DNA of 35,190 nt, taken from a virus. A model generated the notes under the pieces. It had not been told where the DNA came from. It ran no database searches and saw nothing but the letters and a program-made list of their open reading frames with translations. Shown here piece by piece: positions 1-35,190 of the stretch. How positions within the stretch are numbered: the first letter of the stretch is position 1; each line of letters begins with the position of its first letter. Both the position numbers and the translations under genes were made by a program. Where the stretch lies: the IMG/VR virus record IMGVR_UViG_3300020442_000003, positions 1 to 35,190 of that record. One strand, 5' to 3'.

Positions 1-77
1 ACTGTAGCATGATTTGCTAAAATTTTTCTTCCTTCAATTTTATAATCATAATCATAATTTAAAATTGTAAGAACTCT
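1..77. repeat. 77-bp terminal direct repeat, copy 1 (circular assembly overlap)
   Basis: Bases 1-77 are identical to 35114-35190. The gene reading leftward through position 1 continues in frame from 35113, so the repeat is best read as the redundant overlap of a circular contig. Seventy-seven is also a common assembler k-mer length. It is much shorter than typical T7-like packaging repeats. Confidence 0.95.
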
Positions 78-320
78 TAAGCAATCTGCAGGTAAAGTAA
101 ATTGATAACTAAAACCCCATGAAGGAGTATCTGTATCTCTTGCAAGTTCAACTCTTTTAGTTAAACAATTCCAAGGGTGAGATCTAAATAAACTATCTCT
201 TACTTGTGTGTATCTTGCATTGCAAAGTCTTGCATTCTTAGAATCTTCTGTCAAAGTTAGGATTGTGGATGCGCCAAGTTGGTTTAATGCTCCATTACAA
301 ATGTCTACTACTGATGCCAT
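1..320 (-). CDS. Tail tubular protein A (T7 gp11-like), N-terminal part, continues across the join
   Basis: The start is ATG at 320-318, preceded by GGAAG. The frame runs to base 1 and continues at 35113 down to the stop at 34852, giving 193 residues in all; T7 gp11 has 196. It begins MASVVDICNGALNQLG and has the pattern of the gp11 family: an early xxCNxAL segment, an LxxSHPWNC-type segment near residue 50, and a PADCLRVL segment near residue 85. In T7 this protein forms a ring (gatekeeper) between portal and nozzle. It lies directly upstream of the gp12-like nozzle gene, as in T7. Incomplete here only because the circle is cut inside it. Confidence 0.9.
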   Translation of the reverse strand, partial: MASVVDICNGALNQLGASTILTLTEDSKNARLCNARYTQVRDSLFRSHPWNCLTKRVELARDTDTPSWGFSYQFTLPADCLRVLTILNYDYDYKIEGRKILANHAT

Positions 321-321
321 A

Positions 322-528
322 CTACTTCCTTATAATATACTTACGCCTTATATGTCTATCTTTTTCTAAGGCGTGTATTTCTTCTTCTAATCTTTCTTCC
401 TTAATATCAAAACCATAATGATATTTTGGACCATTTTTAAATCTGTCTACCAAAACATACCTGTATACATAATTATTTTTTTTAAAATGTAGTACAGGTT
501 TTAAATCTTTTATTTGTTTCATGTGCAT
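322..528 (-). CDS. Small unknown protein between capsid and tail tubular genes
   Basis: A 68-residue basic protein, or 66 if the second ATG (522) is used. It is rich in Lys, Arg and Tyr with a C-terminal helix of mixed charge. I recognise no family. It sits between the major capsid gene and the gp11-like gene in the late block, with a 1-base gap to the latter, so it is probably co-translated with virion genes. A stable hairpin (531-562) lies immediately upstream of its start. It could be a minor virion or head-completion protein, but nothing in the sequence proves that. Confidence 0.7.
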   Translation of the reverse strand: MHMKQIKDLKPVLHFKKNNYVYRYVLVDRFKNGPKYHYGFDIKEERLEEEIHALEKDRHIRRKYIIRK

Positions 529-530
529 TC

Positions 531-562
531 TAGGGGAGTTCCACTCTCGCTTTCCTCCCCTA
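531..562 (-). promoter_or_regulatory. Hairpin between the major capsid gene and the next gene
   Basis: On the leftward transcript an 8-bp perfect stem (TAGGGGAG / CTCCCCTA, 562-555 with 538-531) encloses a 16-nt loop. It starts 12 nt after the capsid stop codon and ends 2 nt before the next start. No U-run follows it, so it is not a standard intrinsic terminator. It may protect the 3' end of the capsid mRNA or reduce downstream expression, much as T7 reduces transcription after gene 10. Confidence 0.6.
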
Positions 563-574
563 AAATTTTATTTA

Positions 575-1438
575 CTACGCTTCGTAAGCTTGTACTTTAA
601 CTACTTTGTCTTCTTCCATTCTAGTCGCACCGAATGCAGCAGAATAGTAAACTTGAGTAGCGTAACCTTTGTCAGCTCTTTCATCGATTCTAGCAGTTGA
701 ATCTTTACCAACAGCTAAAGCGATTCCATCACTTACAAAAGCAATACAATCTCTAATGCTTGAAGCAGCAGCTAATCTGTTAGACACGATGAAATTAAAT
801 CCTAAGAAAGTATTAATATCACCTTGTGCTAATGCTTTAACTGTATTGAAATCACTTGAAGTCACTTCAGTAGTTCCTAACAAATCAGTGATTTGTTTTG
901 GAGATACGATGATGTGTCTTTGTAGTGATGGATCAACATCAGCTAAATCAATGATCTCTTTTGCTTCTCTTAATTTAGCAATAGTCATACCAGTTGTACC
1001 AGATTCAGCAATGATTTGGCTTGATGGTAAAGTAACCGCAGTACCACCAGCTACACCAGTGTCAGCTGAACCAGTTGCAGCAGTAATGATAGCGTCATCC
1101 ATTGCTCTACCCATTGCATAAGCAGCAGCTAATGCGTAAGTAGAAGTTGGATCTACTAACATTCTTACTTTATCTAGATCATCAATTAAATCTGCAAACT
1201 CGTAGTCAACCAATGAAACTCTTCTTCTTGAGTGAGGAGTATCTGATTGAGGAGTGTCAGAGTGTCTTGTTGATCTTACAGTAGCAGTAACACTTCCAAC
1301 TTGATCGAAGAAAGCATTCTTACCTGTAACAGATTCTAATCTAACTTTATCTCTAAGAATAGAACCTTTTTGTTGTGACAACATTTGGATGTTAGAACTA
1401 TATTGTTCTACAAATGCTGTAGTTATTTGAGTTGACAT
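575..1438 (-). CDS. Major capsid protein
   Basis: A 287-residue protein following the scaffold gene, as expected for the major head protein. The N-terminal half (residues 1-100) resembles podoviral and P22-type capsid proteins with an HK97-like fold: a helical N-arm (STQITTAFVEQYSSNIQML), a D-x-V-x-x-E strand, then a loop with HSDTPQSDTPHSRR-type residues before VDYEFADLIDDLD. A GMTIAKLREAKEIID spine helix and a C-terminal GATRMEEDKVVK strand follow. It is preceded by a strong ribosome binding site (TAGGAGACAATT before ATG), fitting very high expression. It is shorter than T7 gp10A (345 residues). Assembled with the scaffold at 1710-2567 it would form the procapsid. Confidence 0.92.
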   Translation of the reverse strand: MSTQITTAFVEQYSSNIQMLSQQKGSILRDKVRLESVTGKNAFFDQVGSVTATVRSTRHSDTPQSDTPHSRRRVSLVDYEFADLIDDLDKVRMLVDPTSTYALAAAYAMGRAMDDAIITAATGSADTGVAGGTAVTLPSSQIIAESGTTGMTIAKLREAKEIIDLADVDPSLQRHIIVSPKQITDLLGTTEVTSSDFNTVKALAQGDINTFLGFNFIVSNRLAAASSIRDCIAFVSDGIALAVGKDSTARIDERADKGYATQVYYSAAFGATRMEEDKVVKVQAYEA

Positions 1439-1534
1439 AATTGTCTCCTATTTAATAGTTGTTGTTAAATAAAAACAGAGACGTTATCAGAAAATCTGGC
1501 TTCTCTTGGATTTAAAGTCTTTTAGACTACAAGT

Positions 1535-1717
1535 CTATTCCTTGTTGTCAGAAAGGTTCTTTCGAATTGTCTTTCTTTTGTTAGGCGAATTTTCATCCGC
1601 CTTACAAACCCATTTATAATATTCATCGCAGATTGGCAAGGGATTAGATTTTTGTCTTTCTGATCCATTCTCGACAACAATACGCAATACTTCTAATCTT
1701 AATTCTGTCTTATCCAT
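1535..1717 (-). CDS. Small acidic/basic protein between scaffold and capsid genes
   Basis: A 60-residue protein that overlaps the scaffold gene's stop by 8 bases. Its N-terminus, DKTELRLEVLRIVVENGSE, forms an amphipathic helix, followed by a short segment around a single Cys and Trp (YYKWVCKAD) and a Lys-rich tail. Similar small proteins with a helix, loop and second short helix are common in this position in marine podoviruses. The function is not known. The 96-nt gap to the capsid start presumably carries the capsid leader. Confidence 0.65.
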   Translation of the reverse strand: MDKTELRLEVLRIVVENGSERQKSNPLPICDEYYKWVCKADENSPNKRKTIRKNLSDNKE

Positions 1718-2567
1718 TCATCATCGTTCTTAGAGTGAATACTTGCTGAACTACTTTGTCATGATCTGGATGTGCTTTATTCCAGTATGGTCCATCTCGA
1801 TCATTAACAATTTTACTTATTTCAGCTTCATAGTCTGTACCTTGAGATACATTTTCGCTTTCGGTACTCACGAGTTTATCTTCAGATAAGATGTTTGCAA
1901 TATTAGCAAAGCCTTTGATAATTGCAGGATGATCACCAAGTCTTGTACCATCTTTCAATTCCATATCTAAAATTTCTGGGTTCATATTTGCTTTTGCAAC
2001 TGATCCAGCTTTTTTAATATTAGCTTCGTAATTACTACCCCATTCTTTTCTAAGTTCCTGTTCTGCATTTGCTTGTGCAGTTTCAGTATCTATTTTAGAT
2101 TGTTGAGCAGAACTTTCCATAGAATTTTTATAAAACTCTAGGATACCTTGAGCCTGTTTATTATTTAAACCAAGTTGATGTGCATTCTCTGCAAATTGTT
2201 TTATTGCGCTATCATCTAATGGAACAACATCTGATTTAACTTCAAGTTTATATTTATCTGCAGACTCTGGTCTACCAAGTTTATCATAAACTTCATTCCA
2301 CTGATCTTCAGTTGAGTTATTGTTTGGTACTGCAACTTTATCTTGACCAATCATTCTTGTTGCATTTACATAAGACTTAGCAAGAGCCTCAAGTTCAGTA
2401 AACTTAGAAATGTTAGGATCGTTTCTTAGTTCTTCTGGTATTGCTTCTTTCCAAGACTTAGCAACAACTGGTTGCTCTATTTGTGTTTCCTGTTTTGGTG
2501 TTTCTGTAGTAGGTGTAGTTGTCTCTGCTACAGGCGCAGTTTCCTGCGTTATCTGTTCTTGTGACAT
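1710..2567 (-). CDS. Capsid assembly scaffolding protein
   Basis: A 285-residue, strongly acidic, mostly helical protein just upstream of the major capsid gene, as for T7 gp9. The N-terminus is low-complexity (Thr, Glu, Gln, Pro; residues 1-35). It is followed by a conserved SWKEAIPEELRNDPNISKF segment (about 38-56), which is typical of scaffolds of T7-like and related phages, then LAKSYVNATRMIG. Long helices rich in Gln and Glu continue to a C-terminal ...VVQQVFTLRTMMNG. Scaffolds template procapsid assembly and then leave. The T/E/P-rich N-terminus is unordered and probably the least conserved part. Confidence 0.88.
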   Translation of the reverse strand: MSQEQITQETAPVAETTTPTTETPKQETQIEQPVVAKSWKEAIPEELRNDPNISKFTELEALAKSYVNATRMIGQDKVAVPNNNSTEDQWNEVYDKLGRPESADKYKLEVKSDVVPLDDSAIKQFAENAHQLGLNNKQAQGILEFYKNSMESSAQQSKIDTETAQANAEQELRKEWGSNYEANIKKAGSVAKANMNPEILDMELKDGTRLGDHPAIIKGFANIANILSEDKLVSTESENVSQGTDYEAEISKIVNDRDGPYWNKAHPDHDKVVQQVFTLRTMMNG

Positions 2568-2569
2568 TG

Positions 2570-2806
2570 TTATTTTCCTTTTGTGTTATCCTCTTGTAGC
2601 ATTGATTTAATAAATAGAAGTACGCTACGTTGACCTTCCATATATGCACTTTCATGACTATCTCCTTTTACATTAGTAGTCGAAAAAAAGTGACATCGTT
2701 TTTCTAAATCAGATAAAACTTTTTTACCTTCATCTGATTCAAAAATCATTTTATATGCTTCTCTGATTTCCTTTATCTGTTTTTCAAATTGTTTGAGATC
2801 ACTCAT
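2570..2806 (-). CDS. Bbp19-like small phage protein
   Basis: A 78-residue protein between portal and scaffold. It shows the pattern of the small Bbp19-type phage family: F-E-S-x-E-G-x-x-V-L-x-D-L near residues 22-33, a Cys-x-F segment (RCHFF), then an EGQRSVLLFIKSML helix (about 57-70). In related phages this family sits next to the portal and scaffold genes; its role in head assembly is not established. The start overlaps the portal stop by one base (TAATG type). Confidence 0.75.
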   Translation of the reverse strand: MSDLKQFEKQIKEIREAYKMIFESDEGKKVLSDLEKRCHFFSTTNVKGDSHESAYMEGQRSVLLFIKSMLQEDNTKGK

Positions 2807-4431
2807 TACTCAACATCCGCATTGGCAACTGCTTTAGCTTCTTCTGGTAAAGCCTTTGCTAATGGTGCTATCTTTCCTCCTGCTTCTGCTACTTGTTGTA
2901 ACTGTTGCATGTTTTGCATTTGTTGTTGTTGTTGTTGTGCTTCTTCTCTTTGTGCATCTAATTCAGATTGTGGTTTTAATATTTTTTGTGGAACACCCAC
3001 AATGTCTGCCAAGTGTCTAACAAGTTTATCCATATTAATATGATCAAATACTGGAGCAACATTTGATAAGCTACCCATGATTTCTATTGCTCTCATGATA
3101 GATGATAACTCTGTAGACTTTTGTGCTTTAGCTAATGGAGATACATATTCAATCTCAATATCTTTACCAGATAAAAACTGTGGAGCTGGTCTAAATAAAT
3201 TTTTTCTAAACAATATTGCGAATGCTCTATCAATTAATGGTTTTAATAATTCAGATTGAAGTCTACCAAGAACTGGACCAAGTAGTCTCATCTTCTCTTC
3301 GTTTCTTTGTATAACTTCTGTAGCCGTCATTTGTGGACCACTCTGCATCATTAATTGATTTACATAGAAAGCATTTCTAATTGAGTTTCTTCTTTGCTCT
3401 TCCATGTTTAAACCTAATGGAGTATTTGCTCCAATGTTTAATGGTTCAATTCTATCTCTTGTACCAGATCTATAAAAATTTAAACCACCGGGAACAGTTC
3501 TTACTGGTAAAATAAATCCATCATCTGGAACTAATAAAGGTGGATCAACTTGTTTCTGTGCAGACTTAATTGTAGTCTTAGACATTTCATTTAGCATTTT
3601 AACATCTGGTAGAGCTGTCATTGCAGGAGATCTTCCATATATTTCATGCGATGCTTTTAAATATCTAGGTACTACAAATGGAAACTCTCTAAATCCAGAT
3701 ACAGATAATTCATCACCAGAACCTGCTTCTAAATATACTGAAGCAAATGGCATGTTAGCTTTATCTTGTTTCTTAGGATCAAAGTCAGATCTTGGATATA
3801 CTGCATGAAGTATTTCTACATCTTCGTATGGATCTTTCTTTGCTATAACTGCAATGTTATTTGATACGTTACCAAATTTTTGAATTGCAGATCTAGCACT
3901 TAATTTAAATTTTCTAAATACTGTATCTATTCTACCTTTATCATTTTCAGCAATATACATTTCATTAATGTGTCTTGTTGAAAATTTTAAAACATCTTCA
4001 TCATCTTCTTCGATAAACATTGCTGCCGTACCAAAAGTAATTAGATCATGATACAATTCAAATATTTCTTGTTGGAAGTTTGATCTATTAAATGCAGAGT
4101 ACATTGTCTCTGTTGCAGACTCTAACCACTCTTTACCTTCATCTTCATTTTCCATATCATCTTCTTTGAATCGCAAAGAGAACCAAGGCGTAGAAGGGTT
4201 AGTCAACATCCCATGAAGAGATGCTGCTAACAATTCTACTGATTGGAGAGGAGATGAATCAAAAATTAATTCTGTTCTTTTGTCACCTTTAGATCTAGAC
4301 TTAGTTACATCTGCTTTTCTTGGTTGCATATAATCTGCAACTTCTTGCCAGTGACTTTCCCAATTTTGTCTTTGAGATTTTAATCTATCAAATCGTTTTA
4401 ATAAATTTTTTGCTAAGTCTGTTTGTGCCAT
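2806..4431 (-). CDS. Portal protein (head-to-tail connector)
   Basis: A 541-residue protein; T7 gp8 has 536. The N-terminus matches the T7-type connector family: LLKRFDRLKSQRQNWESHWQEVADYMQPR, then the FDSSPLQSVELLAASLHGMLTNPSTPWFSL block (about 57-87). Central conserved blocks include FREFPFVVPRY and GRSPAMTALPDVKMLNEM (about 245-285), and MQSGPQMTATEVIQRNEEK (about 370-388). The C-terminus has an extended Gln-rich helix (a run of five Gln near 500), probably the barrel/clip region. A dodecamer of this protein would form the DNA entry/exit channel and bind terminase and the gp11-like protein. It overlaps the next upstream gene by one base. Confidence 0.95.
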   Translation of the reverse strand: MAQTDLAKNLLKRFDRLKSQRQNWESHWQEVADYMQPRKADVTKSRSKGDKRTELIFDSSPLQSVELLAASLHGMLTNPSTPWFSLRFKEDDMENEDEGKEWLESATETMYSAFNRSNFQQEIFELYHDLITFGTAAMFIEEDDEDVLKFSTRHINEMYIAENDKGRIDTVFRKFKLSARSAIQKFGNVSNNIAVIAKKDPYEDVEILHAVYPRSDFDPKKQDKANMPFASVYLEAGSGDELSVSGFREFPFVVPRYLKASHEIYGRSPAMTALPDVKMLNEMSKTTIKSAQKQVDPPLLVPDDGFILPVRTVPGGLNFYRSGTRDRIEPLNIGANTPLGLNMEEQRRNSIRNAFYVNQLMMQSGPQMTATEVIQRNEEKMRLLGPVLGRLQSELLKPLIDRAFAILFRKNLFRPAPQFLSGKDIEIEYVSPLAKAQKSTELSSIMRAIEIMGSLSNVAPVFDHINMDKLVRHLADIVGVPQKILKPQSELDAQREEAQQQQQQMQNMQQLQQVAEAGGKIAPLAKALPEEAKAVANADVE

Positions 4432-5072
4432 TATGATATACCTAATAAACTTTTCTTACCTAACGTCAAGCCACCAGTTGCGCCAGTAACTCCTGTTAAG
4501 ATTGTTGGAGATCTTCCTACTCTTTTTGTTTTTCTTTTAATGTAAGTTGGATCACTTGTATCCATTGATGATGCATCTGTTGTAGAACTCTGGGAAACTT
4601 CTGCATTAGTTGGTGCTTGTGCTATTACTTCTGTTGGAGCTGTAACAACTTGATTGCCACTACGACCATCATCATTTCTTACAATAGTGTTACCATAAGC
4701 ATCTGTCTTACCAGATAATCTGTTTCTAGAATAATCTCCATATATTTTTTCTTGTTGACTCATTGTCATTGCTTCAAATTCTTCTTTAGTAGTTCCAAGA
4801 TTTTTCATTCCTCTTTTTGAGGTTAAAACTTTATCTGTAAAAAATTGTCTAGTTATTTTTGATCCTGCTTGTAATGGTGTAGAAGCAATAACCAATGTTG
4901 GTGTAGGAAATTTTTTAACAGTTCTTTTTATTTTTAAAGCTCCTCTATCTCTAAAAGATGTATCTACTAACTCTTGATTTTTTTTTGTTAGTTTTGATTT
5001 TTGCGTATTTGCAAAACCTGCGTCTGATCCGCTTGCTCCACCGCCTCCACCAGATGCACTATTACTTCCCAT
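4431..5072 (-). CDS. Unknown virion-associated protein ending in a TILTG motif
   Basis: A 213-residue protein, basic and largely low-complexity. It has a Gly/Ser-rich N-terminus (residues 1-20), a central block containing KRGMKNLGTTKEEFEAM and a YGDYSRNRLSG segment, a Thr/Ser-rich linker, and a C-terminus with GRSPTILTGVTGATGG...KKSLLG. The same GRxxTILTG...K-x-LLG ending occurs in the 73-residue protein at 5250-5471, so both probably bind the same partner. Located between terminase and portal, it may be a minor head or connector protein. Family and function are not recognised with certainty. Confidence 0.7.
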   Translation of the reverse strand: MGSNSASGGGGGASGSDAGFANTQKSKLTKKNQELVDTSFRDRGALKIKRTVKKFPTPTLVIASTPLQAGSKITRQFFTDKVLTSKRGMKNLGTTKEEFEAMTMSQQEKIYGDYSRNRLSGKTDAYGNTIVRNDDGRSGNQVVTAPTEVIAQAPTNAEVSQSSTTDASSMDTSDPTYIKRKTKRVGRSPTILTGVTGATGGLTLGKKSLLGIS

Positions 5073-5074
5073 AA

Positions 5075-5248
5075 TTAATTTCCAAATGTTAATGAAGATT
5101 TAGTTTCAGATTTAACTTCTGATTTAACTTCTTTTTTAGTATTTGAACCTACTGCATTTTTCATATCTTTCATATTATTTAATTTAGGTTCTGCTTTTTT
5201 CTTTGCAGGTTTCATTTTCTTAATAGCTGCTTTTACTTTCTCCAACAT
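5075..5248 (-). CDS. 57-residue Lys-rich protein
   Basis: Reading leftward from ATG at 5248 to TAA at 5077-5075 gives 57 residues, too short to be obvious but exactly filling the gap between its neighbours (2 bases before the next start). It begins MLEKVKAAIKKMKPAKKKAE and has a tandem KSEVKSETKSS segment near the C-terminus. Strongly basic and probably disordered. It may be a small virion or DNA-associated protein; no family is recognised. Confidence 0.6.
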   Translation of the reverse strand: MLEKVKAAIKKMKPAKKKAEPKLNNMKDMKNAVGSNTKKEVKSEVKSETKSSLTFGN

Positions 5249-5249
5249 A

Positions 5250-5471
5250 TTATTCTCCTAGTAAAGTTTTAAGTTTAGTTTCTTCAGACTCTTGAACTCC
5301 AAGCGGTCCAGTAAGTATTGTTGACTTTCTACCTTTTCTTCTTCTTTCAATAGCGTCTTGTTCAGCTTTTATTTTTGCTTTTTCTTCGTCAGTAAGTTCT
5401 GCCTTTGGCGGTTCTGGTGGCGGAGCAACAGGTGGTAACGCTGGCATTTTTGGTTTAAATATTGATCCCAT
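5250..5471 (-). CDS. Small virion protein with Pro-rich N-terminus and TILTG motif
   Basis: A 73-residue protein starting MGSIFKPKMPALPPVAPPPE, followed by a charged helix and the ending RRKGRKSTILTGPLGV...KLKTLLGE. This layout (GSIFxP, Pro-rich linker, acidic helix, GRxSTILTGxxG, LLG end) is familiar from small proteins encoded beside terminase in many tailed phages, whose function is unknown to me. It shares the C-terminal motif with the protein at 4431-5072. It follows the terminase gene after a 2-base gap. Confidence 0.75.
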   Translation of the reverse strand: MGSIFKPKMPALPPVAPPPEPPKAELTDEEKAKIKAEQDAIERRRKGRKSTILTGPLGVQESEETKLKTLLGE

Positions 5472-5473
5472 AA

Positions 5474-6745
5474 TTATATAATCCTATAACTATTATCTGC
5501 TACACTTTGTGGCGCAGATTGTCTAGTATTTAATTCTTGTAAGCCAACAGATAGATACCTCATGCTATCACAAGCATGACTACTCCAATCATGATTTGGT
5601 TTTGATCGGAACATTCTATTTTTGTCAACATACTTCCTATGGTAGTGTCTTAACGCATCTATGAGTTTTTTGCAATGGTCAACATCAATCCAACACTTAG
5701 GCAACGTCATTGTTGTTGCATGTATACCATCTTCTAATGGTATCTTCGGAACTACTTTAAACCGCACACCTAATTGATAGGCTACCTCTCTTCTGGTTTT
5801 ACCATTACTAAAATCTGTAACTTCAATATCATGCGGAGCATAATGGTTTTCGTATATGTAATCTTTGTTATTTAAAACTTCTATATAGTGCGGTAAACCT
5901 TGACCTCTTTCCTCATAGTAATCAATAATGTTTATTGCAGCTCCATTCTGTTGAAAGAATATAATCGCAGTGTGGTCGGAGACTCCAAGATCCCATGCAG
6001 TGTTGACAGGCAAAGAAGGATCGTAAGGTACTCTTGCTATCTGTTTCTTATCTTCCATTTTTGCTAATGCATCCGCATAGATTGCACCTTCGATGTTTGC
6101 AATCCAATCACACTCAAATTCTTGCATGTACTTCTTTTCACCCATAACTTCTTTTGCTTTATCCAACTCTTCCTGATCAACTATCTTTGTCTGACTAGCT
6201 TTAGCTTTGTAGTTAAACCAATCTTCCGCACCTTGAGCATGTTGATATAAATCATAAAAGTTATTATTCATTCCTGCAGGAGTTCCAATAAAGACGCAGT
6301 ATCCTTTTCTGTCTGATAGTGCCGGTCTAATTATTTCTGGAAATAGTTTTTCTGAAACATTTGCGTACTCATCGATAACACATCCATCTAGGTAGATACC
6401 TCTAAGACCATCTGAGTTCTCAGAACCTAATAATGTTATTCTGCTGCCATTTGGCAGATCTACTCTCAACTCTGTTTCGTTAAACTTTGTGTAAGGAATC
6501 TTGGCAGTGAACTGCTTTACATAATCCCAAGCTATCGCTTTTGCCTGTTTAAAGGTTGGAGCAATATAGGCAAACCTAGGATTCTTCGCTTTAGTCAATA
6601 ATGCAGAACGTATTAGGTGGTTGATCATACATACTGTCTTGCCAAACCTTCGGTGGCAGACCAGCACACTCCATCTGTATCTTGAGATTTGCTGGTGTAG
6701 ATAGGCTTGATGTTTTCTTGGGGTATAAGGTATTTTTATTTCCAT
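5474..6745 (-). CDS. terL: Terminase large subunit
   Basis: A 423-residue packaging ATPase-nuclease. Visible motifs are Walker A at about residues 30-37 (CHRRFGKT, the RRxGKT form of terminases), Walker B at 123-126 (VIDE, with catalytic Glu126), and the coupling motif FIGTP at 152-156. The RNase H-like nuclease domain begins at AWDLGVSDHTAI (Asp252), followed by APHDIEV (Asp306) and HACDSMRY (Asp393), which completes the metal-binding acid set. It cuts concatemers and pumps DNA into procapsids. Its small-subunit partner is encoded far away, at 11820-12293, in a different transcription unit. Stop and start overlap the upstream GNAT-like gene by one base. Confidence 0.96.
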   Translation of the reverse strand: MEIKIPYTPRKHQAYLHQQISRYRWSVLVCHRRFGKTVCMINHLIRSALLTKAKNPRFAYIAPTFKQAKAIAWDYVKQFTAKIPYTKFNETELRVDLPNGSRITLLGSENSDGLRGIYLDGCVIDEYANVSEKLFPEIIRPALSDRKGYCVFIGTPAGMNNNFYDLYQHAQGAEDWFNYKAKASQTKIVDQEELDKAKEVMGEKKYMQEFECDWIANIEGAIYADALAKMEDKKQIARVPYDPSLPVNTAWDLGVSDHTAIIFFQQNGAAINIIDYYEERGQGLPHYIEVLNNKDYIYENHYAPHDIEVTDFSNGKTRREVAYQLGVRFKVVPKIPLEDGIHATTMTLPKCWIDVDHCKKLIDALRHYHRKYVDKNRMFRSKPNHDWSSHACDSMRYLSVGLQELNTRQSAPQSVADNSYRII

Positions 6746-7212
6746 TATAATTCTTTACCCCATCTTATTCTAGGTATTGATTGTACTTCTTGCCAAATTC
6801 TATTTAATCTTGTAGTCCAACCTGTATTTTTTTTAAATGTTTGAACTTCTGTTTCCTTATTAAAATTTACAGCTTTTAATGATGATCCACTTTCTGTTGT
6901 AAGTGTGTAGGTTATTATTTTTTTACCACCCATGCTTTGCCAAATTTTTATTGCTTTAGCATATAGAAAACTGCAAGTTCCTTTTGGTGCATCGTCTAAA
7001 ACACAATTACGATTTATTTCTAAAGTAAATTTATTATCTAGTTTTCTAGCAATTGGTCTACCAATTATAGCTACCCCCACTAATTTACCTTTGTATTCTG
7101 CTCCTATACTAAATTTATGACCTGCGCATTTTTTGTTATGCCTATGATGTTTTGTAATAAATTCGTTTGCTTCTTTTAATGATAAAGGAATTACTTTTAG
7201 TTCTTTTGCCAT
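6745..7212 (-). CDS. XF1762/Mom-like GNAT-fold protein
   Basis: A 155-residue protein with the pattern of the XF1762-type phage family: LSLKEANEFITKHHRHNKKCAGHKFSIG (about 11-38), LVGVAIIGRPIARKLD (about 45-60), an LEINRNCVLDDAPKGTCSFLYAKA segment, and KKIITYTLTTESGSSLKA. The fold predicted for this family is GNAT-like and related to the Mom protein of phage Mu, which modifies adenine in DNA. Whether this one modifies DNA is inference. It is the second gene of the late block, directly upstream of terL. Confidence 0.75.
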   Translation of the reverse strand: MAKELKVIPLSLKEANEFITKHHRHNKKCAGHKFSIGAEYKGKLVGVAIIGRPIARKLDNKFTLEINRNCVLDDAPKGTCSFLYAKAIKIWQSMGGKKIITYTLTTESGSSLKAVNFNKETEVQTFKKNTGWTTRLNRIWQEVQSIPRIRWGKEL

Positions 7213-7214
7213 AT

Positions 7215-7406
7215 TTAGTGTAACATCTTAGATCTTTCTATACTGGAGATTGGATGATATTCTATTCCTAATGTAGCCATTACATATTCGCTAAATAATT
7301 GTGCAGATTGTTTATTGGGGATACCAAAGAATTTAATTACGACATTATTGGTTTTTTCATCAATATAGCAAACACAATCAAAATCTTCCGCATAATAAAC
7401 ACTCAT
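7215..7406 (-). CDS. First gene of the leftward late block, unknown
   Basis: A 63-residue acidic protein, beginning MSVYYAEDFDCVCYIDEKTNN, then a VIKFFGIPN strand-turn and an AQLFSEYVMATLG helix. I recall similar short proteins beside terminase genes in marine phages but cannot name a function. It is the gene nearest the long intergenic region, so the promoter for this end of the late block should lie within 7407-7834. The gap to the next gene is 2 bases. Confidence 0.65.
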   Translation of the reverse strand: MSVYYAEDFDCVCYIDEKTNNVVIKFFGIPNKQSAQLFSEYVMATLGIEYHPISSIERSKMLH

Positions 7407-7545
7407 ATACTACATCTAGTTTATCTGGGTACAAAAGCAAGATGTCTGTGTGTGTGTTGATAAATCCCATGTATATATATAAGAAAAACGTAGCACGTTT
7501 TGAGGGGTGTAGGGGTGGTATAAATTTTTAAAATGTGTGTAGTTT

Positions 7546-7564
7546 GTTAGTAAAAATTACTAAC
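7546..7564. promoter_or_regulatory. Perfect inverted repeat, possible operator
   Basis: GTTAGTAA-AAA-TTACTAAC is an 8-bp perfect inverted repeat with a 3-base centre in the divergent intergenic region. It lacks an adjacent U-run and lies upstream of both gene blocks, so an operator for a dimeric regulator fits better than a terminator. Confidence 0.45.
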
Positions 7565-7760
7565 GATAATTGTGCGCTATCAATACCAATATTAAAAATT
7601 TCCAATAACTTAAATTATCGGAAGGGTTAATTGTTTCCGTTGCTCTTATCGTGTGTATTAAATTTTATTTGCTCTGTTAAATTGAACCATCATTTTAAAC
7701 CCTTATTTTTTTTCTTTAATCTGTTGAGCTGTATTTACATTAGAATTATTCTAAACTAAC

Positions 7761-7783
7761 TGCGACATATTTGACCATATAAA
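7761..7783 (+). promoter_or_regulatory. TGCGACA...ATATAAA element, copy 1
   Basis: TGCGACA, then 9 bases, then ATATAAA, ending 51 bases before the first early gene. A near-identical element lies at 8368-8389, also just upstream of a rightward gene, with 8 bases in the middle. Both middles contain TTTG-x-C. A repeated promoter or activator/repressor site for the early block is likely. The spacing does not fit a standard sigma-70 promoter. Confidence 0.5.
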
Positions 7784-7834
7784 TATCTAATTAATTTTAA
7801 TAGTCTGTTTTAAAAAATGAAAGGAAATAAAAAA

Positions 7835-8020
7835 ATGATAACTAAAATAATAATAAATAAACTAGATGTTAAATATCGAGAAATAGAAAACTTTGAAAAT
7901 CAATATGATGTTTTCAAATTTATTTGCGGTCATTTAGATGATAAACAATTAACGGCTTGTTTAAGATTTGCACAATCAAAAAAGAAACAGGAAAAATTAG
8001 AATTGAAAGGGGGTGAATAA
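7835..8020 (+). CDS. First early gene, small unknown protein
   Basis: A 61-residue protein beginning MITKIIINKLDVKYREIEN. I chose the ATG at 7835 rather than the one at 7817 because AAAGGAAATAAAAAA lies at ribosome-binding distance before it. The same AAAGGAAA leader precedes several other early genes. The chain is mixed in charge, with a helix around FENQYDVFKFICGHL and a Lys-rich C-terminus. No family is recognised. Being first in the early block, it may act in host takeover or regulation, which is inference from position only. Confidence 0.65.
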   Translation: MITKIIINKLDVKYREIENFENQYDVFKFICGHLDDKQLTACLRFAQSKKKQEKLELKGGE

Positions 8021-8184
8021 TGGAAGGTTTTCTAATTGTTACAAAATGGGTTTGTTTAATTTTATTATCTGTTGTGGGTATGGTACTCGCAACAGATCCA
8101 AATTTTTCAACAACAGGCTTTGTTTTAGCGTTTGGTTGCTTTTTATTATTTGCGCTAGATGTAGCTAGAAATTTCATAAACTAA
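8020..8184 (+). CDS. 54-residue two-helix membrane protein (tandem pair, first)
   Basis: The start codon overlaps the preceding stop (TAATG). Residues about 3-24 (FLIVTKWVCLILLSVVGMVL) and 32-48 (TGFVLAFGCFLLFALD) are hydrophobic, giving two membrane helices joined by a short polar loop. It resembles the next gene: same length, and both have LILLSV in helix 1 and FGCFL in helix 2. The pair is probably a local duplication. Small early membrane proteins in phages can affect host membranes or superinfection, but nothing here specifies a role. Confidence 0.65.
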   Translation: MEGFLIVTKWVCLILLSVVGMVLATDPNFSTTGFVLAFGCFLLFALDVARNFIN

Positions 8185-8200
8185 GAAAGGAAATAAAAAC

Positions 8201-8365
8201 ATGAAAACAATATTTAATATTACTTTAATTTTATTATCTGTAATTTTTATAATTCAAGGTTTTAGAATTGATATAACAACGGCTACACAATCGGAAGTTG
8301 TTTCAGTTTTCGGTTGTTTTTTAATTGGTTTTATAATTCCGGTTATTATATGGAAAATCAATTAA
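8201..8365 (+). CDS. 54-residue two-helix membrane protein (tandem pair, second)
   Basis: An ATG preceded by AAGAAAGGAAATAAAAAC starts 54 residues with hydrophobic segments at about 3-21 (IFNITLILLSVIFIIQGF) and 35-52 (VSVFGCFLIGFIIPVIIW). It shares LILLSV and FGCFL, with their spacing, with the preceding gene and so is probably its paralogue. Second copy of the TGCGACA element lies 2 bases beyond its stop. Confidence 0.65.
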   Translation: MKTIFNITLILLSVIFIIQGFRIDITTATQSEVVSVFGCFLIGFIIPVIIWKIN

Positions 8366-8367
8366 TA

Positions 8368-8389
8368 TGCGACAATTTGTCAATATAAA
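8368..8389 (+). promoter_or_regulatory. TGCGACA...ATATAAA element, copy 2
   Basis: TGCGACA, 8 bases, ATATAAA, located 48 bases before the GP88-like gene. It contains the 11-base palindrome GACAATTTGTC (8371-8381). It repeats the element at 7761-7783 with a one-base length difference. Likely a promoter or regulator site, because it opens a 71-base gap in an otherwise tightly packed block. Confidence 0.5.
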
Positions 8390-8436
8390 GCAAATTCAAA
8401 ATAACTATTATTTAAAAAGAAAGGAAATAAAAAAAA

Positions 8437-9261
8437 ATGATAAATGCAAAAATAAAAGCAATAAAATCTAGTTGTAATTCTCACAATTTAGATTTTCCCG
8501 GAAATCCAAAATATAAAAATAAACCTACTTATGAAACATTAAACAAATTAATGTTTACAAGCGGAAACCCTAAAACAGACAAAAACTTAAAAATAGAAAG
8601 TTTAAAGAAGTATTGGATTAAAAGATTAAATCTCGCACCGGCTTCAATATCCGGTTTCAATACTTGCGCCTCGGCTTCTGAAGGTTGCCGTAATGCTTGT
8701 TTACATGAAGCCGGAAATCCGGTTTTTATGCCACAAAAAACATTAGGAAGAGTTAACAGAACTCTTATGTATTTTAAAGACAGAGCAAGATTTTTAAGCA
8801 TGATAACAAAAGAAATAAGAAATCATGAAAAAAACTGTAAAAAGCATAATTTAAAACCGGTCATAAGATTAAATACAACGTCTGATATTATGTGGGAAAA
8901 TCACAAAATATTTGAGTTGTTTCCAAACGTACAATTTTACGATTATACGAAACATTATAAGCGTATGATTAAATTTTTAAGGGGTGAATTACCTAAAAAT
9001 TATCATCTTACATTTTCAAGAAATGAAGCTAACGACAAGGAAACAATGGAAGTTTTAAGACATGGCGGAAATGTTGCAATTGTTTTCAGAAAAGATTTAC
9101 CGGAATATTACCAAGGATATAAAGTTATTTCCGGTGATGAACATGATCTACGTTTTTTAGATGAAAAAAATGTAATTGTGGGATTAAAAGAAAAATTGAC
9201 CTTAAACAAAAACGGAAAATTAGATAAAGACAATTCCGGATTTGTAGTCGATTATCAATAA
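8437..9261 (+). CDS. GP88-like protein with a three-cysteine cluster
   Basis: A 274-residue protein resembling the phage 'gene product 88' family. It has LAPASISGFNTCASASEGC (about 67-84), continuing RNACLHEAG, so Cys77, Cys84 and Cys88 form a C-x6-C-x3-C cluster. It is followed by RVNRTLMYFKDRARFL, VIRLNTTSDIMWE (about 143-155), VQFYDYTKHYKRM (about 165-177), YHLTFSRNE and a GGNVAIVFRKDLP strand. The repeated strand-helix pattern and cysteine cluster suggest a metal- or Fe-S-binding TIM-barrel-like enzyme, perhaps distantly like radical-SAM proteins; this is inference. The substrate is unknown. It is the largest early gene, with AAAGAAAGGAAAT before the start. Confidence 0.8.
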   Translation: MINAKIKAIKSSCNSHNLDFPGNPKYKNKPTYETLNKLMFTSGNPKTDKNLKIESLKKYWIKRLNLAPASISGFNTCASASEGCRNACLHEAGNPVFMPQKTLGRVNRTLMYFKDRARFLSMITKEIRNHEKNCKKHNLKPVIRLNTTSDIMWENHKIFELFPNVQFYDYTKHYKRMIKFLRGELPKNYHLTFSRNEANDKETMEVLRHGGNVAIVFRKDLPEYYQGYKVISGDEHDLRFLDEKNVIVGLKEKLTLNKNGKLDKDNSGFVVDYQ

Positions 9262-9286
9262 ACAAAGAAAGGAAAAAAACAAATGA
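9256..9286 (+). repeat. 31-bp direct repeat carrying a ribosome binding site, copy 1
   Basis: Identical over 31 bases to 9493-9523. It spans the end of one gene, the spacer AACAAAGAAAGGAAAAAAAC and the next ATG. It duplicates a complete translation-initiation leader. Confidence 0.85.
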
Positions 9287-9498
9287 ACAAAAAATATAAC
9301 GTAAAATATGAAGTTAAATTTACTCATCAAGAATTAGACAGAATATGGTACGTTTTTAATGAAGAAATAAAAGATCATAAACACAATATAAAAATTGGTG
9401 CTACAGGATATGAAGGTTGTTTATATGACGCTAAACAAATAATTAAAAAACTTAAACCTTTAGCGAAAAAATTAAATTTATATTGTGAGCAACAATAA
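9283..9498 (+). CDS. Small unknown early protein
   Basis: A 71-residue basic protein: a VKYEVKFTHQELDRIWYVFN segment, a short GATGYEGCLYDAKQIIKKL helix and a Lys-rich end. The start is set by GAAAGGAAAAAAAC just upstream. The pattern suggests a beta strand, a helix, then a second helix. I recognise no family. Single-cistron spacing and a shared leader with neighbours indicate expression with the early block. Confidence 0.65.
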   Translation: MNKKYNVKYEVKFTHQELDRIWYVFNEEIKDHKHNIKIGATGYEGCLYDAKQIIKKLKPLAKKLNLYCEQQ

Positions 9499-9523
9499 AC
9501 AAAGAAAGGAAAAAAACAAATGA
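9493..9523 (+). repeat. 31-bp direct repeat carrying a ribosome binding site, copy 2
   Basis: Second exact copy of the leader at 9256-9286, again joining the end of one small gene to the ATG of the next. It suggests duplication of the leader or recombination between gene junctions. Confidence 0.85.
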
Positions 9524-9801
9524 CACTAAATGAAATAGTAAAAATCCAAAGTGTGATTGATAACAGAGCAATTGCAAAAGACACTTTGAAAACTTTGAAA
9601 AATAAATTTTATTATTCAAAATCAAAGGGGGTTAATATTGCCATTGGTGATATGCATATCGATCATTTTTTGAGAGCATTTAAAATAGATGATCATCAAA
9701 AAAAAGACAGAGAAGATTTTTTGATTAAAGAATCAATGAAAATAAAAAATAAATATAATGCATTAAAGCAATATATATTCGAAATTGAAAAGGGGGAATA
9801 A
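9520..9801 (+). CDS. Unknown helical early protein
   Basis: A 93-residue, Lys-rich, mostly helical protein. It opens with TLNEIVKIQSVIDNRAIAKDTLKTLKNK (likely helix pair), has a central GVNIAIGDMHIDHFLRAF segment and ends in a charged helix. A GAAAGGA leader precedes the start, and the stop overlaps the next start by one base. No family is recognised. Confidence 0.65.
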   Translation: MTLNEIVKIQSVIDNRAIAKDTLKTLKNKFYYSKSKGVNIAIGDMHIDHFLRAFKIDDHQKKDREDFLIKESMKIKNKYNALKQYIFEIEKGE

Positions 9802-9992
9802 TGGCAATCTATAAAAAATGGAAAGATAAATATTTAAATTTAATTCAAAAAATAAGTAATCGAAGGGGTTGGAATGCGTCTGATTGTAATCCCTTCTTTT
9901 ATATTATTTTTGATCATCTACATAAATCAAATGCTTTAAGTTTAAGAGAATTTAAAAAGCAATTAAAAGAAAGGAAAAAAAATCATGAATAA
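9801..9992 (+). CDS. Small unknown early protein
   Basis: A 63-residue basic protein, translationally coupled to the preceding gene (TAATG). It contains WKDKYLNLIQKISNRRGW, an NPFFYIIFDHLHKSNALSLREFKKQL segment and a Lys/Glu tail. The compact aromatic-plus-charged pattern suggests a small helical domain. Its last 8 bases overlap the next gene. Function unknown. Confidence 0.6.
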   Translation: MAIYKKWKDKYLNLIQKISNRRGWNASDCNPFFYIIFDHLHKSNALSLREFKKQLKERKKNHE

Positions 9993-10353
9993 TACAGAGG
10001 TAATTCAAGCTATAAGAAATGCATCAAGTATAAAACCCAAAAAAATAAAAGAGGCTTGTGTGCATTACTTTCATGGCATCCCAAACTCAAAAGAGGGTTG
10101 GGAATTTATAAAACAAGTTAGAAAGTTTATTAATAAAGATAGATACAAGGTGCGAGTATTGGGAAGAGGCTCAAGAAAAGAGCATGGCACTCAATCATTT
10201 GTACCTTTAAAACATTCAGAAAGATACTCAATTTATATAGACCATAAAATTATGGATAGAAATCATCCGGATTTTTTAAGCCGTAAATTTTATAGAATTA
10301 GACAACAAGTATCTGAATTAAATAATATAATAAATCAACAAGGGGAAAATTAA
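9985..10353 (+). CDS. Unknown basic early protein
   Basis: A 122-residue, strongly basic protein. The first half looks helical (TEVIQAIRNASSIKPKKIKEA, then FIKQVRKFINK). The centre YKVRVLGRGSRKEHGTQSFVPL is rich in Arg and Gly, followed by ERYSIYIDHKIMDR and a C-terminal helix. It could bind nucleic acid, but no family is recognised. The start lies 8 bases before the upstream stop, with AAAGAAAGGAAAAA preceding it. Confidence 0.65.
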   Translation: MNNTEVIQAIRNASSIKPKKIKEACVHYFHGIPNSKEGWEFIKQVRKFINKDRYKVRVLGRGSRKEHGTQSFVPLKHSERYSIYIDHKIMDRNHPDFLSRKFYRIRQQVSELNNIINQQGEN

Positions 10354-10355
10354 AA

Positions 10356-10973
10356 ATGAAAGTATTGGTAGCTTGTGAATATTCCGGAATTGTCAGAGAG
10401 GCATTTAAAAAAAGAGGTCATGAGGCTTGGAGTTGTGACATCCTTCCAACAGAGATTGAAGGAAATCATTTTCAAGGGGATGTATTAAATTATTTAAATC
10501 TAGAAAAATATAAATGGGATTTAATAATTGCTCATCCACCTTGTACTTATTTATCAAATGCCGGTGCATGTAGATTGTATCCGGAAAAAGGAAAATTAAA
10601 TATTGAAAGATACAAAAAAGGATTAGAGGCTAAAAAATTCTTTATGTGCTTTTATAATTTGGATTGCAAAGTTGCAATTGAAAATCCGGTCCAATCAAGA
10701 ATATTTGAATTACCTAAACACACACAGGAAATTCAACCATACGAATTTGGTCATCCATACACAAAGAAAACTAGATTGTGGTTAAAAGGATTACCAAAGT
10801 TAAAGCCTACAAATATCATCGATAAATCAGAGGTTAAAACTTTTATCGAGTCTGGTACGAGTAGATATAAAAACACAAACAAAAACAAAAACAGATACGT
10901 TGCAAGAGGCTCGAAGGATAGATCTAAATTTTGGTCTGGTATAGCCGAAGCAATGGCTCAACAATGGGGGTAA
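10356..10973 (+). CDS. C5-cytosine-methyltransferase-like protein
   Basis: A 205-residue protein with a Rossmann-type methyltransferase core. It has MKVLVACEYSGIVREAFKKRG (cofactor-binding loop, about 1-21), HEAWSCDILP (acidic end of strand 2), and KWDLIIAHPPCTYLSNAG with the Pro-Pro-Cys at 61-63 corresponding to the catalytic PC motif of C5 methyltransferases. IENP (108-111) corresponds to their ENV motif. It lacks the length for a normal target-recognition domain, since true enzymes are usually over 300 residues. Short forms like this are common in phages, and their activity is mostly unproven. It could methylate phage cytosines or act on a nucleotide substrate. The surrounding region is rich in CCGG. 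Confidence 0.75.
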   Translation: MKVLVACEYSGIVREAFKKRGHEAWSCDILPTEIEGNHFQGDVLNYLNLEKYKWDLIIAHPPCTYLSNAGACRLYPEKGKLNIERYKKGLEAKKFFMCFYNLDCKVAIENPVQSRIFELPKHTQEIQPYEFGHPYTKKTRLWLKGLPKLKPTNIIDKSEVKTFIESGTSRYKNTNKNKNRYVARGSKDRSKFWSGIAEAMAQQWG

Positions 10974-10974
10974 T

Positions 10975-11214
10975 ATGGCGGTAGACTTTGAAGCATTAGA
11001 CTTTATTAGAACTCAAAATAAAGCTAGACAACAAGAGGCAAGAAACAAACAAAAGCGTGAAGAGTTAGAAAGAGCAATTAAACCATTTATGAAACAATTA
11101 TCTGAAATAAAAACAGATCATGATTTGTGTAATGATCCTGCGCAAAAAGAATTATTGTTTCAAAAATGGATGGGAATTGTTAAGCTATGCTCAAAAAAAA
11201 TAGAAAATGCATAA
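10975..11214 (+). CDS. Small helical early protein
   Basis: A 79-residue charged protein with a long predicted helix (about 10-45, containing RTQNKARQQEARNKQKREEL), then a segment ending KWMGIVKLCSKKIENA. Possibly a coiled coil. It starts one base after the methyltransferase-like gene's stop codon, so the two are probably co-translated. No family is recognised. Confidence 0.6.
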   Translation: MAVDFEALDFIRTQNKARQQEARNKQKREELERAIKPFMKQLSEIKTDHDLCNDPAQKELLFQKWMGIVKLCSKKIENA

Positions 11215-11374
11215 GCGATTAAGTAAAAAAGAATTAAGAGCGTTACAAGAACAAATGCTTTTAAATATTTTGGGTGAAAGAAAAATTATATTCACTCATT
11301 ATAAAAACAAACAACTAAAACAAAGAGGAAAATATGAGAATGAGAAAATACGAGGCTTGGTTACAAACGGCTAA
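11207..11374 (+). CDS. 55-residue basic protein overlapping its neighbours
   Basis: ATG at 11207 overlaps the preceding stop by 8 bases and the frame runs to TAA at 11372. The protein begins MHKRLSKKELRALQEQMLLN, with a helical, Leu- and Lys-rich N-terminal half and a KNKQLKQRGKYENEK tail. It fills what would otherwise be a 119-base gap, but its last 41 bases overlap the well-supported next gene. It may be real and coupled, or a chance frame. Confidence 0.4.
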   Translation: MHKRLSKKELRALQEQMLLNILGERKIIFTHYKNKQLKQRGKYENEKIRGLVTNG

Positions 11375-11567
11375 ACCGGGGGAGTCAATAATATATCATG
11401 AAGGTTATCTAGCTAAAGATAGATTTTATGATTACGAAACAAGAGACATTGCAAGTATGTTTTATAGACATGCAGAAAATTTATTAGTCGTATTGTTTCA
11501 AAAAAGATTGAGACATGGGAACGTAAATCACGATCCTAAATTTCAATACATAGCAAAAAAAATATAA
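11334..11567 (+). CDS. Conserved small phage protein (GESIIYHEGYLAKDR pattern)
   Basis: A 77-residue protein: YEAWLQTAKPGESIIYHEGYLAKDR (about 5-29), then a helix through ASMFYRHAENLLVVLFQKRLRHG and a terminal FQYIAKKI. This 'xxWLxxAxPGExxxYHxGxLAxDR...LxQKR...FxYxAxK' pattern recurs in many phages of different bacteria. The function is unknown, though such proteins often sit near replication genes. AGAGGAA precedes the start; ATG at 11340 gives better ribosome-binding spacing than 11334. Confidence 0.75.
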   Translation: MRMRKYEAWLQTAKPGESIIYHEGYLAKDRFYDYETRDIASMFYRHAENLLVVLFQKRLRHGNVNHDPKFQYIAKKI

Positions 11568-11588
11568 CAACAAATAGAAAGGGAAACT

Positions 11589-11819
11589 ATGATCACTTAT
11601 GATGATGTAAAGATCTACTCAGTAAATGTGAATGATACTTACTATGATCAGAAAAAGAAAAAGCATATTAAATATGCTAAACCAAAAGTGACAAAGAAAC
11701 TTTTATTTGAGGATCATGTTTGGGATATTGGAGAGTTATATGTGCAATTAAAAAATTGCCATGACAGAGATCCTTTTAATGAAATAGAAGTTACTTTTAA
11801 ATCAAAGTTAGAATATTAA
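11589..11819 (+). CDS. Last gene of the early block, unknown
   Basis: A 76-residue protein, alternating beta-like segments (VKIYSVNVNDTYYD, AKPKVTKKLLFEDHVW) with an LYVQLKNCHDRD helix. GAAAGGGAAACT precedes the ATG. Its stop codon abuts the stop codon of the convergent terS gene with no base between, so the two messages meet tail to tail. No family is recognised. Confidence 0.6.
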   Translation: MITYDDVKIYSVNVNDTYYDQKKKKHIKYAKPKVTKKLLFEDHVWDIGELYVQLKNCHDRDPFNEIEVTFKSKLEY

Positions 11820-12293
11820 TTACTCCTTATTATCAGAGGGTATATCAACTATATCCTCTGATACATCAATCAAATCATTAGAGTTATCTTCCCAACTAAT
11901 AGACATCTTAGTATCAATATCTTGTTTAATAGTTTTATTGTCAGAGTATAGATCTGTAATTTTACCGGCAACCCATTGAACAAACTTAGCTTTCTCTCGA
12001 ATCCAGAGGATCTCATTAGGTGATTCTATTTCTTGATAACTAAATACTTGTAATAATTTATCGATTAAAGTTTGGATACCTAGTTTTCTAGCTTCAAGTA
12101 TTCTTTTCTCTAGTTCTGGATTTCTTTTTAAGTAATGATAAAACTTCATCAAACTGAATGGATACTGCTTGTCGTTTATTATTTCTGAAAGCGTCATTCC
12201 GTCTATTAGCTTTTCTTCTATGATAGATAGACTTTTCTCTGTTATCAATTCTTGGTTTTGTTTTGGAGTAATAGTATTCTTTGATTTGTTCAT
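11820..12293 (-). CDS. terS: Terminase small subunit (probable)
   Basis: A 157-residue protein matching small terminase subunits. An N-terminal helix-turn-helix-like region (IIEEKLIDGMTLSEIINDKQYPFSLMKFYHYLKRNPEL, about 24-61) includes the typical phage TerS arrangement of a sequence-reading helix before a long RILEARKLGIQTLIDKLLQV helix. This is followed by NEILWIREKAKFVQWVAGKI (about 92-111), comparable with the 'WxxSKxxPKKYG' region of the family. The C-terminus is acidic and disordered. It would recognise the packaging site and hand DNA to TerL. It lies about 5 kb from terL and on a separate transcript. AAGGATTATACAC precedes ATG. The first 200 bases are also covered by the gene at 12094-12525 in another frame. 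Confidence 0.72.
   Translation of the reverse strand: MNKSKNTITPKQNQELITEKSLSIIEEKLIDGMTLSEIINDKQYPFSLMKFYHYLKRNPELEKRILEARKLGIQTLIDKLLQVFSYQEIESPNEILWIREKAKFVQWVAGKITDLYSDNKTIKQDIDTKMSISWEDNSNDLIDVSEDIVDIPSDNKE
11831..11863. terminator. Possible bidirectional hairpin at convergent gene ends
   Basis: TATCAGAGG (11831-11839) pairs with CCTCTGATA (11855-11863), with ATAT/ATAT extending the stem beyond a two-base bulge. It lies 12 bases beyond the meeting of the early block and terS, inside the terS 3' end. There is no U-run on either side, so termination efficiency is doubtful. Confidence 0.4.
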
Positions 12294-12525
12294 GTGTATA
12301 ATCCTTAAACTGAAAGAGGCAGCTCAACTGTTTTATTCTACTCTCATCAGTATATTTAGCTTTGTTAAACTTATCATAATTTTGGTAACCATGATATTTA
12401 CATCTGAAAGTTTTACCATCTGATAATGGATAACCTTTCATTCGACAAGGTATCTTCAATCCCTTTCTTAATCCGGCTCGTGTATTCCCTTGACAAAATA
12501 CTTTACGTTGCGGTCTACCTACCAT
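12094..12525 (-). CDS. Cys/His-containing HGG-type phage protein
   Basis: A 143-residue basic protein. The N-terminus, GRPQRKVFCQGNTRAGLRKG followed by LKIPCRMKGYPLSDGKTFRCKYHG, gives a C-x17-C-x14-C-x3-H pattern resembling the small phage protein family with a C...C...CxxHGG signature, probably a zinc finger-like fold. The rest is helical and Arg/Lys-rich. It was probably DNA- or RNA-binding. The final 200 bases overlap terS in another frame, which is unusually long; the downstream half might be a poorly constrained tail. The start abuts the winged-helix gene's stop by one base. Confidence 0.65.
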   Translation of the reverse strand: MVGRPQRKVFCQGNTRAGLRKGLKIPCRMKGYPLSDGKTFRCKYHGYQNYDKFNKAKYTDESRIKQLSCLFQFKDYTHEQIKEYYYSKTKPRIDNREKSIYHRRKANRRNDAFRNNKRQAVSIQFDEVLSLLKKKSRTREKNT

Positions 12526-13199
12526 TATTTATTTTCCCATGGTTTAATACCATTTCTGATATTATATTCTTTCTTTTGTTTGTATCTAAAATTTTTTTCT
12601 TTGGACAATCCCTTTAAAGCACCTAGTATTTTATCTGCGTTTACATATGTAGCTTTACTTTCTCTTTCAATATCTTTCTTCCTTTCAATTGCTTGTTTAC
12701 AGAGGTAAACATTAACCTTCTCTTCTTGTAATTCGGTGATAGGGAGTTTAGCTAGTTCATTTAATATTCTCTCCCTATCCCCTGCATGACTCTTAATAAT
12801 TTTACCTATATTATTAATGTATAATGTTTCTTCTAATGTAGTCGTTAAACGGCTATCTTGGGTAGGTTTAACGGCTATCTGGGATTGTTCATAGAGTTTT
12901 TCTGCCTTCAAAAATACCTCATTCACAATATAAGTTTTACCAGATCGACCTCTAATAGACTTAACAATATTCAATTTATTTAAAGTTTCTAAACAAGATT
13001 TAATTGTAGTCCGGCAAAGTCCGGTGTCTTTATGGATGGTTTCGTGCCTCAATTGTGCCTTATATCCATTTTTTTTCCAAGCATATTTCATTACAGATAA
13101 GAATACATTGAGACAATGAGATTTTCTCTCACCTTCAATCAAATCCAAATGATGATATAGCTTGTAAGTTATATGTAAAAATCCTCTACTTGTATTCAT
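12525..13199 (-). CDS. Winged-helix protein, candidate replication initiator (O-like)
   Basis: A 224-residue protein. Residues about 5-100 look like a winged-helix domain: a FLHITYKLYHHLDLIEGERK opening, CLNVFLSVMKYAWKKNGY, a turn through HETIHKDTGLCRTTIKSCLETL (recognition helix near 60-75), and a GRSGKTYIVNEVF wing. This arrangement is seen in phage O-type replication initiators and in HTH-36-like regulators. The C-terminal half is helical and Lys/Glu-rich. Without a phage polymerase or helicase gene, this is a plausible origin-binding protein recruiting host replication. A transcription regulator is the alternative. It overlaps the upstream gene's stop by 4 bases (ATGA). Confidence 0.6.
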   Translation of the reverse strand: MNTSRGFLHITYKLYHHLDLIEGERKSHCLNVFLSVMKYAWKKNGYKAQLRHETIHKDTGLCRTTIKSCLETLNKLNIVKSIRGRSGKTYIVNEVFLKAEKLYEQSQIAVKPTQDSRLTTTLEETLYINNIGKIIKSHAGDRERILNELAKLPITELQEEKVNVYLCKQAIERKKDIERESKATYVNADKILGALKGLSKEKNFRYKQKKEYNIRNGIKPWENK

Positions 13200-13588
13200 A
13201 GGTTTTCCTTTCTTTTTTTAGATTTACATTTTGATTTATGGTGGTCGTGCAAGGATCTTAAGATTTTAACCCATTGATCCTCACTTAAACGTCTAAATTC
13301 TTCATTAGAGCTGCGTATACGCTTGACTCTGAAAGTTAGGCTACTTGGTGTCAGTTCTTTATAGAAAACCAAAAAACAGGGTATGTTTAGGCGTTCTGCG
13401 ATGATCTTTGAGAGGGTTGTAGCCTTGTATTTCTGGTCTTTATCATAACAAGTCTCGATTATAGCAAGAGGCTCATAACAATCAGTGCAGCACTCCACAG
13501 AATCTATATCTATGTAGCTTATTCCATCATACTTTCTGTGCCAATCAGAATATAAACCATTACTGAAAGCATATACATCTCTAGCCAT
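13196..13588 (-). CDS. Conserved phage protein, possible nuclease-like fold
   Basis: A 130-residue protein with SDWHRKYDGISYIDIDSVECC (about 14-34), EPLAIIETCYDK (about 39-50), a helix, then LNIPCFLVFYKELTPS (about 67-82). The order DxDxxE...AIIET...IPxxxVxY resembles small phage proteins of restriction-endonuclease-like fold, in which the acid pairs bind metal, but the usual Lys after the second acid is replaced by Thr-Cys. The call is therefore tentative. A basic tail (KSKCKSKKRKENL) ends it. Position near replication genes suits a DNA-processing role. Confidence 0.55.
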   Translation of the reverse strand: MARDVYAFSNGLYSDWHRKYDGISYIDIDSVECCTDCYEPLAIIETCYDKDQKYKATTLSKIIAERLNIPCFLVFYKELTPSSLTFRVKRIRSSNEEFRRLSEDQWVKILRSLHDHHKSKCKSKKRKENL

Positions 13589-13736
13589 TATTTTTTAATA
13601 TCTTTATCTCGTTTTCTTTCTGTTCAATTTCTTTCTCAAGCGCAAGTATTATGTTCTCTTGTTTTTTTATAAATCTTTTTGCTCTTTCAAGTTCTTTCTT
13701 ACAATCAATCTCATCAAATATTCCAGAATATGTCAT
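13581..13736 (-). CDS. 51-residue coiled-coil protein
   Basis: ATG at 13736 overlaps the preceding gene's stop (ATGA) and the frame ends with TAG at 13583-13581, overlapping the next start. After MTYSGIFDEIDCKKEL there is a nearly uninterrupted charged helix of about 38 residues with heptad-spaced Leu/Ile (ELERAKRFIKKQENIILALE). The exact coupling on both sides supports it being a gene. Function unknown. Confidence 0.6.
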   Translation of the reverse strand: MTYSGIFDEIDCKKELERAKRFIKKQENIILALEKEIEQKENEIKILKNNG

Positions 13737-13993
13737 TTTAAATACTCAATCTTTTTAACTACGCAACGTGGATATGCAGTGACGTTTCCAATTGATAGTT
13801 TATTTCCATCAAAACTAAAGGAACTGAAGATCTTAATTACTTTAGAATCTCTATAATATAGGTAACCAATATCCTCACACCAGCTGAACGTAAAATCATC
13901 TACGTCAGATAAATCATCATACCATTGACTTGAACTGCAAATATCCTGCCAAATTACCTTAACTCGTTTATATTTTAATTTATTTTTAACCAT
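13733..13993 (-). CDS. Conserved small phage protein of unknown function
   Basis: An 86-residue protein with a beta-rich pattern: KRVKVIWQDICSSSQWYDDL, then CEDIGYLYYRDSKVIKIFSSF, then AYPRCVVKKIEYL. The VxWxDxxSxxxW...C...GYLxxDxxVxxIxSS...PRxVVxxIexL layout recurs in phages of many hosts without a known role. The start is set by GGAAGGAAA directly before the ATG. It is the first gene of the leftward insert and is divergent from the exonuclease gene. Confidence 0.7.
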   Translation of the reverse strand: MVKNKLKYKRVKVIWQDICSSSQWYDDLSDVDDFTFSWCEDIGYLYYRDSKVIKIFSSFSFDGNKLSIGNVTAYPRCVVKKIEYLK

Positions 13994-14002
13994 TTTCCTT
14001 CC

Positions 14003-14052
14003 GTTATATACCTTAAATAAGCATTGACAATAGCCAAAAACATCAATATTAA
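14003..14052. promoter_or_regulatory. Candidate overlapping divergent promoters sharing a -35 box
   Basis: Rightward: TTGACA at 14024-14029, a 17-bp spacer, TATTAA at 14047-14052. Leftward: TTGTCA (complement of 14025-14030), a 16-bp spacer, TATAAC (complement of 14003-14008). The two -35 boxes share the bases TTGACAA. The rightward match is good. The leftward start site would fall at or after the ribosome binding site of the leftward gene, so that half is weak. Confidence 0.5.
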
Positions 14053-14062
14053 CTTACAAAAA

Positions 14063-14977
14063 ATGGATAGAAAAAAAATAAAAAAAGCATTCTCAATTTT
14101 TAATGGTGGTGAAGGTTTGGATCATTGGTCCTACTCATCGACCAGTACACCTTTCGCAAAAAATATAATCTCATACTCATTCCCTCAAGAAGTTAGAAGG
14201 AAGTTTCCATTTAGATACAAAGCAAACTTTGGTAACCTAGTTAATAATGTGGTCCAAAGATTGTTAGCAGATGTTTTATATAAAACTAAAACAATAAAAG
14301 AAACAGAATGGGAGAGAGATATAAAAGTTTGTTTCGATAATGAATTAAAAATTATAAATCAAAATCCACCTGTAGATGAAAAAGATAAATACGGCAGGGA
14401 AGCAATGATTAGATTTGCGATGGATTGTATTCCAATTACAAAACAAGTCGTAAAAAAAATTGTTCGTAAAGAAAAATTAGTTTGCGAAAGATATGTTGAA
14501 CTAAAAGAATTTGATATGATTAAACATATACTTGGTCGTATCGATTATGAAACTAAAACAAAATTTATAGAATTAAAAACTAAACCACCTAATTTAAAAA
14601 AGGTTAAAGGTAAAGAAGAGTGGAACATGGTAACTCAAGAGCTGCCAACTGAACCCACAATTGAAAACCTAACACAGACTTCATTCTACTACATGGCAAC
14701 AAAAAAGAAACCATACTTAGTTTATGTAAATGATAAAGAGTATGTCATCTTTGATCAAAGTCATGAGTTAATGAAGGATGATCATTTGAAACATCTTTAT
14801 TACAAAATGATAGATAAGATTTTGTTATGGGAAAGAATGATTATGTTCTGCGAAGGTGACATAGAGAAGTTAGCTGCTATGATGGAGCCACCAGAAATAA
14901 ATCATTTCTTTTATTATAAAGATTTAGCAGATGAGCAAAAACAACTAATCAATAAACTATGGGGTATAAAACTATGA
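14063..14977 (+). CDS. PD-(D/E)XK recombination exonuclease (RecB/Cas4-like)
   Basis: A 304-residue protein. The nuclease motif is clear: HILGRIDYETKTKFIELKTK carries Asp161 and Glu170-x-Lys172 (numbered from ATG 14063), followed by a TQTSFYYMATKK helix with the Gln typical of RecB-like nucleases. The N-terminus is basic. Paired with the downstream annealing protein, it would resect double-strand ends for recombination and concatemer formation. I chose ATG 14063: the in-frame TTG at 14024 is the -35 box of a good promoter, and no ribosome binding site favours it. The predicted message would be nearly leaderless. The last 4 bases overlap the next gene (ATGA). Confidence 0.8.
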   Translation: MDRKKIKKAFSIFNGGEGLDHWSYSSTSTPFAKNIISYSFPQEVRRKFPFRYKANFGNLVNNVVQRLLADVLYKTKTIKETEWERDIKVCFDNELKIINQNPPVDEKDKYGREAMIRFAMDCIPITKQVVKKIVRKEKLVCERYVELKEFDMIKHILGRIDYETKTKFIELKTKPPNLKKVKGKEEWNMVTQELPTEPTIENLTQTSFYYMATKKKPYLVYVNDKEYVIFDQSHELMKDDHLKHLYYKMIDKILLWERMIMFCEGDIEKLAAMMEPPEINHFFYYKDLADEQKQLINKLWGIKL

Positions 14978-15165
14978 GCATAGAAGATGCGATAAGAAAA
15001 GCATTAGATGATAAAGGTATAAATTTAAAAAAAGAAGTTGCCATTATATCTAATTGCAATTCTAATTATATAAGACCAAGAGTTAAAACTAAGCATGTAA
15101 AACATGCTCAGTTAGGTGGTAAAGTAAAAGATACAAAAAAACATAAAGGAGAAAACAATGAGTAA
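14974..15165 (+). CDS. 63-residue basic protein in the recombination operon
   Basis: ATG at 14974 overlaps the exonuclease stop (ATGA), which favours this start over a longer frame from 14959. The protein has an N-terminal helix (SIEDAIRKALDDKGINLKKEV) and a His/Lys-rich tail (RVKTKHVKHAQLGGKVKD). It may be a DNA-binding or exonuclease-associated factor. No family is recognised. Its stop overlaps the annealing protein start by 8 bases. Confidence 0.6.
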   Translation: MSIEDAIRKALDDKGINLKKEVAIISNCNSNYIRPRVKTKHVKHAQLGGKVKDTKKHKGENNE

Positions 15166-15829
15166 TCAAAACATGAAGATCTGGGATTTTTTAAGTAAAA
15201 CAAATCCAGAGTTCACTAAACCTTTTTCAAAGTTTGGTGGCAAAACATTAACAACGATAGATCCACATTATCAAATACAAATGATGACCAATGCGTTTGG
15301 TCCGGTAGGTAAGGGGTGGTCTTACCAAGTTGAATACAAATACTTAGACAAGTTAGTCTTTGCGGAAGTTTCAATTCAATATTTCTTAGACAACAAATGG
15401 TATGCATTTGGTCCAGTATCCTCTGTACAAAGTCTAGCAAAAAAGAATGGTGGTTTAGATGATGAAGCACCTAAGAAAGCTATGACGGATGCAATGACAA
15501 AAGCATTTAGTCACCTAGGTATGAGTGCGGATGTGTTCTTAGGAATGTTTGAAAACAATAAGTACGTTGAAGATTTGAAAAAAGAATTTTCACAAAAACA
15601 AAATTCTGTGGTGCAAACTACAGAACCTGCATACATGGATGACACTGTGGATGTAGATGAGATAAAAGCAGAGATCTCTGCTGCTAAAACTGAAAAACAA
15701 TTTTATGCAGTAAAGAATAAATTGAGACTCAAAGTTAATTATCTCAAAAACAATAACTTCAAAGCATACGAACAGATAAGGGATTATACTCGTAAGCATG
15801 AAGCAACACTAACCAATAATCAACAATAG
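15158..15829 (+). CDS. Rad52/ERF-like single-strand annealing protein
   Basis: A 223-residue protein. The first 125 residues carry the annealing-protein pattern: KIWDFLSKTNPEFTKPFSKFGG, then TIDPHYQIQMMTNAFGPVGKGW (about 32-53), a W-x-Y-x-V-E strand, AEVSIQYFLDNKWYAFGPVSS, and EAPKKAMTDAMTKAFSHLGMSADVFLG (about 102-128). The AxTDAxxKAxSHLG-x-xADVFxG block is diagnostic. The C-terminus is charged and helical, probably for partner binding. It would pair complementary strands resected by the nuclease at 14063-14977. A strong AAAGGAG precedes the start. Confidence 0.85.
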   Translation: MSNQNMKIWDFLSKTNPEFTKPFSKFGGKTLTTIDPHYQIQMMTNAFGPVGKGWSYQVEYKYLDKLVFAEVSIQYFLDNKWYAFGPVSSVQSLAKKNGGLDDEAPKKAMTDAMTKAFSHLGMSADVFLGMFENNKYVEDLKKEFSQKQNSVVQTTEPAYMDDTVDVDEIKAEISAAKTEKQFYAVKNKLRLKVNYLKNNNFKAYEQIRDYTRKHEATLTNNQQ

Positions 15830-15851
15830 TTGATATAACTAAGGAGACAAT

Positions 15852-16148
15852 ATGTCTGAACAATCAGAAAAAATATACATTAACCTAGTCAAGAACAAAG
15901 ATTGGAAGTCACCAAAAGATAAACTTCCTGTCTATGTTGGTCCAAAAAATATGAAGCATCCAGATAAGAACTGGACCATTGGAGTCAACATAAATGGTAA
16001 ATGGTATAATCAAGCTGCCTTTCCTGCGAAGGATCAAGACGGCAATGTCAAGGAAGGAGAGATGACAGTTATTCTTACACCAAGCGGAGCAAGTAAAAAT
16101 ACTATTGCAAATGCTTCTAGCGGTGGTAATAACGAATATACCTTTTAA
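15852..16148 (+). CDS. Small protein, possible single-strand DNA-binding protein
   Basis: A 98-residue, beta-rich protein: EKIYINLVKNKDW, KLPVYVGPKNMKHPDKNWTIGV, NINGKWYNQAAFPAKD and GEMTVILTPSGASKN. It ends with a flexible Gly/Ser/Asn stretch and an aromatic tip, NNEYTF. It lies immediately after the annealing gene with a strong AAGGAGACAAT leader. Beta-rich body, flexible tail and terminal Phe are SSB-like features, but the tail lacks the usual acids, so the SSB call is inference from context. It may instead be a cofactor of the annealing protein. Confidence 0.6.
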   Translation: MSEQSEKIYINLVKNKDWKSPKDKLPVYVGPKNMKHPDKNWTIGVNINGKWYNQAAFPAKDQDGNVKEGEMTVILTPSGASKNTIANASSGGNNEYTF

Positions 16149-16153
16149 CTTAG

Positions 16154-16216
16154 GCTAGAAGGTATCTAGCAGGGTGGGGTTTTTTTTCCCTTTCTATCGT
16201 TTTCCCCACTCTGCTA
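16154..16216 (+). promoter_or_regulatory. Two mutually exclusive hairpins between operon genes
   Basis: Hairpin A: GCTAGA (16154-16159) with TCTAGC (16165-16170). Hairpin B: 13-bp stem, 16167-16179 with 16204-16216, one G-T pair, 24-nt loop that begins with eight T. They share 16167-16170, so only one can form at a time. When A forms, the 8-T run lies 9 nt downstream, somewhat like a terminator. Confidence 0.6.
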
Positions 16217-16225
16217 AAAAAACTT

Positions 16226-16441
16226 ATGACAGATAATATTAAACAACCACCGCATTATACTCAGTATAAAATAGAGCCAATAGACTTTATTATTGCTAAT
16301 GATTTAGATTTTTGTACTGGAAACATAATTAAATATGTTTTGAGACATAACTTGAAAAATGGAGTAGAAGATCTTAAAAAAGCTAAACAGTATATAGATT
16401 TTCTAATAGAAAAAAAGATTGAAAAAAGTAAAAAAGTATGA
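16226..16441 (+). CDS. DUF3310 (T7 gp1.7-like region) protein
   Basis: A 71-residue protein with the DUF3310 pattern: QPPHYTQYKIEPIDFIIANDLDFCTGNIIKYVLRH (about 7-41) and LKKAKQYIDFLIEKK (about 50-64). The HY...IEPIDFI..N.L.F..GN.IKYV.R...K....DL.KAK.Y...L pattern is distinctive. In T7 the related region is part of gp1.7, a nucleotide kinase; the isolated short form is of unknown activity. It follows the double hairpin at 16154-16216 and its ATG has no good ribosome binding site. Its stop overlaps the next start (ATGA). Confidence 0.85.
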   Translation: MTDNIKQPPHYTQYKIEPIDFIIANDLDFCTGNIIKYVLRHNLKNGVEDLKKAKQYIDFLIEKKIEKSKKV

Positions 16442-16692
16442 CAAAATTTAGGCGAATTATCAATGGCAACTGTTCGTTTCAAATGATCGAACTATTTGAT
16501 GATGTAGAGAAGGCTACTGACCACAAAAATAATGGTGAGTTAGTAGAATGTAAGATCGATGATTTAAAAATTGATTTTACAAAAGTAAAAAAGGAGCATG
16601 ATGGAACAAATCCGATTGCGTCTGCAGAAGCTGAAGGATCAACAACAAAAGAAACACGAGAAGTATCTGGAAGCAAAACAGAAAGTAAATAA
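16438..16692 (+). CDS. Small unknown protein with Ser/Thr/Glu-rich tail
   Basis: An 84-residue protein coupled to the DUF3310 gene by ATGA overlap. The first 55 residues (KFRRIINGNCSFQMIELFDD, then an acidic helix and VECKIDDLKIDF) look structured. The last 30 (residues 55-84, rich in Ala, Glu, Ser and Thr) are low-complexity and coincide with the overlapping frame at 16601-16765. Selection on that frame may explain the odd tail. Family not recognised. Confidence 0.6.
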   Translation: MTKFRRIINGNCSFQMIELFDDVEKATDHKNNGELVECKIDDLKIDFTKVKKEHDGTNPIASAEAEGSTTKETREVSGSKTESK

Positions 16693-16765
16693 GTATCAAA
16701 AAGATTCTTATGCTTTACTTTGGAAAATCGAGCAGACAAAAGAAGAGTTAATGAGAACTAGATAA
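16601..16765 (+). CDS. 54-residue coiled-coil protein overlapping the preceding gene
   Basis: ATG at 16601 (or 16598) lies just after AAGGAG at 16591-16596 and reads to TAA at 16763-16765. The protein begins MEQIRLRLQKLKDQQQKKHE and continues as one long charged helix with regular Leu/Ala spacing (KYQKDSYALLWKIEQTKEEL). It overlaps the previous gene by 92 bases in a different frame. The ribosome binding site and helix pattern support it being real. Confidence 0.55.
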   Translation: MEQIRLRLQKLKDQQQKKHEKYLEAKQKVNKYQKDSYALLWKIEQTKEELMRTR

Positions 16766-16813
16766 TCATTAACTTTATAATTGAAAAAAACGTAAACAAA
16801 CTGTAGGGGATCT

Positions 16814-17350
16814 ATGACCATAAACGTAAGTCAACACTATCAAAAGCACATAAAAAAATTAAATAACAATCACTTTATATATAAAGTTAAGAAAGCGTTT
16901 TACCTTCTTACGAGCCAAGAAGAAAGATTATATGAGGTAGGGTTCTCAGAAGGATTTCTTTATGCTGCGGATCTCCTACAGAAAAATCAACCAATTGTAG
17001 ATAGTAATTTAAAAAGAAAGATTGGCGTTAAATATAAAAGCGCAAACATGGAAACTGTAAACAAAGCTATCGATAGAGTTTGCAAAATATGTTTAGTGAG
17101 TAAGCATGACATTTTTAGTAAAGGTAGAACTAGAGATGTTGTTAGAGCAAGAAGCATTCTTTATAATTTATTACATGAAAGTTATAACATTAGTATCTCA
17201 TCTATGAGTCGAGTCTTTAATCAAGACCATACAACAATCATTCACTCTTTAAGAAACAAAGAAGATAAAAGAAATTATTGGAGTGCAGAAAATACTATCT
17301 GGGATGAGTTTAAAAAACTACAAGAAGAAGATCTACAAGATCAAGCGTAA
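16814..17350 (+). CDS. DnaA domain IV-like DNA-binding protein without the ATPase domain
   Basis: A 178-residue protein whose residues about 84-152 match the C-terminal DNA-binding domain of bacterial DnaA: AIDRVCKICLVSKHDIFSKG, then RTRDVVRARSILYNLLHES, and SSMSRVFNQDHTTIIHSLRN. The RxRxVVxARxIxxxLLxE helix and the DHTT motif (138-141) are signature features that read DnaA boxes. The AAA+ domain is absent. The N-terminal 80 residues are a separate helical region (SQEERLYEVGFSEGFLYAADLL). It may redirect host DnaA/DnaB to the phage origin or compete with host DnaA; either is inference. AGGGGATCT precedes ATG. The 3' end overlaps the convergent gene by 10 bases. Confidence 0.85.
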   Translation: MTINVSQHYQKHIKKLNNNHFIYKVKKAFYLLTSQEERLYEVGFSEGFLYAADLLQKNQPIVDSNLKRKIGVKYKSANMETVNKAIDRVCKICLVSKHDIFSKGRTRDVVRARSILYNLLHESYNISISSMSRVFNQDHTTIIHSLRNKEDKRNYWSAENTIWDEFKKLQEEDLQDQA

Positions 17351-17589
17351 CTTCTATACTTTCTAACTTTAGAAGCTATAGATTTAGGTTGTTTACTAAA
17401 TTGTTTACCAGATCTTTTAGCACGTCTTTTTGCTGCAGTAGTTCTAGCATACTCTGAAGCAGATAAACTTTTTATTGCTGCGCTTGGTAAATATCTTTCT
17501 CCAGTAACACTAGATTTTTTTCCAGACTTGGTTCTCCATTTCTGTTTACCCCAAGCCTTTAAACTTCTTTGTCTTTTAGATAGTGCCAT
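17341..17589 (-). CDS. Small basic marine-phage protein (KAWGKQKWRTKSGK type)
   Basis: An 82-residue protein, about one third Lys/Arg. It has SLKAWGKQKWRTKSGKKSS, TGERYLPSAAIKSLSASEY and KQFSKQPKSIASKVRKYR. These segments are highly characteristic of a widespread short protein family in environmental phages and some large viruses. I believe it is catalogued as a DUF (perhaps DUF5872) but cannot verify that. Its charge suits nucleic acid binding. Last gene of the late block; its end overlaps the DnaA-domain gene by 10 bases tail to tail. Confidence 0.75.
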   Translation of the reverse strand: MALSKRQRSLKAWGKQKWRTKSGKKSSVTGERYLPSAAIKSLSASEYARTTAAKRRAKRSGKQFSKQPKSIASKVRKYRSYA

Positions 17590-17768
17590 TATCTGTAACC
17601 GCCACCTTTAGCTTTATAAGTCTTAGCAAGTAACTGAGCCTTTCTTGCAGACCATTGACCTGCAGCTGTACCCATAGTTTTACGAGCCTTGATTGAGTTA
17701 AATAATCTTTTTCTTAAACCCGGTTTAGTATAGTTACCGGCTTTGTTGACACTACTTTTTTTTGCCAT
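17589..17768 (-). CDS. Small basic marine-phage protein (SSVNKAGNYTKP type)
   Basis: ATG at 17768 to TAA at 17591-17589, 59 residues, coupled to the next gene by TAATG overlap. The sequence MAKKSSVNKAGNYTKPGLRK continues RLFNSIKA and ends GQWSARKAQLLAKTYK-AKGGGYR. The pattern (NxAGNYTKPxxRKRLFxxIKA...PGQWSARKAQLLAxxYKxxGGGY) is very common in phages as a stand-alone short protein. Function unknown, but the charge suggests nucleic acid contact. Confidence 0.75.
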   Translation of the reverse strand: MAKKSSVNKAGNYTKPGLRKRLFNSIKARKTMGTAAGQWSARKAQLLAKTYKAKGGGYR

Positions 17769-17859
17769 ACATTTTCATACCTTTTTTCTTTGCGTATGCT
17801 TTTGCTTTTTTCTTACCAGCTGGGGTATAGCTGAACTTCTTTTTTCCGACCATTGGCAT
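17752..17859 (-). CDS. 35-residue Lys-rich protein (MPMVGKKKF type)
   Basis: ATG at 17859 to TAG at 17754-17752. It begins MPMVGKKKFSYTPAGKKKAK, followed by another 15 mostly Lys/Ala/Gly residues; nearly half the chain is Lys. Very short proteins with this MPMVGKKKFxYTxxGK start occur in many tailed phages. It overlaps both neighbours (47 bases with the zinc-ribbon gene, 17 with the next). Possibly protamine-like. Confidence 0.65.
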   Translation of the reverse strand: MPMVGKKKFSYTPAGKKKAKAYAKKKGMKMYGKKK

Positions 17860-18049
17860 TTTGTTTCTCCTTTAATTTACGTTCACAATAATTGTCAAAA
17901 CAAGAACCATCCTTCCCATCATGACAAAAATATTTCTTAGTTGCAGTTATAATCCATCCCCCTTCATTACTCAATAGTTCTTTGTTACATTCTTCACAAA
18001 CACCACAGAGTCTTACTATGTTTTTTTTATTCCATCCTTTTTTTTTCAT
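17813..18049 (-). CDS. Zinc-ribbon-like small protein
   Basis: A 78-residue protein started at ATG 18049, coupled to the preceding stop (TAATG). It contains CGVCEECNKELL, then WIITATKKYFCHDGKDGSC and FDNYCERKLKE. Cys pairs of the CxxC...C...CxxxxC form suggest one or two zinc sites. It could be an RNA or DNA-binding ribbon. The last 47 bases overlap the next gene. No named family is certain. Confidence 0.65.
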   Translation of the reverse strand: MKKKGWNKKNIVRLCGVCEECNKELLSNEGGWIITATKKYFCHDGKDGSCFDNYCERKLKEKQNANGRKKEVQLYPSW

Positions 18050-18300
18050 TAACAATTCCAAGCACGAAGTGCTTTATTAATTCTACTATTAGGATTTCTT
18101 GCAGTTTTAGCTGAAGTTAATTTCTTTTTCATGCCTTTCATCCTCGCACAGAAACTGGCTCTTCTTTTGTTACCAACTTTTTTACTTGGTGCTTTTAGAT
18201 TGCCACCAGTAGCTTTGTTGTAAGCACGTCTACCTCTAGCGTTTAATCCACCTTTAGGATTCTTTCCTGCTTTACGTTGCCATAATGGTGTCTTTGCCAT
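18049..18300 (-). CDS. Small basic protein, DUF6321-like
   Basis: An 83-residue protein: LWQRKAGKNPKGGLNARGRR, then KATGGNLKAPSKK, RASFCARMKGMKKKLT and SRINKALRAWNC. This pattern (KxGKNPxGGLNAxGRxxYNxATGGxLKAP...SFCARMxGM...PxSRINxALRxWxC) is widespread in phages and bacteria and I recall it as DUF6321. Function unknown; the strong charge and fixed Cys positions suggest nucleic acid binding. It belongs to the run of short basic genes after the lysis cassette. Confidence 0.78.
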   Translation of the reverse strand: MAKTPLWQRKAGKNPKGGLNARGRRAYNKATGGNLKAPSKKVGNKRRASFCARMKGMKKKLTSAKTARNPNSRINKALRAWNC

Positions 18301-18302
18301 AA

Positions 18303-18512
18303 TTACTCCAGTATAAGTGATTTGATAGATTTTTCACCCATATAAATTTCTGTTTCTGCCATAGATTTAATACATTGATACTCTATATTTTTTGACGCAC
18401 CTCTTGAAGCAAGTCTTTTACCTTTAAGACAATCACTCATAGAGTCTTGTATTCTATGCTCCTTGATCTCTCCATTAACTATTAATAAAAGTGCTATAAC
18501 AATTTCCTGCAT
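18303..18512 (-). CDS. Small exported-looking protein
   Basis: A 69-residue protein with a hydrophobic N-terminus (MQEIVIALLLIVNGEI) that could be a short signal or anchor, then a charged stretch and two cysteines (SDCLKGKRLAS, YQCIKSMAET) that may form a disulfide outside the cytoplasm. It sits between the coiled-coil membrane protein and the basic-protein run, so a lysis-related or envelope role is possible. It overlaps the preceding gene's stop by one base. No family is certain. Confidence 0.6.
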   Translation of the reverse strand: MQEIVIALLLIVNGEIKEHRIQDSMSDCLKGKRLASRGASKNIEYQCIKSMAETEIYMGEKSIKSLILE

Positions 18513-18883
18513 TAGTGTGTACCATTTGTATATTTCATTTCTCTACTAGCATCTTTTAATTTTTCAATATCATTCAATGCTTTTTCTAATTGTTTTTCTA
18601 CATGCTCTAGCATGACTTGATTGTGTATGTTCTTATCTAAAAGTTCTTGATGTTTCTCTACAGTTTCGTAAAGATCTTCCAATAATAAAAATTGTTCTTT
18701 ATCTACTGTAGTTTGTTCACTAGCTTTTAATAAATCTGCATTCATTAATTCTCTAGAAGTTTCAAGTGAAGTAAGTCTAGCAGTGATCTCAGTGTAAGCA
18801 AAGATACCCATAGCAACACCAATGATAATACCAACCATATTTTTAATTGGCATAGCAACAGATGTATTCTCACTTAACTTCAT
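18512..18883 (-). CDS. Membrane-anchored coiled-coil protein of the lysis region
   Basis: A 123-residue protein. After a polar start (MKLSENTSVAMPIKN), residues about 16-34 form one membrane helix (MVGIIIGVAMGIFAYTEI), followed by about 80 residues of charged coiled coil (LTSLETSRELMNADLLK...VEKQLEKALNDIEKLKDASR). The MKLSENTSVxMPxKN start is shared by many marine and freshwater phages. Topology (short inside tail, one helix, long coiled coil outside) is like inner-membrane spanins, but no partner lipoprotein is seen, so spanin is only one option. Confidence 0.68.
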   Translation of the reverse strand: MKLSENTSVAMPIKNMVGIIIGVAMGIFAYTEITARLTSLETSRELMNADLLKASEQTTVDKEQFLLLEDLYETVEKHQELLDKNIHNQVMLEHVEKQLEKALNDIEKLKDASREMKYTNGTH

Positions 18884-18978
18884 TTCTTTTTCTTCCTTCT
18901 AGGAAAAAATATTTTATCAAGATGTTCTGCAAATCTATCAAGTGCAGCAAAACAATTATATAAAAATTTATCAATCAC
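18880..18978 (-). CDS. 32-residue protein of the lysis region
   Basis: The start is GTG at 18978, overlapping the preceding stop (GTGA), and the stop overlaps the next ATG (ATGA). The sequence MIDKFLYNCFAALDRFAEHL continues DKIFFPRRKKKK. It is an amphipathic helix with a six-residue basic tail at the C-terminus. I recall short MIDKFLYxCFxxLDxFxEHIxxxFFPRRKKKK proteins from related phages, which supports this short gene. Peripheral membrane association is likely. Confidence 0.62.
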   Translation of the reverse strand: MIDKFLYNCFAALDRFAEHLDKIFFPRRKKKK

Positions 18979-19118
18979 ATTCCACCTCTATTCTTAGCTT
19001 TCCAAGATCTTTTTCTGTGCTTATTCATACTACTCATTTTTGGTCTACGACCAATACTTGTTTTCTTAGGTATCCTTTCATGCGGTAGCTTATCAAGATC
19101 GAACTTTTTTTTTGCCAT
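18975..19118 (-). CDS. 47-residue basic protein
   Basis: ATG at 19118 is preferred over an upstream frame from 19157, because MAKKK is preceded by GAAGAAGAGAT. The protein is very basic: DLDKLPHERIPKKTSIGRRP, then a KHRKRSWKAKNRGGM end. The beginning 'MAKKKFDLDKLPHERIPKKTSIGRRP' layout is familiar from small phage proteins near lysis genes. It overlaps the preceding gene by 26 bases. Function unknown. Confidence 0.65.
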   Translation of the reverse strand: MAKKKFDLDKLPHERIPKKTSIGRRPKMSSMNKHRKRSWKAKNRGGM

Positions 19119-19218
19119 ATCTCTTCTTCCTTTTCTTCTTACCTGTTTGTTGCGCAAGAAGTGTAGGCTTCTTTCTACTGTATTGCGATACCATCATTGT
19201 AGGTGCTTGATGACTCAT
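19093..19218 (-). CDS. 41-residue basic protein
   Basis: ATG at 19218 follows the tiny membrane gene's stop by two bases and reads to TGA at 19095-19093. It begins MSHQAPTMMVSQYSRKKPTL and ends in a run of Lys and Arg (GKKKRKKRYGKKKVRS). It would bind nucleic acid or membrane. The tight coupling on both sides supports it, but its short, low-complexity end makes confidence moderate. Confidence 0.55.
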   Translation of the reverse strand: MSHQAPTMMVSQYSRKKPTLLAQQTGKKKRKKRYGKKKVRS

Positions 19219-19220
19219 TA

Positions 19221-19316
19221 CTATATAATTATTGCAATGATTAAAATGACAACAGCAACTGCAATTGCTTTCTTATGTTCTGCCACAAAATGTGGGATAT
19301 GTTCTTTTAAGTTCAT
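19221..19316 (-). CDS. 31-residue single-helix membrane protein
   Basis: ATG at 19316 overlaps the upstream stop (ATGA) and is preceded by an ideal AAAGGAGG at proper distance, all inside the end of the holin-like gene. The chain is MNLKEHIPHFVAEHKKAIAV followed by AVVILIIAIII, so the C-terminal 15 or so residues form one membrane helix. The ideal ribosome binding site makes strong translation likely. It may be a small holin or antiholin. Confidence 0.7.
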   Translation of the reverse strand: MNLKEHIPHFVAEHKKAIAVAVVILIIAIII

Positions 19317-19696
19317 TTCTTTCCTCCTTTAAATATTTGTGTTCCTTTTATTCCGTATATCGAAGCCACGACCAAAATCCACAAGTTTGTGAACCATGAA
19401 GGGAGCTGTTGAAAATGCTCAAAAAATACTTTTATTTTTTCCATAGCTTGAGCATCATCTGAAAATACTCCGTAAGCTAAGACCAGAATTGGAAGTGTCA
19501 ATATAATTAAAACCGCCTCGTCTTTATAATCTGATTGTCTTGCTTCTAATAATTTTCCAGAATATTCTAACTCACCTTTAGCCATTTTTTCTGCATGAGC
19601 TGCCTGTGCATCTGCCATACGCATTTTAGTTTCTTGTTTCTTTTTATAGATATGCGTACCTGCATTCAAAGCTAGTTTAATTGCACTAAACCACAT
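19313..19696 (-). CDS. Holin-like membrane protein
   Basis: A 127-residue protein. A charged coiled coil (residues about 13-55, KKKQETKMRMADAQAAHAEK) is followed by two membrane helices: AVLIILTLPILVLAYGVF (about 59-76) and FTNLWILVVASIYGIKGTQIF (about 101-121). The soluble helix plus hairpin of two membrane helices, the FFEHFQQLPSW linker and adjacency to the M15 endolysin match the holin-like proteins of marine phages. It overlaps the endolysin gene by one base and the tiny membrane gene by 4. Confidence 0.72.
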   Translation of the reverse strand: MWFSAIKLALNAGTHIYKKKQETKMRMADAQAAHAEKMAKGELEYSGKLLEARQSDYKDEAVLIILTLPILVLAYGVFSDDAQAMEKIKVFFEHFQQLPSWFTNLWILVVASIYGIKGTQIFKGGKK

Positions 19697-20172
19697 TATA
19701 CTAAATCCTTTGCCTTACCAATTACAGGCTTATATTTTGTTTTGCCTTCAAATCTATAAGCATGAAGGAATTGCTTTCTTGAATCTTTATCACAAATACT
19801 ACAATGTATCCATCCAGAATTAGGCTCACCTACTTTATAATATTCTAATATTAATTGATCATAATCTAGGTTTTTATTAATCCAATCTGCAAGTTCTGCA
19901 TTGTCAGTACCTATAACTTCGAAATCTGCTGCCTCTGCTTTGGCGTGTTGACTATTAACTGAACTACCAATAGCAGCACAAAGTTCTGGTGATCTATATC
20001 CGGATGTAACTTTGACTCTACCAAAGTGATCTCTAACTGGTTGAAGTATAGTCTCGCAAAGAGTTTTAAGTTTTTCTATTTGATCTGCATTAGGATTGTT
20101 ATCAATACCTTTTCTAATAGCAGTATCTGATTTAATTAATTCTTGTAGTGTAAAGTTTCTTGATAAATTCAT
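19696..20172 (-). CDS. Endolysin, peptidase M15 family (D-Ala-D-Ala carboxypeptidase-like)
   Basis: A 158-residue single-domain enzyme cleaving peptidoglycan stem peptides. Zinc ligands are visible: SQHAKAEAADFEV gives His76 and Asp83, and GWIHCSI gives His123. Catalytic Glu110 lies in QLILEYY. The front VTSGYRSPELCAAIG segment is the family's substrate-binding block. No signal peptide is seen, so it depends on a holin or membrane hole to reach the cell wall. It is encoded with holin candidates at 19313-19696 and 19221-19316. Confidence 0.92.
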   Translation of the reverse strand: MNLSRNFTLQELIKSDTAIRKGIDNNPNADQIEKLKTLCETILQPVRDHFGRVKVTSGYRSPELCAAIGSSVNSQHAKAEAADFEVIGTDNAELADWINKNLDYDQLILEYYKVGEPNSGWIHCSICDKDSRKQFLHAYRFEGKTKYKPVIGKAKDLV

Positions 20173-20471
20173 TCGTATATTATCCTCACATTAAGTTTCT
20201 TTTGTTCTTTAGTTGCTCCTCTAGATATAAAAGTTCCTTTGAGATTTCTTTTGTATCCGTCTGGTGCAACATAACTATCTTTCTTTCTATAATTTTTACT
20301 TTTAACATCGTAAGCAGTATACTCACCTGTAGTCATATTTAAAGTCACAATATCCACTGGACCAAGACCACCAACAGGTACAAATACAATAAGATTAGGA
20401 TCTTTTGCAAGTCGTAATTGAGCTGAAAGTTCTGAAGTTAATCCTGTTACGGCTTTTTTTCTTCTAGCCAT
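20169..20471 (-). CDS. Small protein with a PD-(D/E)XK-like motif
   Basis: ATG at 20471 (not the upstream frame start) overlaps the preceding stop by 8 bases, leaving 100 residues. The N-terminus is basic (MARRKKAVTGL). The core reads LIVFVPVGGLGPVDIVTLNM, then GEYTAYDVKSKNYRK. The GxVDI...YDVKSK layout has Asp, then Asp-x-Lys, as in Holliday junction resolvases and other PD-(D/E)XK nucleases. The acids are arranged like a small resolvase, but the protein sits in the lysis region and lacks a proven catalytic Glu. A nuclease role is therefore inference. ATGA overlap with the endolysin gene. Confidence 0.6.
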   Translation of the reverse strand: MARRKKAVTGLTSELSAQLRLAKDPNLIVFVPVGGLGPVDIVTLNMTTGEYTAYDVKSKNYRKKDSYVAPDGYKRNLKGTFISRGATKEQKKLNVRIIYE

Positions 20472-20703
20472 TAAATTTAAAGAAACCAACAATAGCAGCT
20501 ACTAAACCTGCCAAGAAAACTAAGACATGAACTGCACCCTTACCTTTGTTCATATCCTTTCTTAGATCTTTGATGTCAGTTCTCATCTCATCGATTGCTT
20601 TAAATAATGTTTTCATTCTTTCTGCACAGATAGCTTCGTGTTTAGATATTCTATGACCTAGTGATGCATGAACCAACTCTTCTGTTTTCTTTTTTCTAGG
20701 CAT
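20464..20703 (-). CDS. Coiled-coil protein with C-terminal membrane helix
   Basis: A 79-residue protein with a basic start (MPRKKKTEELVHASLG), a long helix (RMKTLFKAIDEMRTDIKDLRKDMN), and a single C-terminal membrane segment (VHVLVFLAGLVAAIVGFFKF). Tail-anchored, like XhlA-type phage membrane proteins. It could take part in lysis, since the neighbours are the endolysin and holin candidates. It overlaps the upstream gene by 8 bases. Confidence 0.68.
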   Translation of the reverse strand: MPRKKKTEELVHASLGHRISKHEAICAERMKTLFKAIDEMRTDIKDLRKDMNKGKGAVHVLVFLAGLVAAIVGFFKFNG

Positions 20704-20929
20704 TTACTTTAAGTTCCTTACATTCAAATTTAACTACAATTTTTTCTTTTTCAAAATCTGGTATATCCCACTCTTTTAATTCTTTTAAATTTTTAAAAGT
20801 TTTTTGAGCAACAGCATAACCTGCATTGATACAATCATAATGTGAATTAAATTGATAACCAGATACTGAACTTTCTGGACATTGACCTGTAGTCATACTG
20901 CACATATACAGTATTAATATATACTTCAT
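20696..20929 (-). CDS. Small secreted or lipoprotein-like phage protein
   Basis: A 77-residue protein with a short hydrophobic N-terminus (MKYILILYMCSMTTGQC), then a mature part with several cysteines: YQFNSHYDCINAGYAVAQKTF, and KIVVKFECKELK at the end. The SMTTGQC, NSHYDCxxxGY and VKFECKE blocks recur in short proteins near lysis genes of marine phages. Cys9 could be a lipobox cysteine, though the context is poor. Likely envelope-located; function unknown. Confidence 0.68.
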   Translation of the reverse strand: MKYILILYMCSMTTGQCPESSVSGYQFNSHYDCINAGYAVAQKTFKNLKELKEWDIPDFEKEKIVVKFECKELKVNA

Positions 20930-20931
20930 TA

Positions 20932-22326
20932 TTATCCTACGAAAATATAATATAGTCTTCCGATTGATGAACCAGTCTCAGCACAATCAATAAATGTTCC
21001 AGAAGAAGTGTTTACATTACCACTAGATGCAGTTTGAATATAACCACTGCTAATTATTTGTCCTGCACCAGATACAGTAATAGCTACATTTCCATGACCA
21101 CTATTACCACCACCACCTTTGATTGCGATACGAGTTATTGCTGGAGTAGTAATTAAGTAATTTTGATGTTGTGTGTTGTGTCCAGAGCCACCACCAGCAT
21201 AAAAATAAAAGTTGTCAGTACCTACACCAATTCCAACTCCATAATAATAACTTCCTGCATTGGTAACTAAGTCGTTATTCCAACCACCACCGGGATTGTT
21301 ATTTCCACCAGATGCACTATTAAGAACATCTAAATGGTCTGTGTAAATATCATCTAATGCACCAGTAAATAATGATGAATAACTAGAACCAAAAGCTTGA
21401 TAAAGCATGTATGAGTTTGAACTGTCGCCAGTATATGTGCCATCAAAATCGCAGTATACTTGTTTAGCTGTTCCATCAACTGTTATCCAGTAAGCACCAT
21501 TTGTAATATTAGGATCTGCTGTTTTAATTGCAGCTGCATTTGAAGCAGGATAACTTTGAGCAGAGCCGGGTGTAGTTAAAATTTGAATATTAAATTGTCT
21601 GTCAGAAGTTTTTGAATTTGCTGTTGCTCTTACTGTAAAAGTGTAAGTCGTAGGAGATCCGGGATTGGTTATCGTTCCAGTAATTTGACCATTTGCTGAA
21701 TCTAAACTTGTGCCAGTTGGTAAACTTCCAGAAACAACAGAATAAGAAATTGTATCTCCTTCTGGGTCTGTTGCAACTACTGTTGCATGAGTTCCAGTAT
21801 TATTAAAAGGTATAGAAGCAATGTTCCCAGCAGCAGTTGTCCAGTTTGGATCATTATCAACATTTATTTGATCAGCTAAACTTCCTTGTGTTCCAGTTGA
21901 TTTAGCTATTTTAACATCGTAAGGCTCTTTTGAATCAACAAAAGAAGATTTTGCAATTACTGCTGTGATTTGGGTAGCACTATCAATTGTAGTTGATGAT
22001 GCAAAAACTTCAGTTCCATCACTACCTACGAATGAAGCTGTATCACCTGCTGAAAAATTTTCTCCAGTAATTACAAATGTTTGATCTCCACCAGCAGCAC
22101 TAGCAACTTCAGTTACATCAACAGAAGAAATAACTGGAGATGGTTCAATAGTAACAAAGCTATTCAAACCTCTGCCTTCAAATTTTCCAGTAGTAGAATT
22201 AAATCTTAATTGACCTTGAGTAGATCCTCTTTGAGCAGTTGTACCTGTAGCAAGTTTAGTACCTTCAGTACCAACATCTACTATGTTTTCAAATTTAAAA
22301 TCAGCAATATCTCTTGCTTTAGTCAA
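20932..22326 (-). CDS. Tail fibre/receptor-binding protein with Ig-like and fibrinogen-like domains
   Basis: A 464-residue protein with distinct modules. The N-terminal region (1-55) has TTAQRGSTQGQLRFNSTTGKFEG, a common phage tail attachment block. An IPT/TIG-like Ig domain spans about 60-160 (FVITGENFSAGDTASFVG). A putative He_PIG Ig domain follows (about 175-245, TDPEGDTISYSVVSGSLPTG). A fibrinogen C-terminal-like domain begins near 260 (NGAYWITVDGTAKQVYCDFD) and leads into a Gly-rich end. Such modules bind surface glycans. It is the last of three consecutive receptor-type genes and the next genes are lysis genes. Confidence 0.8.
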   Translation of the reverse strand: MTKARDIADFKFENIVDVGTEGTKLATGTTAQRGSTQGQLRFNSTTGKFEGRGLNSFVTIEPSPVISSVDVTEVASAAGGDQTFVITGENFSAGDTASFVGSDGTEVFASSTTIDSATQITAVIAKSSFVDSKEPYDVKIAKSTGTQGSLADQINVDNDPNWTTAAGNIASIPFNNTGTHATVVATDPEGDTISYSVVSGSLPTGTSLDSANGQITGTITNPGSPTTYTFTVRATANSKTSDRQFNIQILTTPGSAQSYPASNAAAIKTADPNITNGAYWITVDGTAKQVYCDFDGTYTGDSSNSYMLYQAFGSSYSSLFTGALDDIYTDHLDVLNSASGGNNNPGGGWNNDLVTNAGSYYYGVGIGVGTDNFYFYAGGGSGHNTQHQNYLITTPAITRIAIKGGGGNSGHGNVAITVSGAGQIISSGYIQTASSGNVNTSSGTFIDCAETGSSIGRLYYIFVG

Positions 22327-22331
22327 AGGAG

Positions 22332-22604
22332 TTATCCTCCTATCATTACATTAGCTTCTTCTTCAGTTAATGCTTCTCCAGCAATTAACTTAGCTTTAGC
22401 ACTAGCTTTAAGATTTGCTTGTGCAGTAGCTTCTTCTTCATCAGAAGGTAATGCTGCAACTTCTGCATCTAATGTAGCCATATCTATTGGTGTTGTATCT
22501 TTCCAATCAATATTAATAACTTCATTTTCATCACAAGTTATTATTACATCTTTTGCATTATTGTTTTCTAAAACTTTTGCGTATTTTTCTATTTTAGTTG
22601 TCAT
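22332..22604 (-). CDS. Small tail-associated protein, possible fibre chaperone
   Basis: A 90-residue acidic protein, with an N-terminal beta part (KDVIITCDENEVINIDW) and a C-terminal Ala/Glu-rich helical half (EEATAQANLKASAKAKLIAG) ending EALTEEEANVMIGG. It sits between two fibre-type genes. Small proteins of this make-up next to phage fibres are often called chaperones or fibre accessory proteins. The specific role is inference. A 5-base gap separates it from the following gene. Confidence 0.6.
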   Translation of the reverse strand: MTTKIEKYAKVLENNNAKDVIITCDENEVINIDWKDTTPIDMATLDAEVAALPSDEEEATAQANLKASAKAKLIAGEALTEEEANVMIGG

Positions 22605-22620
22605 AATTTATTCCTCTATA

Positions 22621-23445
22621 TTAACTTTTCTTATAATGAAACATCTCAACATTATGCAATCTGTGATTACCACTTGCATTTGTATGTTCATAATTTATGT
22701 ACCACCAGTTTCCAGTTGAGTAGGTAGCAGCAGCTTGTTCTGCATAATATTGAGTACCAACAGTTAAACTTGTGCAAGGTAATACAAATGACTTGTTTGC
22801 TCTAAACCAGACTGCCGAACCAGCATTTGTTCCATAGGTGCTTCTTCCATCATAATTTAATTTTGTATCACCTGAACCTAAAGTAGAGCTTGTGCCTAAA
22901 TTCATATAGACATCTCCAGCAGTAGTGTATCCAGTATAAATTGTTGTGCCATGCATGAATAAAATAAGGTCGTCTGTACTTGTTGGAGTAAATGTAACAG
23001 TATTTCCTCCAGCTATATCAAGATAATCTTGTGATGTTGTTCCACCAACATTAGTTTGATAATTATAACTATCGTAAGCATGAAAAGTGTAAGTACCGCC
23101 ACCACTTGCTGTAACCCAAGTTGGTGCTGTTGCACCTCCATTCATCTGCAAAGTTTGATTTGCTGTACCTTTTGGCAGTCTTTGCAAACCAGAGCCATCA
23201 CGATAAAGCATATCGCCTTCAGTTGTTAATGTTGTTGTTAAGTCAGTACCATCTGTACCATCTGTACCTGCACTAGACATTTGTTCCCAGTAAGTAGTAT
23301 TTGTTGGAACATTTCCTGTAGAAGCTAAAATACAAACGTATGAACTTCCAGAATGAGAAACAACGTCATCTACTGCGTAAGAAGTTCCGCTGTTATACGG
23401 ACCTTTCCAATTGAATTTTATAGAACCTAAATTAACACTAGCCAT
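22621..23445 (-). CDS. Tail fibre/receptor-binding protein with carbohydrate-binding module
   Basis: A 274-residue protein. The N-terminal domain (about 8-55: FNWKGPYNSGTSYAVDDVVS, YVCILAS, TYWEQMS) follows the W..GxYxxGTxYxxxDVVxxxGxSYxC...W pattern of chitin/carbohydrate-binding modules (CBM5/12-like). A linker with GTDGTDGTD and an RDGSGLQRLPKGTANQTLQMNG tail-joint segment (about 87-110) follows, and then a beta-rich C-terminal domain with a YTTAGDVYMNLG segment. It is the second of three receptor-type genes. Confidence 0.8.
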   Translation of the reverse strand: MASVNLGSIKFNWKGPYNSGTSYAVDDVVSHSGSSYVCILASTGNVPTNTTYWEQMSSAGTDGTDGTDLTTTLTTEGDMLYRDGSGLQRLPKGTANQTLQMNGGATAPTWVTASGGGTYTFHAYDSYNYQTNVGGTTSQDYLDIAGGNTVTFTPTSTDDLILFMHGTTIYTGYTTAGDVYMNLGTSSTLGSGDTKLNYDGRSTYGTNAGSAVWFRANKSFVLPCTSLTVGTQYYAEQAAATYSTGNWWYINYEHTNASGNHRLHNVEMFHYKKS

Positions 23446-23467
23446 GTCTTACTCCTTATACTTATTT

Positions 23468-25756
23468 TTAAATTGTTGCAACTAAATTTCCATTATTATT
23501 TATGCTAAAAGTAAAGCCACTAGCACTAAATAAAACATCATCAAATGCTGCATATTGACTATCACTTATATTATCTGCTCCGCCATTTGTAGTAATAACT
23601 CTTAAAGAATTATTAGCAGGAACAGGTGTATTTGCTTGACCACCCATACCAGAGTGAGAAGAGCAATAGTAATATAAAGTAGGTGCGCCACTTGCTACAA
23701 CTATAGTTACTTGTGTTGAGCTGTTATGGGTTACACCTGTTGTATATTCTGAGCCACTATTATGCGTACCATCTGAAGTCGTTGAAAATTTAAAAGGATG
23801 TGCAGAAGGATAATTAAATACATAAGTATTACCCTCGTATAATTCTAAAGTATCTTGTTGTACTCCATCTATAAAATATTTATTTGATCCACCAACTGAT
23901 TGAACAGTAACTGTTTTAACTAAAGTTGATGGAGAATAATATGTTTCAAATCCATATACTTCAGCAGAACTTGCGTTACCGGGTTGAAATGAACCTGCAC
24001 TAGCATTGTAAGTTAATACTTGACCATCTGTTACTCCACCAGTTGATACATCGGTTGCGTCATTAATACTAAAGTTTGCTAATTGGAAAGTTCCAAATGC
24101 TATAATATCTACAACATCTGTTCCAGAAGTTCCAATTGGAGTTGCAAATACGATTGATGTTCCAGAAGTTACAGTAACATCTGAACCATTAACCATTTTA
24201 ACACCATTTAAATATACATCTACAAATCCTGCATCATAAGCAAGTGTATTTAAATTATCATCTGCACCAGTAATTGTAGTAGTTGAACTAGAAACTGTGT
24301 ATGTAAACCTGCTCGATGTTCCGTTCACACTTGAGCCAGCAGGAATCCACCCACTAGAAGAGTAAACTTTCATGGTTTGTGAAGTCGTATCAAAATAAAG
24401 ATCTCCCACATCCAGTGCGCTTCCATCTGGATCTTGAGTTGGAGCTGATGCACTTGGTCCAAGATAGATATTTGCAAAAGCGTTAATGTCGGCAAGATTA
24501 TTTGCTGCAGTATTAACTGAAGCTATTGATCCACCCACTAAATTAACATTCGCTATTGAACCTGCAGTAGTTCCTATATTATTTGAACCTGTTAAATCTG
24601 AAGCAACTGTATTAATATTTGTTTCGTTAGCAGCTACTGCATTTATATTAGTAGAATTTGCATTAACTGCATTAATATTATTTTGATTAGTAACTGTTGG
24701 AGTTAATTGTAACCAAGTTGTAGATGCAAGATCATAAACTTTCATTACATTGTTTGTTGTATCAAAATATAATGCTCCATCTTGTAAAGCATTTCCATCA
24801 TTATCTAAAGTTGGATTAGAAGTTTTTGATCCAAGATAACTATCATCAAATAAATCTAATGTAGCTTCGGCAGCACTAGCACTTCCTGCAGCAGCCGTAG
24901 CAGAATTAGCAGCGTTAGTAGCAGAAGTCGAAGCATTTGTTTCTGAAGTTGATGCGTTAGTTTCTGAGGTAGCTGCATTTGTTTCGGATGTGGCAGCGTT
25001 AGTTGCAGACGTTGCAGCATTTGTTTCTGAAGTTGCAGCAGCAGTAGCAGAGTTCGCAGCATTCGTAGCACTTGTTGTGGCAGAAGCAGCGTCTACCAAT
25101 AAATCCCATTTAGCACTATCTGTGTTTGTAGTTAGAGGTTGACTTCCAGAAGATGTGTGGCTAGTGTTAGCCATAAAAATATTATTTGTGCTTGTGTCTT
25201 TAACAATATCTCTAATTGCATAAGTTGTACCTGCAGACCAATTACCTTTGTTAGATCCTATTTCAGTTGTAACTGAAAGTTCTCCAGAGTTATCAAATCC
25301 TAAAACTTTTCCAGCTCTATCACTTGAACCTACAGTAAACTCTGTAGTAGTCATTGTATTCGTTCTTGATAATTTTAATGATCTATCAACTTCTTCTTGA
25401 AGTTGTTGAATAGACATCATAGAACGATCCAATCCCTCTTCATGTGATTCCGCAGGGAAAGGATCATTAGCAATATAATCTATTGCCTGTGTTTGCGGAA
25501 CTGCTCTTCTAATTACTACAGTTTCAGTTGAAGTTGGTATATTACCACTTGTGAAAACAATAGTTCCACCATTAGCATTTCCTGCACCTGTTACTGTATA
25601 ATGAGTTGTTAAAGTTTTAACTGTTTCGTTAGCAGAAGCATCTCTTATAATGACCTGTAAATCAGAGTCCGCAAAAATTTTAAATGTGTAGTTAAATGTA
25701 GTAAGCGTACCATTTCCAGAGTACGAATTTTTTACTGTAGTTGATGATATTGTCAT
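23468..25756 (-). CDS. Tail fibre, T7 gp17-like N-terminus with a C-terminal cupredoxin-like domain
   Basis: A 762-residue protein. Residues about 1-130 match the T7 fibre attachment domain (FNYTFKIFADSDLQVIIRD, YTVTGAGNANGGTIVFTSG, VPQTQAIDYIANDPFPAESH, EEGLDRSMMSIQQLQEEVDR). A CBM5/12-like segment (about 172-220) follows, then an Ala/Ser/Thr/Asn heptad region (223-298). Two copies of a YLG...LYFDTT...MKVY...W module are separated by NINAVA-type repeats. The C-terminus holds a cupredoxin-like domain with a full type-1 copper ligand set: His653, Cys698, His701, Met704 (YYYCSSHSGMGG). It forms the host-recognition fibre. It overlaps the gp16-like gene by 4 bases. Confidence 0.9.
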   Translation of the reverse strand: MTISSTTVKNSYSGNGTLTTFNYTFKIFADSDLQVIIRDASANETVKTLTTHYTVTGAGNANGGTIVFTSGNIPTSTETVVIRRAVPQTQAIDYIANDPFPAESHEEGLDRSMMSIQQLQEEVDRSLKLSRTNTMTTTEFTVGSSDRAGKVLGFDNSGELSVTTEIGSNKGNWSAGTTYAIRDIVKDTSTNNIFMANTSHTSSGSQPLTTNTDSAKWDLLVDAASATTSATNAANSATAAATSETNAATSATNAATSETNAATSETNASTSETNASTSATNAANSATAAAGSASAAEATLDLFDDSYLGSKTSNPTLDNDGNALQDGALYFDTTNNVMKVYDLASTTWLQLTPTVTNQNNINAVNANSTNINAVAANETNINTVASDLTGSNNIGTTAGSIANVNLVGGSIASVNTAANNLADINAFANIYLGPSASAPTQDPDGSALDVGDLYFDTTSQTMKVYSSSGWIPAGSSVNGTSSRFTYTVSSSTTTITGADDNLNTLAYDAGFVDVYLNGVKMVNGSDVTVTSGTSIVFATPIGTSGTDVVDIIAFGTFQLANFSINDATDVSTGGVTDGQVLTYNASAGSFQPGNASSAEVYGFETYYSPSTLVKTVTVQSVGGSNKYFIDGVQQDTLELYEGNTYVFNYPSAHPFKFSTTSDGTHNSGSEYTTGVTHNSSTQVTIVVASGAPTLYYYCSSHSGMGGQANTPVPANNSLRVITTNGGADNISDSQYAAFDDVLFSASGFTFSINNNGNLVATI
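24863..25090 (-). repeat. Heptad repeat region in the tail fibre gene
   Basis: About ten imperfect 21-base units encode S-x-T-N-A-A/S-T heptads (for example SETNAATSATNAATSETNAA), residues 223-298 of the fibre. It is a likely trimeric coiled-coil or shaft segment. The near-identical DNA units could recombine or slip, changing fibre length. Confidence 0.75.
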
Positions 25757-28314
25757 AGTAAACCTTTAAACAATGTTGATGGCTTTGTAAACAAAAATTC
25801 TTGACCAGATTCTTGCATTCTTTTCTCCATTCTTCTCAATGAACCCGGAGACAAAGTTTCCATCATTTGATAACCAATCATGTAATCAAATGCTGTCTTT
25901 ATATAGAATAAATTTAAAAATGGAATATTTTCTTTTATAGAATAATATGCCTGTTTTCCTGCCTTGCTAAACTCTCCATGAATAGCGTAATTTAAAGCAG
26001 ACATGACTCTAACGGCTTCTGTCAATCCCGGTCCTGCAACAGTTGCTAAAGCACTTGTCGAGTTCTTTATATTACCAAATAAGAAGTCAGTATAAATACC
26101 TAGACCTCCACCTTGAAGCATAGCAGCAAAAAAAGTTTTTTTGTTTAACGGATCTCTAGTTGATTTGCCTTTTAATATATCTTTTGCCGACATAGCAATG
26201 TAACCAAACATAGCAGATCCTGCTACTAGTTGTGCTATACCTAAAGTAGCTTCCCATTTTTTACCTTCTTTCCACATAGCCATTTCTCTACCAATCATCT
26301 TTTGATAAAATGCAAATGGGAATGCTTTAAACTGTGCCATAAATCTTATAACTTCACCTGTAGGAGTTCCTGCTTGTTGACCTAGTTTCATCCAACCTCT
26401 AGTTCTAGCGTCTGGTTCTAATACTGCGTAAGTTGCTCTATCTAAAAACATTCCTAAAACTTTTGTCTTTAAATTATCTCTAGCTATTTCTAATTGTCTT
26501 GATGACATTGTAGTTTTACCTTCAATATCTTTGATAACACTATCTGCTAAATCATCTATTTTTTGTGTATTAAAAAATGCTTTACCATCATCTGCTTTAT
26601 CTAGATCCATTTTTCTAATATGATTCCATATTTTTTCATCGATACCATAATGATTAATTAATCTTTTAAATTCTGGAGATAAATTTTTATATGCAGTTTT
26701 AGTTTGTTTACCTACATAATGACCCATACCTAATATTGCACCATCTTTTAATGAGTTGGTCCACCAAGCAAGACCATTAAGTTTAAAAAAAGTTCTTTGT
26801 ACTTGAGAGAAACCTCTATTTAAATTATCACCTGCAGAATATCTAGCAGCTAAATCATAAATAACATTATCATTTATAAAACCTAATTGTTCTGCAATTT
26901 CTTGTTTTCTTTTTGAATTTTTTATTTTAGCTAATCTACCCATAGCTTCTGCAAGACCACCAATATAAGTTCTACCTTGCCACTTCATTTCTTTTGCATA
27001 AAGATGAATATCACTAATAGCTGAAATAGTTGCGCCACCTAGTTTAGCCATTGCAAATATTGCTCTTGAGATAGCACCCCATTTAGCAGCAGCAAAACCA
27101 TTAATAGTATTTACAGATCCATCAACCTCTGCCATAAATTTTCTATGACCACCTTGTTCTTTCATAAAAGCACCAAGAATTTGCGCTTGAGTTTGTTTAC
27201 CATCATCTTCTAATCTATTTTTAAGTATATCTCCTATTTTTTCATAATTTCTTTTTGGATTACTTCCAAGTTTACTCATCATTCCAATATTTCTACCTGC
27301 AACATGAAAACCACCAAACAAAGCCTCTTTTAAATTTTGACCACCAAACATAGAATTGTAATCATACCAATCATCTGCACTCTTAAAATGTAAAACTCTT
27401 TTTGCTCCAATTTTTTTAGCTAAACTTTTTGATCCAAAACTATTTCCTGCACCATCAACAACTTGATTTTCGTTTCTAATCAAAGAGTTATATGCTCTAT
27501 TTAAAAATCTATCTATATCTTCTGGAGTATTGTTTGTTTCAAAAAAAGTTCTTTTATGATCTAATTTAGGTAAAATAAAATCTTTCCATGCTTGTAAATT
27601 TGCTTCAGCACTTCCATTGCTATCCTTTGATTTAATATTATTTTTTGTATTAATAACATCTAAAGCGTTTCTTAATTGAAAAGGATCTGAACTTTGTCTT
27701 ATAATCCAACCCGGAAGTTTATCTATGTTTGCTCCATAGTTATTATATTTACCTCTTACTGTTTCTGAAAACTCTTCGATAACTTTTGCAAGTTTTATAA
27801 TGTCTGGATCTTTTTCTCTTATAGTTACACCTTCTCCAATATCCCAAATAGTTCTTGAAACTTTTCTTTCTATGTCATCATTCATTTTAGCAAATAAATC
27901 ATCAACACCTGCTTCTTTTAATTTTGCATTAAATGATACTACTAAATTTTTATAATAAGCGTCTTGAGCTGCAGCAACTGATTCTCTTGCACCCATTCTT
28001 TCCCAGTTAGAACCAACTAATAAAGCTGTCATTCCTTCTTTTGGATTATCTTTAAAATTAGTTAAGTTCCACTCAACCCAATCTCTAACTTTTATTTCAT
28101 CTTCAATTGCATTTAACTTATTGATTTGTTTTTGTATTGTTTCTTTTTCTAAAATTTCTTTAGCAAGTGCAGCATTAAGTTTATCATCTGCGTCTTTTGT
28201 TCTAGATAAACTTTCTGCTTTTCTAATAGAATTAAGAATACCTTCTGCTTCTTGTTTATCTAAACCATTTCTAGTTAAAGCATCTTCTATTCTTGTTATA
28301 CATTTATCTGCCAT
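25753..28314 (-). CDS. Internal virion (ejection) protein, gp16-like C-terminal half
   Basis: An 853-residue protein, mostly helical. It begins MADKCITRIEDALTRNGL with a short charged coiled coil, and the C-terminal third has EVIRFMAQFKAFPFAFYQKM followed by hydrophobic helices (LGIAQLVAGSAMFGYIAMSA, FFAAMLQGGGLGIYTDFLFG). The xEVxRFxxQFKxFPxxxYQ block recurs in the largest ejection proteins of T7-like phages. It would leave the capsid with the DNA to span the host envelope. No lytic transglycosylase motif is seen. With the preceding 489-residue protein it totals 1342 residues, close to T7 gp16 (1318), which suggests a split. That equivalence is by position and length. Confidence 0.75.
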   Translation of the reverse strand: MADKCITRIEDALTRNGLDKQEAEGILNSIRKAESLSRTKDADDKLNAALAKEILEKETIQKQINKLNAIEDEIKVRDWVEWNLTNFKDNPKEGMTALLVGSNWERMGARESVAAAQDAYYKNLVVSFNAKLKEAGVDDLFAKMNDDIERKVSRTIWDIGEGVTIREKDPDIIKLAKVIEEFSETVRGKYNNYGANIDKLPGWIIRQSSDPFQLRNALDVINTKNNIKSKDSNGSAEANLQAWKDFILPKLDHKRTFFETNNTPEDIDRFLNRAYNSLIRNENQVVDGAGNSFGSKSLAKKIGAKRVLHFKSADDWYDYNSMFGGQNLKEALFGGFHVAGRNIGMMSKLGSNPKRNYEKIGDILKNRLEDDGKQTQAQILGAFMKEQGGHRKFMAEVDGSVNTINGFAAAKWGAISRAIFAMAKLGGATISAISDIHLYAKEMKWQGRTYIGGLAEAMGRLAKIKNSKRKQEIAEQLGFINDNVIYDLAARYSAGDNLNRGFSQVQRTFFKLNGLAWWTNSLKDGAILGMGHYVGKQTKTAYKNLSPEFKRLINHYGIDEKIWNHIRKMDLDKADDGKAFFNTQKIDDLADSVIKDIEGKTTMSSRQLEIARDNLKTKVLGMFLDRATYAVLEPDARTRGWMKLGQQAGTPTGEVIRFMAQFKAFPFAFYQKMIGREMAMWKEGKKWEATLGIAQLVAGSAMFGYIAMSAKDILKGKSTRDPLNKKTFFAAMLQGGGLGIYTDFLFGNIKNSTSALATVAGPGLTEAVRVMSALNYAIHGEFSKAGKQAYYSIKENIPFLNLFYIKTAFDYMIGYQMMETLSPGSLRRMEKRMQESGQEFLFTKPSTLFKGLL

Positions 28315-28316
28315 AA

Positions 28317-29786
28317 TTATTTACCAATTCTACAATTAATACCTTCTAAAATAGCTTCTTCATAATCTTTAGATTTAGTTTTAATATTTTCTAAAGATTT
28401 AACAGCATCTGCCGTTTCTTTGTTAACTTTTAATTTTAGATTTTTTTGTTTTTCTATTTTAGCAACTAAATTATTTTCTGCTATTGCTAATTCTTCTTCT
28501 AAGTTTCTTGACTCCAAAGAACTTTGCGCTCTATCTTTTTCATAATTTCTTACAATACTATCTTCTTCTATATTTCTTGGTTTAGGTTGATGTGTTATTG
28601 TTATTTCTTTTTTCTTATTTGTAATTCTTTCATCAATTAATTTTTGTCTATTAATAGATTGTTCTACTAATTGTTTTTCTTTCTTTAATAATTTAGCTTT
28701 TACTTTTTTTAATTTTTTAAGTTCTGGAGCATATTTAACATTAGATAATTTTCTTTTTGGATCAAAATAATTTTCCAACATATTAATTTTATTTTGTATT
28801 TCTTTAAGTTGTCTATTAACTTCTATACTTTCTTCATTAACTTTTTTTCTAGCTTTCTCTACTAGATTTTCATCTATTTGTGCGTTTCTTAATTTTGGAT
28901 TTAAGTCTGCTATTTCTTTTGATCTAACAGGAACTTCTTCAACTATATCTGCCATGGCTCTTGCGAGTAATGCTTTTCTAGTATCTGGATCTGTTTCGGC
29001 TAACTCTTTCATAATTCTAGAGTTTTCTGGATAATATTCTTTATAAATATTAAATGCAGGATCTTCATCTGCTTTAGATCCTAATTCTGCTCTAGAAGTT
29101 CTAATTCTTTTTTTAAATTTTCTATATGTATTTAAATCTTTTAATTTACCAGCTCCTAAGTGAAGTCCACCACCAAGAATAGTTCCAAAAGATACTGCCA
29201 TAAAACTATCTACCAATCCATAATCTGATTGCTCTCTTGTAGCTGCAGCATAAACTAATGGTTCAACTGCTGCTATACCAACAGTTCCTTCTAAAGCACC
29301 TTTCATTAATCTTGCTTTTGTTAATCCATACTTTCCAACTAAAGATAAAAATCTAGCTTGACCAACAACAGGAATAAACATCATTGCTAAGTTTATTGGA
29401 TCTGCCATACTTGCAACTAAAGCCGTACCAAACTTTGCACTACCTGCAATAAATCCTGTTGGTCCACGATGTATAATGCTTTGTCTATTTTTTTCTTCTT
29501 TTTTTCTTTCTACTAAAATATCTACAGTAGATTGCTTTTCATCTTGTTCAAAAAAAATTCCAGAGTCTTTATATTTTCTATTTAATTCTTCAAATGGAAT
29601 TAATTCTTCATCAACATTTCTACTTGATTCTAATTCGTATAAACGTAAAGCAGAAGATACAGGATTATACTTCCATGCATCTTTTGCAGTTTCCACAAGA
29701 ACATCTGATAGATCTGTTTTAAATTGATCAAAGCCAGTTTGTTTTGCATATTTATTTACTTCTAAACCGAATCCTATATTTGCCAT
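28317..29786 (-). CDS. Internal virion (ejection) protein, gp16-like N-terminal half
   Basis: A 489-residue protein. The N-terminal 220 residues contain hydrophobic segments (TALVASMADPINLAMMFIPV, and a GALEGTVGIAAVEPLVYAAA segment), typical of the membrane-active front of large podovirus ejection proteins. The C-terminal half is a long Lys/Glu coiled coil (KKEKQLVEQSINRQKLIDER) ending EEAILEGINCRIGK. The stop lies 2 bases before the next gene's ATG, in another frame. No transglycosylase domain is evident. Assigned by order after the gp15-like gene. Confidence 0.7.
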   Translation of the reverse strand: MANIGFGLEVNKYAKQTGFDQFKTDLSDVLVETAKDAWKYNPVSSALRLYELESSRNVDEELIPFEELNRKYKDSGIFFEQDEKQSTVDILVERKKEEKNRQSIIHRGPTGFIAGSAKFGTALVASMADPINLAMMFIPVVGQARFLSLVGKYGLTKARLMKGALEGTVGIAAVEPLVYAAATREQSDYGLVDSFMAVSFGTILGGGLHLGAGKLKDLNTYRKFKKRIRTSRAELGSKADEDPAFNIYKEYYPENSRIMKELAETDPDTRKALLARAMADIVEEVPVRSKEIADLNPKLRNAQIDENLVEKARKKVNEESIEVNRQLKEIQNKINMLENYFDPKRKLSNVKYAPELKKLKKVKAKLLKKEKQLVEQSINRQKLIDERITNKKKEITITHQPKPRNIEEDSIVRNYEKDRAQSSLESRNLEEELAIAENNLVAKIEKQKNLKLKVNKETADAVKSLENIKTKSKDYEEAILEGINCRIGK

Positions 29787-29791
29787 AGTAA

Positions 29792-31918
29792 TTAAGGTGT
29801 TTGATCTTCTTCTTTATTAGTTTCGTAAATCTCTAATTCTATTCTAATATTTGTAGTTGGTAATAAGTGAGAACCATCATCAAATTTTAATTCTAATAAT
29901 TCACCTTTTTTATTTTCAACCAAAGCTAACGATCCATCTGCAAAAGGTATAGCAAAAACAATACCAGAACCATCTGCATTATTAACCCAAACACCATTTT
30001 CTTTTGCTTGTGCTAACATTTCTTTGTCTAATTCTTTAGAATCATCTTCAAACTCAGATTGAAAAGAAAACATATCAAAATCTTCTAAATGTTTTTCTTT
30101 AATAGCAGTAGCCTTTCTTTCAATTAAATTCATTTGACCATTAGATAAAGTGCTGTTGTTATATATTTTAGGAATAAAGTAAGTATTTTGACTACCATCA
30201 CCAATCATAGAATCAGCTCCTGCAAATTTAAATTTACTCATGACATAACTTGTGGCTTGTTCAACTGCATCTTTTTGTTTAGTTCCAGATGATATTTTAT
30301 TGATAGCAACATAAGTAATAATTTCTTCAATATCATTCATTTCTTTATTGGCTCTAGTAGTATTCATTTTATTGCTAAACATAACTACATCTCTTAATTC
30401 TTTCATTGCATCGAACACTTCTCTTTCTATTTCATTTTTATTAAGATCGCTTTTTTTTATAAAATCATCTAATATTTTTTTTTCTTCTGGAGTATCTATA
30501 CTCATAATTTGAGTAGCAACATCTTCATCACCTAAATAAGAAACAAGTTTAGCAGTAACAGGTAATCCGTTTGCAGTTAATTGATTTAAAAGCAAACCAT
30601 ATTGTTCACCATACTGTTCTTCTAAACCTCTAAGATAATTCATTTTACCTTGAGGATCTTGACTTTGATAATCTTTTACAAGACTTTTAGCAAAATTTTC
30701 TGGAATAGCTTTTATAAGTGAACTATCAATACCCATATCTATTTGTGCTTGAACAACAGAGTTCATATATTTTTTAAACAATCTTTGTTTATTTTCACCT
30801 TCTGGTTCGTTTTGATATTCTGTGTAATATCCTTGAACTGTTTTATTACTTTGAATAATTAATGTTGCAGCATCTTCTTCAATTAATTTATTTTTATCTG
30901 CTAAAGCATTTATTAATTTTTGTTTATATTCTAAGTCTTGAGCAAGATTGCCAGAGTCTAAATTAAAACCATCTAAGATAGCTTGTTCTTCTCCTATTTT
31001 AGAGTTCATTAATACTGCTTTAGTTTCACCAACTCTAATTGTATTTTGTTCTGTTTCTAAAAAATTTGTATATGCTTTAGTTCCAAAAACTTCTTTTATA
31101 GCTTCTTTATTAACATCAACATCAATTCCATTTTCTAAACCAATTATGTAATTTTTCATATCCTCTTGTAATATTGGAACTGCTTCTAATCTTATTTCTT
31201 TTAATAAATTTTCTCTTGTTTTAATTGTAAGATTTTCATATTCGCCTTTACTTAGTTTTGCAAAAGTTCCTACAGGATCATTGATTGAATCTTTTTTAGC
31301 TTTGAAGTAATCTATTTTGTTTGGAATATCTGCAACTCTACTTTCGTATTCTGCAATATTAATAATACCATCGTCAAAATCACTTTTGTAAATTGCAGTT
31401 AAATCAGTTTCCAATGTGCTTAACGCTAAAGCATTATCTTCACTATATAAAGCATCACTTAAAACTCTTTCTTCTTTCGCATTTGATAATAATAATCTTG
31501 AGTTAATTAAATTTTTATGAACTGCATTATCTACTGCATAAACTTTTTTTTGTTCTTCTAATAAATAATTGTTAGAGAATAATGTTTTTACATTTGAGTT
31601 AGATGCTTTGTTTGCATATTTCGTTCTAACTATTTTACTTTTCTCCATTAAATACTTATTAGCAGCATCTGCATCTTTTAAGTTAGACGCTTCTTGCACA
31701 TAACCATTTAATTCTACAATAGCTTGATTTTCTAATTCTAGTGCTTCAGTTTTGTTCTGAACATTTTTTTCTTTTACTTTGTAATCAACAATCTTTTTAG
31801 TTATTGGAGATAGAGCTGAAGCAAGGTTCTGATCTAAACCCATTTGAATATTTGTTTGAACAGATCCTGTTTGTGTAGTTAGTTCACCTTGAGATGTAAA
31901 TGTTGGGATCTTAGCCAT
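29792..31918 (-). CDS. Internal virion protein, gp15-like
   Basis: A 708-residue, largely helical and Lys/Glu/Asn-rich protein; T7 gp15 has 747. Starts MAKIPTFTSQGELTTQTGSV, continues with a helical, charged chain containing IKEVFGTKAYTNFLE and a GLPVTAKLVSYLGDEDVATQ segment. The C-terminal part includes ADGSLALVENKKGELLEL, a beta segment. In T7, gp15 forms the middle tube of the ejection channel. The call rests mainly on size, composition and position between the gp14-like and gp16-like genes. Confidence 0.7.
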   Translation of the reverse strand: MAKIPTFTSQGELTTQTGSVQTNIQMGLDQNLASALSPITKKIVDYKVKEKNVQNKTEALELENQAIVELNGYVQEASNLKDADAANKYLMEKSKIVRTKYANKASNSNVKTLFSNNYLLEEQKKVYAVDNAVHKNLINSRLLLSNAKEERVLSDALYSEDNALALSTLETDLTAIYKSDFDDGIINIAEYESRVADIPNKIDYFKAKKDSINDPVGTFAKLSKGEYENLTIKTRENLLKEIRLEAVPILQEDMKNYIIGLENGIDVDVNKEAIKEVFGTKAYTNFLETEQNTIRVGETKAVLMNSKIGEEQAILDGFNLDSGNLAQDLEYKQKLINALADKNKLIEEDAATLIIQSNKTVQGYYTEYQNEPEGENKQRLFKKYMNSVVQAQIDMGIDSSLIKAIPENFAKSLVKDYQSQDPQGKMNYLRGLEEQYGEQYGLLLNQLTANGLPVTAKLVSYLGDEDVATQIMSIDTPEEKKILDDFIKKSDLNKNEIEREVFDAMKELRDVVMFSNKMNTTRANKEMNDIEEIITYVAINKISSGTKQKDAVEQATSYVMSKFKFAGADSMIGDGSQNTYFIPKIYNNSTLSNGQMNLIERKATAIKEKHLEDFDMFSFQSEFEDDSKELDKEMLAQAKENGVWVNNADGSGIVFAIPFADGSLALVENKKGELLELKFDDGSHLLPTTNIRIELEIYETNKEEDQTP

Positions 31919-32376
31919 TATACTGTTGTTCCTTGTGACATTGTTAATAGAGACATACCTAAACTAGATCCTGTTTTAATCATTGCAAGTTTAGATTCTT
32001 GTCTAGCCATGTTAGCTTTTATTCTAGCAAAATTTGCTTGTTCTATTTTTTGTGATTGAGCAACTTTAGAATTATATTTAATAATATTTTCTTGTAATGC
32101 TTTTTCTCTCATGTTTGCTCTAGCAATTCTTAAAGCAGTTCCTTCATAAGCAACTCCAGATTTATTTGTAGAGACAACTGCAGATCCTTCTAGTTTTTGA
32201 AATTGTTTATCAAAGTTTGCTAAATCAAGTTCTGTTTTATTTGCTATAGCTGTTTTTTCATTTTCTAAAACTTTTGCGTTACGATTGTTTACTTCTTCAT
32301 TAAATTTACCAATTGTATTCTGTGATGATATTTGAGCAACAGATGTTGCTGCAACCAATGCCGTAGTCCAACCCAT
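31918..32376 (-). CDS. Internal virion protein, gp14-like
   Basis: A 152-residue protein; T7 gp14 has 196. A short hydrophobic start (MGWTTALVAATSVAQ) is followed by continuous alternating helix (NEEVNNRNAKVLENEKTAIA, QKLEGSAVVSTNKSGVAYEG, RANMREKALQENIIKYNSKV). The GVAYEGTALRIARANMREKALQ-like segment and closing LAMIKTGSSLGMSLL are familiar in gp14-type ejection proteins. Overlaps by one base with both neighbours. Confidence 0.75.
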   Translation of the reverse strand: MGWTTALVAATSVAQISSQNTIGKFNEEVNNRNAKVLENEKTAIANKTELDLANFDKQFQKLEGSAVVSTNKSGVAYEGTALRIARANMREKALQENIIKYNSKVAQSQKIEQANFARIKANMARQESKLAMIKTGSSLGMSLLTMSQGTTV

Positions 32377-32831
32377 TAGAATAACCTCGCATACATATAT
32401 TGATCAGAACCATCAAAACCAAATTTTTTCATTAAACCTTCTTCTTGTAAACCCAACCATTTAGCAAATCTTAAACCAGTTGTATAGTTTGCTCTTACAG
32501 CAGTTTGAACTCTATTAATATTATTTTCTTTTGCTATTCGTGCAAAATCTTTTTTGATTGCTTTAGCAATAAGTAATGGATGATTCCAAACTTCATTAGT
32601 TGCTAATACCCAACCTTCTGCAACACCATTCCAAAGTATTTTCATACCTGCAGCAAAAACAGGTTTGCCATTGACTAATCCTGTAAACGCTAACTTGTCT
32701 TGCTCTAAGTTTTTAGCGTTACCTTCAAACTCCATGTCTTTATCCATTAATGGGTGATTCATTTGTTGTTTCATAATATATATGCCATGCTCTCCTGTAT
32801 ATGGTACTATATCTAGTATTTTATCCATCAT
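32376..32831 (-). CDS. gp13-like GNAT-fold protein (DUF2833 type)
   Basis: A 151-residue protein resembling the T7 gp13/DUF2833 group. It has AFTGLVNGKPVFAAGMKIL (about 48-66), WNGVAEGWVLATNEVWNHPL (about 67-86), a long AIKKDFARIAKENNINRVQT helix (about 91-110), and AKWLGLQEEGLMKKFGFDG followed by DQYMYARL. The fold is GNAT-like but, as in gp13, the acetyl-CoA loop may not be functional. In T7 the protein helps internal-virion assembly and is not itself enzymatic in known work. Its first residues overlap the end of the tail tubular B gene. Confidence 0.8.
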   Translation of the reverse strand: MMDKILDIVPYTGEHGIYIMKQQMNHPLMDKDMEFEGNAKNLEQDKLAFTGLVNGKPVFAAGMKILWNGVAEGWVLATNEVWNHPLLIAKAIKKDFARIAKENNINRVQTAVRANYTTGLRFAKWLGLQEEGLMKKFGFDGSDQYMYARLF

Positions 32832-34848
32832 TAGTAATAAGTCTAGGATATAACGACAAAATAGTTAATGGCAATGGTTGTGTTTGTCTTACAAATATAA
32901 AACCATCTGTTTCGTAGTTACCTCTAAACTCAATTTCTTTATCTCCTGTAAATACACTAATACCACTGTTCATAGCGTTAGCTGATGATCTAAATGGTAT
33001 TCGTTCCATGTTGTTAAGATCTGGTCCAACTTCGATACCAATAGACTCATAAAGTCTAGCAGTAATTTCGTAAATTCTTTTTGTTTTAGATTGCGAAGTA
33101 CCATTTTGCGCACCTGCATCTATTCTCATTGTTTGTAATAAAGATGTGTAAGGTAAACCAACTTTAACTTTAGTTGCAGATCTAGCTAAAGTTATTTGTC
33201 CAGAACTTACTGTTGCATCTGGGTGTGTTGCTCCATCTGCTAATACAGAAACAGTTTGACCTTCAAGATGAGATAGTCCACCTATTGTTGTAACTGCAGA
33301 TCCACTATAATCTAATTGTGAGTCTAAAAAATTAAATGATGTATCATCTGTTTCATCAAAGTCATATTGATGTATAAATTCTACATATCTTTTTGTTGCA
33401 CCATTAATAGTTCTTTTTATTATTACATAAGTTTGATATTCTGAATCATCTGTAGGAATTGTAGCAACACTTTCACAAACTGCATTACCGCTTCCAAATG
33501 CACCACCAAAAATATGTCTATGCCAAGCAACTACTTGTTGTTCTCTTTGATAAGTTAAACCAACTAATTGACCATCGTTCCTTACACACCAAATAATTTG
33601 ATTTGGTTCTTGTTGATATGATAGTTGTTTAAATCCGCCTTCAGAAATATGCTCTGCAAGAATAGTTAAGTCTGGAGCAACATAACCATCAACATCAAAA
33701 TTATAAGCTAGTTCTCTTAGTTTTCTTTTTGCTCTTTGTAAAAATAAAGTTGCGTTACCTACTGCTAATGCGTCTACATTTGCAGCACCATTGTTAGATT
33801 GTTTTTTAATTAAAATATTTGTTGGAGTTATAGCAGTATCAACTGATCCCCCACTAACTGCAAACTCACCACCTGCAGTACCAATAATTAAAGTTCTTGT
33901 AGCTGTCATAAATCTAATTGCATTAACTTGGTTAGAAGCAATTGTATAAATGATAGCGTCATCATCAGCTATAGTACCACCTCTATTTTCATCCATGTTT
34001 TCATAATCACCAGACTTAGAAAAAAATATTGTTTGTGGTTGTGATAGTGTTGCAGCAAAAACCAATCTTTGTTCAAAGAAGGTTACGCAAGAAGGATGAC
34101 CTGTAGTATCTGAAAATGCACCTAAAGACCAATTGGCAGACGAACTTGAAGAACCCATATCTTCTAATATTTCTATAGTTACATTTAATGTATCTGTTCG
34201 TGCAGTTATCTTTCCATACCCATCTCTAAATCTTATCAATCTTCCAACGTCTGTTGTTTGAAAGCCTGTGTCGTCATTTATACCTGTAGTAGATGAAGCA
34301 GTTAAAGTTCTGCCAGTTCCTACTGTATGTGCAGAAGTTGATATTGTTGTAGAAGAAATATTGTCATCCATATATGGTCCATCAGTAAAATCAACACTTG
34401 TTAAACTCCATGATGTATGACCTGTTCTAGATAATTTTTTTGCAGGATGATTAGGATGACAAAGATACATAATGTCAGCAGATTGCGCGAACTTAATATC
34501 AAATAGTTCTGCTTCTAAATAAGGTGATGATATTTCATAAGCTGAACCACTAGATAATATTTGACCATTATCTTTATAAAATCTTATGTACTGATCACCA
34601 AACTCAAGTATGTAAGTTTGTGTTGTACTAAATTCAAAAGGAATTAATCTTGTTTCTTTTGTAGAATCTTTTACTTCTGCAACAAACTGAGTACCAGATC
34701 TTCTTGCTGCACTTCCATGTGGGAAGATGATCATGTTCTCAAGTGTCTTACAACCTGTAGAATATTTTTGTAGATCATTACGACCATCGAGTCTTGGTGA
34801 TAATTCACCACCAGTAAAATTGGTTAACTGTACCGCAACTCTAGCCAT
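32821..34848 (-). CDS. Tail tubular protein B (T7 gp12-like nozzle)
   Basis: A 675-residue protein; T7 gp12 has 794. The start is family-typical: VAVQLTNFTGGELSPRLDGR, then DLQKYSTGCKTLENMIIFPH and a GSAARRSGTQFVAEVKD block (about 45-61), followed by EFSTTQTYILEFGDQYIRFY. Later blocks include SCVTFFEQRLVFAATLSQPQ and QVVAWHRHIFGG. It forms the six-fold tail nozzle to which fibres attach. It starts 3 bases after the gp11-like stop. Confidence 0.93.
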   Translation of the reverse strand: MARVAVQLTNFTGGELSPRLDGRNDLQKYSTGCKTLENMIIFPHGSAARRSGTQFVAEVKDSTKETRLIPFEFSTTQTYILEFGDQYIRFYKDNGQILSSGSAYEISSPYLEAELFDIKFAQSADIMYLCHPNHPAKKLSRTGHTSWSLTSVDFTDGPYMDDNISSTTISTSAHTVGTGRTLTASSTTGINDDTGFQTTDVGRLIRFRDGYGKITARTDTLNVTIEILEDMGSSSSSANWSLGAFSDTTGHPSCVTFFEQRLVFAATLSQPQTIFFSKSGDYENMDENRGGTIADDDAIIYTIASNQVNAIRFMTATRTLIIGTAGGEFAVSGGSVDTAITPTNILIKKQSNNGAANVDALAVGNATLFLQRAKRKLRELAYNFDVDGYVAPDLTILAEHISEGGFKQLSYQQEPNQIIWCVRNDGQLVGLTYQREQQVVAWHRHIFGGAFGSGNAVCESVATIPTDDSEYQTYVIIKRTINGATKRYVEFIHQYDFDETDDTSFNFLDSQLDYSGSAVTTIGGLSHLEGQTVSVLADGATHPDATVSSGQITLARSATKVKVGLPYTSLLQTMRIDAGAQNGTSQSKTKRIYEITARLYESIGIEVGPDLNNMERIPFRSSANAMNSGISVFTGDKEIEFRGNYETDGFIFVRQTQPLPLTILSLYPRLITNDG

Positions 34849-34851
34849 GTA

Positions 34852-35190
34852 TTAATACCTTGAGTTTATGAAAGTAGAAGAGTCAATGACATCTGATATA
34901 CCATTATCTGGTGTAGTGTTTTGACCTTCTGTGGCATCAACAAATCTAGCTTCTCTCAATTTATCTTGAAATAAATTATACATATTACTTGCAGTAGGAT
35001 TAGATGACGTTACCGCATAAGCAATGTCTGCTGCCAAAGCAGCTGAAATAGTTTCTCTTAATAATTCATCATACTGATTAGCATCAGTAATTCTTGCAAT
35101 GTATTGAATTTTAACTGTAGCATGATTTGCTAAAATTTTTCTTCCTTCAATTTTATAATCATAATCATAATTTAAAATTGTAAGAACTCT
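34852..35190 (-). CDS. Tail tubular protein A (T7 gp11-like), C-terminal part across the join
   Basis: The frame is open from the last base of the window to the stop at 34854-34852. Bases 35114-35190 repeat 1-77, so the same gene is shown in two pieces. The C-terminal part includes YDELLRETISAALAADIAYA, NLFQDKLREARFVDATEGQN and DSSTFINSRY. The LRETISAALAADIAY and KLREAR segments are typical of the gp11 family. See the entry at 1-320 for the N-terminus. Confidence 0.9.
   Translation of the reverse strand, partial: RVLTILNYDYDYKIEGRKILANHATVKIQYIARITDANQYDELLRETISAALAADIAYAVTSSNPTASNMYNLFQDKLREARFVDATEGQNTTPDNGISDVIDSSTFINSRY
35114..35190. repeat. 77-bp terminal direct repeat, copy 2
   Basis: Exact copy of bases 1-77. 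Removing one copy closes the circle at 35,113 bp and restores an intact gp11-like gene. Confidence 0.95.

Follow-up and report, generated by a model that had tools for sequence, protein, structure and literature searches.

A cupredoxin-like module with a candidate copper site in the tail fibre of a SAR11-type podovirus and in other virion proteins of marine phages

What might a complete set of type-1 copper ligands be doing near the end of a phage tail fibre? The question is raised by a viral sequence of 35,190 bases (hereafter the window, meaning the whole stretch of DNA that was analysed), the virion genes of which resemble those of the HTVC010P-type podoviruses of SAR11. Among isolates, Pelagibacter phage HTVC035P comes closest to it in the internal virion genes, upstream of the fibre (89.9% identity across 7.2 kb). 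The fibre itself belongs to the HTVC010P-type pelagiphages, given that its N-terminus, its C-terminal end and the neighbouring virion genes are all homologous to theirs; HTVC024P and HTVC028P, which serve as reference phages throughout, have been grouped with HTVC010P (PMC10504331).

Fibre gene and ligand residues

The fibre gene lies on the minus strand, and its two ends are delimited by profile matches and by alignment with related fibres:

23468..25756, minus strand: tail fibre gene, an open reading frame of 762 aa, collinear with the annotated fibres of HTVC028P and HTVC024P
25283..25756, minus strand: N-terminal part of the fibre, residues 1-158, with matches to phrog_13893 and phrog_1640
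23471..23605, minus strand: C-terminal end of the fibre, residues 718-762, from an alignment with seven relatives

The PHROG matches of residues 1-158 are tail protein families, with a best E of 4e-47, and this part presumably anchors the fibre to the virion, judging from its position. In the alignment with seven relatives, residues 718-762 are common to fibres with and without the inserted module described below. By analogy with other podoviruses, the fibre is presumably a trimer. Two nearby genes also encode recognizable domains: the protein after the fibre gene (window 22621-23445) has an N-terminal match to the carbohydrate-binding module CBM_5_12 at a near-threshold E of 1.6e-5, and the protein at window 20932-22326 has a putative Ig domain (He_PIG, E 3.6e-10) and weakly matches the fibrillar collagen C-terminal domain.

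An initial annotation of this DNA had proposed a complete His, Cys, His, Met set in the fibre, and all four residues are found at the proposed positions of the translation (25756..23468, minus strand): AHPFKF holds His653, and YYYCSSHSGMGG holds Cys698, His701, and Met704. The distance from His653 to Cys698 is 45, and Cys698 is the sole cysteine in the fibre. The ligands are located as follows, with counts from the survey of homologous domains described in the next section:

23798..23800, minus strand: first ligand, His653 (His in 332 of 336 rows)
23663..23665, minus strand: second ligand, Cys698 (Cys in 330 of 330 rows)
23654..23656, minus strand: third ligand, His701 (His in 330 of 330 rows)
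23645..23647, minus strand: fourth, axial ligand, Met704 (Met in 329 of 330 rows)

The same annotation had likened the site to those of azurin and plastocyanin, but the ligand spacing does not bear this out: the fibre loop reads C-x2-H-x2-M, whereas azurin has C-x4-H-x3-M and plastocyanin C-x2-H-x4-M. On sequence, the fibre loop appears closest to that of amicyanin, which we take to be CTPHPFM, rather than to either of these. The azurin loop CTFPGHSALM and the loop CTPHPFM are both written out in the titles of PDB entries 2fta and 2vmj. The PROSITE blue copper pattern matched neither the fibre nor any homologue; since this pattern requires Pro or Gly between the Cys and the His, its non-match shows only that the loop is unusual.

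Predicted fold and conservation of the candidate site

For structure prediction with AlphaFold2, the C-terminal 165 residues of the fibre were aligned with 54 homologues from viral and genome contigs. In this longer model, mean pLDDT per block is 91-98 in the sandwich, with a value of 70 for one loop, and the last 45 fibre residues are of low confidence in what is a monomer model. The domain alone (residues 610-713, 104 residues) was predicted with a mean pLDDT of 92.0 and a pTM of 0.84. The cupredoxin-like domain suggested for this region is well supported by these predictions and by the Foldseek and VIA-align comparisons made with them: the model is a confident beta-sandwich, and its top structural matches in the PDB are copper proteins, including rusticyanin, nitrite reductase, laccases, pseudoazurin, and plastocyanin. 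The top ranks of Foldseek against the PDB were nitrite reductase, rusticyanin, plastocyanin, and pseudoazurin, the last three with a TM of 0.50-0.64 (normalized to query length), and a non-copper protein, the SO1698 peptidase, was also among its top matches. With VIA-align, the longer model was closest to rusticyanin (Z 9.8, rmsd 2.6 over 95 residues) and all 50 of the 50 matches listed were cupredoxin-fold copper proteins (Z 8.6-9.8), while the domain alone was closest to the cupredoxin domain of nitrite reductase (Z 9.2, rmsd 2.4 over 90 residues; factor VIII is also in this list); these values are modestly higher than a Z of 8, below which a match can reflect a mere common arrangement. The consistency of the matches gives stronger support than the Z values. 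Within the longer model, Cys101 is at a strand end, His104 and Met107 are in the following loop, and His56 is between two strands; the predicted secondary structure thus has the ligands where they would be expected in a cupredoxin. In BFVD, the fibre model was matched by the giant viruses Pithovirus LCPAC302 and Marseillevirus LCMAC201, through small "beta-sandwich proteins" that align with it as single domains.

From the model and the comparison with HTVC024P, the domain and the module that contains it have the following extents:

23618..23932, minus strand: cupredoxin-fold domain, about residues 609-713, from AlphaFold2 and the cupredoxin matches of Foldseek and VIA-align
23606..23947, minus strand: inserted module, fibre residues 604-717, missing from HTVC024P between similar flanks

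The domain begins about 44 residues before His653. The interval 23468-23800 that had been assigned to it therefore requires revision, as it spans His653 to the stop codon and leaves out some 40 residues at the N-terminus of the domain.

Pfam gave no cupredoxin family for the fibre, with no match to PF00127 (Copper-bind, the plastocyanin/azurin family) at E up to 1, and PF00127 matched one of 29 homologues at an E of 0.066, which falls short of the curated cut-off of the family. Nothing significant was found in a sequence search of the PDB, in which the top blue copper match was a pseudoazurin (E 0.46), and neither the single sequence nor a profile matched an amicyanin there at E up to 10. Because the Pfam and PDB sequence searches gave no significant cupredoxin, the evidence for one comes from the fold and from conservation. 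A profile alignment against eight alphaproteobacterial blue copper proteins gave an E of 1.2e-4 and a probability of 55%, with the His, Cys, and His in register.

Conservation was assessed by a profile search over the open reading frames of 290 loci plus the window, 291 sequences in all. The search returned 336 domain rows, of which 330, mostly from marine phages, extend to the Cys-His-Met loop; these rows comprise 266 distinct sequences, which form 13 groups at 50% identity. The initial annotation had called for a survey of all four ligands across homologous fibres, and its outcome is favorable: the full His, Cys, His, Met set is kept in 329 of the 330 domains, in fibres and in other carriers, and the fibre domain shares with them the conserved His...Cys-His-Met order of a type-1 copper site. 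The four ligand columns, at 98.8, 100, 100, and 99.7%, are among the most conserved of the domain, in counts for which the rows share ancestry and some loci were retrieved by DNA patterns covering all or part of the Cys-His-Met loop; one of the locus searches made no use of this loop. The spacing is C-x2-H-x2-M in 226 of the 329 domains (window included), and C-x2-H-x3-M in the other 103. A single copy has lost ligands (L281, frame starting 1513, residues 134-241): its first His is replaced by Asp and its Met by Leu, while the Cys and second His are retained. Taken together, we regard it as close to certain that the fibre contains a predicted cupredoxin fold with an intact ligand set, and as probable that this putative site binds copper.

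Module mobility, carriers, and cellular relatives

The module is present or absent as a unit in homologous fibres. The HTVC024P fibre is 80-89% identical to the window DNA at fibre nt 1-1145, 1231-1809, and 2152-2289, and is without the 342 bases that encode residues 604-717, having a few unrelated residues in their place. A short junction instead of the module also occurs between the same flanks in the fibres of HTVC031P, Gjalp, and HTVC025P, and the module is present in those of HTVC028P, EXVC032P, and S30-C28. Fibre ends vary between close relatives: the HTVC035P fibre (L345 2501-3883) is much shorter, at 460 aa, and does not match the C-terminal part of the window fibre. The earlier placement of the domain at the fibre tip holds in part, in that the module is near the C-terminus, but 45 conserved residues come after it.

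The module is also found outside of fibres. A tail-tube protein (L020:2393-5203) has an inserted module with 79% DNA identity to that of the window fibre; the DNA match to the fibre is limited to the module (fibre positions 1840-2135), and the carrier protein has 25-30% identity with the tube protein encoded in the window. The domain was also located in a lambda J-like tail protein, in proteins that match the baseplate wedge connector, in baseplate proteins of cyanophages, in virion structural proteins, and, as two modules, in a 1217-aa protein that has an amidase-like part (L050:1502-5152). The PHROG profiles that match the domain (677, baseplate wedge connector; 708; 6005; 30742; 27200; 693) represent families named for whole proteins, and in the profile library they have no copper or cupredoxin annotation. 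A search of phage records matched the domain in 221 of 50,697, including 213 from Synechococcus, Prochlorococcus, or unnamed cyanophages, four from Pelagibacter phages, two from records that are named as marine viruses, one from an uncultured phage, and one with its host unspecified; a search of plasmids gave no domain match. By these comparisons, the cupredoxin domain is a mobile virion module that is exchangeable among unrelated virion proteins.

Relatives of the domain also occur in cellular genomes. Three small alphaproteobacterial genomes (L313, L314, and L315, frames starting 1087, 1078, and 1039) encode proteins of ∼430 aa in which an unrelated N-terminal part is followed by two tandem copies. 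Gammaproteobacterial lipoprotein-like proteins (L336-L344) contain one copy each, with a Cys-x2-His-x2-Met loop, and the first of these is the closest lipoprotein-like relative of the phage module found (L336, E 6.6e-38). The Cys-His-Met loop is retained in both the alphaproteobacterial and the gammaproteobacterial relatives. A 373-aa frame on a SAR116 single-cell contig (L105:3935-5053) combines the cupredoxin domain with an RTX-type calcium-binding repeat and DUF5648. In the family of a SAR11 host genome (247 genomes), ordinary blue copper proteins are encoded by 68 genomes and the domain is matched in four, of which three are phage fibres and the fourth (L347, a 469-aa frame) looks like a phage structural protein by its sequence; on these numbers, SAR11 chromosomes were rejected as a general source of the domain. 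Many of the matches in metagenome-assembled genomes are probably phage contigs.

Possible roles and comparison with known systems

The explanation that we favor, and to which we give somewhat more belief than doubt, is that of an exchangeable, probably copper-binding cupredoxin module of ∼105 residues that is located just before the conserved fibre end and would have a role in host attachment. Each chain would hold one copper ion, with amicyanin-like loop spacing, and the presumed trimer would have three such sites near its distal end. Because virion protein folds in the host cytoplasm, copper loading would probably take place after lysis, on release from the cell. The domain would then help the virion to stay on the cell surface, and the metal would give the loops at the ligand end a fixed shape. 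For the attachment role taken by itself, belief and doubt are evenly balanced. It is suggested by the position of the module near the fibre end and by the presence-absence variation, as is typical for parts that recognize hosts. Phages with module-free fibres that infect the same host strain weaken it, since the module must then be dispensable for infection in general; so do the copies in tail-tube and baseplate proteins, which do not obviously bind receptors. A wider scenario, in which a copper-binding cupredoxin module has been shuffled among the tail, fibre, and baseplate proteins of ocean phages and the surface proteins of marine bacteria, with seawater copper aiding host recognition, seems unlikely as a whole.

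Also unlikely is a metal-free, Ig-like beta-sandwich spacer that lengthens or decorates virion proteins and keeps the ligand residues for packing. The use of the module in many virion proteins would suit such a spacer, the candidate metal site is itself a prediction, and the L281 copy still reads as an intact domain despite its substitutions. However, loss of ligands in just one of 330 domains, across 13 groups at 50% identity, is difficult to reconcile with a spacer, and packing alone poorly explains an invariant Cys that is also the only one in the fibre.

The ligand set could also bind a metal other than copper, and an ion such as zinc, acquired from the host cytoplasm and stabilizing the virion protein, is an improbable version of this. 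The cytoplasm, in which phage proteins fold, offers zinc more readily than copper. A structural metal in a phage fibre also has a precedent in the iron of the T4 gp37 HxH motifs (PMC11705849). Nonetheless, a Cys, two His, and a Met that follow the order seen in cupredoxins, within a cupredoxin fold, constitute the canonical copper site, and cupredoxins fold metal-free (apo-pseudoazurin, 1pzc, is among the structural matches), such that no stabilizing metal would be needed.

More doubtful again is a copper lure, in which the copper-loaded module mimics a copper carrier of the host and docks on a partner in copper uptake or on a copper-protein partner. An iron "Trojan horse" has been proposed for phage tails (PMC11705849), and the blue copper proteins of the SAR11 family, the related domains in bacterial surface-type proteins, and the location of the module near the fibre end are all in keeping with the idea. 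The absence of a known receptor counts against it, as do the infection of the same host strain by phages with module-free fibres and the tail-tube and baseplate copies. Finally, such short motifs can occur randomly, but a chance motif in a low-complexity fibre is ruled out for practical purposes by the fold prediction and by near-invariance over hundreds of homologues.

Among the most abundant phages on Earth are those that infect SAR11 and marine cyanobacteria, only a minority of which have a known receptor. A conserved, modular domain with intact copper ligands in their tail proteins offers a simple, testable handle on whether copper matters in adsorption or virion stability. As hundreds of further marine phages share the domain, a candidate metal site in attachment proteins can now be put to the test. 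Virions have been argued to be an iron ligand in seawater (PMC11705849); if copper is bound by the module, they would be a copper ligand as well.

Cupredoxins are known, as are metal sites in phage fibres in the case of iron (PMC11705849). In the open-access papers searched, bioRxiv preprints aside, no title or abstract described phage tails as having a conserved set of type-1 copper ligands, and databases may already label some carriers cupredoxin-like. Rusticyanin, pseudoazurin, plastocyanin, and the N-terminal domain of three-domain nitrite reductase are the best structural matches and share the fold and ligand types of the fibre domain; they differ from it in having 11-23% identity and no phage context. 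Their ligand loops also differ in length from that of the fibre domain. Among HTVC010P-type phages, HTVC028P, HTVC024P, and HTVC035P have the same gene, flanking fibre sequence, and the same adjoining gene for an internal virion protein; the module is present in HTVC028P and missing from HTVC024P, and HTVC035P has the shorter fibre. The fibres of T4 (gp37) and alterophage R22Y have octahedral iron sites made of HxH motifs (PMC11705849), and are thus alike in having conserved metal ligands inside a phage fibre. In contrast, the candidate ligands of the window fibre are within one folded domain, and an HxH iron site was rejected, as no two of its His (52, 105, 200, 653, 665, 677, and 701) are two residues apart. 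Solved amicyanins do not match the fibre domain in sequence, but amicyanin and the cupredoxin variants given its loop (PDB 2ux6, 2fta, 2vmj) have the same ligand order, the same C-x2-H-x2-M spacing, and the cupredoxin sandwich; whereas amicyanin is a free periplasmic electron carrier, the domain in the window is part of a phage fibre.
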